A stretch of 55,075 nt of DNA, taken from an uncultured Treponema sp. GTDB lineage: Bacteria > Spirochaetota > Spirochaetia > Treponematales > Treponemataceae. Shown piece by piece: positions 1-55,075 of this stretch. The translations under genes and the position numbers were made by a program. The notes below the pieces were generated by a model, which was given only the letters and a program-made list of their open reading frames with translations, was not told where the DNA came from and did no database searches. Location of the stretch: positions 1 through 55,075 of the forward strand of contig CAMPAL010000004.1 of assembly GCA_946631855.1 (NCBI GenBank), written 5' to 3'. The stretch's first letter is position 1. Every line of letters begins with the position of its first letter.

Positions 1-735
1 AGTTAACTTTTCTAATCTTTTTTAAAAACTTTTTTGAAATTTTAAAATATAAATAAGAACCCTGTAACTCGTGATACATTCAATTTTTTTGATTTTATTG
101 CAGCCCCAATTTCTATAGTATACATAAGGCAGATCTTATTCTCTGCCTTTTTTTAATGCAATTCTGAGCATGCCATTAAAATTTCGCTTTTTCGTTAAAA
201 TACAAAGAAATAGAATTGAATGTACAACGAGATACGTTTTCTAAACTCTTTTAAAAACTTTTTTCAAATTTTAAATATATATTTATGAACCCTTAACTCA
301 TTGTACATTCAATTCTTAGGATTTATTAAATGTATAACAGGTTGATAAAACATATGATACATTAAAACTCAGTTAAAGCCTTATAGAATAAAGAAATAAA
401 AAGGAAATGTATCACGAGTTATTTTTTCTAAAATCTTTTAAAAACCTTTTTAAAATTTTAAAAATATATTTGAAAACATCTAACATGCGATACATTTAAT
501 TTCTTATGTTTAATAAAAATCCTCTTCTCTTCTTTTTATATAATACAAATCTAAAGCTAAAAGCGTAATGTATCACATGTTTCAATAACAAGGGATACAT
601 TAAAAGTCGTCTAAATCTTTATAAAATAAAGAAAAGCAGGGAAATGTATCACGAGTTAGGTTTTCTAAACTCTTTTAAAAAGGTTTTTAAAATTTTAAAA
701 TATAAATAAAAAACCCCAATCTCGTTGTACATTTA
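1..735. repeat. Palindrome array 1: 91-nt and 35-nt inverted-repeat units
   Basis: Non-coding array. Long units begin AATGTA and end TACATT with 16-nt arms (consensus AATGTATCACGAGTTA and its reverse complement) around an AT-rich core of about 59 nt. Long units lie at 219-309, 406-496 and 643-733, each exactly 91 nt; another starts before the window and ends at 80. Short units of exactly 35 nt (15-nt arms, 5-nt centre) lie at 329-363 and 567-601. Linkers between a short unit and the next long unit are 41-42 nt and share a TTATAAAATAAAG-like core. All long units here have the core in the same orientation. A plus-strand terminator sits at 126-154. The array ends just before the helicase promoter. 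Function is unknown; protein-binding dyads (origin, partition or control) or hairpin RNA are both possible. Confidence 0.9.
126..154 (+). terminator. Rho-independent terminator inside array 1
   Basis: AAGGCAGA pairs with TCTGCCTT across an 8-nt loop and is followed by a T run. It would end transcription entering from the left of the window, between the first two long palindromic units. Confidence 0.75.
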
Positions 736-762
736 ATCTTTTATGGGGCAAACTATAATCTC

Positions 763-778
763 TTTCTATATTGAAATT
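763..778 (+). promoter_or_regulatory. CCTATATT-class promoter (variant) for the helicase gene
   Basis: TTTCTATATTGAAATT is a close relative of the CCTATATT motif seen before many genes in this window. It lies 24 nt upstream of the GTG at 802, with AAGGAA between as ribosome binding site. Confidence 0.5.
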
Positions 779-801
779 AAAAATAAATAAGGAATTGTAA
801 A

Positions 802-2142
802 GTGGAAGATACAATAGAAACTTGTTTTGAAACTCGTAATGATTTTCGAATGTTGGCGCCTTGGTCAGTAGCGAGAGGAATGCTTGCTTTAGGTGATGGA
901 ACAGAATCAGTAATAAAACAAAAAGAACATGCAGCCGCGATGATGAATTTGATTGAGAAAAATGTACCCGAAGTTACATACAATCAAACTTCAAGAAACG
1001 GAAAAACAACAAATGTAAGTGCGCCAAAATATAAGGCAATTTTTACAGATACAATGATAAAGGAAGCTGAAGCATATTATAATACTTTATCAGTTGAACG
1101 CGCCCATAAAAAGAGAATGGAAAATGTAAGGAAGTATTTTGAAACTTTTAAGCCAACTATTTCCCTTGGGGAAGCTCTTTATAGACTTTCTTTTTATTTA
1201 ATCAGTAATAAAAATAATCTCGCAAAATCAACAAATAACTTGATTTCATTTGCAAAGAAACTGCTTTTGGAACAGCCAAATAACATGTTGGTTGACTCTG
1301 CAATTATGATTGGAGGTCAGGGTAAATCGACAATACAGCAGGGCTTGATTAGTGCAGTACGCAAAATGGGAATGAGTTCTTCAATGTGTCATTTGCCGTC
1401 TGTACAGGATGGAGTTCAGGAAGCATTTGTAAGAAACGAAGTCTGCGTTGATGATGAAACGACTTTTCAGAAATTGGATATTGATTCCTTGAATAAAATT
1501 TTGGATAAATCCGATGTTACAATAAAAGGAAAATATGTAAAAGAATGGCAGGCAAAAAGTATTTCAAACGTTTTGGTTGGTACAAACTTTTTGCCAAGCG
1601 ATGTAAACACTCGCCGTTATTCAATCCGAATGGTTGATGAAAACTTTAGACTCCCTGCAAATTATGGAAGATGGACAATTCCTGGTAAAATGGGGGATGA
1701 ATTTGGAGATAGTTATGATCTCGTAAAAGAATGGGTTGAAGTGGGTTGGCTACATTTGTTTTATTATTGCAACAAATATGAAATCCCGAAGTGCGATTTT
1801 GAAGAAGTTGCATTTGATTATAACCTACAGTACAGAATTAAAAAAGCATTTGACGCAATGGATAGTCAAACACCTGTTGCATCAATTGACGAATTGATTA
1901 AATTGATGGAACAGGCCGAAGGTGATAAAATTGATTACAGGACAAAATACAGTTTGAAAGGCAAGTTGTATATTTTGGCGAATCAATTAAAATTGAATAT
2001 AACTGAAAAACATAAAAATATGTTTAGTATTTACGATTGGACCAAAGCAATGGAAATCGATGAAACTGATTTGGATGTTGACACTCTCGAAAGAGTTTAT
2101 TGTTTCTTCCACAGCGATAGATTCGAAGGATTGTGTCAATAG
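802..2142 (+). CDS. SF3-type replicative helicase (D5/NrS-1-like)
   Basis: Predicted ATP-dependent DNA helicase for phage replication, 446 aa. Seen directly: Walker A GGQGKST at residues 171-177, an acidic Walker B VCVDDE near 214-219, and a sensor stretch VLVGTNF near 257-263 followed by an arginine-rich NTRRYS segment, the order expected for superfamily 3 helicases of phage and plasmid replication proteins. The N-terminal 150 residues have no motif I can name, so a primase domain is not shown. The start is GTG at 802 with AAGGAA about 8 nt upstream; the next in-frame ATG would remove 16 residues. The gene stands directly after palindrome array 1, a suggestive place if the array is an origin. 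A terminator follows at 2155. Confidence 0.8.
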   Translation: MEDTIETCFETRNDFRMLAPWSVARGMLALGDGTESVIKQKEHAAAMMNLIEKNVPEVTYNQTSRNGKTTNVSAPKYKAIFTDTMIKEAEAYYNTLSVERAHKKRMENVRKYFETFKPTISLGEALYRLSFYLISNKNNLAKSTNNLISFAKKLLLEQPNNMLVDSAIMIGGQGKSTIQQGLISAVRKMGMSSSMCHLPSVQDGVQEAFVRNEVCVDDETTFQKLDIDSLNKILDKSDVTIKGKYVKEWQAKSISNVLVGTNFLPSDVNTRRYSIRMVDENFRLPANYGRWTIPGKMGDEFGDSYDLVKEWVEVGWLHLFYYCNKYEIPKCDFEEVAFDYNLQYRIKKAFDAMDSQTPVASIDELIKLMEQAEGDKIDYRTKYSLKGKLYILANQLKLNITEKHKNMFSIYDWTKAMEIDETDLDVDTLERVYCFFHSDRFEGLCQ

Positions 2143-2154
2143 AAAAATATAATT

Positions 2155-2184
2155 AAAGCTGTGATGAAAAAATCACGGCTTTTT
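2155..2184 (+). terminator. Terminator after the SF3 helicase
   Basis: AAGCTGTGAT pairs with ATCACGGCTT (one G-U pair) and is followed by a T run. It lies 13 nt after the helicase stop. Confidence 0.8.
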
Positions 2185-2205
2185 CATTTTAAAAAAATGT
2201 TCAAG

Positions 2206-2220
2206 AATCCTATATTATTC
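2206..2220 (+). promoter_or_regulatory. CCTATATT-class promoter
   Basis: AATCCTATATTATTC, a full match to the recurring motif, stands 17 nt before the ATG at 2237. A GAGGTG ribosome binding site lies between. Confidence 0.6.
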
Positions 2221-2236
2221 ACACGAGGTGAAGTAT

Positions 2237-2470
2237 ATGACATCAAACGTACATACATCAGGTATTGGACTTGGCGGAATTTTGTTTGTGATTTTTCTTG
2301 TAATGAAACTCACAGAGCATCTAAGTTTTTGAAACGGTCATTTTCCTAGATTCCTTCAATCAACTGAAGCATGGTGGGATGGCTGGTTTATGGTATTTTT
2401 ACCACTCTGGGCACCGTTTGCAATTGCAATAGTGATTATAATTTTCATTTTGTTTCTTTTGAAAAGCTAA
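2237..2470 (+). pseudogene. Small membrane protein split by an in-frame TGA
   Basis: From ATG 2237 the frame gives 31 residues with a hydrophobic stretch (GLGGILFVIFLVMKLT), then TGA at 2330-2332, then 45 further residues in the same frame to TAA at 2470, including AWWDGWFMVFLPLWAPF and a second hydrophobic helix. The MKLT segment followed by a tryptophan pair and PLW is reminiscent of the small two-helix phage protein often annotated as Fragile-X-F-like. Both halves look coding and share a frame, so either the gene is broken or the TGA is read through. TGA is an ordinary stop elsewhere here. It has its own promoter and ribosome binding site and is bracketed by two terminators, so it is a single-gene unit. 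Confidence 0.55.
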
Positions 2471-2487
2471 AAAAAATTTCACAAAAA

Positions 2488-2521
2488 TAAAAAGGTTCCC
2501 TTTTTTCAGGAACCTTTTTTT
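2488..2521. terminator. Bidirectional terminator
   Basis: AAAAAGGTTCC pairs with GGAACCTTTTT, with A and T runs on both sides. It serves the small membrane gene on the plus strand and the minus-strand gene that ends at 2524. Confidence 0.85.
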
Positions 2522-2523
2522 AA

Positions 2524-2988
2524 TCACTCTTCTTTTTCTTCAATCAAAAAATCAACGGTATTTTTCAGAATTTCTTTCAAATCATCTGAATAACCAAAAC
2601 GCTTTTGATTCACTTCAATTGAATTGAAAATATTTCCATCTGCATGTCTTTCTGAACTTGCTTTCCAATCACAAATCATTTCAAGTAAGTCAATTAGATT
2701 CATTCCTTTAATTCCATTTTCAAAATGTTCAGGGTGATGTCTGTTATTTGAATAATGCCTGTCAAGCGCAGGTTTGAGACCTTCTAAAAATGATTTATAC
2801 TCATCACTTCCATATGTACAATTTTTCAATTTTGGGGTGTAAGTATCGAATAACTCCTTTTCAACAGGATCTCCAATTTTATCCCAATCGTGGGAAACTT
2901 GCCTTTCAGATAATTCAAAAATACAATCATCCAAATAATCAGAGACTTTTTGAATATGAGCTTCTGTTTCTTTTGTGCTATCGTACAT
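2524..2988 (-). CDS. DUF5662-like protein
   Basis: 154 aa, function unknown. The pattern HDWDKIGDP ... YGSDEYKSFL ... HYSNNRHHPEHFENG ... LLEMICDWKAS ... RHADG matches my memory of the DUF5662 family, which is common in phages and has conserved His/Asp residues suggesting a metal site in an all-helical fold. I chose ATG 2988 because GGAG lies 7 nt upstream; an upstream GTG at 2994 would be too close to it. It is the last gene of a minus operon with 2991-3194 and 3195-3851, with touching ends, and is followed by a terminator. Confidence 0.6.
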   Translation of the reverse strand: MYDSTKETEAHIQKVSDYLDDCIFELSERQVSHDWDKIGDPVEKELFDTYTPKLKNCTYGSDEYKSFLEGLKPALDRHYSNNRHHPEHFENGIKGMNLIDLLEMICDWKASSERHADGNIFNSIEVNQKRFGYSDDLKEILKNTVDFLIEEKEE

Positions 2989-2990
2989 TT

Positions 2991-3194
2991 TCACTCTCCT
3001 TTTTTATTTTTGAAAATCAACTTTACAGAATGGCTTTCTTCAGACTTTACGATTTCCAAAACAGGGTTTTCTAAAATAGTGTCGTTACTACAATGATCGC
3101 ATTCCGACAAAAGTTCAACACCGTGCAGTGCATAACCCTCGTGAGCTAAAGATTGAAGTTGGCCGCATAAATCAGCTACAGTCATTTCCATCAT
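2991..3194 (-). CDS. Small phage protein, MTVADL family, copy 1
   Basis: 67 aa, function unknown. It shares MTVADLC-QLQSLAHEGYA with the protein at 9613-9813, so the window holds two paralogues of this family. Similar short proteins opening with MTV-L--L are common in phages of Gram-positive and gut bacteria, with no known role. Start ATG 3194 follows the stop of the upstream ART-like gene directly, and GGAG lies 9 nt upstream. Confidence 0.7.
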   Translation of the reverse strand: MMEMTVADLCGQLQSLAHEGYALHGVELLSECDHCSNDTILENPVLEIVKSEESHSVKLIFKNKKGE

Positions 3195-3851
3195 TTATAA
3201 ATTCTCCTTTTTTAATAATTCTTCAAGTTCTTTTTCTGTAGGTTTTCTTCTCCACCAATCTTTTACATGTTCTTTGAAAATTCGTGTTTTCTCAGACAAA
3301 AAGAGATCCACATCTTTTGGGTCAAAATTATTGAGTACTTCCAAAACATCTTTTTGTTGTATCAAACAAGTTGCTTTTTCAAGCCCTTTCAAAACTTCAT
3401 TTACTTTTAGAGGGTTTAATTCTCCATAATCATTATAGATATCATACAAAATCCTCTTGAAATATTCCTTTTCATTTTCAAGGGCTTCTTGCATTCTTTT
3501 TAAGCTTAAAAACTCTTCATACCCTTTCAATGTTTTTTCTGTAATGAGGAGTGATTCATCAAAAATTCCAATAGATGGAAAACCCAGTCTACCTTTACTT
3601 TTTGGCAACACTCCATTTATTTCATCAGATGCTTCATTGTTGAAAAACCCATCATAACCTAAAGATTGCAATATATCTACAAAAGAATCTCTTAATTCTG
3701 CATTTGAAAAACAATCCAGCCAATCTTCTTTTGACAAGACATCTAAAATTGGAAATCGAAACGGTTTTGTTTTCTTTCCCTGTTTTCTTAATTTCTCACA
3801 CTTTTTAACCCAGTTTTTATATTCCACAGTATTTTTGGGTATTAAAAACAT
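3195..3851 (-). CDS. ADP-ribosyltransferase-like protein, N-terminally truncated paralogue
   Basis: 218 aa. Residues 66-73 (YDGFFNNE) and 94-98 (IGIFD) match the same blocks in the proteins at 12789-13724 and 23069-23902, and a DWLD segment upstream also aligns. Those two relatives carry an extra N-terminal 100 residues or so with HG/RG and YxT blocks typical of ART folds; this one lacks them and starts directly at the shared promoter palindrome 3883-3910. If the family is catalytic this copy is probably not, and may be a regulator or decoy. It is divergent from the gene at 3924 and is the ART member of a duplicated module. The ART assignment itself is an inference from spaced motifs. Confidence 0.45.
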   Translation of the reverse strand: MFLIPKNTVEYKNWVKKCEKLRKQGKKTKPFRFPILDVLSKEDWLDCFSNAELRDSFVDILQSLGYDGFFNNEASDEINGVLPKSKGRLGFPSIGIFDESLLITEKTLKGYEEFLSLKRMQEALENEKEYFKRILYDIYNDYGELNPLKVNEVLKGLEKATCLIQQKDVLEVLNNFDPKDVDLFLSEKTRIFKEHVKDWWRRKPTEKELEELLKKENL

Positions 3852-3882
3852 CGTTTTTTTTGGGAAACTTTTTGATGAAAAG

Positions 3883-3910
3883 AACCTATATTATAAGCAT
3901 AATACAGGTT
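3883..3910. promoter_or_regulatory. Palindromic divergent promoter pair
   Basis: The plus strand reads AACCTATATTAT and the minus strand reads AACCTGTATTAT, joined as one 28-nt near-perfect inverted repeat. Each half is a CCTATATT-class motif facing its own gene: plus to ATG 3924 (with AGGAGG at 3911), minus to ATG 3851. Such overlap means the two genes share, and probably compete for, the same polymerase site. Confidence 0.7.
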
Positions 3911-3923
3911 AGGAGGTACAAAG

Positions 3924-4169
3924 ATGCTTGATTTTGAATTCTTATCGAACGAGTATGCTTTTGAAAAAGAAAAAGACGGAAATGTTTTGTATTTAGTTGG
4001 TATAAACTTCGTTCCAAAAAATAATGAACAGTATTTTTCATTTCAAGACGGAATCAATTTTGCAAAAGAAAATAATATACCCATTTCACCACTTGTTTTT
4101 GAGCAGGATATACGAAATAAGCTTTCTGAAATTTTGAAAGATTATCCAACCGTAATCCAGTTTTTATGA
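3924..4169 (+). CDS. Unknown small protein, module family B, copy 1
   Basis: 81 aa, no recognised domain. It shares Y-F--E-----VLYLV and a following S---GI pattern with the protein at 12332-12523, so the two are paralogues. ATG 3924 has a strong AGGAGG at 7 nt. The last 6 nt overlap, tail to tail, the last codons of the gene at 4164-4673; the second copy overlaps its own partner in the same way. Transcribed from the palindromic promoter at 3883-3910. Confidence 0.7.
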   Translation: MLDFEFLSNEYAFEKEKDGNVLYLVGINFVPKNNEQYFSFQDGINFAKENNIPISPLVFEQDIRNKLSEILKDYPTVIQFL

Positions 4170-4673
4170 ATTTTCAGATTTCAGTTCTTTCTCTTTTGAA
4201 ATAGTATCTTTCATAAGTTGTTTTTTCTTTTTTATTTCGGATTGCTCTAGACCTTTCGGCAAATCGTCAAGAACAAGGTCATAATATGCTTTTTTAGAAT
4301 ATTTCTTTTTGTCTGCTATTGTTTCAGAATTCTTTTTCACATTTTGCAATAAATCATATCCGCAGAAAAAATATGTTAAAGCATCTATAAGATTATCTTC
4401 ATCAAGATACTTGTTTGATTTATTTACTTTGTACATTTTTAATGCAAAGTCTTCTTGAGTTATATCACTAGGAACATTTGATAAAAGTCCATCTTTTCCA
4501 CTTTCTTCAGACCAGCCAAATACAAAACCTTTCTTTGCATAATCTGTTTTCAAATCAGATTTTTTATTCTTTCTGTAAAAGAATTGTTGCTCTGCATATT
4601 CAACCAATCTTTTTCTCTCTTCTAGTAAATGCCGAAGTTTAATAACTTTTTCTTTTAACTCTATTCTTGTCAT
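4164..4673 (-). CDS. Unknown protein, module family A, copy 1
   Basis: 169 aa, helical and charged, no recognised domain. It is a paralogue of 11818-12351: both open with a basic helix containing ERK or NERK, then FFYRKNKKS versus FYLVRNQKT, then an ALTYF-CGYD block (about residues 100-120) and a YYD block. ATG 4673 is preferred to TTG 4703 because the late motif ACTAATT at 4683-4689 lies between them and the TTG overlaps the preceding small gene. There is no Shine-Dalgarno sequence, and the ATG lies 16 nt from the motif start, so the mRNA may be leaderless. Its paralogue has the same arrangement. Confidence 0.7.
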   Translation of the reverse strand: MTRIELKEKVIKLRHLLEERKRLVEYAEQQFFYRKNKKSDLKTDYAKKGFVFGWSEESGKDGLLSNVPSDITQEDFALKMYKVNKSNKYLDEDNLIDALTYFFCGYDLLQNVKKNSETIADKKKYSKKAYYDLVLDDLPKGLEQSEIKKKKQLMKDTISKEKELKSENS

Positions 4674-4682
4674 TATATTTTT

Positions 4683-4689
4683 AATTAGT
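4683..4689 (-). promoter_or_regulatory. ACTAATT-class (late) promoter, leaderless type
   Basis: ACTAATT on the minus strand, followed by A/T-rich sequence and the ATG at 4673 with no ribosome binding site between. Confidence 0.5.
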
Positions 4690-4695
4690 TGGGGT

Positions 4696-4827
4696 TTAAT
4701 CAAAGTACGTCAAGGGATAATTCCGATAACATTTAAAAAGCGCTTTTGTTTTATCTCTATCCTTATACCTTTGTCCGTGATAATAAGGTCTGTACATGTT
4801 TTTGTACATCTGTTCAGTGAGTACCAT
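4696..4827 (-). CDS. Small basic hypothetical protein (43 aa)
   Basis: Short ORF in the gap between two larger genes. It starts ATG 4827 with AAGGA 7 nt upstream, 13 nt after the stop of 4840-5403, so it is probably translated from the same mRNA. The product begins MVLTEQMYKNMYRPYYHGQR and is rich in Tyr, Lys and Arg. Function unknown. Confidence 0.5.
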   Translation of the reverse strand: MVLTEQMYKNMYRPYYHGQRYKDRDKTKALFKCYRNYPLTYFD

Positions 4828-4839
4828 TTTGAATCCTTT

Positions 4840-5403
4840 TTAGAACAAGCTGTTCAAGTTACCCAACCATTGTTGAAAATAAGTTTCTAGGCCAACAAAA
4901 ATTCCCAAATCTGAAGGTTCAGGAATATTTTTCAACAAAGGAAACCCCGGTTTGTAACTTTTGTTGTATTCTTTCAAAGTGAGATTGATAACTTTCGCGA
5001 GTTGTATATATGCATAAAAAGCATTTTGAATCTTCACAATTGTTTTTCTTTCAACTCTTTTTTGCATCTGCTCTTGATAAAACTCAAACACTTTTTGAAT
5101 TTCATCATCTAGTTTTTTCACATAACCTGTATCTAAAATACCTTTTTGTTCTTTTTCATTTTTCTTTAGTTCTCTAATAAAGGTAGCTGTAAGTCTGCTT
5201 ATATTTCTGAATCTGATTCTAAAAGTCTCAAAATCCTCTTCAAACAATTCATCAGAACTTTCTTTACCTTCAGACTCTAAAAGTGAAGGATAAAGTAAAT
5301 GTTCCAAATCGTTTGTCAAAAGGCGGAATTCTTTTAAGATATTTTGTATTGAGACTTCTTCAGATTCTTTTAGTATTTGTTTTTCGATTTCCGATATTTT
5401 CAA
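4840..5403 (-). CDS. Unknown helical protein
   Basis: 187 aa, acidic at the N-terminus, mostly helical with several EEDFE- and KKLDDE-type stretches; no recognised domain. I prefer the TTG at 5403, which has AAGGG 7 nt upstream; the longer form from TTG 5436 would lie inside the preceding gene. It is in one operon with 5408-5641 upstream and the 43-aa gene downstream. Confidence 0.6.
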   Translation of the reverse strand: MKISEIEKQILKESEEVSIQNILKEFRLLTNDLEHLLYPSLLESEGKESSDELFEEDFETFRIRFRNISRLTATFIRELKKNEKEQKGILDTGYVKKLDDEIQKVFEFYQEQMQKRVERKTIVKIQNAFYAYIQLAKVINLTLKEYNKSYKPGFPLLKNIPEPSDLGIFVGLETYFQQWLGNLNSLF

Positions 5404-5407
5404 TGTT

Positions 5408-5641
5408 TCACCCTTTTCGAGGAGGAAAAGATTCAAAAAGAGTCTGAAGCTTTTCTTCTATATTTTTAAGTTCTTCGTGATCTTCATAATTCCAATTACG
5501 ACTCAACCTAGAAATAACTTCAGCTCTCTTTCTATCTAAAACTCTATACCATTCGAGGGTTTTATTGATATTGCTTGAGCTGACTGTGTTTGAATTTTCA
5601 GGTTTTGCTTTCTTTCCAAACAATTTTGCAAATAAATTCAT
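5408..5641 (-). CDS. Unknown small protein
   Basis: 77 aa, beginning MNLFAKLFGKKAK, an amphipathic basic N-terminus, followed by a helical region (residues 28-72). ATG 5641 has GGAGG 5 nt upstream. It follows the methyltransferase gene by 26 nt on the same strand and probably shares its transcript. No recognised family. Confidence 0.6.
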   Translation of the reverse strand: MNLFAKLFGKKAKPENSNTVSSSNINKTLEWYRVLDRKRAEVISRLSRNWNYEDHEELKNIEEKLQTLFESFPPRKG

Positions 5642-5667
5642 TTTTCCTCCAAAAAAGGTGAAACTAA

Positions 5668-6870
5668 TTAAAAATTTTTAATTCTTTCAATTTCTTCTGG
5701 TGTAAGACTGAGTTCTTCAAAACTTGTGAAAAGAGGTATGTAAGAAACTTCTTTTGTGTACATATCTCTTGCATCTCCTACGAGTCTTATTATATACAAA
5801 ACTGTTGCAACCCAATCATCACTTTGAGTAGAAGCTTTTATCAACTCTAAAGAATTCTTATCTCGAATACCCCAAGATCCTGAAGTAATAGCTTCACCCG
5901 GTTTAGAAAGTAGTCTTTTTGCGTATCTTACAGCAGATACACCTTTTAACGTCTGTCTATTGTAACTGTTTTCAACAAAATCTTTACACTTTAGAGGATC
6001 ATTATTATTTCCAGTGATTCCCTTACTCCAGTAAACGCAATTTCTTAGTTGATGTTCATGTTTTTGAAACTTAGCAATTATAGAAGCATCTATTGAGTTT
6101 TGAGTATATGGTTCTAGATTTTTTCCTGTGTTTTTTGTTAAGTCAAAGCTACCAAGTATCAGCTTCAAAGGACTGCCAAATGCTTTTGCAGATTCCTGAC
6201 TATAACTCAGGACATGATTGTTCAAAGCAGATCTAACATCTTTACCCTTTACAGCAGTTACCAAATCCCAAGGACATAAAATAGAGAGCTGCTTCGTATT
6301 CTGCAATACTGCTTTTATAATTTTTTTATAAAAACTATGTGAATAAGGAGGATTAGCAATAATCATATCAAACATTTTCTTTTCTCCGTTTTCAAAAAAG
6401 CTTTTCAAAAAGTCAGAATAGTTGAACCCCCATTTACCGTCTTTGCCCTGAGCCCAAAAGTACTCACCTTTAACAAGTTTTTCTTCTTTACCATTCTTGA
6501 TTTTGAAATTACCTTTCAAAAACTTAGTGTCATCAATCTCAAAAAGGACAACTTTCGGATGAGTTGTACCAAACCCAGCTTTGTAAAACTCTTTGTACAA
6601 TTTACGATAATAATTGCAAGTTTCTTTTGAAGCAATTATAGTTGCATGGCCTCCGCTCATTACAAACTGACCGAAGTTCATAAAATTGCTAGCAGCCCCT
6701 TCACCTGTCCAAGGAGTCTGAGTGAAATCAGAAAGATCACCATCTTTGTATGTACCAAAAAAATTGTATACATTTCCAAGGATCAGCAACTCTTTACATT
6801 TAGGAAGATTATCAATTGGCAATTTGTAACATTTGAAATCTTCAAGTTTTGGCTCTGTGTAGTTAATCAT
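5668..6870 (-). CDS. Adenine-specific DNA methyltransferase
   Basis: 400 aa. The catalytic motif NPPY lies at residues 173-176 within IIANPPYSHS, the signature of N6-adenine methyltransferases of the type II/Eco57I style. A glycine-containing stretch near residues 70-80 (FVMSGGHATIIA) may be part of the AdoMet site, but a textbook motif I is not clear. The C-terminal 200 residues would hold the target-recognition part. It has its own CCTATATT promoter at 6891-6902 and an AGAGGT ribosome binding site. Directly upstream on the same strand are a PD-(D/E)XK nuclease and a DEAH helicase, so it could be the protecting half of a restriction system, or it could protect phage DNA on its own. Confidence 0.75.
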   Translation of the reverse strand: MINYTEPKLEDFKCYKLPIDNLPKCKELLILGNVYNFFGTYKDGDLSDFTQTPWTGEGAASNFMNFGQFVMSGGHATIIASKETCNYYRKLYKEFYKAGFGTTHPKVVLFEIDDTKFLKGNFKIKNGKEEKLVKGEYFWAQGKDGKWGFNYSDFLKSFFENGEKKMFDMIIANPPYSHSFYKKIIKAVLQNTKQLSILCPWDLVTAVKGKDVRSALNNHVLSYSQESAKAFGSPLKLILGSFDLTKNTGKNLEPYTQNSIDASIIAKFQKHEHQLRNCVYWSKGITGNNNDPLKCKDFVENSYNRQTLKGVSAVRYAKRLLSKPGEAITSGSWGIRDKNSLELIKASTQSDDWVATVLYIIRLVGDARDMYTKEVSYIPLFTSFEELSLTPEEIERIKNF

Positions 6871-6890
6871 ATTTTGTACCTCTTATGATT

Positions 6891-6902
6891 CATAATATAG
6901 GA
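6891..6902 (-). promoter_or_regulatory. CCTATATT-class promoter for the methyltransferase
   Basis: TCCTATATTATG on the minus strand, 20 nt before the start at 6870, with AGAGGT between. It separates methyltransferase expression from the nuclease/helicase pair upstream. Confidence 0.6.
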
Positions 6903-6921
6903 CTACTCTTTTGAAATGTGT

Positions 6922-7626
6922 TCAAAAACTTTTAAAAGCATCAACTAAAGTGTTTTCCCAAAATGTTTTGCTTTTATTATTTACGTTCTCATCTAGAGTT
7001 TCCATTCCGACGAAAATAAAATGTTTATTCATTGAATCATTTTCTTTCAAAAAAGGCGAAATCTTTTTATCCAAACCCAACCAACAAAAGAAAACATTTT
7101 CATTTTCAAAAGGCTCGATTTGTTTATCACAAACAGCCTGCCCATAAATCTGAGCCGCGTACCCGTTTTTAATTATTTCTTTTGATTCAGGATTCCAAAA
7201 CTTTACCTGAATTGCAGACTTTTTAGATTCATTCAAACAATCAACTTTAGCAATCAAATCGACTCCAAAGTCAGGGGTTGAAGACAACTGTACATCTCTA
7301 AAAGTGTACAACTTTCTATCACCTTTTGAATTTTTCAAAACCAAAGTTTTTATATCAGTCAGCAAAGTGTAAAAGAAAAATTCACCGACAAAACCTTTGA
7401 AAAAGTCTGTCAACTTTTTTGAATCTCCTTTGAAGTCAGGGTTTTTTGACAAAAACCATTTTTCAAAAGCAATTGATTTTTCTTTTGTCCACTCAAAAAA
7501 TCTTTTTGCATTTGAGACTTTCAAATCTTCAAAATCTAGGGTTTTCAAAAAGCTGGTAATTTTTGCGTTGTAAAAAACTTCTTTTTTAGAAAACTTGTAA
7601 ACTGCCCTGTTTTCCCAATTATTCAT
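6922..7626 (-). CDS. PD-(D/E)XK-type nuclease, restriction-like
   Basis: 234 aa. A GE pair at residues 81-82, then PDFGVD at 118-123 and IQVKF at 139-143, fits the E...D...(Q/E)xK pattern of the PD-(D/E)XK nuclease fold, with Gln in place of the usual Glu. Start ATG 7626 has AGAGGT upstream and overlaps the end of the helicase gene by 8 nt, so the two are translationally coupled. The stop at 6922 comes 20 nt before the methyltransferase promoter. Known families make DNA-cutting activity likely; pairing with the helicase suggests ATP-dependent restriction in the style of type I, III or ISP enzymes split into subunits. Confidence 0.6.
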   Translation of the reverse strand: MNNWENRAVYKFSKKEVFYNAKITSFLKTLDFEDLKVSNAKRFFEWTKEKSIAFEKWFLSKNPDFKGDSKKLTDFFKGFVGEFFFYTLLTDIKTLVLKNSKGDRKLYTFRDVQLSSTPDFGVDLIAKVDCLNESKKSAIQVKFWNPESKEIIKNGYAAQIYGQAVCDKQIEPFENENVFFCWLGLDKKISPFLKENDSMNKHFIFVGMETLDENVNNKSKTFWENTLVDAFKSF

Positions 7627-9475
7627 ACTTACCTCTTTTCTCGCAAAGCTCTCTCCAGCCTTTTGGATTTCCGTTTATATCTTCCAAATAATCTCCGACT
7701 TTTTCAAAAAGACATTTTCGAATTACATCGTTGCACAAATAATCTTCTGTATCAAATACTCCATTTATTTCTGCTTGATGAGCCATACAAATACCGAAGA
7801 TTCTTTCAAAAACATAAGATTTATTTGGCAACCCCAAAATCATCTCTTTTAGCTTATCAAGCTCTTCTTTTGTCGACATCCAAAGTTTTTCAATTTTATC
7901 TGTTTCAGAATCTAATGGTTTGTCAAAACCTGTACCTGTACCGGTGTACAACTCCTCTTTTCCGTCATCTCCTCCTCCTTTTCTGTTTTCAGGACGTACT
8001 TCGAAAAAGTGTACATTTCCATAACCGTAATAGCTGTTTACAAAAGTTCTGAACCGGCCAACTTGATCTTCATTTTTTGTTACGAAGTAAACATTTGCAG
8101 ACTTTTTAAGTCTTTCGTCTTTAGACTTTTCTCTTTCTTTTCCAAGCCTTAGAGTTCTTCCAATTGTCTGTACATATCTTTTGTAGTCCTGCTGATTCAA
8201 ATCATGATTTTCGGCCTCTGTGAAGATTACACAATCTGTCAAACCGGAAATATCGATTCCTTCGATCAATTGACGAATGTGAAGTACAAAGCAATTCCCT
8301 TCAAACTTTTGAACCTCTTTGGTAAAATCTTGAATTGAGCTTATACTTTCATCTCTAAAACCTTCTTTTGAATCTGTTGAGAAAACCTTATTTCCCAAAG
8401 CTTCAAGCTCTTCTCGAATAGTTTTCAACTCTTCAATAGTTCTCAGGGTTACCAAAACTTTATGTTTGATATTTGGGTTTTCATTAATTGCATTCTGCAT
8501 CAAATTCTCAAGCAAATCAGGAGTAATGCCATCTGCTTTTGCAATTTTTACCAAAGGAGGGCAAATTACGTTTTCTTTAATTGCATCCGGGGCAGGTACG
8601 AAAATTGTGTAAACTTTTTTATGATTTTGATGCCTTGCTTTTTCTCCCCAAACTCTGTTTCTTCCATTCTGAGTAGCGTACAATTCATCTGTAATATCTG
8701 AATTTGGAGTTGCGGTTACAGCGTATACACTTGTAGAGAAACTTTCCAACAAATCCAAATCAATGATTGTATTTTCTGAAATTTTGTTTTGAATCAAAGT
8801 ATACTGTTTACATTTATTCAAAACATGCGTTCTTGTAGTTTCCGTATAAAGCTCTTTTTCCTCATCAGAGAGCTCCTCATATTCCTCTGCAGTTACAGTT
8901 TTTTTGTACTGAAAAAGAATTCTATCTTCTTTTGAACGATTCACAACATCAGGAAGAATTGCAATTTTGTGGGCTTCATCCAAATAAGAGCAAATCTGAT
9001 ATGTATCTTTTGCTTTTTCAAAATGAGCAAACTTGTCAATAAACTTCCACAAAGACTTATGGCAAGTCGCGACTAAACAAATTTCCTTGAAATCTTCAAC
9101 ATTTTGTTTTGCGAAATCTTCTGAATTTTTCTCAAGAGTATTAAGCTCACTATAATTATCCCCTGAATCAGAGGAACAAATGTAAAAATGGAGAAGACTT
9201 GTATCAACGCCGTTAACGTTAACAAGAATCTGCAACATATCGTTTACAGTCTGCTGAGTCAACTTCAAAATAGGACTTGAGATGTTTATAATCAAAGGTT
9301 TATCACCTTTCTTCCAATTGCGAATTCTTTTCACAACATCTTCAAAAATAACACCGGATTTACCATAACCAGTCGGCATGCAAATTGTACCGAAATTCTG
9401 TCCTGTTTCAGCAATTCGATATTTGTAATTTTTATTTTCGTTGAGCTTTTTTACAAGCCAATCCATCTTTGCCAT
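7619..9475 (-). CDS. SF2 DEAH-box helicase, restriction-type
   Basis: 618 aa. Helicase motifs are complete and in order: Walker A PTGYGKS (34-40), DEAH (166-169), TATP (254-257), an IEGIDI stretch (404-409) and QTIGRTLR (436-443). This layout is that of the translocase subunits of type I/III restriction enzymes and of phage SF2 helicases. No nuclease motif is visible in the protein itself; the nuclease is the next gene. ATG 9475 has GGAA 7 nt upstream and a CCTATATT promoter at 9511-9528. Function by context: DNA translocation that feeds the adjacent nuclease. An alternative is a replication or repair helicase like T4 UvsW. Confidence 0.8.
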   Translation of the reverse strand: MAKMDWLVKKLNENKNYKYRIAETGQNFGTICMPTGYGKSGVIFEDVVKRIRNWKKGDKPLIINISSPILKLTQQTVNDMLQILVNVNGVDTSLLHFYICSSDSGDNYSELNTLEKNSEDFAKQNVEDFKEICLVATCHKSLWKFIDKFAHFEKAKDTYQICSYLDEAHKIAILPDVVNRSKEDRILFQYKKTVTAEEYEELSDEEKELYTETTRTHVLNKCKQYTLIQNKISENTIIDLDLLESFSTSVYAVTATPNSDITDELYATQNGRNRVWGEKARHQNHKKVYTIFVPAPDAIKENVICPPLVKIAKADGITPDLLENLMQNAINENPNIKHKVLVTLRTIEELKTIREELEALGNKVFSTDSKEGFRDESISSIQDFTKEVQKFEGNCFVLHIRQLIEGIDISGLTDCVIFTEAENHDLNQQDYKRYVQTIGRTLRLGKEREKSKDERLKKSANVYFVTKNEDQVGRFRTFVNSYYGYGNVHFFEVRPENRKGGGDDGKEELYTGTGTGFDKPLDSETDKIEKLWMSTKEELDKLKEMILGLPNKSYVFERIFGICMAHQAEINGVFDTEDYLCNDVIRKCLFEKVGDYLEDINGNPKGWRELCEKRGKYE

Positions 9476-9510
9476 TTTTAATTCCGCACCTCTTCAACTC
9501 TTATAAAATT

Positions 9511-9528
9511 TCAAATATAATATAGGTG
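9511..9528 (-). promoter_or_regulatory. CCTATATT-class promoter for helicase and nuclease
   Basis: CACCTATATTATATTTGA on the minus strand, 36 nt before the helicase ATG. Confidence 0.6.
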
Positions 9529-9572
9529 AAAAACTTTAAAAATACTCAAAAATTTTAGTATTTTTTTTTTAA

Positions 9573-9613
9573 ACAAAAAAATCCGAAAGTTTTTTACACC
9601 TTCGGACTTTTTT
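9573..9613 (-). terminator. Terminator of the 11.7-9.6 kb minus operon
   Basis: On the minus strand GTCCGAAGG pairs with CTTTCGGA and is followed by a run of seven T. It begins at the stop of the gene at 9613-9813. Confidence 0.8.
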
Positions 9614-9813
9614 TAAAGATTGTGATTTCTGAACAAAAGCTTAACTGTATGGTCTTTGGTTACTTTTATTTCCAAAGTTGGGTTGTTTAATACAACTTTG
9701 TAATCACCGGTTTCCGTTACAATCTCAAGTGCGTGAATAGCGTAACCTTCGTGAGCCAACGATTGAAGTTGGCTACACAGATCAGCTACAGTCATTGGTT
9801 CCTTTTCTGTCAT
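9613..9813 (-). CDS. Small phage protein, MTVADL family, copy 2
   Basis: 66 aa, function unknown, paralogue of the protein at 2991-3194: MTVADLC-QLQSLAHEGYA is shared, as is a C-terminal LEI-----VKL-F-N pattern. ATG 9813 has GAGAAG upstream, within the stop of the preceding gene. Last gene of the operon that starts near 11668. Confidence 0.7.
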   Translation of the reverse strand: MTEKEPMTVADLCSQLQSLAHEGYAIHALEIVTETGDYKVVLNNPTLEIKVTKDHTVKLLFRNHNL

Positions 9814-9814
9814 T

Positions 9815-10126
9815 TTAACTTCTCAAATAGGATTTCACTCCGGGCTCTTTTTCCAAGGCTTTTCGATCCACAAGATAAACACCTTCGATTCTTGGATCAG
9901 AAGGATCCATAAACATTGTAAATTCCCTTTCGCAATATCCAACACCGAAGGCATGGAAGCCTCCATTGTTAAGATCGATTACGGGAAAAGTTTTTATTGA
10001 AACATTTTCTTTATACCATTTTGCAGGATCATCAAAAATGCCTTCCCAATTTTCTACCTTTGTACCAAACTCTTTGCAGAATGCAATTTTCTCTTCTGTA
10101 GTATTTCTATCGATATAGGCTCCCAT
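9815..10126 (-). CDS. Unknown phage protein
   Basis: 103 aa, soluble, no recognised domain. Notable segments are FPVIDLNNGGFHAFGVGYC and MDPSDPRIEGVYLVDRKAL. ATG 10126 has a strong GGAGG site formed by the end of the broken gene upstream. It ends one base before the start of 9613-9813. Confidence 0.65.
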   Translation of the reverse strand: MGAYIDRNTTEEKIAFCKEFGTKVENWEGIFDDPAKWYKENVSIKTFPVIDLNNGGFHAFGVGYCEREFTMFMDPSDPRIEGVYLVDRKALEKEPGVKSYLRS

Positions 10127-10135
10127 ATTTTCCTC

Positions 10136-10664
10136 CTACTCTACAATTTTGTCAAGTTTGAAGCGTCTGAAGTTTTTCATATTCTTTGAAATCAGGCCGT
10201 TTAATTCTGCTGCTTTACTCAGGATGGCTTCCCTGTCCTCACAATCGTGAAGTGAAATACCCATTACAGAATCGTCTGCAATAATATCAAGAACGAACAA
10301 ATCCTTTTCTTTGATTTCCCTGTTTTTGATTCAGGATACTTAAAAGTATGTTCCTGCAAACGTTTGAAATCCTTTCCTGTGTGTGCCGGAGGAATTGCAA
10401 TGCCCTTTAAGGTCTTGCCTGTATCCACTGCGGGTTCCTTTACTGCATAAGTAAGGTAGTCCCCATATCCGTCCCAGTAGTCAGGCCATCCCCCATCGTA
10501 TTGATTTTGGTGACAAAGGGTACACTCCTCAAATAACAGCAACCAAACGTATTGGCTCCCATTTTCTTCATTTCAGGAGCCTGATATGTATAACGTACAT
10601 AAATCTTTGGTCCTTCGTAATCATTAATGCCTTTCAGCATCTCTTTGTTACCTTTAATATTCAT
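10136..10664 (-). pseudogene. Hypothetical gene broken by two frameshifts in homopolymers
   Basis: Three overlapping reading frames together give one protein of about 175 aa. Frame 1 starts at ATG 10664 (MNIKGNKEML...) and runs to a five-base C run at 10490-10494 (G run on the coding strand). Frame 2 carries GGWPDYWDGYGDYL and IAIPPAHTGKDFKRL and runs to a five-base T run at 10323-10327 (A run in the gene). Frame 3 carries DLFVLDIIADDSVMGI and ends with TAG at 10136-10138, abutting the next ribosome binding site. One extra base in each run would restore a single frame. This means either two sequencing or assembly errors, or a decayed gene. No family recognised. Confidence 0.7.
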
Positions 10665-10673
10665 ATCAACCTC

Positions 10674-11324
10674 CTATTGCATATATTCCCTTATGTAATT
10701 TTTTACGGCTCCAGTTCGAAGAGTCATTCCTTTTATTTTTGAAAGACCTTCCACTGTATCCAAATACCAAACATTGATCCACTCAGGACCCACAACGTAT
10801 GTAATTCGATCATTCTTGTTTCTGTTCTTTTGGTTATCCACTTCCCTTACGACAGGAGTCACTGGTTTACTTGCGTTTCGTTTATCCCAATAGCAGTTAA
10901 TTAACTTTCCCCCTGTAATCTTGTAGATAGCTTTATCCATTGGGGTCAATTCATCCCAACCTTTATAACCCCTAGAAACCTCATCACATACAAAATTGGT
11001 TGCATGGACTTCTTCTGATTGAACTGAATCCTCTCTGTAGGGAATTTCTTCAATGTTTGCCTTATTACTTACATATCTGAAAGATTCTGTTTTCATTACT
11101 TTGAGATTGCTCGGAAAACCTTTTGCATTTTCAAAGGCTTCCTCAGGAGTTTTCTGATTAATTTCAGACATAACCTGATGACGAGCTCTCAGATAAGTCG
11201 TAATGTACAACTTTTTAATCATGTCAGCAACGCTCTCATCATATGTCTCATAAACTCTGTTACGCTTGCAAAAACGCTTTGCATCTCTTTTTGCAATTTC
11301 TTTTAAAGTCTTTTCACTTTTCAT
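10674..11324 (-). CDS. Unknown protein
   Basis: 216 aa, basic N-terminus, no recognised domain. The start is ATG 11324, which overlaps the TGA of the upstream gene as ATGA; a longer TTG start at 11330 is less likely. It contains ELTPMDKAIYKITGG and VGPEWINVWYLD segments. Part of the minus operon from the promoter at 11747. Confidence 0.65.
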   Translation of the reverse strand: MKSEKTLKEIAKRDAKRFCKRNRVYETYDESVADMIKKLYITTYLRARHQVMSEINQKTPEEAFENAKGFPSNLKVMKTESFRYVSNKANIEEIPYREDSVQSEEVHATNFVCDEVSRGYKGWDELTPMDKAIYKITGGKLINCYWDKRNASKPVTPVVREVDNQKNRNKNDRITYVVGPEWINVWYLDTVEGLSKIKGMTLRTGAVKNYIREYMQ

Positions 11325-11668
11325 TTCCAAACTCCTTCAAAAACAACAGGTTTCAATTCCATATTTTTGATTCGATTGTGAGTATTTTTCAAAGATTTTT
11401 CAACTACAACAATCTTTAAGTCATCAATTGGAAGATTTAACTCTTTTGCAATTTTGTTTTTAAACTTCAAAGCTGTTTCGATATAATGCATTCTTCGAGG
11501 ACCCAAAGAAAATTGCCCATTTTTGGTATAAGCCCAACTTTTGGAGTAAACTCCAAATTCACCCTCATAAAAAAGGCCCTGAGCTCGAAATTCGTGATAA
11601 AATTTAACATGCTTCAAATCTTTATCATTTACCAAAATGTAAAAAGGCGGTTTCATTCGTTTTCTCAT
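11321..11668 (-). CDS. Unknown basic protein
   Basis: 115 aa, basic, beginning MRKRMKPPFYILVNDKDLKH. No recognised domain. First gene of the minus operon, about 80 nt from the promoter motif; an AAGG sequence precedes the ATG. The intervening leader holds no convincing gene. Confidence 0.6.
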   Translation of the reverse strand: MRKRMKPPFYILVNDKDLKHVKFYHEFRAQGLFYEGEFGVYSKSWAYTKNGQFSLGPRRMHYIETALKFKNKIAKELNLPIDDLKIVVVEKSLKNTHNRIKNMELKPVVFEGVWK

Positions 11669-11746
11669 AATACCTTAAATCCTTTGCTTTAATTTTCACA
11701 GGAGCTATAGTTTATCCCATTCTTGTACTCCTCTCTAATACGATAA

Positions 11747-11757
11747 ATAATATAGGG
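11747..11757 (-). promoter_or_regulatory. CCTATATT-class promoter
   Basis: CCCTATATTAT on the minus strand, driving the operon 11668 to 9613. Confidence 0.6.
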
Positions 11758-11804
11758 TAAAGCATTGACAAAGATTCACTAAAAGTTGACAAAATTCAAG
11801 AGAG

Positions 11805-11811
11805 ACTAATT
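11805..11811 (+). promoter_or_regulatory. ACTAATT-class (late) promoter, leaderless type
   Basis: ACTAATTGAAAACATG: the motif starts 13 nt before the ATG at 11818 and no ribosome binding site fits between. Confidence 0.55.
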
Positions 11812-11817
11812 GAAAAC

Positions 11818-12351
11818 ATGAAAAGTCTAAAAGAGCAAATATTATATGTTCGAAAAGTATTAAATGAGAGAAAGCAAAGGTTACTTGAATTTTTAGACGA
11901 TAAATTTTATCTTGTTCGAAATCAGAAAACATCAAAAGCGGATAAAGGAAATTCCTACTGGAAACATGCACGCGCAGGGTTTACTTTAGGCTTATTAGAA
12001 TCAAACAAAATGGATGGGTTTTTAATTCCAAAGAAGGGATATTCAGACAAAGACTTTATAGCTTATGTTTTTAATTCTGAATTGAAAAAAGATATTGAAG
12101 ATAAGGAAGTGATTGAAGCTTTAACATATTTTCTATGTGGTTATGACCATTTTAAGACTTGTGAAGAAGCTGTCAAATTGGATAAACCTAAAATCCCTGT
12201 AAACAACTATTACGATATAGCAAAAGAAAATCTATCCGTCGAAACGGAGGATGAAATTGGATATATAGCGGAAGAAGAACTAGATAAAAAGAGAGACTTT
12301 GTAAAAGCTGTTTTGGAAAACCACGAAGTACCTAAATTAAAAGATCTTTAA
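11818..12351 (+). CDS. Unknown protein, module family A, copy 2
   Basis: 177 aa, paralogue of 4164-4673 (shared NERK/FYLVRNQKT, GFTLG, ALTYFLCGYD and NYYDIA blocks). It starts at ATG 11818, 13 nt from an ACTAATT motif, with no Shine-Dalgarno sequence, the same unusual layout as its paralogue. Its 3' end overlaps the 3' end of the convergent gene 12332-12523 by 20 nt. The conserved neighbours and control suggest that A, B and the ART-like gene work together, but the role is unknown. Confidence 0.75.
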   Translation: MKSLKEQILYVRKVLNERKQRLLEFLDDKFYLVRNQKTSKADKGNSYWKHARAGFTLGLLESNKMDGFLIPKKGYSDKDFIAYVFNSELKKDIEDKEVIEALTYFLCGYDHFKTCEEAVKLDKPKIPVNNYYDIAKENLSVETEDEIGYIAEEELDKKRDFVKAVLENHEVPKLKDL

Positions 12352-12523
12352 CAGTTTTCTCATCTTCCAAGTCCGCCTGTAAGTTGAAGAAATCAAATTC
12401 ACCTGATTTTATCATCTGAATACCCTCTTTAAGAGATATTGTTGAGTTTTCCTTGAAAACCAGGTAAAGAACCTTTGTATTCTCCTCTGTTGTGAATCCG
12501 TAAGTTTCATTTAATTTCTTCAT
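12332..12523 (-). CDS. Unknown small protein, module family B, copy 2
   Basis: 63 aa, paralogue of 3924-4169 (Y-F--E-----VLYLV then ISL-EGI), somewhat shorter. Start ATG 12523 with AGAGGTAGGTA upstream and a CCTATATT promoter at 12541-12553. Convergent and overlapping with module gene A, divergent from 12580 and the ART-like gene, as in copy 1. Confidence 0.7.
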   Translation of the reverse strand: MKKLNETYGFTTEENTKVLYLVFKENSTISLKEGIQMIKSGEFDFFNLQADLEDEKTVKDLLI

Positions 12524-12540
12524 TACCTACCTCTAATAAT

Positions 12541-12553
12541 AATAATATAGGTT
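12541..12553 (-). promoter_or_regulatory. CCTATATT-class promoter
   Basis: AACCTATATTATT on the minus strand, 18 nt before the ATG at 12523, with AGAGGTAGG between. Confidence 0.6.
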
Positions 12554-12579
12554 AAACATTTAGTGAAAGGAGTGAAAAT

Positions 12580-12792
12580 ATGCAGTATGATCTTAATCTT
12601 GCTAGAAGTTTTTGTGAGTCTGTGAAAGAGCTTGCAGAGGAACTTGGCTTAAACGTTTTCGTTGTAACAGACGGTGCCAGTGCTATATCAAATAATGGAA
12701 ATGATTGTGTGAGATTTCATAGAAAAATGCAAGTGAGGTGGGAGAAAGCTCACGGATATGACCCTAATGAAGACTGGGGCAGTCAATTATGA
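12580..12792 (+). CDS. Conserved small phage protein (TDGAS-NNGN family)
   Basis: 70 aa. The pattern FVVTDGAS-ISNNGN ... RKMQVRWEKAHGYDPNEDW matches a short protein I recognise from many phages and prophages of gut bacteria; its role is unknown. ATG 12580 has AAGGAG 8 nt upstream. It overlaps the ART-like gene as ATGA, so the two are coupled. Confidence 0.65.
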   Translation: MQYDLNLARSFCESVKELAEELGLNVFVVTDGASAISNNGNDCVRFHRKMQVRWEKAHGYDPNEDWGSQL

Positions 12793-13724
12793 TTCTGACT
12801 GAACAACAATACGAAAACCTGTATCGAAATTATTTTCACGGAGCAAAAACCGGTAAACTTGAAAAAGCCGATAGTTTTTACGATTATTTTTATTTGACAA
12901 ACTCTTTTGTATATGCAGCTTTATATGCTTGCTCTGAAGACCCTTTAATTGGCAGAGTTTATAGATTCACTTTAAAAGAAGGGCTGAATATTTTCAATGC
13001 ACATTCAAAAAAAGATATAGAAAAATTGCGTTTATACTTTTTCAAAAACAAAACACAAATTAGCAAGGATTGGTATTGGAAGGGTTTGGAAAAAGAGGAT
13101 TGGAACAATATTATCACAGATATTAACAACGGTCTTTTTATAGAAGCAATCAAAGCCTGTAATTTTGATGGATTTTTCAATTACGAATGTGCAAAAGAAT
13201 ATAAAAAGAATTTCGAGGTTGAAAAAGGAAAAAGAATACCCACAGCTCCAACAATTGGAATTTTTGATATCACGAAATTAAAGCAAAGAGAAATTATAAA
13301 ATATGAAAATTATTTTGATTATAGGGACTTCACAAGAGAATATAATTTTGAAAAAAATTCTTTGATAAATGTAGTTGTAAAAGCAAAAGAAAGAGATCAA
13401 GATCCTTTTGAATTAGGAAAAGATTATATACAAACAAAAGGCTTTTTCTTAACAGAAAAGGATTTAGATTTTGCAATAAAATTTGACCCATTAAAAGAAA
13501 AGTATAAAAGAGATAGATTTGAAGATGAAATATACAAAAAGCTGCAAGAAAAGGAAATCTGTTTTGATTATTTGAGCAGGGGTTATTTTTTAACTAAACA
13601 AAAGCAAGTGAAATGCTTTTTTGGTAAAAGACAATTACAAGCTTTTGTTAAAAAGTACAACTTAAATGAAAGTCTTTTGGAAAATTACGAAAATTATGAA
13701 AGAGATAAGAGTTACAGAGTTTGA
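12789..13724 (+). CDS. ADP-ribosyltransferase-like protein (H-Y-E type blocks)
   Basis: 311 aa. Blocks in order: FHGAK (16-20), FYLTNSFVYAALYA (34-47), LNIFN (66-70), FDGFFNYE (126-133) and IGIFD (156-160). HG, a YxT strand with a following alanine-rich helix, and a late Glu followed by a hydrophobic FD strand are the layout of phage ART/PolyVal-like domains, which transfer ADP-ribose from NAD to host proteins in known phages such as T4. The C-terminal 150 residues are helical and not shared closely. Start ATG 12789 overlaps the preceding gene. Paralogues lie at 3195-3851 and 23069-23902. Activity is inferred, not shown. Confidence 0.45.
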   Translation: MILTEQQYENLYRNYFHGAKTGKLEKADSFYDYFYLTNSFVYAALYACSEDPLIGRVYRFTLKEGLNIFNAHSKKDIEKLRLYFFKNKTQISKDWYWKGLEKEDWNNIITDINNGLFIEAIKACNFDGFFNYECAKEYKKNFEVEKGKRIPTAPTIGIFDITKLKQREIIKYENYFDYRDFTREYNFEKNSLINVVVKAKERDQDPFELGKDYIQTKGFFLTEKDLDFAIKFDPLKEKYKRDRFEDEIYKKLQEKEICFDYLSRGYFLTKQKQVKCFFGKRQLQAFVKKYNLNESLLENYENYERDKSYRV

Positions 13725-14451
13725 TGTTGAAAAACTAAATGAAAATATGAACTATAAACTTGGAGAAAGTCATTTTGTATGCTTTGAAGATTTAGAAAAT
13801 CGGGCCTTCAATGCGGGTGCAGCCAGTAAAGAGTTTCACATTGCAAATCTTTTGAATGAAGTTTATAAAAAGACAAAAACAGAATATTTAGAAAAACTTT
13901 TACTTCAAATTTCTGAAGCTTTACAAAATTATGATATCAAGGATGTTACAGACTTAAATACTTCAGATTTTCACATTTATAAAACTCAGGACCACTACAT
14001 TTCAAATGCTATGTATGCTCCAACTTCAAAGCAGATAATTCTTTTTGTAAATGCAAAGTGTTTACAGGATATAAAAGATTACAAAAACATTTCGAACATT
14101 TTAAGTGAATTTAAGAGATTTCTTGTACATGAAGATACTCATAAACAACAAGATGAAAAATCTGCAGGGAAATTTTTTAATTCAAAAAAGTATATAAACC
14201 CTGATTCACAGGAAGAGTACATAAATCAAAGAGTTGAAATAGATGCATATGCGAGACAGTATGGATCAGAATTGAGAGAACTTTACCCTGAAGAAAATAC
14301 AGATGATTTATTCAAAAGAATTTTTTCTTTGAATATAAAAAGAGAAAGATTGAAAGAAGATTTGGAATATATACTTAGCCATTTAACAGTAAAAAATCAA
14401 AAATTCTTTTTGAGAAATATTTATGATTATTTAGAAAATGAGGGGACGTAA
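13696..14451 (+). CDS. HExxH protein, probable metallopeptidase, tandem copy 1
   Basis: 251 aa. HEDTH at residues 145-149 is an HExxH zinc motif, and RVEIDAYA (Glu 181) could give the third ligand in gluzincin style. The neighbouring gene at 14455 is a close paralogue with every one of these blocks. No signal peptide, so it would act inside the host cell or be packaged. I chose ATG 13696, which lies inside the end of the ART-like gene; the earlier ATG 13666 has no ribosome binding site and adds an unconserved N-terminus. Substrate unknown. Confidence 0.6.
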   Translation: MKEIRVTEFDVEKLNENMNYKLGESHFVCFEDLENRAFNAGAASKEFHIANLLNEVYKKTKTEYLEKLLLQISEALQNYDIKDVTDLNTSDFHIYKTQDHYISNAMYAPTSKQIILFVNAKCLQDIKDYKNISNILSEFKRFLVHEDTHKQQDEKSAGKFFNSKKYINPDSQEEYINQRVEIDAYARQYGSELRELYPEENTDDLFKRIFSLNIKRERLKEDLEYILSHLTVKNQKFFLRNIYDYLENEGT

Positions 14452-14454
14452 TTT

Positions 14455-15192
14455 ATGAAAAAATATAATGGAAGTTTTAAACTTGGAGAATCTCATTATC
14501 AAAACCCTGAAATTGTAGAAAACGGGGTAAGAAAATATTACCCTGCAAGATTTTCTAAAGAATTAGCAATATTTCGCGTTTTTTCAGAAGCTTACAAAAA
14601 AACAGATACTACTTTTTTAGATCAAATGATTATTGATATTTCGGAAGCTTTGCAAAATTATAATACTAAAGATGTAACAAACTTAACCATAGGCGATTTC
14701 GGAGTATATATTCAGGATGGGGATTACATTCAGTCTGCAATTTACAATCCTATGACAAAAAAGATAAACATTTTTATAAACAGGAAATGTTTAGACCATA
14801 TAAAAAACTATCAGAATATTCCAAATATTTTGAAAAAGCTTCGAGCTCTTTATGTACATGAAGATACTCATAAACAGCAGGATAATTCATCTAATGGAAA
14901 ATTTTTCAATGCAGGTGCTTATAAAAAAGTAGATATAAATGATTCAGAATCTATCAAGGGTTATTTGAATCAGAGAGTTGAATTAGATGCTTATGCTAGG
15001 CAATACGGTTTTGAATTAAGAGAACTTTACCCGAACGAAAGTACACAGGATATTTTCAAAAGAATTTTTAATGCAAATATTGAAAACGAGGATTTGAAAA
15101 ATAATTTGATTGCTGTATTCGATACATTAACAGATAAAAATAAAAATTTCTTTTTAAGAAATTTATACGATTATATAAATGGAGAGGAATAG
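14455..15192 (+). CDS. HExxH protein, probable metallopeptidase, tandem copy 2
   Basis: 245 aa, tandem paralogue of the previous gene: FKLGESH near the N-terminus, SEALQNY, HEDTHKQQD with HEDTH at 135-139, NQRVELDAYARQYG with Glu 176, and RELYPNEST. ATG 14455 is preceded by GAGGGG and follows the previous stop by a few bases. Both copies keep the zinc motif, so both are probably active. Confidence 0.6.
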   Translation: MKKYNGSFKLGESHYQNPEIVENGVRKYYPARFSKELAIFRVFSEAYKKTDTTFLDQMIIDISEALQNYNTKDVTNLTIGDFGVYIQDGDYIQSAIYNPMTKKINIFINRKCLDHIKNYQNIPNILKKLRALYVHEDTHKQQDNSSNGKFFNAGAYKKVDINDSESIKGYLNQRVELDAYARQYGFELRELYPNESTQDIFKRIFNANIENEDLKNNLIAVFDTLTDKNKNFFLRNLYDYINGEE

Positions 15193-15195
15193 TTT

Positions 15196-15513
15196 ATGAG
15201 AAACAAAAAGATTATTGCATTTGATTTTGATGGAACAGTTTGTGAGGATGAATTTCCAAAAATAGGAAAACCAAAACTAGATGTCATTCGCAAATTAAAA
15301 GATTATCAAGATTCCGGAAAAGCAAGCTTAATCCTTTGGACTTGCAGAAACGGGGAGCATCTGGATGAAGCCTTAATTTGGCTTGCTGATAATTTTGATT
15401 TGATTCCAGATGCTGTGAATGAGAATATTCCTAGTTTAGGGTTTAAAACAAGTAACAAAATCTTTGCGAATGTTTACTTAGACGACAGAGCTTTAAATGT
15501 CGCTGACTTTTAG
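15196..15513 (+). CDS. HAD-like hydrolase, short phage form
   Basis: 105 aa. DFDGTV at residues 10-15 is HAD motif I with the nucleophilic Asp, a WTCRNG block follows near residue 49, and YLDDRA near the C-terminus gives the acidic motif IV. The length lacks a cap domain, as in small phage phosphatase-like proteins. GAGAGG precedes ATG 15196. Its last 21 nt overlap the convergent gene 15493-15903. A substrate cannot be read from the sequence. Confidence 0.75.
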   Translation: MRNKKIIAFDFDGTVCEDEFPKIGKPKLDVIRKLKDYQDSGKASLILWTCRNGEHLDEALIWLADNFDLIPDAVNENIPSLGFKTSNKIFANVYLDDRALNVADF

Positions 15514-15903
15514 GTCATTCACCAGCCCCCATTCACTCATCTCAACCCTTGCCACCCAGGCAGGGTAAAAAGTATTCCCTTGCCTATCAGCAGTTCGCGA
15601 GTTTACCCTCTCTACCATTCTGCCCAAAAGATTTTCATTTTCGCAAGTTGTATCATATACAATCGCAACGCAGGTTCCGTTTGCTACAACATCCTCAGGG
15701 CTTTTTATCCAAACACATTCTTTATTTGCCAAAGTCTTTTTTGCAAGCTCAAAGAATTCTTTTTTGTATGTAACAATTGCGTATTTTACATTTTGGCCAT
15801 TTATTCCATACCAACCAAAATCCTGCTTACAGTACATTTCAGGCAGACTCACAATATCTTTCAAAGAGTGAAGGTTGTAAAAATATTCTCCTGCTTTCAA
15901 CAT
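15493..15903 (-). CDS. Unknown phage protein
   Basis: 136 aa, soluble, no recognised domain. Notable segments are KQDFGWYGINGQNVKYAIVT and PAWVARVEMSEWG. ATG 15903 has AGGAAA upstream. Last gene of the minus operon 16856-15493. Confidence 0.6.
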   Translation of the reverse strand: MLKAGEYFYNLHSLKDIVSLPEMYCKQDFGWYGINGQNVKYAIVTYKKEFFELAKKTLANKECVWIKSPEDVVANGTCVAIVYDTTCENENLLGRMVERVNSRTADRQGNTFYPAWVARVEMSEWGLVNDLKVSDI

Positions 15904-15917
15904 TTTTTTCCTTTAGT

Positions 15918-16205
15918 TTATTCCAATACCATGCTATAAGTCTGTCCAAAAATATCAGGTTTACAGAAATAAAATTCTCCTTGTACCCCCTGAATGATAA
16001 AATCCCCAATTGAAGCAACGTGCTTTGCTTTTCCGGTTTTTCCATCTTCCAAAGTACGAATTACCAATTCTCCATCCTCAAGAAAAACATTCCCTTCTGC
16101 GAAACTTTTAATTGCATCGAAATTGTCGCCTGTCCATTTCATTGCCAAAATCTCAACAGGCTTTTTCTTAAACAATGTAGGTTCTTTTGTGTAATCTAAA
16201 CTCAT
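15918..16205 (-). CDS. Conserved phage protein (KKPVEILAMKWTG family)
   Basis: 95 aa. It opens with FKKKPVEILAMKWTG and ends with VQGEFYFCKPDIFGQTY, the pattern of a small protein found in many phages and prophages; its function is not known. ATG 16205 is chosen because AAGGAG, at the end of the preceding gene, sits just upstream; the longer ORF from 16259 overlaps that gene. Confidence 0.75.
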   Translation of the reverse strand: MSLDYTKEPTLFKKKPVEILAMKWTGDNFDAIKSFAEGNVFLEDGELVIRTLEDGKTGKAKHVASIGDFIIQGVQGEFYFCKPDIFGQTYSMVLE

Positions 16206-16206
16206 T

Positions 16207-16608
16207 TTATTTTTTCTCCTTTTTATCTTCAAACCATTCCAAGAAAATCTGATTCTCAAATCCTCCGTTTCTTTCTCTTTTTTCTTTTACAGCTTTTTCA
16301 AGGTCTTCAATTTTGAAGTTTTCTACCTTCATCAATTTTGTAAACACTTCAAAAACATCTGCAAATTCTTCAAGTACATCTTTATCTAAATCTTCACACT
16401 CTTCAAAGCTTAAAGGTTCTATATTTGAAAGGTGTATACCATTTTCAAGAGCAGCTTTCAACTCAACAGCTTCCTCAATAAGTTTATTAGCCAATTGTTT
16501 TGAAAAGTCAGATCCATGTAAAGGATGTGCCTTAAAAGCTTTGCCCTGCTCCATGAGAATATTTGGAATTTTATCTCTTACAAGTTTGTTTGTAATTTTC
16601 TTTTTCAC
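16207..16608 (-). CDS. MazG-like NTP pyrophosphohydrolase
   Basis: 133 aa. It starts KLVRDKIPNIL, the typical opening of the phosphoribosyl-ATP pyrophosphohydrolase-like group (COG4997) in the all-alpha MazG superfamily. The metal-binding EExxE is seen as EEAVE (45-49) and the second acidic block as EEFAD (80-84). Likely role: hydrolysis of unusual nucleoside triphosphates or of an alarmone during infection. GTG 16608 is the start, with AAGGA upstream. Confidence 0.75.
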   Translation of the reverse strand: MKKKITNKLVRDKIPNILMEQGKAFKAHPLHGSDFSKQLANKLIEEAVELKAALENGIHLSNIEPLSFEECEDLDKDVLEEFADVFEVFTKLMKVENFKIEDLEKAVKEKRERNGGFENQIFLEWFEDKKEKK

Positions 16609-16613
16609 AGTTT

Positions 16614-16856
16614 TTATCCTTCCAGACTTTCACACAGGGTTTGCAAAGTATGTTGACCTAAAGCAAAAGCCTCAAGTTTTTGAATTGAATCCCAAACATT
16701 TCTTACAAGTCTTTGAAACTCATGTTTGTCGTTCATAAGGTTTTTATCCTTCGGAAACTTTTTGCGCAAATGTTTGTTGATAATTCCTATATGCTTTATG
16801 TATCTATAGATTGCAGAATCCATTTCAAGAGCTTGTGTGTAAATATCTCCATTCAT
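16614..16856 (-). CDS. Unknown small protein, leaderless
   Basis: 80 aa, helical, no recognised domain. ATG 16856 is used: the ORF reaches back to a TTG at 16880 but that runs through the promoter motif. The motif TCCTATATT begins 16 nt before the ATG and no ribosome binding site fits, so the mRNA is probably leaderless. First gene of the operon containing the MazG-like gene. Confidence 0.6.
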   Translation of the reverse strand: MNGDIYTQALEMDSAIYRYIKHIGIINKHLRKKFPKDKNLMNDKHEFQRLVRNVWDSIQKLEAFALGQHTLQTLCESLEG

Positions 16857-16862
16857 GAAAAT

Positions 16863-16872
16863 AAATATAGGA
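16863..16872 (-). promoter_or_regulatory. CCTATATT-class promoter, leaderless type
   Basis: TCCTATATTT on the minus strand, directly before ATG 16856, between that gene and the capsid terminator. Confidence 0.6.
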
Positions 16873-16879
16873 AAAGGCA

Positions 16880-16913
16880 AAATAAAAGCCGAAGCTTTTT
16901 ACACTCCGGCTTA
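16880..16913 (-). terminator. Terminator of the capsid gene
   Basis: On the minus strand AAGCCGGAG pairs with CTTCGGCTT and is followed by TTATTTT. Confidence 0.75.
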
Positions 16914-16935
16914 TTTGTTACTACTTTTTTAAGTT

Positions 16936-18669
16936 TTATGCCTTATAGGTATTGTAAACTGTTCCAACAGGATTTTCAGCTGTTCCCTTATAAGTATCCT
17001 TAAGATTGATAATCTTAATGATTGAGAGGTACTTCTGGTTCAAGACTGCTCTATCACCGAAGTTAGCCAATCCTGCGCGAGTATAGAATGTTGGATACTC
17101 GAGCTTGTTGCTTACGAATGGAATCAAAGTTCCGTAAACGATTGCAACGTCATTCTCAACTTTGTTGTTCTTGTGAACACAAAGGATCTCGTCATGAGGA
17201 ATTACCTCAATTGGAGCCTGGTACAACTCAATACCGTCCAACTCACCGAACTTGAATACACCAGTTGCATCCTGAACACCCTTTGCCTCAAAACCATTGT
17301 TCATCTTGAGATAAGGAACTGTAGAAATACCACAAATCATCTTATCTACTGAACCGCGGTTGATATCACTGTAAAGTGCAGCTGAAGCAAGTGAGATTGC
17401 ACTAGAGAATGTCTGTGCGTTCTGCTGATAGCTGTCCTTTGTACCTGCGTTGATATCTTTACCTTCAGCGTTCAAAACTGTTGCATAACCTGCATCGAAC
17501 TCAACGTGATAAGCCTCTGGGTTTGCACGAGCAAAGTCATAAGCTTCCATAAATGCAGCGTAATCCATCTGCTGGTGGATTGTGTCAGCTGCTGCTGTAA
17601 GAAGGATATCGTCAATCTGAGTATTGAATGAAGCATCCAATGTAATCTCAGAAAGCTTTGTCCAAGAAACACCGATTGATGTTCTATGTGGACGGAGCTC
17701 ATAAACAGACATATCCAACTGAACTTCACCGAGGTGACGTCCTTCGTAATCAGTCTCAGAATCGAATCTTGCAACTGCGTTGATTGACTCGATCTTTACA
17801 TTCTCATCTTTTGGAGTTCCAACAACTTCAACAGAAACAACACCGTCAGTAACTTCCTGTTTGATTTCAACACCATAGTATTTTCCAACTACGAGGAACT
17901 CAAATGTGTTTGGATCCTGAACAGCGATTGTATCCTGCTCATTTGTTCCGTTATAAATCTTTGTGAAACCAGGAACATATTTGTTACCTGTTTTTCCAAA
18001 TGGAGCTGTATTGAAAGTTACCTTTGTTCCTTCAGCTGAACCATTTGCAAGTTCACCTGCGAAACGAGTCTCTTTTGTCTCATAAGCAGACTTTCTAGCA
18101 TTTGTGTTTGTAGAAGAGTTTCTTGCTTTATACTGTCCACCATAAGCTGGGTTGTGTCCATTGTATCCGCCAACTTCTGTGTCCTCTCCAAACCTACCGT
18201 TCTTGAATCCATAAGGATCATCAGATGTACCATATCCTCTTGAGCGTTCTGCGAAAAGGTTGTTTGGATCACCGATGCTCTTTGAGAAGAATGGCTTTAC
18301 ATAATAAATCGCATCTCTAGCGGTTTCCATCGCATATTCAGAGAAAACATTACCACGGTTGAGGTTTGTCATTGTCAACTGAACAAGTCTCATCATATTT
18401 GCAGGAGCCATTCTCTGGAACTCCGCTGAAGTTTCCTGCTCATTCAACTGCCTCATATATCTTGCCTGGTTAGTCAAGTTGATAGCAGCATTCTGACGAG
18501 TTTTAGCCTCTGTAATCTTGCTCAACTCACCCTTAAACAAAGGATGGTTGTCCCAAACTTTAGCAGCCTTCTCAGCGCGCTGTGCCTTTTCATTCAACAA
18601 TTTTACAGCTTCTTTCTTTGAAATCATCTTCTCTGAAAGGTTAGCCTTTTTCTGTGCCATATTAAGCAT
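16936..18669 (-). CDS. Major capsid protein, T4 gp23-like
   Basis: 577 aa. Features of the gp23 group of HK97-fold capsid proteins: a helical, charged N-terminus (possible prohead-cleaved delta region), FSEYAMETARDAIYYVKPF near residue 108, LRPHRTSIGVSW near 325, a long helix with DDILLTAAADTIHQQMDY, and a C-terminal YPTFYTRAGLANFGDR followed by VLNQKYLSIIKI. It assembles the prohead shell. Start ATG 18669 has AGGAG 10 nt upstream; an ATG three codons later is an alternative. A terminator follows. No clear ACTAATT lies upstream; the 18670-18938 gap instead has two AAGTTGTAAAAA repeats. Confidence 0.8.
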   Translation of the reverse strand: MLNMAQKKANLSEKMISKKEAVKLLNEKAQRAEKAAKVWDNHPLFKGELSKITEAKTRQNAAINLTNQARYMRQLNEQETSAEFQRMAPANMMRLVQLTMTNLNRGNVFSEYAMETARDAIYYVKPFFSKSIGDPNNLFAERSRGYGTSDDPYGFKNGRFGEDTEVGGYNGHNPAYGGQYKARNSSTNTNARKSAYETKETRFAGELANGSAEGTKVTFNTAPFGKTGNKYVPGFTKIYNGTNEQDTIAVQDPNTFEFLVVGKYYGVEIKQEVTDGVVSVEVVGTPKDENVKIESINAVARFDSETDYEGRHLGEVQLDMSVYELRPHRTSIGVSWTKLSEITLDASFNTQIDDILLTAAADTIHQQMDYAAFMEAYDFARANPEAYHVEFDAGYATVLNAEGKDINAGTKDSYQQNAQTFSSAISLASAALYSDINRGSVDKMICGISTVPYLKMNNGFEAKGVQDATGVFKFGELDGIELYQAPIEVIPHDEILCVHKNNKVENDVAIVYGTLIPFVSNKLEYPTFYTRAGLANFGDRAVLNQKYLSIIKIINLKDTYKGTAENPVGTVYNTYKA

Positions 18670-18938
18670 TTCTTTTTTTCTCCTTTTTGATTTTTGAATT
18701 TTTACAACTTTTTTTTATAAAAAACTTTTTTTACAACTTGAGCCTATTCAACACTCTTTTACAAGTTTTTTAATTCTGTTTTTCTTTTTTGTCAGCTTTC
18801 ATATCTATTCAAGATAAATTTAAAATTAAAAAGAAAAAACAAAAAGTTTTTCAAAATTCTTTTTCTTATAAAATATTTAGTGGAAAAAAAAAGAACGATT
18901 TTTTTTTAAAATTGGGAAAAAGACTAATTTTTTAACAT
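18670..18938. other. AT-rich intergenic region between divergent structural genes
   Basis: About 270 nt without a convincing gene. On the minus strand AAGTTGTAAAAA occurs twice (18739-18728 and 18710-18699), 29 nt apart, and TTTTTTATAAAAAAAAG lies between; these may be the capsid promoter. On the plus strand ACTAATT at 18923 precedes the next gene. Confidence 0.5.
18923..18929 (+). promoter_or_regulatory. ACTAATT-class (late) promoter, leaderless type
   Basis: ACTAATT starts 16 nt before ATG 18939 and the A/T-rich interval has no Shine-Dalgarno sequence. Confidence 0.6.
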
Positions 18939-20288
18939 ATGGCAAGTAGTTATTTATTGGATCAAAGTAAAAGAATTACAAGTCCTCAAATCCCTGAATT
19001 AAAATACGGGGAAATTGCTCCTGAATGCTTAAAAAACATTGGATTTACTTTTAAAGAGGATTTTACGGAAGCAGCCAAAGAGCTTGAGGATTCTTATGAT
19101 GAAATTTTCAAACCTGTAATAGAAATTCTAAATAGTTTACTAAAAGCTACCGGTATAAAGTTTCCATCTGATCCTAAAAAACTGAGAGAACAACTTATAG
19201 TTATAGATTCCATGCTTACTTTGTTACAAGCAAAAGTAAACGCTGAAACCTCAACAACAAATGAAACCGGAAGTTCTACAAGTACAGATGGTAAAAAAGA
19301 TGAAACAAGCTCAGTTATACAGGAATTATCCTCAATGTTGCAGAACTGGTCATATGCATATACTCACGTAATACCTATGAGAAAAAGTTCTCCAAGAGTT
19401 GACATGAAAATAGGGGGAGAATTAAAAATAGATTTTGCATATGGCAAATGCAATTTATTTAATGCAAGAAAAGAAGTTTGGGAACCTTTAATGAAAATAA
19501 AAAGTAAATTATTTCCTACTACTACCGGGTTTTCTTATCCTGGCCATGAGAATGTAACAGGACTTTCTACAATACAAGGAATAGATGTTCCTTTTTTAAA
19601 TGCAGCTTTTCCTGCCACCTTCTTTACGCTTATGAATGAGACAGCAAAGAAGGAGAAGGTATTTCCTTTTCAAGAAGAATTAAGTCTTCAATCTGAAAAA
19701 GGTGTTCTTGGAAGATCTCTTTCAGGAGCTGTTGATAGTTTGAAAAAATCAGCAAAAGAGGCAATCAGTGAGTTAAAAGAAGGGGTTTCAGAAGTATTTA
19801 CAGGCAATTCCGAAGGGGGAGATAAAAAAACTGGAAATAATTCAAAGGGAGGTACTACAGAAACCCTTTCTGAAGAAGAACAAAAAAAAGCAATAAATAA
19901 CAAATTAAAAGAACAAATGAATGGTATAACATCAGTAAAAGATAATTTGGCAAGAATTATAATGAACAAGCCTGCAATTACAGCTTATATAAATGAACAA
20001 TTTTATCAAAAAAATTTTTGTGTTATGAAGGACAACAAACTCCAACCTACAAAGTCTTTTATGTTCAGGCTTGGTTATCCTCAAATGTTTGCATATAGGG
20101 TAGAGGATCTTTGCAAAGCTAATTCAAATAGAATATCTTTGAATGAGGTTCTTCCTACAAGTGTTGATATAACTTTTGATTTTTCCAATACAGATGAGGC
20201 AGGAACTCCAATGTCAGGTCAATTGGCTATAAAAGGATTATGGACTTTGAGAACTTCAGGTGGTTCATTAAATCTTTGGGAAGCTTAA
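18939..20288 (+). CDS. Probable virion structural protein
   Basis: 449 aa, not assigned to a family. Helical N-terminal 100 residues, a low-complexity Ser/Thr-rich linker (about 103-122), a mixed middle part with VIPMRKSSPRVDMKIGGEL, a second Gly/Lys/Ser linker near 290-310, and a beta-rich C-terminus (FMFRLGYPQMFAYRVEDL ... LPTSVDITFDFSN). That C-terminal layout is like myovirus tail or baseplate proteins. Late motif, divergence from the capsid gene and the following large coiled-coil gene support a structural role. The start at ATG 18939 appears leaderless. Confidence 0.5.
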   Translation: MASSYLLDQSKRITSPQIPELKYGEIAPECLKNIGFTFKEDFTEAAKELEDSYDEIFKPVIEILNSLLKATGIKFPSDPKKLREQLIVIDSMLTLLQAKVNAETSTTNETGSSTSTDGKKDETSSVIQELSSMLQNWSYAYTHVIPMRKSSPRVDMKIGGELKIDFAYGKCNLFNARKEVWEPLMKIKSKLFPTTTGFSYPGHENVTGLSTIQGIDVPFLNAAFPATFFTLMNETAKKEKVFPFQEELSLQSEKGVLGRSLSGAVDSLKKSAKEAISELKEGVSEVFTGNSEGGDKKTGNNSKGGTTETLSEEEQKKAINNKLKEQMNGITSVKDNLARIIMNKPAITAYINEQFYQKNFCVMKDNKLQPTKSFMFRLGYPQMFAYRVEDLCKANSNRISLNEVLPTSVDITFDFSNTDEAGTPMSGQLAIKGLWTLRTSGGSLNLWEA

Positions 20289-20308
20289 ATTAAAGGAGTT
20301 ATTAAAAA

Positions 20309-20563
20309 ATGAATTTTAATTTAAAACCAACACGTGTAAAGAAATTTTCTATAGGGGATAAAGTTATAATCCAAAACCTAACAAATGCCAGTTTAAATTT
20401 ATACAACAAAGCAAAGTTAGCAGGATATGGTTTTATACATTGCCCCTGCAATATAAAAGCTAATGTTACAAGCACAATAATACAAGCTTTCGGGAACGGA
20501 TATCTTTTAGATACAGGATTTTTCAAATCAGTTGCACATCCGAATGATTTAAGGAAGGTGTAA
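20309..20563 (+). CDS. Unknown small protein in structural operon
   Basis: 84 aa: FSIGDKVIIQNLTNASLNL suggests a small beta-barrel; no family recognised. ATG 20309 has AAGGAG upstream. It lies between two large late genes and ends one base before the next start. Confidence 0.6.
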   Translation: MNFNLKPTRVKKFSIGDKVIIQNLTNASLNLYNKAKLAGYGFIHCPCNIKANVTSTIIQAFGNGYLLDTGFFKSVAHPNDLRKV

Positions 20564-20564
20564 A

Positions 20565-23072
20565 ATGCCGAGCATTTCAGATTTAGGAACAAAAGCATCA
20601 GAATTAAACAGCGCAAAAGAAAATGTAAGTTTTGCTGTAAGGCAAAAACGGATTGATTATGCAAAAACGGAAAAAGATGAGAATCAAAAACTAAAGGATG
20701 CAGAAAAGCAATTAAAAACTGCTCAAAAGAATTTAAAAAATGCAAACAAACAACTTGAAAAAAGTAAAGAAAAATTAGAAAAAATCTCAAATACATCTTC
20801 TAATACATTTGGTCCTTTAACTCAACAAGAATCAAATTCTCAACAAACTTTAGAAGCTTTACAAAAAGAGAATTGGCAAAAAAGTTTTATTGCGAATAAT
20901 GCTCAAACTCAATATAATAATGCTGAAAATAATTACAATAAAGTAAGTGATGAAAAAGAAAGAAATCTTCAAGCTGTTGAAGTTCGTTCAACAGATCTTA
21001 TAAATCAAGCAAACGGTAAATTTGCAGCAGCAGACTTAGCCTATAATTTTACAAAAGCAGCTTTAAGAAATGAATATGGAAAAAATATTGAAAGCGTTGC
21101 AAAATTCAATTCTGATTTGAAAAATGAATCTTTTGATTTAAAAAACGCAAATTTTACAGAAAACCAAAGTAAAAATATTTCTAAATTCAAAGTGCTTTCA
21201 AAAGAGAGTAGATCGCTTGAGCGTGAAATGCTTGTTGGTTTAAGGGTTCAGACATTTGGAGAAAATGAAGAAACAAAAAAGAGAATTGAAGAAGAAAAAA
21301 AGAAATTAAGGGATGACTATGATAAAAATTACGCAGCTGCAAAAACCACTGAAGAGCAGGAAAAATTAAAAAACGATTTTGAGAAAGAAAATCAAGCACT
21401 TGAAGATTTAAAGAGTGTAAGAAGATATGATTATCAAGATTTAAAAAATTTTCATGAAAATGATGTTTTATCAAAAGGCGAATCTTTAAAACAAGTAAAA
21501 GAGGATGCAAAAACTCAAAAGAATGCCTTAAAAGAAAAATACAACATAAAAGAATATGAAAAGGAAATAGCGGCTCTAGGTCAAGAAGGGGATGATGGTT
21601 ATGATTATGAGAAAAAAGCGGAAATTGATAAAAAATATAATATAGATGAATATAAAACAAAAGTAAAAGAAATAAATTCAGTAGTTTCTGAAGCAAGAAA
21701 AGATTATTGGAATGCAAAATGGGAATATACAAAAACCAATTTTTCAAAACAAGCCTGGAAAAACGCATTCGATGAAGCAAAAAAGAAATTCGAAGAAACA
21801 GGCGAATTAACAATCCTCAATAGAAAAAGCGAAGTTGAAAAGGAAATGAAAAATGGTTTGGATTTAGGTTGGGATGAAAGCGAAGATGCAGCTGAACAAT
21901 GGGGTGACTTTTTTTCTCAATTAGGATCCAATGCTTTAGATTCTGTAAAAGATACTTTTACTAACGCAGGTAAGCAAGCATGGGAAGACCTTTTAGATTC
22001 TATTATTCCAACTTTTAGTTTAAGTGGAGGAGAGGAAGAGGAAAAACCTTTAGTTATTCTTGAAAGTGATATAAAACAGTATGATGTTTTTAAATCATCC
22101 AAAAAAACAGAAATAAAAACTAAAGAAATCAAAAACAGAGAAGTAGGTTTTTATGTAACCCCTGAAAGAAACCTTTGGTCTTATATGAACAAAATGGCGG
22201 ATTCAACATTGGATAATTCCAATGCATTTGTTCGTCTTTTGGAAGCAGACCCTTTTTTATGTTCTCAAATGTTTAATCTATACGTTTTGGACAACCCGGA
22301 ACAAGAAGCGGAAGATTATCATAAAAAGTCCAGACTAATGAATTATAGATTGAAAGGAATGGATATACCGGAAGTAAAAAGGTCAGTTGCAAATATTCAA
22401 TACGGTACAAATTCTTTAAGTCTTTTAAATAATTCTATACCTCAAATGGATTATAAAGCTACATGGACTCTTATTTGTAATAAAGAATTAACTACTCTGA
22501 CAGACCTTTTAACAGAAACAGGTTCTTCTTTACAATTATTAAAAGATAAAAATTTTAAAATAAGCGAGGATGGAAGATTAACGGAAGAAGATGCAACTAG
22601 TACATGGAAAGCAAATACAACCTATAAAGAAGGAGCAAGCGAAATAAATTCTCAATGGTTCAAAAAAGACACTTATACAAAAAAGGAATTTGAAACAATT
22701 TACGATTTAAGCTCAGGTGCAACGCTTGTACACCCTTCTATGAGAATAGCTTTTCTTGATATAATAAGGGGAAGGGATATTCATACTGAAATGAATATAA
22801 ATTCAGCTTACAATGACAAATGGTCAACTCGCCCTGATTTACCTGTTTTTGTTTTCTTTAATTTTAGAATTTTGAATGTAGATTATGATCTTTCTTTTAC
22901 AGCAGGCTCTTCAAAATTATTAGAATTAAAAGTGGAAGTTGGTTGGACTAAAATGATGATGCTTAGAGAATCTGATTTTGAGGATAAAAATACCTTGAAA
23001 AAAATATTAGAAGATTTTGAAACAATGAAATCTTTGTTGGATACAAATGCATCACGAAATGCGAAAATTTAG
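20565..23072 (+). CDS. Large coiled-coil structural protein, tail-associated candidate
   Basis: 835 aa. Residues about 30-270 are long heptad-rich coiled coil (KLKDAEKQLKTAQKNLKNAN and similar), with more helix to about 480. From about residue 520 the sequence becomes globular and beta-rich (REVGFYVTPERNLWSYMNKM, YRLKGMDIPEVKRSVANIQY, ATWTLICNKEL, PVFVFFNFRILNVDYDLSF), like tail-tube-fold or baseplate proteins. ATG 20565 follows the preceding gene by one base, with AAGGTG upstream. Its 3' end overlaps the convergent gene 23069-23902 by 4 nt. A tape-measure or baseplate-hub role is possible but not shown. Confidence 0.5.
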   Translation: MPSISDLGTKASELNSAKENVSFAVRQKRIDYAKTEKDENQKLKDAEKQLKTAQKNLKNANKQLEKSKEKLEKISNTSSNTFGPLTQQESNSQQTLEALQKENWQKSFIANNAQTQYNNAENNYNKVSDEKERNLQAVEVRSTDLINQANGKFAAADLAYNFTKAALRNEYGKNIESVAKFNSDLKNESFDLKNANFTENQSKNISKFKVLSKESRSLEREMLVGLRVQTFGENEETKKRIEEEKKKLRDDYDKNYAAAKTTEEQEKLKNDFEKENQALEDLKSVRRYDYQDLKNFHENDVLSKGESLKQVKEDAKTQKNALKEKYNIKEYEKEIAALGQEGDDGYDYEKKAEIDKKYNIDEYKTKVKEINSVVSEARKDYWNAKWEYTKTNFSKQAWKNAFDEAKKKFEETGELTILNRKSEVEKEMKNGLDLGWDESEDAAEQWGDFFSQLGSNALDSVKDTFTNAGKQAWEDLLDSIIPTFSLSGGEEEEKPLVILESDIKQYDVFKSSKKTEIKTKEIKNREVGFYVTPERNLWSYMNKMADSTLDNSNAFVRLLEADPFLCSQMFNLYVLDNPEQEAEDYHKKSRLMNYRLKGMDIPEVKRSVANIQYGTNSLSLLNNSIPQMDYKATWTLICNKELTTLTDLLTETGSSLQLLKDKNFKISEDGRLTEEDATSTWKANTTYKEGASEINSQWFKKDTYTKKEFETIYDLSSGATLVHPSMRIAFLDIIRGRDIHTEMNINSAYNDKWSTRPDLPVFVFFNFRILNVDYDLSFTAGSSKLLELKVEVGWTKMMMLRESDFEDKNTLKKILEDFETMKSLLDTNASRNAKI

Positions 23073-23902
23073 CAGCGATTAAAAATAGGCCGATGAATCA
23101 TTTTCTTTTTATAAATTTCTTCTTCTAGCAATTCTTTTTCAAAGTTGAAATTCTGAACAAACTCTGAAATTTCAGCATCTGTCATTAAAAAGAAAGGTAA
23201 AAAAGAGCAATCTATAATGTAGTTTTCTAGCTTAGCCTTTAACAATTCTAGAATATTTGGAGTAATTTCAAGCTTTTCCAACGCAGATTTGTACATTCTG
23301 AGAATAATTGATTTACATTCCTCTTTTGCTGTTTCTATCAAACTTTTCACTTCAGGTAATTTTGTAATTTCTTTCCAACCTTGATACTCTTCAAAACGGC
23401 TTAAACACTTTTCATCAAAGATACCTAAACCTGAAAATCCATACAAATCATCTTCGTTTCTTATAGTTTCTATCCTTCGGAGGATTTTTCCTTGTTTATT
23501 CTCAATGTTGAAAAAACCATCATAACCTAATCCTTTTAAGATATCGATCAGCCCGTTTCTGTTTGAGCTGCTTAAAACATCCAACCAATCGTAATCTTTC
23601 AGCTTTGGAAGAACTTTCAAAAATTCGGGGTTATGAACTCTGCACCAATCCTCTAATTTTCTGTAATCCTTGTAATAACGCGCATTGAAGATGTTTACTC
23701 TATCCTTTAGTACATATTCAATCAAATACCCATTTTCTCTAAAGTCGAATTCTTCAGATTTTAGATAAGTAATTGCGTAAAAAAGATCCCCTGTAACATA
23801 CAGGCAGTTGTATGGAGATTTTGACTTTTGCCAGTTTTTATATTTACTTCCCCTCCAAAATCTCCTTCCTATTCTTTTTATTTTTTGTTCTGTTAAAATC
23901 AT
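23069..23902 (-). CDS. ADP-ribosyltransferase-like protein (R-Y-E type blocks)
   Basis: 277 aa, third paralogue. Blocks: FWRGSK (15-20), LYVTGDLFYAITYL (34-47), NIFN (70-73), YDGFFNIE (127-134) and GLGIFD (158-163). It opens MILTEQ exactly as 12789-13724 does. The first block has Arg where its paralogue has His, which mirrors the R-S-E and H-Y-E split among ART enzymes. Last gene of the 26957-23069 operon. Start ATG 23902. A host-modifying enzyme is the natural guess; function not shown. Confidence 0.45.
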   Translation of the reverse strand: MILTEQKIKRIGRRFWRGSKYKNWQKSKSPYNCLYVTGDLFYAITYLKSEEFDFRENGYLIEYVLKDRVNIFNARYYKDYRKLEDWCRVHNPEFLKVLPKLKDYDWLDVLSSSNRNGLIDILKGLGYDGFFNIENKQGKILRRIETIRNEDDLYGFSGLGIFDEKCLSRFEEYQGWKEITKLPEVKSLIETAKEECKSIILRMYKSALEKLEITPNILELLKAKLENYIIDCSFLPFFLMTDAEISEFVQNFNFEKELLEEEIYKKKMIHRPIFNRC

Positions 23903-23907
23903 CTTTC

Positions 23908-24117
23908 TTATTCTTCAAAAGGCCGCCAATAAAGAATGACTACGCTTACATCTCTTCCCTCATTCTTTTTAATAGTTTGCTTAATATATAACATTATATC
24001 TTGGATATCCGGGTAGTCTCTTATACTCCCTTCTAACTCTAAATCTGTACAACCAAAACCGTAGACAGACCTGTCATTGATATCTGCGAATTGATATGAT
24101 ACAAAATATTTCTTCAT
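23908..24117 (-). CDS. Small phage protein (FVSYQF type)
   Basis: 69 aa, opening MKKYFVSYQFADINDRSVYG and ending DVSVVILYWRPFEE. It resembles short phage proteins of the FVSY-F---G-GFGN kind with no known role. ATG 24117 overlaps the stop of the upstream gene as ATGA. Confidence 0.6.
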   Translation of the reverse strand: MKKYFVSYQFADINDRSVYGFGCTDLELEGSIRDYPDIQDIMLYIKQTIKKNEGRDVSVVILYWRPFEE

Positions 24118-25061
24118 TTACATTTCCTTGCTCTTCTTTTTTCAGGTGTTTCGTTTACCTGCCACATATCATAATACCTTTTCCAGCTTTCGAATGTCTT
24201 CTTGACATCCCCGTAATTTACAACATCAAAAGTGTTCTTTCCAGGAAATTGTTTTTCAAGGATATTCTTGAAATTTTCAACAAACCATTCTTTCATACCT
24301 TTTAGAGATTCACCAGAGTTGTACTCAAAAGTTCTTTTAAATTCATCATAAGTGAGATGAGTATCAAGTAGGCTGCCTTTTACGTACTTGAAAGCTTTGT
24401 ATTGTACAACATCAAAGATATCCGGGTGACCAGCAGGAGCTTCATCTGGTGCAATTTCCACTTTGAAATCTTCAGATTTGTAAAATTGCATAATCTGATT
24501 GAGATTGTAAAAAGCAGCGAAGCTGTAATTTTTCAAATCATCTTTTTCATTTTCAAAAATCTGTTGAATATTATAATTCTCTACAAAATCAGAAAAGTTA
24601 CAATGTGTTTCATTCAGCTTCACATAAAATGTTACATGTACTTTAGATTCATGCAGCACTGTAATTTTATGCAGAATTTTACCGTGAACACTTCTCCAAA
24701 AGGGAGATTCCTCTTCTGTTTGATGATTGAATCTTTTTTGCATATCCAAATAATTGAATTTTGCTTCTTCGTAAATCTGCAAAACACTTTGTTTAAGAAG
24801 TCTCAAGAAGGCGAGGTGTTCTTTTGTAAAGTCTTTAAGAGGAGCAGGATCACAATAAAGTTCAGGTAAATCTTTTCTATACAGTCTTGTTCTACGCTCT
24901 TTAGTCAGTACGATATCTTTTTCTATTTCAGAAAGCCTTTTTTTCCAATATTCATAACACTTGCAAGTTTCATAAACAGTGTAATTGTTTACAGAGTTTC
25001 TACAGACTTTATTTGGCAAATGTCTTCTATCATCTGATGAAAGCAATCTATTCATTTTCAT
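24114..25061 (-). CDS. Unknown protein
   Basis: 315 aa, Tyr/Lys/Glu-rich, no recognised domain and no transmembrane segment. The C-terminus is basic (ETPEKRRARKCK). ATG 25061 with AGGAAA about 10 nt upstream; it overlaps the end of the small membrane-protein gene. Middle of the 26957-23069 operon. Confidence 0.6.
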   Translation of the reverse strand: MKMNRLLSSDDRRHLPNKVCRNSVNNYTVYETCKCYEYWKKRLSEIEKDIVLTKERRTRLYRKDLPELYCDPAPLKDFTKEHLAFLRLLKQSVLQIYEEAKFNYLDMQKRFNHQTEEESPFWRSVHGKILHKITVLHESKVHVTFYVKLNETHCNFSDFVENYNIQQIFENEKDDLKNYSFAAFYNLNQIMQFYKSEDFKVEIAPDEAPAGHPDIFDVVQYKAFKYVKGSLLDTHLTYDEFKRTFEYNSGESLKGMKEWFVENFKNILEKQFPGKNTFDVVNYGDVKKTFESWKRYYDMWQVNETPEKRRARKCK

Positions 25062-25218
25062 AAATCTTTTTCCTGTTCTTTTTATTGAAAAATTTTTTGC
25101 AAATAAATACTACTATAGCTGTAGCAACTATAAATAATATAAAAGCCGCGACTAAACAAATGCCAAGTAAATGCAAAAAACCAAACAAAAGTGTTTCAAC
25201 AATTTCGTTTATACCCAT
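25048..25218 (-). CDS. Small single-pass membrane protein (56 aa)
   Basis: Short ORF in a stretch otherwise without a gene. Start ATG 25218, stop TAG 25048-25050, overlapping the next gene by 14 nt. Residues about 10-41 are strongly hydrophobic (LLFGFLHLLGICLVAAFILF ...) and the C-terminus is Lys/Arg-rich (KKFFNKKNRKK). The ribosome binding site is weak. It could be a holin-like or accessory membrane peptide. Confidence 0.5.
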   Translation of the reverse strand: MGINEIVETLLFGFLHLLGICLVAAFILFIVATAIVVFICKKFFNKKNRKKIYENE

Positions 25219-25236
25219 CTATAAAAGTATAGACAA

Positions 25237-25545
25237 TCAACCTATGCAGCAGCCCTGTATTGGAGTATTCAACAAACCTGCTTCTTTGTATTCTTCCAAA
25301 GTTTTTACACACCAATGCGTCCAAAAACGATTTCCGTTCTCGTCCTCGTAAACCATTGGAAAATATCCATTGTAAAAAGGGTGGGGGTCTTCATAGCAAA
25401 TTCCAATAAGAGTACAACCAGGGTGATCTTCCTGCCACTTTTCAATTTGCTTATCAAAAGACTCCATCAAAAAGAGGTTATCTCCGTCATGTTCTCCAAT
25501 GTTTTCTTTTGCAATGTGACAATCTACAAAAGAATAATCTGCCAA
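25237..25545 (-). CDS. Unknown soluble protein
   Basis: 102 aa from the TTG at 25545, chosen because AAAGGAGG lies 7 nt upstream; the longer form from 25587 overlaps the CYTH gene. Segments YEDPHPFYNGYFPMVYED and RFWTHWCVKTLEEYKEAG; it ends with a CC pair. No recognised family. Confidence 0.55.
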   Translation of the reverse strand: MADYSFVDCHIAKENIGEHDGDNLFLMESFDKQIEKWQEDHPGCTLIGICYEDPHPFYNGYFPMVYEDENGNRFWTHWCVKTLEEYKEAGLLNTPIQGCCIG

Positions 25546-25564
25546 TTGAAATGCCTCCTTTCTT

Positions 25565-26272
25565 CTACTTTGAAGGTTCTCCTTCAATTATATCCGCCCA
25601 GCTTCTACCGTCAAATTCTGTAATACCCAATTCATGCTTAAAAAACCATTTAATTTGATCTCTAGCTGTGTTTACTTTCAACAAATCCTCACCCACCAAA
25701 AGGTCTTCATTTCCCAATTCAATTGTGGATTCAATTTCAAGATAAGGGCCAATTCCATTTACAGAAACCAATTCAGCATGCATTTCAAAGTCTTCAGCCT
25801 TATTTTTTACATAAAAAGAGAATGACCTTTTGAACTTTGTAAAGTAAGGTTTGAAGTTTGCAATACTCATTGATTTACGGAAAGTATCCTCTGCATCAAC
25901 AGAAAGCTGCCCTTCGGTTTCTTCGTTTGTTTCAATTCCGTCAGGACTTGTATTTTTTGCTTTTACAGTAAGCCAAGTTCGATTTTGTGCAAGTTCTGTA
26001 TTTTCAAAAGGGCGAATATCTCCAGCCAAAATGTTTCCAACAGTAATGCTGCTGCTACCGAAAATTTTTAGAAAAGGAAAAACCAGGATTGGTGCATTTG
26101 CCGCGCTTTTCTCTTTTCTAATACGAATTATATTCTTTGGCTTTTTCGGAGCTATACCTCCAAAAGAAAAATACTCATCACTCTTTTCCAAATATTCAGT
26201 TTCTTTGTTGAAAAATTTCATCAACTTAGAAACCTGTTCACTGTCAACCTTTGCTTTCATTTCTATTTCCAT
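25565..26272 (-). CDS. CYTH-domain (triphosphate tunnel) protein
   Basis: 235 aa. The N-terminal MEIEMKAKV is the ExExK motif of CYTH enzymes. Further blocks are IIRIRKE near residue 47, WLTVKAK and ETEG in the middle, FKRSFSFYV, and YLEIES near residue 188, which together line the triphosphate-binding tunnel. Family members are class IV (CyaB-type) adenylate cyclases, thiamine triphosphatases and tripolyphosphatases. The exact substrate cannot be read here; a phage copy could make or remove a nucleotide signal. It is inside the 26957-23069 operon. Confidence 0.75.
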   Translation of the reverse strand: MEIEMKAKVDSEQVSKLMKFFNKETEYLEKSDEYFSFGGIAPKKPKNIIRIRKEKSAANAPILVFPFLKIFGSSSITVGNILAGDIRPFENTELAQNRTWLTVKAKNTSPDGIETNEETEGQLSVDAEDTFRKSMSIANFKPYFTKFKRSFSFYVKNKAEDFEMHAELVSVNGIGPYLEIESTIELGNEDLLVGEDLLKVNTARDQIKWFFKHELGITEFDGRSWADIIEGEPSK

Positions 26273-26285
26273 TTTTTAACCATCC

Positions 26286-26585
26286 TTACCCAAAAAGTCG
26301 GAATGCAGTTGTTTTGATCCACTTATTCATATTTTCGAGAGCTTCCTCAGGATCTTCAATTTCATTAGAAAAGCTTTCTGCTCTGCAAATCGAACAACCT
26401 TTCAGGTACAAAATAATATAGATTTTTTTATTCGATCTTATATTATTCAAGCTCTCTGGGATAATTTCGATAAAGTCATCTTCAGAAGAATCCGAAACAT
26501 AAAACACCTCATTAGCAACTCCTTCACTGGTTTCATCCAAGTGAAACTTTGGAATCTGAAAATCTTTCAAGTTAATATCCTGCAT
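26286..26585 (-). CDS. Unknown small protein with CxxC
   Basis: 99 aa. Residues KIYIILYLKGCSICRAESF carry a CxxC after a beta strand, faintly like a thioredoxin-type start, but the rest does not support that. AAGGAGGG precedes ATG 26585. Operon member. Confidence 0.6.
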   Translation of the reverse strand: MQDINLKDFQIPKFHLDETSEGVANEVFYVSDSSEDDFIEIIPESLNNIRSNKKIYIILYLKGCSICRAESFSNEIEDPEEALENMNKWIKTTAFRLFG

Positions 26586-26598
26586 ATAAACCCTCCTT

Positions 26599-26829
26599 TT
26601 ACAGGTTTGCTAAATTATAATCTCCCCAATCTATACGATCCTGATCGTTTTCCCATTCAAGATTCCAAGCGTCTTTCCAAATGCCATCTTGAAGATCTTT
26701 GTAATGAGTTTTCACTATATGAACTTTGGAGCGGTTGTTTTTTTCTGACCAATCTTTAGCTGCTATAAAAGCTTCTGCAAGGTATTCCAAACTGGTATCT
26801 ATAGTTTCTTTACAAACATCTGCACTCAT
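26599..26829 (-). CDS. Unknown small protein
   Basis: 76 aa, acidic, ending DWGDYNLANL. Start ATG 26829 overlaps the TGA of the 43-aa gene upstream as ATGA, with GGAG 7 nt upstream; a GTG at 26841 is less likely. No recognised family. Confidence 0.6.
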   Translation of the reverse strand: MSADVCKETIDTSLEYLAEAFIAAKDWSEKNNRSKVHIVKTHYKDLQDGIWKDAWNLEWENDQDRIDWGDYNLANL

Positions 26830-26957
26830 TTCTTTCTCCACATATACTTGCTTTCGTAAAAAAGGCAGTGCTCTTTCTTTTCGAAAATCAAGCCATCTGC
26901 AGCCTTATATTTACAAATGATTTTTCCTTTTTTGGTTTTCTGAATTATCATTTTCAT
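26826..26957 (-). CDS. Small leaderless protein, first gene of operon (43 aa)
   Basis: Start ATG 26957, product beginning MKMIIQKTKKGKIICKYKAA. The CCCTATATT motif lies 15 nt before the ATG with no ribosome binding site. It ends in an ATGA overlap with the next gene. The arrangement, conserved with other leaderless starts here, argues that it is real. Confidence 0.6.
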   Translation of the reverse strand: MKMIIQKTKKGKIICKYKAADGLIFEKKEHCLFYESKYMWRKK

Positions 26958-26961
26958 GCTT

Positions 26962-26972
26962 AAAATATAGGG
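26962..26972 (-). promoter_or_regulatory. CCTATATT-class promoter, leaderless type
   Basis: CCCTATATTTT on the minus strand before ATG 26957; drives the operon to 23069. Confidence 0.65.
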
Positions 26973-27003
26973 TTTTTGATGAATTTTGAGGGCGAAAAAT
27001 AAA

Positions 27004-27010
27004 CTAATTT
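27004..27010 (+). promoter_or_regulatory. ACTAATT-class (late) promoter
   Basis: ACTAATT followed by an A/T stretch, AAGGAG and ATG 27036. Back to back with the CCTATATT promoter at 26962. Confidence 0.6.
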
Positions 27011-27035
27011 TATTAAAAAAAAGGAGTAAAAAACT

Positions 27036-27809
27036 ATGACCGACTTAAACGAGGATAATCCATTGTCAAGATCTTTGTTACGTTTTTTAAAAAGAAATAG
27101 AATTGAATATACATGTGTAAACGGAAGAGAAATTCGCTGCCAAATTACAGATGAATGGAATTTAGATGATCTTTTTGAAGCTTGTGAAAAATGGCAAGCT
27201 CGCGGGGATTGGAATGCAGAGGTTTGGTATGATCAAGAAAATAAATCTGTGGATATTAAGCTTGGAGAGGATTTAGAAGAAAGTGAAGATGAAGGTGAAG
27301 AAAATTTTGATGATGCTTTAATCCAAGCAAGAGAAATTGTAAAAAACTTGAAAAAGAGTTTTAGTAAAAAAGTTTTGAAAATGGCATTCACTCAAGCATT
27401 GAATGAATCTTTAAATGAATCTGAAGTAATTGAAAATCCTACTTTGGCACTTGCAAATGTTGTTTTAGGTTCAGATGGGGATGATACTTATGCAATTTAC
27501 ACTACGGAAAATCAGGAATTTGAAGTTAAACTTACACCTATTTATGATCCTGAAACAGATGCTTTTGGCGCAGATTACTCTGTAAAATGTAATGATATTA
27601 TGATTGCTCAAAACACAATGATGGAAGTAAATTGCGATGAAGAAAGTATTATAGTTTTGAAGAGTGATTTGAAATCAAACTTGATACAAAAGTTGCCTGA
27701 AACTTCAGAAATAGATTGTGATACTTTGACAAATATTGTTATAGATGCAGCCGCAATTTTGACAGAAAATCAAGGTACAGGACTGATTTGGGAAGCTTTT
27801 GAAGTTTAA
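27036..27809 (+). CDS. Unknown acidic protein, late-type promoter
   Basis: 257 aa, strongly acidic, with an EESEDEGEENFDD stretch near residues 88-100 between an N-terminal globular part (RNRIEYTCVNGREIRCQI) and a C-terminal part (DDTYAIYTTENQEFEVKL). No recognised family. Strong ribosome binding site, single-gene unit with its own late motif and terminator. A virion or scaffold-like role is possible from the promoter class only. Confidence 0.6.
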   Translation: MTDLNEDNPLSRSLLRFLKRNRIEYTCVNGREIRCQITDEWNLDDLFEACEKWQARGDWNAEVWYDQENKSVDIKLGEDLEESEDEGEENFDDALIQAREIVKNLKKSFSKKVLKMAFTQALNESLNESEVIENPTLALANVVLGSDGDDTYAIYTTENQEFEVKLTPIYDPETDAFGADYSVKCNDIMIAQNTMMEVNCDEESIIVLKSDLKSNLIQKLPETSEIDCDTLTNIVIDAAAILTENQGTGLIWEAFEV

Positions 27810-27813
27810 AAAG

Positions 27814-27845
27814 AAAAAGGCCTCATAGAAAGGCCTTTTTTAATT
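27814..27845. terminator. Bidirectional terminator
   Basis: AAAGGCCT pairs with AGGCCTTT with A and T runs on the two sides; shared by 27036-27809 and the minus operon ending at 27848. Confidence 0.85.
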
Positions 27846-27847
27846 TT

Positions 27848-28402
27848 TCAATTCTGTGTCAATCTAATACAAAGTGTAACAATTTCTTTTCTTTTTAGCA
27901 AACTCAATAAATCTTCAAAATTTATAAAAGCCGGCCATTCTTTTTCTTTTGAAACCCTTGCCAAAATTTTTTGCCAGGTTATTTTTTGTACATTCAAAAA
28001 GAAAAAAGAATCTCCAATTTGTATTTTTATTTGCCGATATGGAAATTGAACAATTAAAAATTCATCAATTGTATTTTCCAAAGAAAAACTCTTCAAATAT
28101 TCTGCGGCAGGTTCTTTTACATTTTTTACATGCAATTCCTTGAATTCTGCAGGAATTTTATTTTTGAAATCATTTACACATCTTTTTACCAAATCTTTTT
28201 TTAAATCTGATTTCTTAAAAAGAGAAGTGGAGGTGTGCATTTCTTTATATATAGAATAGTGTATACAAATACCAAAAACATTAGGAGAGGTTTCTGAAGT
28301 TAATTCAGTAATCCCTTCAACACGCAATCCCCTACAAGGTAAATGTTTCAAAAGGCTACTTGCTTTCAACCTTATTTCTTCTAATGTTCCGTCTGCAACC
28401 AT
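27848..28402 (-). CDS. Unknown protein at end of replication operon
   Basis: 184 aa, Lys-rich, no recognised domain. ATG 28402 with GGAG 7 nt upstream; it overlaps the primase C-terminus by 22 nt, so it is coupled to primase. A role in replication is suggested by position only. Confidence 0.6.
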   Translation of the reverse strand: MVADGTLEEIRLKASSLLKHLPCRGLRVEGITELTSETSPNVFGICIHYSIYKEMHTSTSLFKKSDLKKDLVKRCVNDFKNKIPAEFKELHVKNVKEPAAEYLKSFSLENTIDEFLIVQFPYRQIKIQIGDSFFFLNVQKITWQKILARVSKEKEWPAFINFEDLLSLLKRKEIVTLCIRLTQN

Positions 28403-29328
28403 TCTTTTACTCCTGTAAACTTTGCTTTTGCCATATCCCCTACGTCATCATAATCCCCGTAAGGTTTCAAAAGTGTCATTTTGCCTTTGTAAAATTCTTT
28501 AAATATTTCCACTGATTCTAAACCTGCCATATCGTTATTATACACATAACAAATCTCAGGAAACTCATTCAAAACATCTTTTTGATGTTCTGTAAATCTT
28601 GCTCCAAAGATTGAGGTTGTATTTTTTAAATTAGTTAGAGACCTAAAAGCCAAACAGTCCATCAATCCTTCTAATATATACAGCTTTTCGGTTTTGACCA
28701 ATTTTGATTGCTCGTACAACAAATTCACTGAACTACATTTAGGGTATAAAACTTTTGGCACAGTATTTTTGAATGCTTCAGATTCCTGTCCAAAAAAAGG
28801 AAAGCGCATTTCAATACTGCACATTTCCTTCTTTTCATTATAAATTGGAAACATTACCCTATCAAATACAGTATATGTTTTATTTTTACCTGTGTTTTCA
28901 TCCAAATAAGTGATTGTAACGTTTCCATAAAAAACACCTGCATTGTCTGCTACTACTGGGTTTATACCTCTAAAGTCAAGCCATTTTTTCAAAATTGGGT
29001 CAATGCGTTTTTCAGAGGTTGCAGTAAAAAATTTCTTTACTGTATGCAAACTTCTTCTATCTCGTTTTTGATAAATTTTGGACAATTCGGAAGGACTATA
29101 TGCTGTGTGTTTTTGAAATTGCTTTCCATATGTTTCAAAATACACTTTCGGTATATAACCCTTCCACCCGCATGAAAAGCAATAAAACAATCCCTTCGAA
29201 ACATCTATACACATCGAAGGGTGATTGTCAGTATGTTGAGGGCATTTTACATTGCCCTTTGATTTTCTCGGGAGATCGAAACCTAAAGCTTCAAACATCT
29301 CCCTGTAATCATATTCACTGTAATTCAT
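28381..29328 (-). CDS. DnaG-type DNA primase
   Basis: 315 aa. N-terminal CHC2-like zinc finger: C29, H32, C50 and C53 (CPQH ... CFSC). Toprim catalytic residues: LYILEG with Glu 220 and YNNDMAG at 263-269, which would bind metal. It makes RNA primers for phage DNA synthesis and would work with a replicative helicase; no DnaB-type helicase is in the window. ATG 29328 is chosen because longer forms overlap the gene at 29351. AAGGAG is 15 nt away, but CAGAA and TTCTG between can form a small hairpin that shortens the distance. Confidence 0.85.
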   Translation of the reverse strand: MNYSEYDYREMFEALGFDLPRKSKGNVKCPQHTDNHPSMCIDVSKGLFYCFSCGWKGYIPKVYFETYGKQFQKHTAYSPSELSKIYQKRDRRSLHTVKKFFTATSEKRIDPILKKWLDFRGINPVVADNAGVFYGNVTITYLDENTGKNKTYTVFDRVMFPIYNEKKEMCSIEMRFPFFGQESEAFKNTVPKVLYPKCSSVNLLYEQSKLVKTEKLYILEGLMDCLAFRSLTNLKNTTSIFGARFTEHQKDVLNEFPEICYVYNNDMAGLESVEIFKEFYKGKMTLLKPYGDYDDVGDMAKAKFTGVKEWLQTEH

Positions 29329-29350
29329 ACAGAATTTTTTCTGCTCCTTT

Positions 29351-29617
29351 TTACTTCTTCTTTTTCTTACTATTATAGTAACGGCCTTCATGAGCTTCGC
29401 GGAATGCTTCTTTAATTTTATCATTAATTTCTGCAAGCGCATTATAGCTTCTGTATGTATAACAATTAAAACCTTCCCACGCTTCAAGGTAATCTACATA
29501 ATTAAAATTACGAGTACCTATACGTACTGTTTTTTCTATTCCATTCATAAACCAAAAAGGCTGCGGACAAAATTGAGGAGCTTTCGAAGGCAAGCTATTT
29601 TGTACTAAAATTTCCAT
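29351..29617 (-). CDS. Unknown small protein
   Basis: 88 aa, with a central region (FWFMNGIEKTVRIGTRNFNY) and a poly-Lys C-terminus. ATG 29617 overlaps the GroEL stop as TAATG, so it is coupled to GroEL. No recognised family. Confidence 0.6.
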   Translation of the reverse strand: MEILVQNSLPSKAPQFCPQPFWFMNGIEKTVRIGTRNFNYVDYLEAWEGFNCYTYRSYNALAEINDKIKEAFREAHEGRYYNSKKKKK

Positions 29618-31266
29618 TAAAAACCTCCAAAAGCTTCTACAGCTTTTCTATCATTCATATCTATTTTCATATTCTGATTTGCGTTCAAAATAACACTATC
29701 TGAAAGCAAGAATGAACCAATTACAGAGGCTGAGTACTTTACAGCAAAAATTTCAATTGCAGCTGAATCAACTACTCCATCCTTTTCCAAATTCGTGATT
29801 TTTTCTTTGCGTACATTATACCCGTTTTCAAACTCTTTTTCGTGTACAATTTGCTGTACAATATACTGATAATCGTTTGGCTTTACAGATTCAACCAAAT
29901 ATTTCGCTGGCTGTTTTAGTGCACTTGCAACTGCTCTGTACCCCATCTGAGCTTCTTCTGAAAGATTTGATTCCTTTATTGTATCTTCAAGCATTCTCGC
30001 AGCTTTCAACATTGCAGTTCCACCTCCTGGCAAAACTCCATATTTAATAGCTGACTGAATTGAGTGATTTGCATCCTCTGCAAGATAACATTTTTCTTCT
30101 CTCTCTTCAGGTGTTAGAGCTCCAATATGTACAGTCGCAACTCCTCCGGAAAGTCTTGCAAGTCTGTCCTTTTTTGCATCCATTACATCTCTTGAAAGCT
30201 CATCGTTTTCATCAATCTCTTTCTTGAGTTTTTCAACATATGCCAAATATGCTGTTGCTTTTTCTTCTTCCAACTCATCAACCTGAGTTACCTGAGTTTC
30301 TCCAATTGAAGCTGAAATTACTTTTGCAACTCCTAAATCTTTTACTGTTTTTATATATGAATTTGTGCTTGTTGTATCTGGAATTACTTTTGTTCCAACT
30401 GTAATTGCAAAATCTGCCAAAACTTCATGCAATTCAACATGATTCATCTGTGGACTCATTATCAAACAAATTCCACTACTTGCAGCGGATGCCCAAATCT
30501 TCGGTTCAAAGAAAGGAGCTACAACTACAAGGTTCTTTCCTTCTGATTGTGCAAGAGAATTTACTGCTTCCAAATCCTTCAAATCTTTTACACCTGAAGC
30601 ATATACCAAAATATAAGGATCTTCCAAAACAGTCTTGTCTGTTGCGGTATTTGTAATAAACAAATCGCTTGGAATACCACCATTCCACTTCAAACCAGTT
30701 GAAGTTTCAACATAAGAGCTTCCGTCTCTCTTGAAGGAATCCGCCATTATTACTGAGCCGTTCTCTCCAATTGAAGAATAAGCCTTGTCAAAAAGATTTG
30801 ACATTTCTTCATTTCCATTTGTTGAAATCATTGCGACGTCTTTGTAAGACTTAATTGGCTTTTTGTGCTCTTCAAAAAATTTTACAACTTTTTCTGAAGC
30901 TGCGTTCAATCCTTTGCGCAACTCATTCTGATCAATTTCCAAACTCTTCAATCTTGTCATTTCACTAAAAAGATTTGAAGAATAAATTGTCGTTGTTGTT
31001 GTTCCATCTCCAGCTTCGCTATTTACTTTACTAATAATGTCTTTTTCAAGCATTATTCCAATTGCTTCAAATGGGTCTGCAGAATCTACAGACGCTGCGA
31101 TTGTATGTCCATCCTTTGTAATTGTTGGGCGAATGCCGTTATTATAAATAATAACATTATGACCTTTTGGGCCAAGCGAAGATGCAACAACTTTTTCAAC
31201 CTTCTGAATACCTGTAAGCATTTTTTTAAAAGGTTCTGTTCCTGTTGCAATTATTTTGTTAGTCAT
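29617..31266 (-). CDS. groEL: GroEL-like chaperonin
   Basis: 549 aa, full family length. KDG at 51-53 with the ATPase Asp 52, and GDGTTTT at 87-93, match the nucleotide site of GroEL, and LPGGGTA lies in the second equatorial segment. It would form a folding cage for phage or host proteins, as shown for the chaperonins of large Pseudomonas phages. There is no GroES in the window, so it may use the host's co-chaperonin or none. ATG 31266 has GGAG upstream; the start overlaps the preceding 101-aa gene by 8 nt. Confidence 0.92.
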   Translation of the reverse strand: MTNKIIATGTEPFKKMLTGIQKVEKVVASSLGPKGHNVIIYNNGIRPTITKDGHTIAASVDSADPFEAIGIMLEKDIISKVNSEAGDGTTTTTIYSSNLFSEMTRLKSLEIDQNELRKGLNAASEKVVKFFEEHKKPIKSYKDVAMISTNGNEEMSNLFDKAYSSIGENGSVIMADSFKRDGSSYVETSTGLKWNGGIPSDLFITNTATDKTVLEDPYILVYASGVKDLKDLEAVNSLAQSEGKNLVVVAPFFEPKIWASAASSGICLIMSPQMNHVELHEVLADFAITVGTKVIPDTTSTNSYIKTVKDLGVAKVISASIGETQVTQVDELEEEKATAYLAYVEKLKKEIDENDELSRDVMDAKKDRLARLSGGVATVHIGALTPEEREEKCYLAEDANHSIQSAIKYGVLPGGGTAMLKAARMLEDTIKESNLSEEAQMGYRAVASALKQPAKYLVESVKPNDYQYIVQQIVHEKEFENGYNVRKEKITNLEKDGVVDSAAIEIFAVKYSASVIGSFLLSDSVILNANQNMKIDMNDRKAVEAFGGF

Positions 31267-31564
31267 TTATGTCTCCTATTCCAAGTAACTTTTTTAATTC
31301 ATTTTTCAAAAAATTCTTCGGGTTTTGTTTTAAACTATAAATTTCCTTCTTGAAAGAAGGGAGTGGTAAAATCTCAAAATCCAAATCCTCTGAAATTTTT
31401 ATTTTGCCAACTGTAGGTATTTCAATAAAAAAATTTCCGTCTTCATCTTCAGAATCTATTGATTCAGACAATGTAATTATTCTCGCAATTTCTGCAAGCT
31501 TTTTTATTTCTACTAAAGAAAACCTACTCAAATCTGAAATTTTTCCTAAAGCATCTTTAGACAT
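31259..31564 (-). CDS. Unknown protein between SbcC-like and GroEL genes
   Basis: 101 aa, acidic in the middle (SIDSEDEDGNFFIEIPTVGK) with a helical C-terminus. Overlaps both neighbours by 8 nt. The length is near that of a co-chaperonin, but I see no GroES signature, so none is claimed. Confidence 0.6.
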   Translation of the reverse strand: MSKDALGKISDLSRFSLVEIKKLAEIARIITLSESIDSEDEDGNFFIEIPTVGKIKISEDLDFEILPLPSFKKEIYSLKQNPKNFLKNELKKLLGIGDIND

Positions 31565-33563
31565 TGCTTCTGTTAGCCTCCATTTTTAATATAGAAACAC
31601 TTTGAGAATCCTGAAGCATCTTACCAACAAGGTTACTATCGTGACTTACCGCAACAACAGGTACTGTTTTTAACATCTCCAAAACTAAATCTCCCAATTT
31701 ATTTGTATTTGTTTCATCTGAATTTGCATCCAATTCATCAATACAAATAAAAGGTACTCTAAACATTTTTGCAAGAGCGTATATAAAAGAAATGTTTATC
31801 AAGTTTTTTTCAAATGTACTACACATTTCATAAGTAATATCAGCTTCTTCAACATCTCCTAAAGGCCAGTTTCCTAAAATAAATTCCAATCCTTTTTCAT
31901 CTTGAATAATCTTCAAATCTTTATAGCCGAAATCAGTTACAATACTATTACAAACTTTTATAATATCATCCAAAACATTTTTCAAATGTATTTTCGGGAT
32001 ATTTGTAAAAATATCAGTAACGCGATTCCATTTATTTATTTCAGCTTCAATTGAAGACATAACTTCCTCAACTTCTTTTTCTTTTTGCTCAAAGTCTTTT
32101 ACCTTCAATTCAAATTCATTTATATATTGCTGGGTCTTTTTTATTTCATTTTCTTTCAAACTTTTTTCATTTTGAAAATTCATTTGAAGATTTTTCTTTT
32201 CTTGCAAAGCCGCGAGATTTGCATTCAAGGATGACATTTCCAAATCATCCACATTTTCAAAAACTTCAGACTTTAAACTGTTCAACTTTGCTTCTACAGA
32301 TTCAAGATATCTTTTCTTTTCTTCAATATCTTTTGAAAGCATTTCTTTTATTTGAATTGAATGCGCAACTTCGGAATTTTTGATTTTGATATTATTTATT
32401 TCTTTTTGTTTTTCAACTGAGAGATTTTCATTTTCTTTTATTTTCAAACCCAACTCATTCTTTGCGTTTTCTTCTTGAACTTTTGAATCTAAAAGATTTT
32501 GCAGCGAGTTTTGCATTTCAATTTTTTGAGATTCTTCCAAAGCCCTTTCGCAAGTTGGACAAATACCGTTTTTGAAAAGATTTATTCTTTTGTTTTCTGC
32601 ATCTATTTTTGTATTCAAAGCAGAAATACAGGAAATTTTTTCTCTAAAAGAAATGTTCAAAGTCTGCAGATTTGCTGTAATCTCTTTTGATTCTTTTTCC
32701 AAATCATCAGTTGATAATACTGTTAAATTCTGAGGAATTCGGTTTAATTCATTTTCTTTTTGAGTAATTATATTTTTTGTTTTTGCAGCTTCATTTTCCC
32801 AATAAACAATCTCGTTCTTTTTCTTTTCATTTTGGGCAACCACATTTTTTAGATTTTGCAACTTTGTATTTGTATTAAGTATTTCATTTTCCAAATCAGA
32901 AAGTACAAAACCTGGGTTTTTCAAATTCTTTAATGCATTTTCAGTATTTGAAAGTACAGCTTTGAAATTGTTCAAGGATTCCGATGCAGTTTGTAATGAG
33001 CCTTTTATATTATTTTGTTGATGAAGTTGGGTTTCTTTTTTTGTATAATTTTCCTTCAAAATATCTTTTACCAAAGACAACTCTTTTGTAAAGTTTATTT
33101 GAAGTATATCAACAAGGTTTTGCAGGTTTTTTGCTTTTGAATTTGAAATAAATTTCTCTTTGCCCTGCAAAGCAAAAGAAACTATATTGTGCTGTTCCTT
33201 AAAATGAGCTGCGAGAAAATTGTTTGCAACAGTATCCTCGTATTTTTGCCCATCATATTCAACTTCCCTCTTTATCTTCCTGCCCATTCCTTTTTGTAAA
33301 AAAAGGGATTTTATCAAAAGAGGTTTTCCAAGCCATTCACATTCCAAAATTACAGAAGCGTTTTTTGTCCCTTTTCTTATATAATTCGTTACGGAATTAC
33401 CTCTTTCCTTCAATTGAAAAGACAAAGCGAGGGCCTCCAATACAGAGCTTTTTCCTCCCCCATTTGGCCCAATTATTAAATTCAAATTTTTTGACAAATC
33501 AAAAACTTCATGCGAAAATTTCATGAAGTTTGTAAGTTCAAGTGTTTTTAAATGAAAGTCCAT
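31557..33563 (-). CDS. SbcC/Rad50/T4 gp46-like recombination ATPase
   Basis: 668 aa. Walker A GPNGGGKSS at 32-40, long coiled coils on both sides of a zinc hook CPTC (335-338), and a C-terminal Walker B FICIDELDAN followed by VAVSHD, the architecture of SbcC, Rad50 and T4 gp46. With a gp47/SbcD nuclease it would process DNA ends for recombination-dependent replication. No such nuclease gene is in the window. The first seven codons of the longest ORF run through the promoter; ATG 33563 is used, which gives a leaderless layout. Confidence 0.85.
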   Translation of the reverse strand: MDFHLKTLELTNFMKFSHEVFDLSKNLNLIIGPNGGGKSSVLEALALSFQLKERGNSVTNYIRKGTKNASVILECEWLGKPLLIKSLFLQKGMGRKIKREVEYDGQKYEDTVANNFLAAHFKEQHNIVSFALQGKEKFISNSKAKNLQNLVDILQINFTKELSLVKDILKENYTKKETQLHQQNNIKGSLQTASESLNNFKAVLSNTENALKNLKNPGFVLSDLENEILNTNTKLQNLKNVVAQNEKKKNEIVYWENEAAKTKNIITQKENELNRIPQNLTVLSTDDLEKESKEITANLQTLNISFREKISCISALNTKIDAENKRINLFKNGICPTCERALEESQKIEMQNSLQNLLDSKVQEENAKNELGLKIKENENLSVEKQKEINNIKIKNSEVAHSIQIKEMLSKDIEEKKRYLESVEAKLNSLKSEVFENVDDLEMSSLNANLAALQEKKNLQMNFQNEKSLKENEIKKTQQYINEFELKVKDFEQKEKEVEEVMSSIEAEINKWNRVTDIFTNIPKIHLKNVLDDIIKVCNSIVTDFGYKDLKIIQDEKGLEFILGNWPLGDVEEADITYEMCSTFEKNLINISFIYALAKMFRVPFICIDELDANSDETNTNKLGDLVLEMLKTVPVVAVSHDSNLVGKMLQDSQSVSILKMEANRSNV

Positions 33564-33572
33564 ATTACTTTG

Positions 33573-33582
33573 AAATATAGAC
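33573..33582 (-). promoter_or_regulatory. CTATATT promoter, leaderless type
   Basis: GTCTATATTT on the minus strand, ending about 10 nt before ATG 33563; probable promoter of the operon from SbcC-like to 27848. Confidence 0.55.
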
Positions 33583-33589
33583 AAATTGA

Positions 33590-33814
33590 CTATTTATTGG
33601 ACAGTACCCGAATCTCCGCGTTCTTTTTATCAAGTTCTCGGTTTAGAGTGAATATTTGGGATTCAAGTTCTGAAATTTTTTCTTTCAAGTCAAGATTTTC
33701 TTTGTTTAATTTTAAATATTTATCATAATAAAAATCATGCGGGATTTCAGAGAGCTCTTTTACTCTTTTTAATAAATGTTTTTGTGCTTTTATCAAATTA
33801 GCAATATAATCCAT
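33590..33814 (-). CDS. Small coiled-coil protein
   Basis: 74 aa, almost entirely heptad-like from residue 33 (LKLNKENLDLKEKISELESQ). ATG 33814 with AAGGGG upstream. Between NrdG and the SbcC-like gene; its promoter lies inside the end of nrdG. Confidence 0.65.
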   Translation of the reverse strand: MDYIANLIKAQKHLLKRVKELSEIPHDFYYDKYLKLNKENLDLKEKISELESQIFTLNRELDKKNAEIRVLSNK

Positions 33815-33846
33815 TAAAAACCCCTTTTATAAAAAATCTCAAAGAA

Positions 33847-34398
33847 TCAATATAGGTTAGTGTTTTCTGTGATATCCTCGAAAAACGGTGTATCAGTTTC
33901 CTCTTTATGATGTACTCTCAATATCCTTTGATTTGTGGATCCTCTATATCGAATTGCTACATCTTTCAACTCTTGAATAAAAGGACCGTCAATAATTACA
34001 TCAACGTATTTTAAGATTTCCCTAACCTTTTTTGCTTTCTTTTCATTGCTCAAAGCATCATCAATTACATAACCCGTCCAAAGCCAAATGTCTTTTTCAG
34101 GTTGAATTTCTTTTGCACTTTTTGCAAGATCCAAAACTTTATCCAAATTAAAGTCAGATAAAGGTTCCCCTCCTAAAATAGAAAGCCCTTTTATATATGC
34201 AGGGCTCAAAGAGTCTAAAACTTTTTGTTTTGATTCCGCTGTCCAGGGTTTACCTGAATTGATTGCCCATGCCGAGCTGTTATGACAACCAGGGCATGCA
34301 TTTCCTTCTAACGCTTTTTGGCAGCCTGAAAAATAAACACCTGTACGAAGTCCAGGCCCGTCAGCAGAATCATTTAAGCGAATAAGTGAATAATTCAT
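33847..34398 (-). CDS. nrdG: Anaerobic ribonucleotide reductase activase
   Basis: 183 aa radical-SAM protein. Cysteines 26, 35 and 38 in GCQKALEGNACPGC would hold the 4Fe-4S cluster, but the spacing is C-x8-C-x2-C, wider than the usual C-x3-C-x2-C of NrdG. GGEP at 76-79 binds AdoMet. It makes the glycyl radical on the class III reductase NrdD, so it implies growth of the host without oxygen. No nrdD gene is in this window. A CTATATT motif and an RBS-proximal hairpin lie upstream. Confidence 0.8.
   Translation of the reverse strand: MNYSLIRLNDSADGPGLRTGVYFSGCQKALEGNACPGCHNSSAWAINSGKPWTAESKQKVLDSLSPAYIKGLSILGGEPLSDFNLDKVLDLAKSAKEIQPEKDIWLWTGYVIDDALSNEKKAKKVREILKYVDVIIDGPFIQELKDVAIRYRGSTNQRILRVHHKEETDTPFFEDITENTNLY
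33849..33858 (-). promoter_or_regulatory. CCTATATT-class promoter inside the end of nrdG
   Basis: AACCTATATT on the minus strand is also the last codons of nrdG (Asn-Leu-Tyr-stop). It faces the coiled-coil gene at 33814. Confidence 0.55.
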
Positions 34399-34410
34399 AA
34401 TCTTTTAAAA

Positions 34411-34460
34411 CCTAAATATTAAGACATTTAGGTAATACCTCCAAAATTAAAATATAGATT
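34411..34460 (-). promoter_or_regulatory. nrdG promoter and leader hairpin
   Basis: On the minus strand ATCTATATTTT is followed by a strong GGAGGT (34442-34437), a two-codon ORF (ATG TCT TAA at 34427-34419), and a hairpin CCTAAAT/ATTTAGG (34432-34411). The nrdG ATG at 34398 is 12 nt after the hairpin arm. The strongest ribosome binding site therefore serves the mini-ORF, not nrdG. Confidence 0.5.
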
Positions 34461-34533
34461 TTTGATCTTCAATGTATTTTTTGTCAATTATTATACGAGT
34501 TTAAAAAAATTTTCTACTAATTAAATACAAACG

Positions 34534-34566
34534 AAAAGACCTAGTGTTACCAGCACTAAATCTTTT
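34534..34566 (+). repeat. Left-end hairpin of the TnpB element
   Basis: AAAAGA and TAGTG pair with CACTA and TCTTTT around a 7-nt loop. A subterminal imperfect hairpin of this kind is expected at the left end of IS200/IS605-group elements. The exact left boundary is not visible. Confidence 0.5.
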
Positions 34567-34599
34567 CTAAACAAAAACAATTATATGAGGTAATCGTTT

Positions 34600-35994
34600 A
34601 TGTCTAATACATTTAGTGAAGAATCTAAAAATCAATACAAAGCTTTTAAATTAAGATTATACCCAAATCAAGAACAGATTACTCTTATCAATAAAACTTT
34701 CGGTTGTTGCAGACAGATTTTCAACAATAGATTACAAGAAAAACAAGAATTTTACATTGACAATATTTTATCAATTCCAAAAGAAGAGCGAAAAATCAAA
34801 TCAAGAGAAATATGGAAACAATTTAAACCTTCAACAGAAAAAGAAATGAAGCAAAAGTTTCCATATATGAAAGAGGTTTCTGATAGAGCTTTACAAAGTG
34901 CGAGGCAAAACTGTGAAGCTGCTTTTTCTAACTTTTTCAAAAGTTTAAAAGGAAAGAGAAAAGGTAGAAAAATAGGTTATCCCCAATATAAATCCAAAAA
35001 AGAAACACATCAAAGTTACCAGGAAATGGCGATCTATAAAAGCAAGCATTTTAATTGGAATGCTAAAACAATTAAAATTCCAAAGTTAGGTAAGGTAAGG
35101 TTTTATGAAAAGTCTTTACCAAAATGGTGGAAAATTGTAGAAGAATTTGGTACATGCACAATTTCCAAAACTTCATCCGGAAGGTATTACATTTCTATAC
35201 TTTGTAAGCTGAAAAAAGACTGGTTTGAGGAAACTCCTAAAAATAGAAAGGATGCAATTGGTTTAGATTTTAGTCCTTCACTTTGTTATGTTGATTCAGA
35301 TAACAAAACTGGAAAAGATTTCGGGTATATGCCTCAAAAACAATCTAATCATAAAAAGTTGAGGAGATTAAGCAGAACATTTAATCGCCGTTTAAGAATA
35401 AAAGAAACAAATTCTCCGAGAAAAATCAATTCCAAAAATAAGGAAAAAGCGAGAATCAAGCTTGCCAAATTTGAGGAAAAGATTGCAAATAAAAGGAGAA
35501 ATTGGATAGAATTAGAAACAAAAAGGCTTACAACAAGTTACAACAAAGTTGTGATTGAAGACTTGAATCTGCAGGGAATGTCAAAATTCTTATGTAATGC
35601 TAAAAACATGGTAGATACAAGTTGGGGAACTTTTGTTTCTAAATTGGAATTGAAAGGAAAATCTTATGGCTGCAAAGTTATAAAAGCGGATAGGTATTTT
35701 CCAAGTTCTAAACTATGTCACGTTTGTGGTTGGAAGTATGAAGGTTTAAAACTTTCAGAAAGAAAATGGATATGTCCTTGTTGTAAAACAAAACATATCC
35801 GAGATCACAACGCTGCAATCAATTTGAAAAATTACATACCCACACAACATGGGGAATTTACGTCCACGGACTCTGAAAACAACTCCGAGACTTGCGAAGG
35901 AGTGTTAGCACTCGCTTTACAAGCATTAGAAGCAGAGAATGAAGTGGAAACAGTGATTGGTGACAACACTGAAAACAATCCTAAAAGTATTTAG
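34600..35994 (+). CDS. tnpB: TnpB, RNA-guided nuclease of an IS200/IS605-type element
   Basis: 464 aa. RuvC catalytic residues are all present: D223 (GLDFSP), E320 (VIEDLNLQGM) and D402 (RDHNAAINL). The zinc finger is CHVC (373-376) and CPCC (392-395). TnpB proteins use a guide RNA made from the right end of the element to cut DNA, which helps keep the element in place. There is no tnpA here, so this is a TnpB-only element that cannot move by itself. GAGG precedes ATG 34600. The Asn/Glu-rich tail after residue 410 overlaps the likely guide RNA region. Confidence 0.9.
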   Translation: MSNTFSEESKNQYKAFKLRLYPNQEQITLINKTFGCCRQIFNNRLQEKQEFYIDNILSIPKEERKIKSREIWKQFKPSTEKEMKQKFPYMKEVSDRALQSARQNCEAAFSNFFKSLKGKRKGRKIGYPQYKSKKETHQSYQEMAIYKSKHFNWNAKTIKIPKLGKVRFYEKSLPKWWKIVEEFGTCTISKTSSGRYYISILCKLKKDWFEETPKNRKDAIGLDFSPSLCYVDSDNKTGKDFGYMPQKQSNHKKLRRLSRTFNRRLRIKETNSPRKINSKNKEKARIKLAKFEEKIANKRRNWIELETKRLTTSYNKVVIEDLNLQGMSKFLCNAKNMVDTSWGTFVSKLELKGKSYGCKVIKADRYFPSSKLCHVCGWKYEGLKLSERKWICPCCKTKHIRDHNAAINLKNYIPTQHGEFTSTDSENNSETCEGVLALALQALEAENEVETVIGDNTENNPKSI

Positions 35995-36010
35995 CTTTTA
36001 GGTGGTTGGT
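35860..36010 (+). ncRNA. Probable omega (re)RNA region and right end of the TnpB element
   Basis: In this group the guide RNA covers the 3' end of tnpB and the element end. The hairpin CCTAAAAG/CTTTTAGG (35980-36002) includes the tnpB stop in its loop and is the likely right-end structure; the bases after 36002 would be the guide. Limits are approximate and the RNA is inferred. Confidence 0.4.
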
Positions 36011-36032
36011 ATTTCTCCTTTTTTGCTTTTAT

Positions 36033-37607
36033 TTAGTTCAGCGACCTTGCTTCAACCAAAATATAATCATCGCATGCCTTTAACGCTGAATAAAGCTCAT
36101 CACAAAATTTATCATTCCAGTTATGATTATTCATTTTGCCAGTTGCTCTATCTAAAAGCTTTTCGGCTTCATATTCTAAACTCCACCTTATTCCGTAAAA
36201 TCTGCCTTTAAACTTTTTTATAGAATTTGCCATTGCTTTGCAATCATCGTAAAAATCACTAATGATAAAACAAATATCATCTTTTGATGCCCATTTATTT
36301 ACGAAATCAATTGCTTTTGCCATATCATTGCAACTTCCGCGAGGAGCATTTTTTATAGCTGTAAGTTTGTCAATGCGCTGTAAGTCTGTATCAAACCAAA
36401 CAACACGAGATTTTGGGCCAACGCGGTTTTTAATATCATTAAACAAATGTACAGCCTGATTCAATTGTATAGAACCAATTGAGCCGGATGTATCTACAAT
36501 TATATAACAATTTCCAGTGTAAAAATTGATATTTTCTACCGTTTTTGAGCGAAGTACATTTCCAGCTTTTCCGCGATTGTAATTGTACAAAAAATCAGTT
36601 TTGAATTCTTTGTACTCATCAATTGTGTACTTTTGTATAAACTTTGCAACCTCTTTTCCAAGTGGAACGCAATGCAATTTTTTTGCCAAAGTGTTACGAA
36701 TAGATGCAGCGTTATTATCTGTTTCTCGGTCAAGAGATTGAAAATCATCTTCCCTTACCGCAGGCTTCATTTTCTCATTATCGCCAAGATCATCTATTGA
36801 ATCTGCAACTTTTTGAATATCAGCAGCAGAGATTCCGTTTTTAAGAGGATTTGAATCAAGTTCATCTGCAACTTTTTTTCTGAGAGGACTTTTACCAACC
36901 GCTGTAAGAAGTTGATTCTTTTCTTCAAGCTCTTTTGCAAGTTTTTCCAAAAGTTTTTCCGGATTCTGTAACATCAAATCAATGTACTGATGCCAAAAAA
37001 GTTTTATAGGAAATCCGTAATCATCCGGCCAAACAAGCTGTACAAGCAATTCCTTTTTATTTGCTTTTCGCTTTTTTAGAAAATCAGAGAGATACTTTTT
37101 TAGATAAGAATTGTTTTCTTTTTCTGCAAAGTATTTCAATGTATCAAAGCGTTCAACTGTTGCTTCCCAGTTTACTCGCCATTTTTCGTCTAAATCAAAA
37201 AGTTTAGAGTTTACCTCCATGTCCATTGCATGGTTTTGTACAATATGTAGAAAGTTTTTAAAAGTTGTGTCTTTTGCATCATAAGAGTTTATATCATAAT
37301 TTATGTACTTTTCAATTTTTGGCCAAGCTGCTCGAAATTTTTCTTCAACTTGTTTTATCAGCAATTCCTCATATTTTAAATGCTGAAAACGAATATGCCC
37401 ATACTCATGCATGAGAGATGATCTTCCAGCAGCAAAAGGAGAGAGAAAAACCTCGTACATGTTTTTTGCATTGCCTTTACGTGTAACATATGCTCCGTGC
37501 TCTGTGAGACTTTGATCATTTTTTGAGATTTTATTCAAAGTGTGTACAATCTTATCCATCTCTTTTTTGAGATCTTGAAAATGCTTGTATTCGTACTTCT
37601 CTTTCAT
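36033..37607 (-). CDS. DUF2201-like metallopeptidase plus VWA protein
   Basis: 524 aa. HEYGH at 67-71 is an HExxH zinc motif in a predicted N-terminal peptidase-like domain. DTSGS at 372-376 is the metal (MIDAS) site of a C-terminal von Willebrand A domain. That combination is the DUF2201 family, which in bacteria usually sits next to a MoxR-type AAA+ ATPase; here the MoxR gene lies 11 kb away (48065-49456) but has a nearly identical promoter and start region. Such pairs act as chaperones or remodelling machines for other proteins. ATG 37607 comes 18 nt after the motif with no ribosome binding site. Confidence 0.75.
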   Translation of the reverse strand: MKEKYEYKHFQDLKKEMDKIVHTLNKISKNDQSLTEHGAYVTRKGNAKNMYEVFLSPFAAGRSSLMHEYGHIRFQHLKYEELLIKQVEEKFRAAWPKIEKYINYDINSYDAKDTTFKNFLHIVQNHAMDMEVNSKLFDLDEKWRVNWEATVERFDTLKYFAEKENNSYLKKYLSDFLKKRKANKKELLVQLVWPDDYGFPIKLFWHQYIDLMLQNPEKLLEKLAKELEEKNQLLTAVGKSPLRKKVADELDSNPLKNGISAADIQKVADSIDDLGDNEKMKPAVREDDFQSLDRETDNNAASIRNTLAKKLHCVPLGKEVAKFIQKYTIDEYKEFKTDFLYNYNRGKAGNVLRSKTVENINFYTGNCYIIVDTSGSIGSIQLNQAVHLFNDIKNRVGPKSRVVWFDTDLQRIDKLTAIKNAPRGSCNDMAKAIDFVNKWASKDDICFIISDFYDDCKAMANSIKKFKGRFYGIRWSLEYEAEKLLDRATGKMNNHNWNDKFCDELYSALKACDDYILVEARSLN

Positions 37608-37614
37608 AGCATTA

Positions 37615-37626
37615 AATAATATAGGG
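37615..37626 (-). promoter_or_regulatory. CCTATATT-class promoter, leaderless type
   Basis: CCCTATATTATT on the minus strand before ATG 37607. AAAACCCTATATTATT is identical to the sequence before the MoxR gene at 49456. Confidence 0.65.
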
Positions 37627-37662
37627 TTTTAACATAAATCTTTTACAATTATATTTTTTTTG

Positions 37663-37669
37663 ACTAATT
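37663..37669 (+). promoter_or_regulatory. ACTAATT-class (late) promoter
   Basis: ACTAATTTTTATAAAA, then AAAGGAG and ATG 37697. Confidence 0.6.
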
Positions 37670-37696
37670 TTTATAAAAAAAAAAAGGAGAATTTTA

Positions 37697-38260
37697 ATGA
37701 GAATTAGAAAAAATTTGAGAGAGTCAGAAAATAAAATTTCTTGGGATGATTTTTCAGACCCTGTAACAGATGCTTTGGAAAAGAAATATTTGCCTTCGCG
37801 TGGAGATGGAGATAATATGGCAACTCAGGCCGTTACAGCAACCTGTAAATTGATTTACAAATGGTTTAATGACGGAGACGTTTACGACAATACTTACGGA
37901 ATGGAAGGTTGGGCAAATGACATTTCAGGTTCAGCAAACTGGTTGGCAAAGTACGTACCCGGTGCAGATGAAATTTTGATGAGAATTAAATCTAACGGAG
38001 ATAGCGAAAGCGGATATACAAAAATCCTATATGACTTAAACAAACTTATTTTCAATGAAGATTTGCTCACCGCTTTGGAATCTCAAGAAAAAATTGGAAA
38101 TGCATATCGCGAGGATGGCCCTTTTGCTTTTGTTGAATGGGGAGAATGCGATGAGTGCGGAGAAAAAGTAGAAGCTGCTGAAATGAGAGAAGGTTTGTGC
38201 CCTGATTGTTATCAAAGAATGATGAACGGTGAATTTGACGAAGAGGATGAGGATTATTAA
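37697..38260 (+). CDS. Unknown protein with C-terminal zinc ribbon
   Basis: 187 aa. CDECG and CPDC near residues 152-173 form a four-Cys zinc ribbon; the tail is very acidic (EFDEEDEDY). The N-terminal 150 residues are mostly helical and not recognised. Strong ribosome binding site, late-type motif, own terminator. Could be a virion or transcription-related protein; not assigned. Confidence 0.65.
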   Translation: MRIRKNLRESENKISWDDFSDPVTDALEKKYLPSRGDGDNMATQAVTATCKLIYKWFNDGDVYDNTYGMEGWANDISGSANWLAKYVPGADEILMRIKSNGDSESGYTKILYDLNKLIFNEDLLTALESQEKIGNAYREDGPFAFVEWGECDECGEKVEAAEMREGLCPDCYQRMMNGEFDEEDEDY

Positions 38261-38273
38261 AAATATGTGAAAA

Positions 38274-38308
38274 AAAAAGGATACCTTTTTTCGAGGGTAT
38301 CCTTTTTA
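38274..38308. terminator. Bidirectional terminator
   Basis: AAGGATACC pairs with GGTATCCTT, flanked by A and T runs; shared by 37697-38260 and the AAA+ gene ending at 38313. Confidence 0.85.
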
Positions 38309-38312
38309 TTTT

Positions 38313-39992
38313 TTACACTGAAAATCCAATATGTTTTGAATCTTCTTTTATCAATCTTTCTTTTTTACAGAAATCAAGAATTGTTTCAATTGAAGGTTGT
38401 GTTCCATAAAGCACTTCATCCAAAGTGATTTTACGGCGAATGTTTTCAATTTGGCCTCCGCTGAAATCATATTTTACAACTTTTTCCAAATCTTCATCAC
38501 TCAATGTTTCCAGCTTGCTTTTCCAAATTTTTTTCTTTGTTTCTTCTTTTGGATTTTCCAATTTCAATTTAAACAAAATACGCCTATCAAAAGCAGCATC
38601 CAAATTTGATTCTGCTAAGTTAGATGTCAAAATACAAATTCCGTCAAAGTTTTCAAACTCTTCAAGAATTATATTCTGCATTGCGTTTTCCATTTTGTCA
38701 ACGGATTCGTTTTTACCTCCTCCTAAAGTTGAGCGCTTTGAAATTACTCCATCTGCCTCATTGAAAAGCAAAATAGGCTTTTTCTTCTTTTTTGAATTTT
38801 TATAAGACTCAAAAATGGCTTTTGTGTTTTTTTCAGATTCCCCAACCCAGCAAGAACGTACTTCCTGAATATTTACGTGAAACAAATCTCTTCCCGTCAT
38901 TCTCGCAAGCTGCATTGCTGTTTCTGTTTTACCAGTTCCAGGGGGTCCGTACATCAAAATAATCAAGCCTTTTGGCATGTTCTTTTCTTCAAGGCGTTCT
39001 CTCATTTTGAGATACATTTTATCTTCAAGTAATCCTTTCAAACGATTTATATCCTGTTCATTTTCAGGGTTGTAAAACAAAGTCTTTTCTTTTATATCTT
39101 CGCTTTTTATTACTCCGAGTTCTTTTACTTTTGTTGCAGAAAAAAGAATTTCAGCATCTCCTTTGAAAATCTGTTCTTTCGCCCAATTTCCCCAAGAGAT
39201 TCTTATATTATCTCCCAAGTTATTTTTTTCAACTTTGAAAATATCTTTTTTTATAAAAAGAGAATCTCCTTCTTTAAAAGCTTTCATCATTTTAATAATA
39301 AAGCCAGGATCTCCTTCTCTTATATCTTCCAAACATCCTTTCAAAGAAACATCTGTTTTTCCATCTACTAAAGAACTACCCGCTCTTGCGAAAAAATTCA
39401 AAGCTTCTTGAGGGGCAAAATAAGTATCCCAATTATCTTTTTTAAAAAGAGATAAAACAGGATCATCTGAATAAAGAGAATCTACTAGTTGCGCATAATA
39501 AAAAGACTTGTCAATAAACCCTTCTTTTGCAGTTCTATAAAGAAAAGCCAAACAATCATTTTTTGTATTTGAAACAACAGGTTTGTAAGGTTTGAATTCT
39601 TTATTGTAACAAATTATTTGTTCCAATTCATCAGGAAGTTTAAAATATGTATATTTGCTGAAAGTACCTTTTACATATTTTTGATTATATCTTAGAGCAA
39701 AAAATCCTTTTGAAATCAATTCATCCATTTCAGGGAGTAATTCAGCATATTGAAAAGGTTCCAAATCCAAATAATTTTGAATTTCTTCAAATTGCCACCA
39801 ATCTGCTGTTGTATTTATTGATTGAGTTGCAAAAAATGAAAAAAGACAGGCCTGTTGCATTCCTAGATTACTCCAAGCCATTACTCTTTGTAAATGCTTA
39901 TTTGAGAGAGGAACATTTAATTTATTCCTTTTGCACATGGAATAAAAGACTTCTCTTATTTCTGCGAATATTGGTTTTTTATTTTCTTCCAT
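38313..39992 (-). CDS. AAA+ ATPase with long unique N-terminus
   Basis: 559 aa. Walker A GPPGTGKT at 349-356, Walker B LLFNEADG at 408-415 (Asn in place of the usual first Asp), then ILTSN as sensor 1 and DRRI as arginine finger. The first 330 residues are not recognised; they may bind the target. The motif CTATATTTTT begins 18 nt before ATG 39992 with no ribosome binding site. Upstream lies palindrome array 2. A remodelling or unfolding role follows from the family. Confidence 0.8.
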   Translation of the reverse strand: MEENKKPIFAEIREVFYSMCKRNKLNVPLSNKHLQRVMAWSNLGMQQACLFSFFATQSINTTADWWQFEEIQNYLDLEPFQYAELLPEMDELISKGFFALRYNQKYVKGTFSKYTYFKLPDELEQIICYNKEFKPYKPVVSNTKNDCLAFLYRTAKEGFIDKSFYYAQLVDSLYSDDPVLSLFKKDNWDTYFAPQEALNFFARAGSSLVDGKTDVSLKGCLEDIREGDPGFIIKMMKAFKEGDSLFIKKDIFKVEKNNLGDNIRISWGNWAKEQIFKGDAEILFSATKVKELGVIKSEDIKEKTLFYNPENEQDINRLKGLLEDKMYLKMRERLEEKNMPKGLIILMYGPPGTGKTETAMQLARMTGRDLFHVNIQEVRSCWVGESEKNTKAIFESYKNSKKKKKPILLFNEADGVISKRSTLGGGKNESVDKMENAMQNIILEEFENFDGICILTSNLAESNLDAAFDRRILFKLKLENPKEETKKKIWKSKLETLSDEDLEKVVKYDFSGGQIENIRRKITLDEVLYGTQPSIETILDFCKKERLIKEDSKHIGFSV

Positions 39993-40000
39993 TTGTTAGA

Positions 40001-40010
40001 AAAATATAGT
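40001..40010 (-). promoter_or_regulatory. CTATATT promoter, leaderless type
   Basis: ACTATATTTT on the minus strand before ATG 39992. Confidence 0.5.
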
Positions 40011-40050
40011 TATAGAATGTGTTAAGTATACAGCAAAACTAAAAAGAATT

Positions 40051-40760
40051 AAATGTACCACGAGTTAAGGGGTTTCAATTATTTATTTAAAATTTGAAAA
40101 AAGTTTTTAAAAAAGTTTTAAAAAGATAACTCGTGATACATTTACTCCTTTTCCTTGTTTTGTAATACTTTACCGCGATTTTAATGTATCATATGTTACC
40201 CTAACATGTTATACATTCGCGAAAAGAATTGAATGTATCACCTGTTATATTTTCTCGTTATACATTAAAAGCAGGGTAAATCCTTATAAAATAAAGAAAT
40301 GAGATTGAATGTATCACGAGTTAGGATTTCTAAAATCTTTTAAAAAGTTTTTTAATTTTTTAAAAATATAATTGAAAACCCTTAACTCGTTATACATTTA
40401 ACTCTTTAGTTTTACGCTTTTAGCATTATATAAAAAAGAAAAGAGAGAGTAATAATAACTTTATGATAAAAACATATGATACATTAGCAATGTACAACGA
40501 GTTAGAGTTTCTTATATTATATTTTAAAATTTTGAAAAAGTTTTTAAAAGAGTTTATAAAACTTATCTCGTTGTACATTCACTTGTTATCCCTTTATTCT
40601 ATAAAGCTTTAACGTGATTTTAATGTATCACCTGTTTTAATAACATATGATACATTCACGAAAAATTAAATGTATGACGAGTTAGAGGGTTTCTATTTAT
40701 ATTTTAAAATTTCAAAAAAGTTTTTTAAAAAGTTTAGAAAACTAACTCGTCATACATTAA
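40051..40760. repeat. Palindrome array 2: 91-nt and 35-nt inverted-repeat units
   Basis: Second copy of the array type at the window start. Long units: 40052-40142 (91 nt), 40308-40398 (91), 40489-40579 (91) and 40669-40758 (90). Short 35-nt units: 40183-40217, 40232-40266, 40622-40656, and a decayed one at 40451-40485. The core of 40308-40398 points as in array 1; the other three long units have it reversed. Linkers of 40-42 nt between long and short units share the TTATAAAATAAAG-like core. No coding potential. The array separates the AAA+ gene from the membrane operon. Confidence 0.9.
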
Positions 40761-40795
40761 AAAAGGTAGAAAATCAACTCTACCTTTTTTTTTAA
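40758..40795. terminator. Bidirectional terminator
   Basis: AAAAGGTAGA pairs with TCTACCTTTT, with A and T runs outside. It ends the five-gene membrane operon and closes array 2. Confidence 0.85.
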
Positions 40796-40826
40796 CAAAA
40801 TGGACCCTGCTTTTCTATAATTAAAA

Positions 40827-41345
40827 TCACGGATAAAATTCTACTTCGACTTCATATAAAAAATATTCATTTAAGTCTTTTTGGCCGAATATTTTTTCGA
40901 ATTCCTCTTTTTTTGGATAACCTTTATGAATTTGTCGAGGTTCTCTTTTTTTCGTATAACTTGGAGGAGAACCAGTCCAACCTTTTGCTTTTGCAATTTC
41001 TGATGTTACGTATCTGATAGTATTTTCAGCTTCATCTCCTGCAGCAGCATAAGCGGACCAACCCTCATATTTTCCAATATAATAAATTCTTCCTTGGGGA
41101 AAATTCTTTTTTGGGGTTACGGTAAAATTTCTTTCTCTTATATAAGTAATCTTTACCAACACATACACATCCCCAATTGCTTTAGTATGTTGATCTTTAA
41201 AAGGGTTTGTATACTTTATTTGAGATTGAATAAAATTCTCATTTTCCTGAACAATATTTTCAAAAGGAATTTTAGAAAATTTAGACTCGCTTTGCAATAA
41301 AAAGCACATTATAAAAATCAACAAAAAAGTAAATTTCTTTAACAT
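40827..41345 (-). CDS. Secreted protein of the membrane operon
   Basis: 172 aa. Residues 1-20 (MLKKFTFLLIFIMCFLLQSE) are a signal peptide or membrane anchor. The remainder is soluble with VYVLVKITYIRERNFTV, a GKYEGWSAYAAAGDEAENTI block and a basic middle part. No recognised domain. The start overlaps the preceding gene by 7 nt. Last gene of the operon. Probably periplasmic. Confidence 0.65.
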   Translation of the reverse strand: MLKKFTFLLIFIMCFLLQSESKFSKIPFENIVQENENFIQSQIKYTNPFKDQHTKAIGDVYVLVKITYIRERNFTVTPKKNFPQGRIYYIGKYEGWSAYAAAGDEAENTIRYVTSEIAKAKGWTGSPPSYTKKREPRQIHKGYPKKEEFEKIFGQKDLNEYFLYEVEVEFYP

Positions 41346-42274
41346 AATTGACCTCTTTTATTTTCGGATTTATGTTTGGAATATTTTTGTAACTGTTTAA
41401 TTACAAAACTTGGCAAATAACTAAAATCGTTTTTACGTTTCATTAAGTTTATAATAATAACTGAAGAAAAATCTGCGGCCATTTTATTTGAAAAATCTAT
41501 ACTTCTTCCGTTTTTTACTAAAAGGTCTCTTAATTGTTTTACAATTGAATTCATTTCAAGAACGCGAATTGGAGATTTATCCAAAACAATAATTAAATCC
41601 TGCATTATTTTATTTGTTTTCAAATCCTTTTTTGGTGGCCTAATTAAAGAATCTTCATTATTAATTAAGATGGTATTTTCAAGCTTTTTAATTAAAGCCA
41701 TTTTATACAACCAATATTTCTTAAAATGTAAAATTAAAATATTCAAAATCATAAGGTTGAAAAACAGCAATTTAATAGCCAAAATTGCACAAGGCTTATT
41801 TTGAATATGAACAGGTTTTAATATAAAATCGCAAATTAATAAAGCTGCAATTAAAATTAAATCTAAAATATGAAGTACTGTATAAACTTTACCCAGCTCT
41901 TTTCTTTCTGAAAAATCTTGTATCTTGGCCATTGTAATCATTATTAAAGAACAGCCGTACATAAAAATTTGTGCAGCAATTGTTAATTTATTCCACGGCT
42001 CATAAGGTCTTTGTAAATCTCCTCCGAAAAACAAAACAGCCAAACATCCTTCTATTAACATAAACAAATAAAATAAACAAAGTAAAGGGTATCTTTTTGA
42101 GGCTGCCCAATATTTATTTACACAGATTCTTAAAAAGAATCGAGTAAATACAATAAACACAATGAATAAAGAAATCATTGAGTTCATTGACAATGCGTAA
42201 AAACCTTCTTCTAAAAAGCACTTTAAAACATGTTGTAATATTACAAAAACTATAAAAACAATAAACTCAATCAT
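41339..42274 (-). CDS. Multi-pass membrane protein (about 6 segments) with cytoplasmic tail
   Basis: 311 aa. About six hydrophobic segments (roughly 2-18, 32-52, 62-82, 95-115, 130-150, 161-186), then a charged C-terminal domain of about 120 residues with EMNSIVKQLRDLLVKNG. No transporter or channel signature recognised. Overlaps both neighbours by 7-8 nt. The soluble tail may meet the coiled-coil partner from 43060-43938. Confidence 0.65.
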   Translation of the reverse strand: MIEFIVFIVFVILQHVLKCFLEEGFYALSMNSMISLFIVFIVFTRFFLRICVNKYWAASKRYPLLCLFYLFMLIEGCLAVLFFGGDLQRPYEPWNKLTIAAQIFMYGCSLIMITMAKIQDFSERKELGKVYTVLHILDLILIAALLICDFILKPVHIQNKPCAILAIKLLFFNLMILNILILHFKKYWLYKMALIKKLENTILINNEDSLIRPPKKDLKTNKIMQDLIIVLDKSPIRVLEMNSIVKQLRDLLVKNGRSIDFSNKMAADFSSVIIINLMKRKNDFSYLPSFVIKQLQKYSKHKSENKRGQLC

Positions 42275-43052
42275 ATAACATCCTTATATCTTTGAAAGTA
42301 AATAACGACCAAAATAATGTACCAAATTGTAAAATTCTTAAAGCTAAAAAAGGGGCCCTTAAAATTATTGAAATAACAAATCCATTTGGCATAAACATTA
42401 AAGGCAATTCTAATAAATTCAATACATAAGATAAAGGTAAAATAAACAGAGAAAATATTTCATACCAAATCCATTTTTTAATTATTTTACCATATAATTT
42501 CAAGTCTATTAAAAACCAAATTAAGGTAACTAAAGAAATTAAAATGCAAATTGTTGAGAGTATTTCAGGTGAAACTCTTGCGCTCATAAAATAATAAGGA
42601 ACCATTCCAATCATTATAACCTGAATTAAAGTAATTGCAATTGAACTTATATAAATTACATATTGCAAGCGGGTTAATTGCATTCTTTTCTTTCTTGCAT
42701 CTTTAATATAAACATTCCCTGTATCCGCAAAAGTAATCATTTTATAAAGGTATATTTGTAAATAAACCAAACTGCCGGTATAAAAAATATTTTGAAAATA
42801 TTTAATTGACATTGGATTTAAGTTCCCCTGTATTTTTTCTTGTATTACAGGGTTTGTTGTACAAATATGACAAAGGATATAACAAATCATTGAGATGGAG
42901 AAAAACAAATACATCCAAAATTGAGGCGTACATTTGGCTTTTCTTTTTATTTTGAAATAAAAGCAAGAAGTTGTTAATTTAATAAAAAATAAAGTACAAA
43001 TTGCAAATTCTATTATATTAAATAATTTTTGAAAAAATAATTGTTTTTCCAT
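42267..43052 (-). CDS. Multi-pass membrane protein (about 7 segments)
   Basis: 261 aa from ATG 43052, with GGGGAG 10 nt upstream. About seven hydrophobic helices spread over the whole length with short loops. It ends FTFKDIRMLYD. It has an arrangement similar to the next gene and the two may form one complex; no family recognised. Multi-pass proteins of this size are rare in phages. Confidence 0.65.
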   Translation of the reverse strand: MEKQLFFQKLFNIIEFAICTLFFIKLTTSCFYFKIKRKAKCTPQFWMYLFFSISMICYILCHICTTNPVIQEKIQGNLNPMSIKYFQNIFYTGSLVYLQIYLYKMITFADTGNVYIKDARKKRMQLTRLQYVIYISSIAITLIQVIMIGMVPYYFMSARVSPEILSTICILISLVTLIWFLIDLKLYGKIIKKWIWYEIFSLFILPLSYVLNLLELPLMFMPNGFVISIILRAPFLALRILQFGTLFWSLFTFKDIRMLYD

Positions 43053-43059
43053 CTCCTTT

Positions 43060-43938
43060 TTACTCCCCAACTACCGTATTAGGAGGCGTTGTATTTTGAT
43101 CCATAAGCCATTCTTTAGGAAGCTTTTCTTGTTCAGAACTTTCCAAATAAGACTTCATAATTGTATTTATTTTATTATGTAAAGCTTGATTATTGTCATT
43201 TACCTCCTCTAGAAATTTTACGGCATCATCATAAGCCTCCTCTAAAGAAGCTGTAATCATTCTTTTTATAGAGAGCTCTTGTTCATCCAAAGCTTTTAAT
43301 AAAACATCATCTTGATAAACTCTCTTACCATTTTCTGTTAAGTTTACGAGCCTTAACAATTCCATTTTTACTTTAGAAAAGGCACTTTCAATAAAAGCTC
43401 TCTCATGCTCAACTACTCTTTCTTTAGTTTTTTCCGCCATTCTATCCGCTTTACAAATTATTTTTAATTTTTCAATAATTTCTTTTTCAATTACGTAATT
43501 TACTAAAATTTTTGCGAATTCAAAATTCTGCCCTTTTTTCGCCAAATATTCATTTAAAATATTTGTAACAACCAGTTCAAAATTATTTTTTATAATTCTT
43601 AATTGGGAATCATATAAAGATTGTCTTATAATACAATTATTATAACCGGTTTCAATTCCGTAATTTATTACAGTTGAAATAGTGGAGGCGAATTTTTCGA
43701 TATTCGTAAGAGGGGGTTTATTTGAATTAGGACTTTCATCTGCGGAGACACTTCCATCATAATTGATTTCTCTATCTCCAAATTTTACACCAAACTTCTT
43801 TTTTGAAAAATATTTTGCAAACTGTTTTATTAGAAAAAAGACTGCAATTAAAAAGGCAAATACAATAAAAGATGCAAAGACAAGAAGCGACATCGTTTTA
43901 TCAGGATTTGCACTTAAAAAATCGAACAATTTATCCAT
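43060..43938 (-). CDS. Membrane-anchored helical protein
   Basis: 292 aa. One transmembrane helix near residues 17-38 (SLLVFASFIVFAFLIAVFFL), a basic stop-transfer segment (KYFSKKK), then about 200 residues of mostly helical, charged sequence likely on the cytoplasmic side, ending PPNTVVGE. No recognised family. Four bases from the preceding stop. Confidence 0.65.
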   Translation of the reverse strand: MDKLFDFLSANPDKTMSLLVFASFIVFAFLIAVFFLIKQFAKYFSKKKFGVKFGDREINYDGSVSADESPNSNKPPLTNIEKFASTISTVINYGIETGYNNCIIRQSLYDSQLRIIKNNFELVVTNILNEYLAKKGQNFEFAKILVNYVIEKEIIEKLKIICKADRMAEKTKERVVEHERAFIESAFSKVKMELLRLVNLTENGKRVYQDDVLLKALDEQELSIKRMITASLEEAYDDAVKFLEEVNDNNQALHNKINTIMKSYLESSEQEKLPKEWLMDQNTTPPNTVVGE

Positions 43939-43941
43939 AAC

Positions 43942-44712
43942 TTATTTTTTTAGACCTCCTTTTGGCCAAGGTACTGATATATTTCCTTTTGGCCTTTTTT
44001 TCTCTGGAGGCAAAGCTTCCATTTTTATTGAATTATCTTTATTTGATTTTCTATTATTTGATTTTTTGGGAGTACTTTTATTATTTAAAAAACTAATCAA
44101 TTTTGGGTTTGCATTTAATTTATTTTCGGTAAATTTTATTTCTCCTCCAATTGTTGGGATTGAAGTACCGTAATAACCTTTTTTAATTACATTCATTTCT
44201 GTACCTAAATAAAAATTGTCTTGATCGAGTTGACCGTTTTTAAAATAAAAAACCTCACCGTCAAAAACCCATGAGGTACCCTTTTCGTTCAAAAGTATTT
44301 TTGTATTCTTTTTAATTAAAACATTATTAGATTGATTTCTAAAGATGACATTTATATCTTTTTCTGAAACAACTTTTACAGCAATTTTACCTCTTTTTAA
44401 TTGCCAAATTTCAACAATTTTATTTGTACCAAAAACATTTTCTAATTTTATATTTGTATCCTCATCCATCATTAAATAAACATCATCTAATTGTAAAACA
44501 GCGGTAGAATCAAGAAGAGTATAAAATTCGTTTGAAATGAAAAAAGTATCGTTTTCTTCAGCAGGCCCAGCAGATTCATTAAGTTTAATTAAACTGCCAT
44601 CAATAGAAACTACTTTACCACTCAAAAAAGGTGCAATTCCCAAATCTTTATGTTCCGCATTTAAAAAAGAAAAAGTAAAAAATAGCAATAAAATTAAACT
44701 GAATTTTTTCAT
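43942..44712 (-). CDS. Secreted FecR-like protein
   Basis: 256 aa. MKKFSLILLLFFTFSFLNA is a clear signal peptide, which fixes the start at ATG 44712 rather than 44742. The mature part reads like a FecR-type domain: GKVVSIDGSLIKLNESAG, LDSTAVLQLDDVYLMMDEDT and LKRGKIAVKVVSEKDINVIF, short beta strands around an S-----L--D core. The C-terminus is a low-complexity Lys/Asn/Pro tail. It would act in the host periplasm or be exposed on the envelope. First gene of the operon. Confidence 0.6.
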   Translation of the reverse strand: MKKFSLILLLFFTFSFLNAEHKDLGIAPFLSGKVVSIDGSLIKLNESAGPAEENDTFFISNEFYTLLDSTAVLQLDDVYLMMDEDTNIKLENVFGTNKIVEIWQLKRGKIAVKVVSEKDINVIFRNQSNNVLIKKNTKILLNEKGTSWVFDGEVFYFKNGQLDQDNFYLGTEMNVIKKGYYGTSIPTIGGEIKFTENKLNANPKLISFLNNKSTPKKSNNRKSNKDNSIKMEALPPEKKRPKGNISVPWPKGGLKK

Positions 44713-44737
44713 ACTCTTTTTGTATCTCCCTTTATCT

Positions 44738-44772
44738 CTCAATTAGTTGTTGAAAAAACTGACCTAATTGAG
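44738..44772. promoter_or_regulatory. Divergent late promoters as an inverted repeat
   Basis: CTCAATTAG at 44738-44746 and CTAATTGAG at 44764-44772 are exact inverted copies, 17 nt apart. Minus faces the membrane operon (ATG 44712), plus faces ATG 44792. Confidence 0.65.
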
Positions 44773-44791
44773 AAAAAGAGGTGTTAAAAAA

Positions 44792-45046
44792 ATGAATGAA
44801 GAAGAATTTGAAAAATATAAAGAAAGCAAAACAAAAGAGGCCGAAGCCATAAAATATTTGGAAAGCAAATTCGAAGAAAAATTACAGAGAATAGTGAAAA
44901 ATATTTGTACTGTTGTGACAAATAAATATGATTTGGAGATAGCTTCAAATAATTCTCAAATTGAAAATTGTAAAGATAGGATAGCTCAATTGAAAAAGGA
45001 AATTTCTCAATTTGACGTAGTTTTATGGGAAGAAAATTCAGTGTAA
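44792..45046 (+). CDS. Small coiled-coil protein, late type
   Basis: 84 aa, helical and charged throughout (NEEEFEKYKESKTKEAEAI ... KDRIAQLKKEISQ). ATG 44792 with AGAGGTG upstream; the ORF opening at 44768 overlaps the promoter region. No recognised family. Confidence 0.65.
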   Translation: MNEEEFEKYKESKTKEAEAIKYLESKFEEKLQRIVKNICTVVTNKYDLEIASNNSQIENCKDRIAQLKKEISQFDVVLWEENSV

Positions 45047-45050
45047 TCAT

Positions 45051-45060
45051 TTCCTATATT
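45051..45060 (+). promoter_or_regulatory. CCTATATT-class promoter
   Basis: TTCCTATATT followed by T-rich sequence, AAGGAG and ATG 45089. The next such promoter at 46138 continues with the same TTTTTTCAAAA. Confidence 0.55.
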
Positions 45061-45088
45061 TTTTTCAAAAGGAGTTTTTATTTTTTTG

Positions 45089-45397
45089 ATGACAGCTTTG
45101 AAGCTTGATTATTTCTCAGGGATGGTAACTTCTATAAACAAGAAGTTAAAGACAGAACTAAGCGTAGTAATTGAAAATGGAGAAATTACGCTAAAGAGCA
45201 AAAAGGGAAGAGTATTTGGGACTCCGGATCCAAATACTTTTGAAAAGGCTCTAAAATCCTTGAAAAAGGAAGGAACTATTTCCCATTACTTGTTCGAAGA
45301 AAGAAAGGAGTACAACGCTTTTATAAAAGAACAAGGTTCAAAAGGGGTAAGTCCGAAGGAAGCTCATAAAATATATTTCCAAAACCTGTTAGTATGA
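45089..45397 (+). CDS. Unknown basic protein
   Basis: 102 aa, basic, beginning MTALKLDYFSGMVTSINKKL; helical C-terminus with VSPKEAHKIYFQNLLV. ATG 45089 is preferred to TTG 45086. No recognised domain. Followed by the terminator at 45403. Confidence 0.6.
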   Translation: MTALKLDYFSGMVTSINKKLKTELSVVIENGEITLKSKKGRVFGTPDPNTFEKALKSLKKEGTISHYLFEERKEYNAFIKEQGSKGVSPKEAHKIYFQNLLV

Positions 45398-45402
45398 AAA
45401 CG

Positions 45403-45439
45403 TACCCTCACTAAATTAAAAAAAGTGAGGGTATTTTTT
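45403..45439 (+). terminator. Terminator hairpin that also holds the next gene's ribosome binding site
   Basis: TACCCTCACT pairs perfectly with AGTGAGGGTA and is followed by TTTTTT. The GAGGG of the 3' arm is 8 nt before ATG 45440. The loop reads AAATTAAAAAA, so ACTAAATT (45410-45417), one base longer than the late motif ACTAATT, spans the end of the 5' arm and the loop. Upstream transcripts would be terminated or have the site hidden; a transcript starting at this motif would lack the 5' arm. Confidence 0.75.
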
Positions 45440-45973
45440 ATGCTTGGAAGAAACCGTCAAATATTTGTTTTACAAGATTTTACAGAAGAAAAAACAGAAG
45501 GTATAAAAAAAGTAGATATAGATATTTTTGCAGATGGGTTTGTACAGGATTCCTATGTAAAATCACTGATGAATGTAACAAAACTTTGGCTTTTATCCAA
45601 TAGATGGGATAGAGTAAGAAACCCAGACTGGGCGGGCTTTTTTGACAAAAGGTTAAGAGAATACCAAATGAGTGATAAAGGGGCTTCACAAGTTGAGAGT
45701 GATTTAAAAGAAGCAATTGCCAAAAAAATACCGGATGTAATGATTACAAATGTAAAAGCAAAACCGGATTTAGCTGCAAGGGGATGGGATGTTGCTGTAG
45801 ATGCATTGGACACTTCAACAGGAATTTATGCGGAAATGACTTCAATGAATGCAGGTCAAGAATTTGTAAATATTATGAATTCAGATGATGTAACACAAAC
45901 AAAAGTATGGGGAACGATAAATAAAGAAGGAGAGGAGTCAAAAGAAGGGTGGAAAATTGAAGAGGATCAGTGA
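45440..45973 (+). CDS. Baseplate wedge protein, gp25-like candidate
   Basis: 177 aa. The middle part, SLMNVTKLWLLSNRWDRVRN followed by PDWAGFF, then SDLKEAIAKKIPDVMITNV, follows the gp25 pattern of phage and T6SS baseplates: helix, threonine or lysine then leucine, an R--P--G-like turn, a second helix and a strand. gp25 joins sheath to baseplate. The match is by pattern only. ATG 45440 is used; an earlier GTG lies within the terminator stem. Confidence 0.4.
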   Translation: MLGRNRQIFVLQDFTEEKTEGIKKVDIDIFADGFVQDSYVKSLMNVTKLWLLSNRWDRVRNPDWAGFFDKRLREYQMSDKGASQVESDLKEAIAKKIPDVMITNVKAKPDLAARGWDVAVDALDTSTGIYAEMTSMNAGQEFVNIMNSDDVTQTKVWGTINKEGEESKEGWKIEEDQ

Positions 45974-46125
45974 GTTTTGATTTGATAATTAAAGCAATTT
46001 TCCGCGTCTTTTTCTTTTTTGAAAAATTTGAAAATACCTTGGTATTTAAAACAAACCAAAAAGCAAGAAGAAGTTTTCCAAAATTCCCAACAATTTATTT
46101 TTTTCAAAAGATTCCAACCAAACAT
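45967..46125 (-). CDS. Possible small leaderless ORF (52 aa)
   Basis: ACTAATT at 46138-46132 on the minus strand is followed 13 nt from its start by ATG 46125, the same spacing as at 11818. The ORF encodes a Phe/Trp/Cys-rich product beginning MFGWNLLKKINCWEFWKTSS and overlaps the end of the convergent gene by 7 nt. Composition is odd and no homologue is recognised, so it may be chance. Confidence 0.3.
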   Translation of the reverse strand: MFGWNLLKKINCWEFWKTSSCFLVCFKYQGIFKFFKKEKDAENCFNYQIKTH

Positions 46126-46131
46126 GTATTT

Positions 46132-46148
46132 AATTAGTCCTATATTTT
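46132..46148. promoter_or_regulatory. Overlapping opposed motifs: ACTAATT (minus) and CCTATATT (plus)
   Basis: AATTAGTCCTATATTTT contains both motifs sharing the AGT/TCC boundary. The plus one faces ATG 46170 with AGAGGA between. Confidence 0.5.
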
Positions 46149-46169
46149 TTTCAAAAAGAGGACTTTATA

Positions 46170-46814
46170 ATGTTTAAAAAACTTACAGATGAAGAAGAGG
46201 AAAAACTCTTCAAAGAAATAGCAGAAAAATATTGTAAAAGGGAAGAAGACTTTTTGAATTTTTCTTATGAAAATTCAGATTCATATACATTGATGTTTCA
46301 CGTTGCAGAAGGCAAAACAGAAAAAGGACTTTGGGTTGATGATTTTGGGTATGGAGATTGGCAATCTCAAGTACCGGAAGGTTGGGATTGGGAAAGGTAT
46401 TCCGATGCAATGGAAAAACTTGAAGAACTGTATCAACATTTGGAATGTTTTCAAAACCGTTGTGGAGAATATTTTCCTGAAAGTGAATTATTTGTAAAAA
46501 TGCCAAATGGAGAAATTCTGCGGTTAAGTTATATTGAAGGCCAAGGCTCTGATTTTTCCATTTTGCCTGCAAAAAAAGAAAATCATTACTGGGTTTTCTC
46601 TTTGCAAGAACTTGAGTCGGTTGCAAAAATGTCAATTTATGAACAGGCAAAGTGGTATACAGAAAATTGCTTGTGGACTTTGGATGGATTTAATTTGGTA
46701 AACGATTCAAACAAAGATAAAGTAATGTTTGCTTTAGGTCAGTCAACTTTGAAAGGTGGATTTTTTGAAAGATTGAATTCAAATAATTTTGAAAAAATTT
46801 TGAGGCACTTATGA
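46170..46814 (+). CDS. Unknown acidic protein
   Basis: 214 aa, acidic and aromatic-rich (DDFGYGDWQSQVPEGWDWER). No recognised domain. AGAGGA precedes ATG 46170. First of three overlapping or adjacent small genes. Confidence 0.65.
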   Translation: MFKKLTDEEEEKLFKEIAEKYCKREEDFLNFSYENSDSYTLMFHVAEGKTEKGLWVDDFGYGDWQSQVPEGWDWERYSDAMEKLEELYQHLECFQNRCGEYFPESELFVKMPNGEILRLSYIEGQGSDFSILPAKKENHYWVFSLQELESVAKMSIYEQAKWYTENCLWTLDGFNLVNDSNKDKVMFALGQSTLKGGFFERLNSNNFEKILRHL

Positions 46815-47233
46815 GTGTAAAGTTTTTAGGATGGACTTATTTTGGAGACGGTTTTTCCTCAATTGGAGAACAGCTTCAAGATTGTATAGACTTTAGGTCT
46901 TTGTATTCTAAATTTAAGGACGCAGCATCTGCAGAAAAACACAGAAAGCTTGAAGCAATTGCAGAAGAGTGTTATGATGTACTAATTGAAAGAGTCAAAG
47001 AAAAAGAGATAAAGTTTGATGGTGAATATCATCAAAATGGAGAATATGGATGTCCCGTTTTTGAAACTGAGTTTGGGCCTTTAAAATATGATTTCACTTT
47101 TAGAGGTTGGGGCCAGGTAATGGTAGATGCAGGTTTTGCAAAAAATTACGCAGACTGGGCATGGAAAGATTATAAAAAGAGAACGATACCTGATGAAGTA
47201 GAGGGTGATGAGTTTCTCTTGTACAAAGGATGA
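46811..47233 (+). CDS. Unknown protein
   Basis: 140 aa, with FLGWTYFGDGFSSIGEQLQD at the N-terminus and a central stretch YGCPVFETEFGPLKYDFTF. No recognised domain. Starts within the stop of the preceding gene (ATGA). Confidence 0.65.
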   Translation: MSVKFLGWTYFGDGFSSIGEQLQDCIDFRSLYSKFKDAASAEKHRKLEAIAEECYDVLIERVKEKEIKFDGEYHQNGEYGCPVFETEFGPLKYDFTFRGWGQVMVDAGFAKNYADWAWKDYKKRTIPDEVEGDEFLLYKG

Positions 47234-47237
47234 AAAA

Positions 47238-47603
47238 ATGGAAATTGTAAATTCACAAACTTTTGATTTCACTGATTTTGTAGATTCAGATGAAGAACCT
47301 TTTGAAATACTCATAGAAAGTCTTAAAGCTATGAGAGTTGAGCAAAATGAAATTCCTGAAAGTATTTTTAACGAAAATCAAAATTCGCCTCACGGAATTT
47401 TTGGTATGTACCGCACAGGAAATGGTAAACCTGATGTTGTAATTGCAGATGAAGAATCTCCAATAGGTAGTGCAGGGTATCGTTACTGGGTCAAAGTTTA
47501 TTTGTTGAACCCAGAAGAAAAAAATGCTTGGGAAGATGCGATTACAGTTATCAAAACCCTTATGGAAGAAATTGAACAAACTCAATTTTTGGGAAAATTC
47601 TAA
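47238..47603 (+). CDS. Unknown acidic protein
   Basis: 121 aa from ATG 47238 with AAAGGAT upstream; an earlier ATG at 47205 lies inside the preceding gene. Acidic N-terminus, then GSAGYRYWVKVYLLNPEE. No recognised family. Confidence 0.6.
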   Translation: MEIVNSQTFDFTDFVDSDEEPFEILIESLKAMRVEQNEIPESIFNENQNSPHGIFGMYRTGNGKPDVVIADEESPIGSAGYRYWVKVYLLNPEEKNAWEDAITVIKTLMEEIEQTQFLGKF

Positions 47604-47612
47604 TTTTGAAGT

Positions 47613-47619
47613 ACTAATT
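47613..47619 (+). promoter_or_regulatory. ACTAATT-class (late) promoter
   Basis: ACTAATTAAAAAAAGGAG, then ATG 47643. Confidence 0.6.
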
Positions 47620-47642
47620 AAAAAAAGGAGAAAATTAAAAAA

Positions 47643-48017
47643 ATGGCTAAAAAGTCAACATTTGATAAAAAATCTTTTTTGGAGGCTGTACAAAAAGTAC
47701 AAAAGGTACTTGCAGAGAGCCAACCGACAGACCCAAACCTTGAAAATGAAATTGCAGAGCTTGCAGAAGAAGGTATAGTTTCTGCATATTCAAACATTGA
47801 TTTGGATGATCAGTCAATTGCATTTCAGATTACAGTTTCTGAAGAATCTTTGGATGAATTGAGTAATTTGTACGAAGATGCAAACGATGAAGAAACACTT
47901 ATTCAAAGAGCATTGAAAGAAAAAGGCGAACCTTTTGACGTTGAGGTTACTGAAGTTGAGAGAGATGAAGGTTTTGTCACATTTATTGTAAAAACAGATA
48001 GCATGTACTTCGGTTGA
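47643..48017 (+). CDS. Unknown acidic protein, late type
   Basis: 124 aa, acidic, with a helical N-terminal half (KKSFLEAVQKVQKVLAES) and a beta-like C-terminal half (VEVTEVERDEGFVTFIVK). No recognised family. Single-gene unit with strong ribosome binding site and terminator. Confidence 0.65.
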   Translation: MAKKSTFDKKSFLEAVQKVQKVLAESQPTDPNLENEIAELAEEGIVSAYSNIDLDDQSIAFQITVSEESLDELSNLYEDANDEETLIQRALKEKGEPFDVEVTEVERDEGFVTFIVKTDSMYFG

Positions 48018-48023
48018 TTTGAA

Positions 48024-48060
48024 AAAAAGATCCTCTTGATTGAGGATCTTTTATTTTGCT
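48024..48060. terminator. Bidirectional terminator
   Basis: AAAGATCCTC pairs with GAGGATCTTT, with an A run before and T-rich sequence after; shared with the MoxR-type gene ending at 48065. Confidence 0.85.
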
Positions 48061-48064
48061 TTTT

Positions 48065-49456
48065 TTAATTTGCTGTCAACATGTAAAACTTGTATTTTTT
48101 AATAATCAAATCTAACATGCTAATTGTACTTTCGCGGTCTTTACTTTTTGGCAAATCATTCAAAATCAATTTGAATTTTTCAAGTGCTGTAAAATCCGCT
48201 TTCATTTGCGCAATTTTTTCGTTATTTAAATCTTTAAAAATTGCATCATAGCCAGTTTCTTCGCTTGTAGGAAATTTTTGTACAATTTCGAAGATGATTT
48301 CAGAAACCGCATCTGCCGTTTCGCTTGAAGTAATTTCATCTCTTACCAAAGAGAGTTCTTCTACTTTGCCAGCGATTGTAGTTTCAGTAAAAGCAAACTT
48401 TTCTTTTTCGATTTTACCTTTTTCAAAAGCTTTCAATGCTTCAATTGTTTGATTTTTTACAAACTTGCGATAAGCGTTAAGTTCTTTTATTTCAGCAAAA
48501 GAATTAAAGCCCAAACCGATCAAACCATCTACGATTTGGCCAATAACATCTTTATCTTTAATCCCCATAGATGCCATTGCAGCAAAGCAAGCGTGGAAAT
48601 AACCGATTGTACGTTTTGAAATAAAGTTGTAAACAGCTTTACCTTCTGCATAATCCCCGTCATATACATCTGCAAGGTTTGTGTTATTGCAATCCATCAT
48701 ACCTTTTGAAGTATCAGAACCGGAATAAGTCTCTTCAATTGAGAGAAGTACATTTGTGCTGTATTCTAGCGCTTTGTCGCAATAATCTTTTGTCATCTCA
48801 GTTGTTTTGAAAACCGGTAAATCTTTTGTCAAATCTTCTTTTTTCTGAGATGCTTCCAAAATCAACTCTTTAAAAGAACGAGGTTGAAAGTTGATAATGC
48901 AAAAGCGGTTCAAGCTCGGACTTGTAATATCACACATAACCGGCAAGTTTGCTTTATAGTTACCGGCAGAAACGATAATACAATCATCTGGCAAAGTATG
49001 CCCGGAATTCAATACACGCTCAAAAATCAAGCGATACAATGAACCTTGTACATCTTTTGGGGTTGTCGGAATTTCATCAATAAAGAGAAAAGAAGGAATA
49101 CCTTTTTCCTCATACTGAAGAATGCGATGATACCACTCCGGATCTTTCATTGTAAGAAAGTCTGGATTCTTTACAGAATCATTTACCATATAACCAAGGA
49201 TTTCAGAACTGTCAAATGCAGAACCGATAACAGATTCAACATGCATTTTATCAGCCAAATCTTTTGAAGAAATTTCTTCAATATGAAACTGCTGCGGAGT
49301 TTTATACTGTTTGTAACAATACTCCGCGTACATATTTACAATTGTTGTTTTACCTACGCCAGGATTACCAAGATAAAGCATTGGTACTTTGCTTCTGCGA
49401 GAAATTTCGATTGTTGCAATCATTAAATCTCTCATGTAATTCTTGTTCTCTTTCAT
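48065..49456 (-). CDS. MoxR-type AAA+ ATPase
   Basis: 463 aa. Walker A GNPGVGKT at 30-37, Walker B FLFIDE ending at 128, then IIVSAGNYKAN as sensor 1 and SLNRFCIINF. The layout is the MoxR/dynein-related AAA_5 group, whose members partner with VWA proteins. The likely partner here is the DUF2201-type protein at 36033-37607, with the same leaderless start: AAAACCCTATATTATT, then an ATG and AAAGAGAA in both genes. Together they would form an ATP-driven protein remodelling pair. Confidence 0.8.
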   Translation of the reverse strand: MKENKNYMRDLMIATIEISRRSKVPMLYLGNPGVGKTTIVNMYAEYCYKQYKTPQQFHIEEISSKDLADKMHVESVIGSAFDSSEILGYMVNDSVKNPDFLTMKDPEWYHRILQYEEKGIPSFLFIDEIPTTPKDVQGSLYRLIFERVLNSGHTLPDDCIIVSAGNYKANLPVMCDITSPSLNRFCIINFQPRSFKELILEASQKKEDLTKDLPVFKTTEMTKDYCDKALEYSTNVLLSIEETYSGSDTSKGMMDCNNTNLADVYDGDYAEGKAVYNFISKRTIGYFHACFAAMASMGIKDKDVIGQIVDGLIGLGFNSFAEIKELNAYRKFVKNQTIEALKAFEKGKIEKEKFAFTETTIAGKVEELSLVRDEITSSETADAVSEIIFEIVQKFPTSEETGYDAIFKDLNNEKIAQMKADFTALEKFKLILNDLPKSKDRESTISMLDLIIKKYKFYMLTAN

Positions 49457-49460
49457 GTTT

Positions 49461-49472
49461 AATAATATAGGG
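49461..49472 (-). promoter_or_regulatory. CCTATATT-class promoter, leaderless type
   Basis: CCCTATATTATT on the minus strand, 16 nt before ATG 49456 with no ribosome binding site. Confidence 0.65.
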
Positions 49473-49504
49473 TTTTAATTGTCAAAAAAAGCAATAAAAA
49501 AGCA

Positions 49505-49511
49505 ACTAATT
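49505..49511 (+). promoter_or_regulatory. ACTAATT-class (late) promoter
   Basis: ACTAATT, then AAAAAGGAG and ATG 49538. Confidence 0.6.
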
Positions 49512-49537
49512 TTCAATAAAAAGGAGAAATTGAAAAT

Positions 49538-50224
49538 ATGATGAATTTACTTGAAGGAGCACATTCACCAAATTCGGGCATTGCAGGCTTACTTGCAGAC
49601 AGCACGAATGATGTGATGTCTAATATATTCGATGTTTGTATACAGTGGCCGTTAGGTTTAGAAGCAGGGTTGAACGAGTCTGAAGTTTCATATAGATGTG
49701 AAGGGTTAACTCCTCCTGCACAAAAAATGGATACTTATGACGTTACCTGGCATGGTATTAAAGTACAAAAAATTAAAACAGGTGCAAATATTGAAAGAAA
49801 ATTTGATCTTACATTCCGTTTGGGAGCAAACTGGCTTCTTTATCAAAGATTTATTTATTGGATAAAACAAATGAATGATGTAAATACAGGCGCATCAGGT
49901 AACCTGGAAACTAGAGGAGGCAGAATTTTCTTATATGCACCTGCTTATGAGTATAATACTCAACAATTCTATTACAACAAAAAGGATGTTACAAGTGAAA
50001 TACCTGGACCTGAAAATTTAAATGGAAACGGAGATAAATGGCTTTTGTCTCAACCTGATAGTATGAAAGATACAAAACTTTTGGTTTGGGCTTTCAATCA
50101 GGTTTTACCATTATCTATAGATTCACCTCAATTTAAAAATGAGGCTTCTGGTGCTCCTCAGAAATTCAAAGTTTCTTTCATTTGCGGAGATATTTGGTAT
50201 CCTTACTGGGGTTTTAATCAATAA
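49538..50224 (+). CDS. Tail tube protein, gp19-like
   Basis: 228 aa. IFDVCIQWPLG near residue 28, RCEGLTPPAQKMDTYDVTWH, KIKTGANIERKFDLTFR and a C-terminal FKVSFICGDIWYPYWGF follow the beta-strand pattern of contractile tail tube proteins (T4 gp19). Size fits. It would form the inner tube around which the sheath (52281-54974) contracts. Late promoter and strong ribosome binding site; the second of two ATGs is an equal choice. Terminator follows. Confidence 0.6.
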   Translation: MMNLLEGAHSPNSGIAGLLADSTNDVMSNIFDVCIQWPLGLEAGLNESEVSYRCEGLTPPAQKMDTYDVTWHGIKVQKIKTGANIERKFDLTFRLGANWLLYQRFIYWIKQMNDVNTGASGNLETRGGRIFLYAPAYEYNTQQFYYNKKDVTSEIPGPENLNGNGDKWLLSQPDSMKDTKLLVWAFNQVLPLSIDSPQFKNEASGAPQKFKVSFICGDIWYPYWGFNQ

Positions 50225-50239
50225 TTATTTTGAATTGAA

Positions 50240-50279
50240 AAAAAAAATACCTTTGAAAAATTTGAAGGTATTTTTTTTT
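50240..50279. terminator. Bidirectional terminator
   Basis: AAAAATACCTT pairs with AAGGTATTTTT with long A and T runs; ends the tube gene and the minus fusion gene. Confidence 0.9.
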
Positions 50280-50281
50280 GC

Positions 50282-52222
50282 TCAAATTAAAATCACATAC
50301 TCAAAATTTGTACCAAAGTGAGATTTATTTGTTAGAGTCTCTACAATTTTATCTTTATATTTTTCGGTTTCATCCACAACGAATAAATATCCTTTACATC
50401 CTTTATGCTTTTGTAAACACAAATCAATCCATTCATCACAGGATTTTTCAATCTCATTTTCATTCCAATGCTCTTTGCCACTATAAGGTGGACATGTAAA
50501 TAAATAAACATCTTTCAAGCAAGACCAATCTTTTTCTTTGAAAGAAATTAAATCCTGGACTCTAACCTCGCACTTACTATCTATTTTCTTATAGTGAATT
50601 ATCTCATTAGACTCTTTTACATGTTCTTCATTTATATCAAATCCCAAATATTGTTTTCCACAATTAAAAGCTCCCAACATTCTACCTGAAAAACCTGAAA
50701 AGGGGTCTACTATCAAGTCTGCTTCAAGTATATATTTTTTGATGAGTTTTTCTGCTAATTTTGGTCTAAAAACAGATACTTTTGGAGCTATCTGAGCTAT
50801 AGAAAAACCTTTCAAAATATCAGATGGTTCACATCTTCCAATATATTTCAATCTATTCAATGCAGACTCTAAAACTAAACTTTTATTTTTCCAAGCTTGA
50901 ATAGGGCTTAATTTTCCTTTTTTAGATGCAGAAAAAATAGATTTATGAAAATATCGAATCAAATCATAATCCCCTTTTGTAATCAATTCAGGGTAAGGAA
51001 ATGGTATATCTTTTTTGAAAAGAGGTAGAAAATTCTTTGTGTATTTCTTTTCTATGTAATCTATGATAGGCTTCATTTCTTCATCTTTCCAAAAAATTAC
51101 ATTATTTTTCAAAGCTACTTGATGCTTTGCTTCAAATAAATCGTTTTTGCTTTCGTCAAAAGGATTTATCATTTTTCCATTTCTGAAAAATTGACCTCCT
51201 TTTATTTCAATCAATTTTCCATTTATTTCAAAATCTGGAAAATATGAATGTATTTTTCCTTCAAATTCATACTCAATTTCTACAGGTTCTCTTTTGATTT
51301 CAAAATTATTTTCTTTTGCCCAAATCCAAACGGCGAGTTCCCAACTTGAATCAAAATACTCATTTTGAAAAATATATTTATGAACAGGTGGATGAGCAAT
51401 TCCATACTTTTCAAGAAGAGTTTTTTTTGCTTTTTCTGTATTTCTATAGGTTTCTTTTCCATATCTTTCTTTCAAAGTATTTTTTATCTTTTCTTGCATT
51501 TCTTTAGTTCTTATGGGAAATTCATCCCCGTATTTTTCAATACAGGTTTTTGATCTTTTCTTTTTGAATTCTTCTGTTTGAAAAACGTTTTCTTTTTCAA
51601 AATTCTTCAAAAAAGTGTTTCTAGCTTTCTCTTTAAAAACTTGAGATTGTAGCGCAAAATCAACTCCATAAAGACCTCTCATAGTAGATTTTCGTTTTTC
51701 CTTTATCTTTTCTTTTTCTTCTTTACTTTTAGAAACAAAAGTATTTACTTGTTTTTGGTGAATTTCTTTCTTTTGAGCAACTGCTTCAACTCCGTATTTT
51801 TCTTTACAAGTATTTTTTCTTTTTTGATTTGACTTTTCAATTTCTTCGTTTGTTTTCTCATTCCAAGCTTTTTTAATTTTTTCTTTTACAGAAAGAGATT
51901 GAGCTGGTGTTTTAGAACCGAATTTTTCAATATTTGTTCTTTCTCTTTCACAATTATGGCAAGTCGAAAAATCCTTAAAATTCAAAAAACTTTTCAATAA
52001 AATTTCCCTTCCACAGCTTAAACATATATATTTTATAGATTGTTTTCTTTTCAATGTTTTAGGGAGATTTTCAACATTTTTTAAATTATCCTCGTTTAAT
52101 TCTATTGGTTCTTCACTTGCGCAATTTGCAGGGTTTTTAATACAACACTTTTCATGTCTTTTAATAAGGCGGTCTCTCATTTCTTTCCCGCAATATTTAC
52201 ACTTTGTATATTTTAATTCCAT
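50282..52222 (-). CDS. Zinc-finger, YG-repeat, PD-(D/E)XK nuclease and DNA methyltransferase fusion
   Basis: 646 aa, four parts. (1) Zinc fingers: C8/C11 with H23/C26, and C67/C70 with C88/C91. (2) Residues about 95-280: repeats ending in YG or FG (FG101, YG144, YG186, YG232, YG255, YG274), each after a basic KR--T helix, as in DNA-binding repeats of phage homing-type enzymes. (3) Nuclease: E295, PD (329-330), EIKG (339-342). (4) Methyltransferase: motif I DPFSGFSG (506-513) and catalytic CPPY (577-580). It could cut unmodified competitor DNA while marking its own. AAGG precedes ATG 52222, inside a hairpin arm. It lies between the tube and sheath genes, as an inserted selfish gene would. Confidence 0.7.
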   Translation of the reverse strand: MELKYTKCKYCGKEMRDRLIKRHEKCCIKNPANCASEEPIELNEDNLKNVENLPKTLKRKQSIKYICLSCGREILLKSFLNFKDFSTCHNCERERTNIEKFGSKTPAQSLSVKEKIKKAWNEKTNEEIEKSNQKRKNTCKEKYGVEAVAQKKEIHQKQVNTFVSKSKEEKEKIKEKRKSTMRGLYGVDFALQSQVFKEKARNTFLKNFEKENVFQTEEFKKKRSKTCIEKYGDEFPIRTKEMQEKIKNTLKERYGKETYRNTEKAKKTLLEKYGIAHPPVHKYIFQNEYFDSSWELAVWIWAKENNFEIKREPVEIEYEFEGKIHSYFPDFEINGKLIEIKGGQFFRNGKMINPFDESKNDLFEAKHQVALKNNVIFWKDEEMKPIIDYIEKKYTKNFLPLFKKDIPFPYPELITKGDYDLIRYFHKSIFSASKKGKLSPIQAWKNKSLVLESALNRLKYIGRCEPSDILKGFSIAQIAPKVSVFRPKLAEKLIKKYILEADLIVDPFSGFSGRMLGAFNCGKQYLGFDINEEHVKESNEIIHYKKIDSKCEVRVQDLISFKEKDWSCLKDVYLFTCPPYSGKEHWNENEIEKSCDEWIDLCLQKHKGCKGYLFVVDETEKYKDKIVETLTNKSHFGTNFEYVILI

Positions 52223-52225
52223 AAA

Positions 52226-52258
52226 AAACCTTCACTATGTAAAAATATAGTGAAGGTT
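52226..52258 (-). terminator. Sheath terminator overlapping the fusion gene's promoter motif and ribosome binding site
   Basis: On the minus strand AACCTTCACTAT pairs perfectly (12 bp) with ATAGTGAAGGTT, followed by TTTTTT. The AAGG of the 3' arm is 6 nt before ATG 52222. CACTATATTTTTAC, a CTATATT-type motif, spans the 5' arm and loop, so a transcript starting here would lack the hairpin. Confidence 0.75.
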
Positions 52259-52280
52259 AACTTTACTTTTTCATAAAAGA

Positions 52281-54974
52281 TTAGTCAGAAACTGTTGAGA
52301 TTTGGCCTTGATTCAGGAACGTTAAGCGGACTTTCTCGCTAAATGGGTATACTTTTACTTTAACAGAAATATTGAAAATCTTCTGAACCTTTGTATAATC
52401 GTCATTTACTCCTGCAATATCTCCTTCAGCTGAAGACCAAATTGGATCATCCCCTGATGTTCTCTTTGAAAGAATTTTATCAAGATCCTGCTGTCTTTTT
52501 GACATCCAGTAAGAATTGATTTTCTTCATTAATTGAGGTTTCATAACATTATCACGAATCTCTTTTTTACATAAGTCAAATGACATTGAATGACCCAAAT
52601 AACCCCAATCTCCCGCATTTTGTTCTGTTGTTCTTTGAGAAACTGCCATTACACCATCATCAACATCCATTAGGATTGGGTTTACGCCCTTTTTATCCAT
52701 TATCTCTGTATCTTCATCTGAGAAATCCCATCTTGCTTTAATTGGAGTTCTCAACATGATTCCTTCAAGCTGGCCACCAACTCCTTTGTCATTCAACCAA
52801 GCCGGTGCAACACCTCCGTAATATTGTTCCATAATTCTCATCAACATTACACCCATTGCACCAATTGGGCAAGCGTAATACTTTTTGCGAAGGTTTTTAT
52901 CTTTGTACTGAATTTCCTGTATATATTGAGCAGAACCTCTCTGAGCGTTTATAACTCTTAATTTCTTCATATTATTGAATAATTGTTCAGTAATATTCAT
53001 TGGAGAAATATTTGTTGAGCAATAATGAGTTGTACGAATTGCGGTAAAGTATGATTTAATACCTGGCAAACCTGTACATTCGAAGAACAAAGAAACATCT
53101 GCGTACTTTGGCTTTCTTGCTTCAATTAAGCCCTCTTTCATAATTGCGCAGAATTTATTTGCAATACCCTCGTCAGAAACATCTCCTCCCGTTTTACCAT
53201 TTGCAATGTTTTTATTTACTATATAATCAACATATCTTTGACCGCTGACTTTCTTTGTTACTGAATCAATTCTTTCATATTTGTAAATACCCTTATCATC
53301 CAGGTCACTATCCATTTTTCTTACAACATATACTTCTGCAAAGACTACAGACTCTCCAGGTGGAATCAATTCTTCCCAATAATTATCCCCATTGTTTTCA
53401 TCAACACCAAATTCATCCAAAGATCCTCTGAAGTGGCCTGAAACGTGAGTTTCACCTGCCATATCCTCTTCTTCAGTTTTTGATTCATAAGAATTGAATA
53501 AAACATTTTCTTTTAATTTCAACTCATCTTCAGTTGCATCTTCTGTCATTTCAATAAGGTAATCATCATCAACAAAATAAATTGTATGATGAACATCCGC
53601 TGAAGTTTTTCCGGAAATCAAAGGTTCAAATGCAAGTACTCTTACTGTTGTATAGTCTTCAGTTACATTTGTCCAAGCCCAAGTTGTAGTGGCATTGCCG
53701 TCATCATCCTCTTCTTCTGTACCTTTCCACTGTACTAAAATAATTCCTTCGTTATTTGGCTGCTTTACAACTACCAAATTGTCATAAGGGAGAAGTTTTG
53801 AAAGATAGCTTGTTTCTTTATTCAAATCAGGCAACTCATTCTTTGTCTCACTTTCATATTTACCTTCGAACCAAGCAGCTTTAATATCATACTGCCATTT
53901 ATCGTAAACAGGCTTTTCAATTGTAATTGTACTCTTTTGAGAAGTTGGAGAAGTTTGTACGTGATATGAATAAACATCATCCTCAATGTTCAAAACAAAA
54001 TGGAATCTATCTGCAAGGGATTTCTCATAATTCAACGTGTATTTTTCAGGAGTTTCATTATAAGTTGTTTTTATCCTGCTTCCATTTAAAATTGCATTTA
54101 CAAGTGTTTGATAACTTGTATTTTTCTCATCAGAAGTATTTGCCTTCCATGTATCAAAATCTCCATCATCCCCAAAATATGTTGAATATGCATAACCAGG
54201 TTTTCTGCTAAACTGAGAGAAATCCAAGAAAGGAACATCTTTCCATTCAGATGCAGAATCAGGTAAAAATGCAATGTTTGCATTCAAATTTGAAATACCA
54301 TCTTTTGCTCCAAATTGCAATGTGTACTTTGTTGAACCCTGCGGTAAGAAAATTCCGCCAACAGCATACTGTGCATGTTCGCTATCCTCAACCATTGTAT
54401 CGTCAGGGTAAATTACATTGCCAACAACTTTATACCTATAAGTTCCTTTATAAGTTGGGAAATCCAAATCCAAATATTTAAGCTTTTTTACAACACTTGC
54501 ATCAATTCCTTTGATTTGAACAATATCCTGTTTTCCAGGCTCAGTCAAAGTAATTTCAACAGCTGAATTTGTAGCTGCATTAAAATACAAAGATTCTTTA
54601 CCAGGGCAAATTCCAATTTCATAATTTGGATCTCTTTTGTCGGTAAATCTATAGAAAGGCATTACACCGTTTCTTGTAAAATAAACTCCTCCATAATAAT
54701 TTGGATATTCTTTTGTATTTACTGTTGGAGCTGAAATATATAGATCATACTCATTATTGAAGTCGATTACTTCAAAAATATCCGGCCAGTCTGCAGATGC
54801 ATATCCAAACATACTCTCAATTCGAGCCCTGTTATTTTTTGGAATATAAACAGCTTCCGTTGTTCCTTTTGGAGCACGGATTACTGCATAACCTATCCAT
54901 TTTGAAGTAGTTTCCGATATTGTAATAGATTTATTTACATCTATGAATTCAAAACGCCATGTGGTTTTAGCCAT
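52281..54974 (-). CDS. Tail sheath protein, gp18-like
   Basis: 897 aa. The N-terminal WIGYAVIRAPKGTTEAVYI is the usual opening of sheath proteins (strand, then G--G), and the C-terminal third has the conserved sheath core: ARWDFSDEDTEIMDKKGVNP, DDGVMAVSQRTT, a helix pair near SYWMSKRQQDLDKILSKR, and a final VKVKVYPFSEKVRLTF strand. The middle carries large variable insertions, as in other long sheaths. It contracts to drive the tube through the host envelope. ATG 54974 with GGAGG; the longer ORF from 55052 runs through the promoter. Confidence 0.85.
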   Translation of the reverse strand: MAKTTWRFEFIDVNKSITISETTSKWIGYAVIRAPKGTTEAVYIPKNNRARIESMFGYASADWPDIFEVIDFNNEYDLYISAPTVNTKEYPNYYGGVYFTRNGVMPFYRFTDKRDPNYEIGICPGKESLYFNAATNSAVEITLTEPGKQDIVQIKGIDASVVKKLKYLDLDFPTYKGTYRYKVVGNVIYPDDTMVEDSEHAQYAVGGIFLPQGSTKYTLQFGAKDGISNLNANIAFLPDSASEWKDVPFLDFSQFSRKPGYAYSTYFGDDGDFDTWKANTSDEKNTSYQTLVNAILNGSRIKTTYNETPEKYTLNYEKSLADRFHFVLNIEDDVYSYHVQTSPTSQKSTITIEKPVYDKWQYDIKAAWFEGKYESETKNELPDLNKETSYLSKLLPYDNLVVVKQPNNEGIILVQWKGTEEEDDDGNATTTWAWTNVTEDYTTVRVLAFEPLISGKTSADVHHTIYFVDDDYLIEMTEDATEDELKLKENVLFNSYESKTEEEDMAGETHVSGHFRGSLDEFGVDENNGDNYWEELIPPGESVVFAEVYVVRKMDSDLDDKGIYKYERIDSVTKKVSGQRYVDYIVNKNIANGKTGGDVSDEGIANKFCAIMKEGLIEARKPKYADVSLFFECTGLPGIKSYFTAIRTTHYCSTNISPMNITEQLFNNMKKLRVINAQRGSAQYIQEIQYKDKNLRKKYYACPIGAMGVMLMRIMEQYYGGVAPAWLNDKGVGGQLEGIMLRTPIKARWDFSDEDTEIMDKKGVNPILMDVDDGVMAVSQRTTEQNAGDWGYLGHSMSFDLCKKEIRDNVMKPQLMKKINSYWMSKRQQDLDKILSKRTSGDDPIWSSAEGDIAGVNDDYTKVQKIFNISVKVKVYPFSEKVRLTFLNQGQISTVSD

Positions 54975-55019
54975 AATTAGCTTTCCTCCTTTTTTATTTA
55001 TACGCTTTTTGCTTTTTTT

Positions 55020-55026
55020 AATTAGT
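55020..55026 (-). promoter_or_regulatory. ACTAATT-class (late) promoter of the sheath gene
   Basis: ACTAATTAAAAAAAG on the minus strand about 50 nt before ATG 54974. A T4-type TATAAATA also lies at 55002-54995, but it may be chance in such AT-rich DNA. Confidence 0.55.
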
Positions 55027-55055
55027 TTTTTAAAGGCGGGGCATTTTTTCAAAGA

Positions 55056-55075
55056 CCTATATTTTAATGCATGAA
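55056..55075 (+). CDS. Start of a gene leaving the window, with leaderless promoter
   Basis: GACCTATATTTTAATGC is followed directly by ATG at 55071-55073 and AA. The motif-to-ATG distance (15 nt) equals that at 26957 and 49456. Only the start codon and the beginning of the second codon are in the window, so the product is unknown; the coordinates include the promoter. Confidence 0.5.

Follow-up and report, generated by a model that had tools for sequence, protein, structure and literature searches.

In bacteriophage T4, at least five origins are active early on the 169-kb genome, and three of them lie near transcriptional divergences and shifts in skew (PMC3016281). The minimal T4 origins, about 100 bp long, combine a middle promoter (activator site at -30, -10 box) with an AT-rich unwinding element downstream; they share no common motif, and their R-loop unwinding elements need no specific sequence (PMC3016281). 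Repeated intergenic elements are also described in other phages. The promoter early stem-loops of T4-like phages (PeSLs; Arbiol 2010, Comeau 2014, cited in PMC4503421) are described as repeated cassettes of a promoter and a palindrome in intergenic regions. Stoperators are asymmetric 13-bp sites that are mostly not promoter associated and follow the direction of transcription (PMC6550527). In phages of several hundred kilobases, the start and coordination of replication are largely unknown.

At parS of P1, ParB boxes are placed on both sides of a bent centre. Here, we describe arrays of two palindromic units, which were analysed following an earlier note on one stretch of DNA (the window, 55,075 nt), corresponding to contig C4 of a 217-contig metagenome-assembled genome (MAG) of an uncultured Treponema sp.

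Palindromic units and the composite module

The arrays contain a long unit, L, and a short unit, S, which are pairs of inverted half-sites. L reads AATGTAynACGAGTTA + 59-nt core + TAACTCGTkrTACATT, with half-site centres 75 bp apart, and holds about 117 bits of information, about 65 of them in the core, which is directional. All of the 47 copies compared were distinct, and 45 of the 91 columns were near invariant. A half-site matrix was applied to all contigs examined, and the span count took in all +/- half-site pairs 25-130 nt apart. The obtained spans were 91 nt for 47 pairs (plus five at 90 nt and one at 92 nt) and 35 nt for 33 pairs (plus four at 34 nt and one at 36 nt); other spans were few and accidental. 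In the window, the short form gave 10 matches, which are five sites read on both strands, against a chance expectation of 0.07.

The two units are joined in a fixed order. S was located 41 or 42 nt before L, always on the same side, in 37 of the 53 long units, and the distance on the other side of L was variable (7 to 36 nt). The linker between them carries the fixed-place elements AAAA, TAA and TTATA(R)(W)A(Y)AA(R)G. The distance from the edge of S to TTATA was 17 nt in 42 of 43 modules, and 19 or 20 nt separated TTATA from L. A constant distance on the S side, accompanied by a tolerance of one nucleotide on the L side, is as expected if S positions the polymerase. The fixed S-linker-L layout therefore makes the directional composite of 167 or 168 nt the real unit. 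The features of the two arrays of the window are listed in Table 1.

Table 1. Arrays A and B of the window, their units and their flanking elements (positions in the window)
Feature	Position	Strand	Remark
Array A	1..735	.	upstream of DUF5906 gene at 802
Truncated 91-nt unit L, first bases missing at contig start	1..80	+	core and right arm match L consensus
Promoter-like CTATAGTAT, then terminator-like hairpin (AAGGCAGA..TCTGCCTT plus T run)	111..154	+	within array A
91-nt palindromic unit L	219..309	+	
35-nt palindromic unit S	329..363	.	
42-nt linker	364..405	+	-10-like TTATAGAATAAAG 17 nt from S
91-nt unit L	406..496	+	completes S-linker-L module 329-496
Inter-module spacer	497..566	+	array-specific element TATATAATACAAATC
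35-nt unit S	567..601	.	
41-nt linker	602..642	+	-10-like TTATAAAATAAAG
91-nt unit L	643..733	+	completes module 567-733
CTATATT, general promoter-like box of flanking gene	766..772	+	32 nt outside last palindrome
Flanking gene, DUF5906 helicase/primase-like	802..2142	+	E 6e-6, just under curated cut-off
CTATATT promoter-like box of left flanking AAA gene	40003..40009	-	gene at 38313-39992
Array B	40052..40758	.	
91-nt unit L	40052..40142	-	
40-nt linker	40143..40182	-	
35-nt unit S	40183..40217	.	
35-nt unit S	40232..40266	.	
41-nt linker	40267..40307	+	
91-nt unit L	40308..40398	+	
Spacer	40399..40488	.	diverged array-specific AT element and degenerate S (right half 40470-40485)
91-nt unit L	40489..40579	-	
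42-nt linker	40580..40621	-	
35-nt unit S	40622..40656	.	
90-nt unit L	40669..40758	-	

The spacers add an array-specific TTTGTATTATATAAA-type element (12 of the 13 copies of TTTGTATTATAT are located in arrays) and promoter/terminator cassettes. Four such cassettes were identified inside arrays, and those similar to the cassette at 111..154 occur on contigs C1, C2 and C13. The array-specific boxes (TATAGAATA, TATAATACA and TATAAAATAAAG) were found in none of 199 other gene-upstream regions. They differ from a general promoter-like box, CCCTATATTATAA, which is present genome-wide in the phage about 30 nt before start codons and is probably a phage-specific promoter class. At the genes flanking the arrays, a CTATATT box was present in 15 of 19 cases and mostly lay 31-44 nt beyond the outermost palindrome. 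A solitary 90-nt L, without S or an array, was observed at L007:33-122 (C1:40033-40122), and a CTATATT promoter box directly follows it.

Distribution of the arrays along a phage replicon

Genome-wide, 14 arrays and one solitary long unit were identified on nine contigs (C1, C2, C4, C7, C13, C16, C19, C24 and C32), and none on any other contig of the MAG. The arrays are 0.2-1.2 kb in size and hold up to six L units each. The nine contigs sum to 367 kb at 31-33% GC, are set apart from the other contigs examined by their tetranucleotides, and are one jumbo-phage replicon; C57, a 15-kb contig without an array, may belong to it too. The start of C4 and the end of C7 both fall inside an array, as expected because repeats break assemblies. 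By gene content, the replicon resembles a jumbo T4-like phage. Mechanical ORF calls on its contigs gave T4-type topoisomerase II subunits, a Dda-like helicase and clamp-loader genes, all on array contigs, structural matches to a gp6-like baseplate protein (weak), a T4 portal (weak) and a tail collar fibre, as well as GroEL, DNA polymerase A, dUTPase, and NAD and queuosine genes. No terminase was detected on the array contigs, and the terminase models matched a host-like contig only. The nearest named relatives are remote, with a topoisomerase identity of about 26-28%, and co-binning with the Treponema MAG does not prove the host. The phage (~367 kb) makes up 14% of this species-representative MAG, at a GC content of 32% versus roughly 36% on the host contigs; host gene content inferred from the MAG would therefore be contaminated.

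Further features of the replicon were recorded. HNH homing endonucleases are numerous, and an HNH/DUF7487 homing-endonuclease-like family is expanded (window 50282-52222; L009:13890-15797; L019:7730-9502; L016:8218-9300; L008:348-1355), with up to 54% identity between its proteins across contigs; on C16, homing endonucleases adjoin NrdD fragments. IS605-type TnpB genes are located at window 34600-35994, L024:9823-11292 and L007:9253-10551, and the copy on C32 sits directly at the array edge, which explains the non-divergent right neighbour of the C32 array. A Tad8-like protein (type II Thoeris inhibitor, E 1e-19) is encoded on C1, C2 or C4. The phage also carries NAD salvage genes (NAPRTase, and NAD synthase at L023:12442-13086), which may also serve NAD-based counter-defence. 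An 1101-aa protein with BspA-type leucine-rich repeats (L018:5725-9030), adjoined by a shorter paralogue, is perhaps adhesion-related.

The placement of the arrays was regular. Contigs end in arrays, and six complete intervals were available, measuring 22.9, 17.6, 37.2, 40.0, 19.2 and 22.0 kb, and the minimum spacing of 17.6 kb was reached in none of 20,000 random intergenic placements. Profile searches detected no palindromic units outside the arrays and no faded arrays mid-way in the two 40-kb intervals. Thirteen arrays, including the solitary unit, had a gene on either side; eight of these junctions were divergent, versus 53 of 333 genome-wide (P 1.7e-4), and none was convergent, versus 54 of 333. 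Genes pointed away from the arrays in 85% of cases within 2 kb and in 51% at 7-10 kb, a polarity that was tested once the arrays were known. Third-position GC skew was 0.173 for genes directed away and 0.116 for genes directed towards them (P 0.017), which is a small and post hoc difference. The flanking genes displayed no common functional class (portal-like, clamp loader, SLT lysozyme, NAD synthase, HD).

Units were slightly less alike within an array (similarity 0.779) than between arrays (0.792). This speaks for units that are maintained independently and against recent gene conversion or tandem duplication; a possible reason is that neighbouring units thereby avoid recombining with each other. 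A gene-linked mobile element was rejected, as no paralogous gene adjoins the arrays. Searches for relatives covered several collections. In IMG/VR, no relative was found by 16-mer, 91-form, 35-form or core pattern (the six records matched by 16-mer carry no array), nor by the GroEL, DUF5906 or topoisomerase proteins. By the same sequence patterns, the GTDB genomes gave two isolated look-alikes only and no array; 97 related genomes contained no arrays, and none was present in the first 100 kb of MT835476, which has a distant topoisomerase homologue. The topoisomerase search in the host order returned cellular gyrases only. In a Clostridia MAG from roe-deer colon, a single palindrome, AATGTATAACCAGTTATTTAATAACCGGTTATACATT (L102:4727-4763), stands a short way upstream of a regulator-like gene of 150 aa and suggests that the phage half-site may resemble a MarR-type operator.

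These results extend the earlier note, whose count for the window (seven long units, six of 91 nt and one of 90 nt, and five short units, all of 35 nt) was reproduced, and whose two fixed half-site spacings hold genome-wide, where pairs occur essentially only at 35 and 91 nt. It had described the sequence between the arms as drifting at a fixed length; the length is indeed fixed, but the L core is conserved and directional. The two arrays 40 kb apart on which it was based are both real, but they are part of a larger set that recurs along the whole replicon, also mid-contig, so that recombination ends bounding one 40-kb segment are not supported. The helicase-like neighbour from which it argued is likewise real, although a weak match (DUF5906); it is also atypical, as the genes beside other arrays are unrelated. 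A genome-wide search for units scattered at random sizes, the outcome it had set against itself, did not refute it. An assembly artefact, its other reservation, is unlikely because the long units are all distinct and spread over nine contigs. The 35- and 91-nt forms that it proposed to look for elsewhere were found along the same replicon, and not as arrays in the three collections above.

Duplex geometry and readings of the arrays

Arm covariation was detected in neither unit: the arms of L agreed no more than their columns predict (p 0.19), and the halves of S were less alike than expected (p 0.994). As no compensatory changes connect the arms of S or L, RNA hairpins, which the earlier note had offered as one option, and a structured RNA array were rejected. 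In the L core, purine/pyrimidine runs recurred every 10.6 bp (run-preserving P 0.004); over the full length of L, TA steps had a period of 10.1 bp (P 0.023). Both periods point to duplex DNA that is read or wrapped from one face. The helically phased core and the lack of arm covariation therefore indicate a protein-DNA geometry and not RNA hairpins. A geometric constraint, as the note had argued, and its other option, a putative protein bound to two half-sites at two fixed spacings, are supported. Among 59-bp windows, the L cores ranked in the least stable 0.04-5%. Of the least stable 0.5% of all windows of the replicon, 48% fall in the arrays, although these make up 3% of it. Intrinsic curvature of L was rejected, as the predicted static curvature was not above that of the genome or of shuffled cores. 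Module anatomy, fixed spacings, helix instability, phasing, arm independence, regular spacing and divergent placement are all computed properties.

We propose as the most likely reading, with a confidence that falls a little short of even, that the arrays are a distributed and standardised set of T4-type replication origins built from one standard module. The module matches the minimal T4 oriF part for part (PMC3016281), which favours distributed origins. A phage-encoded dimer would bind S. With its end lying about 31 nt ahead of the predicted start of transcription, S would serve in place of the -35 element. RNA polymerase would then start at the -10-like box past S and transcribe into L, whose 59-nt AT-rich core would serve as the DNA unwinding element, with an RNA primer or R-loop opening the helix there. 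The same protein, seated on the two outer half-sites of L, would hold or wrap the core and thereby gate its opening. It is from this anatomy that we infer protein binding, transcription start, unwinding and replication initiation at the arrays. If this is true, the half-site is recognised by a single protein although its spacing differs greatly between S and L, and the module, placed at regular intervals, provides an origin (or scaffold) defined by sequence, which is accessible to cloning, pull-down and direct testing. In T4, unwinding elements do without a specific sequence, yet the core of L carries 65 bits, which must therefore be read by something else. Against origins, gene polarity could stem from promoter activity instead, and up to six L units per array exceed the need of one origin. 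The search for a binding protein identified no initiator or activator for the putative origins. ParB_N was confined to C8 and C91, whose composition is host-like (small contigs are not all assigned), no HU/IHF-family protein was matched in the whole assembly, and HTH_3 was absent from the array contigs; ParB, HU and HTH_3 were rejected as the array-binding protein, as they are not on those contigs. The origin or partition type of site named in the earlier note would appear supported, and its interpretation as a whole partly so.

The main rival holds that the arrays are clusters of promoters and operators, that is, transcription hubs and not origins, in which a phage regulator on S and L switches divergent operons and array-internal promoters together. 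The constant 17-nt distance between S and the -10-like box, the CTATATT boxes at the array edges, the divergent placement and the internal promoter/terminator cassettes are all consistent with it. The flanking genes, however, carry the ordinary genome-wide phage promoter box and so do not need the array, the array-specific boxes are not shared with other gene-upstream regions, and the genes served would be of no single functional class. Regulation would not lead one to expect regular spacing, and the extreme instability of L also weighs against this rival, which we consider somewhat unlikely. It does not exclude the origin reading, because T4 origins are promoters. That regular spacing, together with the strict geometry, the helical phasing and the many sites per array, could instead mark centromere-like or scaffolding sites, where a protein would wrap each L (75 bp, about one superhelical turn) and cluster the arrays to partition, condense or anchor the genome. 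The boxes of P1 parS likewise flank a bent centre. Such sites are quite unlikely here, given that ParB_N is confined to two host-like contigs, that the assembly lacks an HU/IHF-family match, that the predicted static curvature of L is ordinary and that the -10-like linker would be left unexplained. A broader proposal, which we regard as unlikely, is that L could be a built-in one-turn DNA wrapping site in which the half-sites are brought together as in the 35-nt form, and that arrays every 20-40 kb would form a genome-wide protein scaffold, an element of a kind not described before, linking the spatial organisation of the jumbo phage genome to its transcription and to the start of its replication.

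The many intergenic sites for one presumed protein recall dispersed repressor sites, stoperator-like or P1-like, that would silence the phage in a dormant state; stoperators are a known precedent (PMC6550527), and the isolated look-alike palindrome of L102 stands just upstream of a small regulator-like gene. This is nevertheless very improbable, as stoperators are asymmetric, 13 bp long and aligned with transcription (PMC6550527) and the phage sites are palindromic pairs in 0.2-1.2-kb arrays, as HTH_3 was not found on the array contigs and as the AT-rich core would have no explanation. It is scarcely credible that the units are mobile or selfish repeats of the MITE/REP type which spread and then decayed. 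Short repeats in arrays and the IS605-family TnpB genes of the phage would suit such an origin, but the long units are all distinct with nearly half of their columns near invariant, similarity is no higher within arrays than between them, no gene accompanies them, no decayed copies lie outside the arrays, and the spacing is regular.

Comparison with known systems

The arrays share individual traits with several described systems. Like iteron origins (the T4 oriE repeats and plasmid iterons), they combine clustered, repeated protein-binding sites with adjacent AT-rich DNA; iterons, however, are direct repeats at a constant period, whereas the phage half-sites are inverted pairs that span either 35 or 91 nt and the spacing of the modules is variable. 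The four promoter/terminator cassettes inside the arrays resemble PeSLs. PeSL palindromes are reported as stem-loops in scattered cassettes, whereas the phage palindromes are not hairpin-like and stand in arrays; with no arm covariation in either S or L, the promoter is not flanked by RNA stem-loops. The stoperators of Cluster A mycobacteriophages are similar in being many sites for one phage protein dispersed genome-wide. They are single asymmetric 13-bp sites aligned with transcription, in contrast to the palindromic composite modules of the phage, which form arrays at divergent junctions. In P1 parS/ParB, binding boxes likewise flank a central DNA-deforming segment, but P1 has one or two loci and a ParB, whereas the phage has 14 loci and no ParB encoded on its contigs. 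The units are also not the recently related, decayed and scattered copies of MITE/REP elements.

Read as distributed origins, the arrays are comparable to T4 oriF/ori(uvsY) and oriG, with several origins per genome and an AT-rich unwinding element behind a promoter that depends on an activator, and the phage has a T4-like topoisomerase II. As in oriF, a -10 box is accompanied by a putative activator site near -30 (S, at its constant distance from TTATA), a predicted A+T-rich unwinding element lies downstream of the promoter (the unstable L core), and the arrays are located near transcriptional divergences with a shift in skew, which is modest. T4 oriF and oriG are single small elements, whereas the phage has a 167-nt palindromic module, repeated ~50 times in 14 arrays, with a sequence-specific core. 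As T4 origins have no common motif, such a standard module would be a departure from them.
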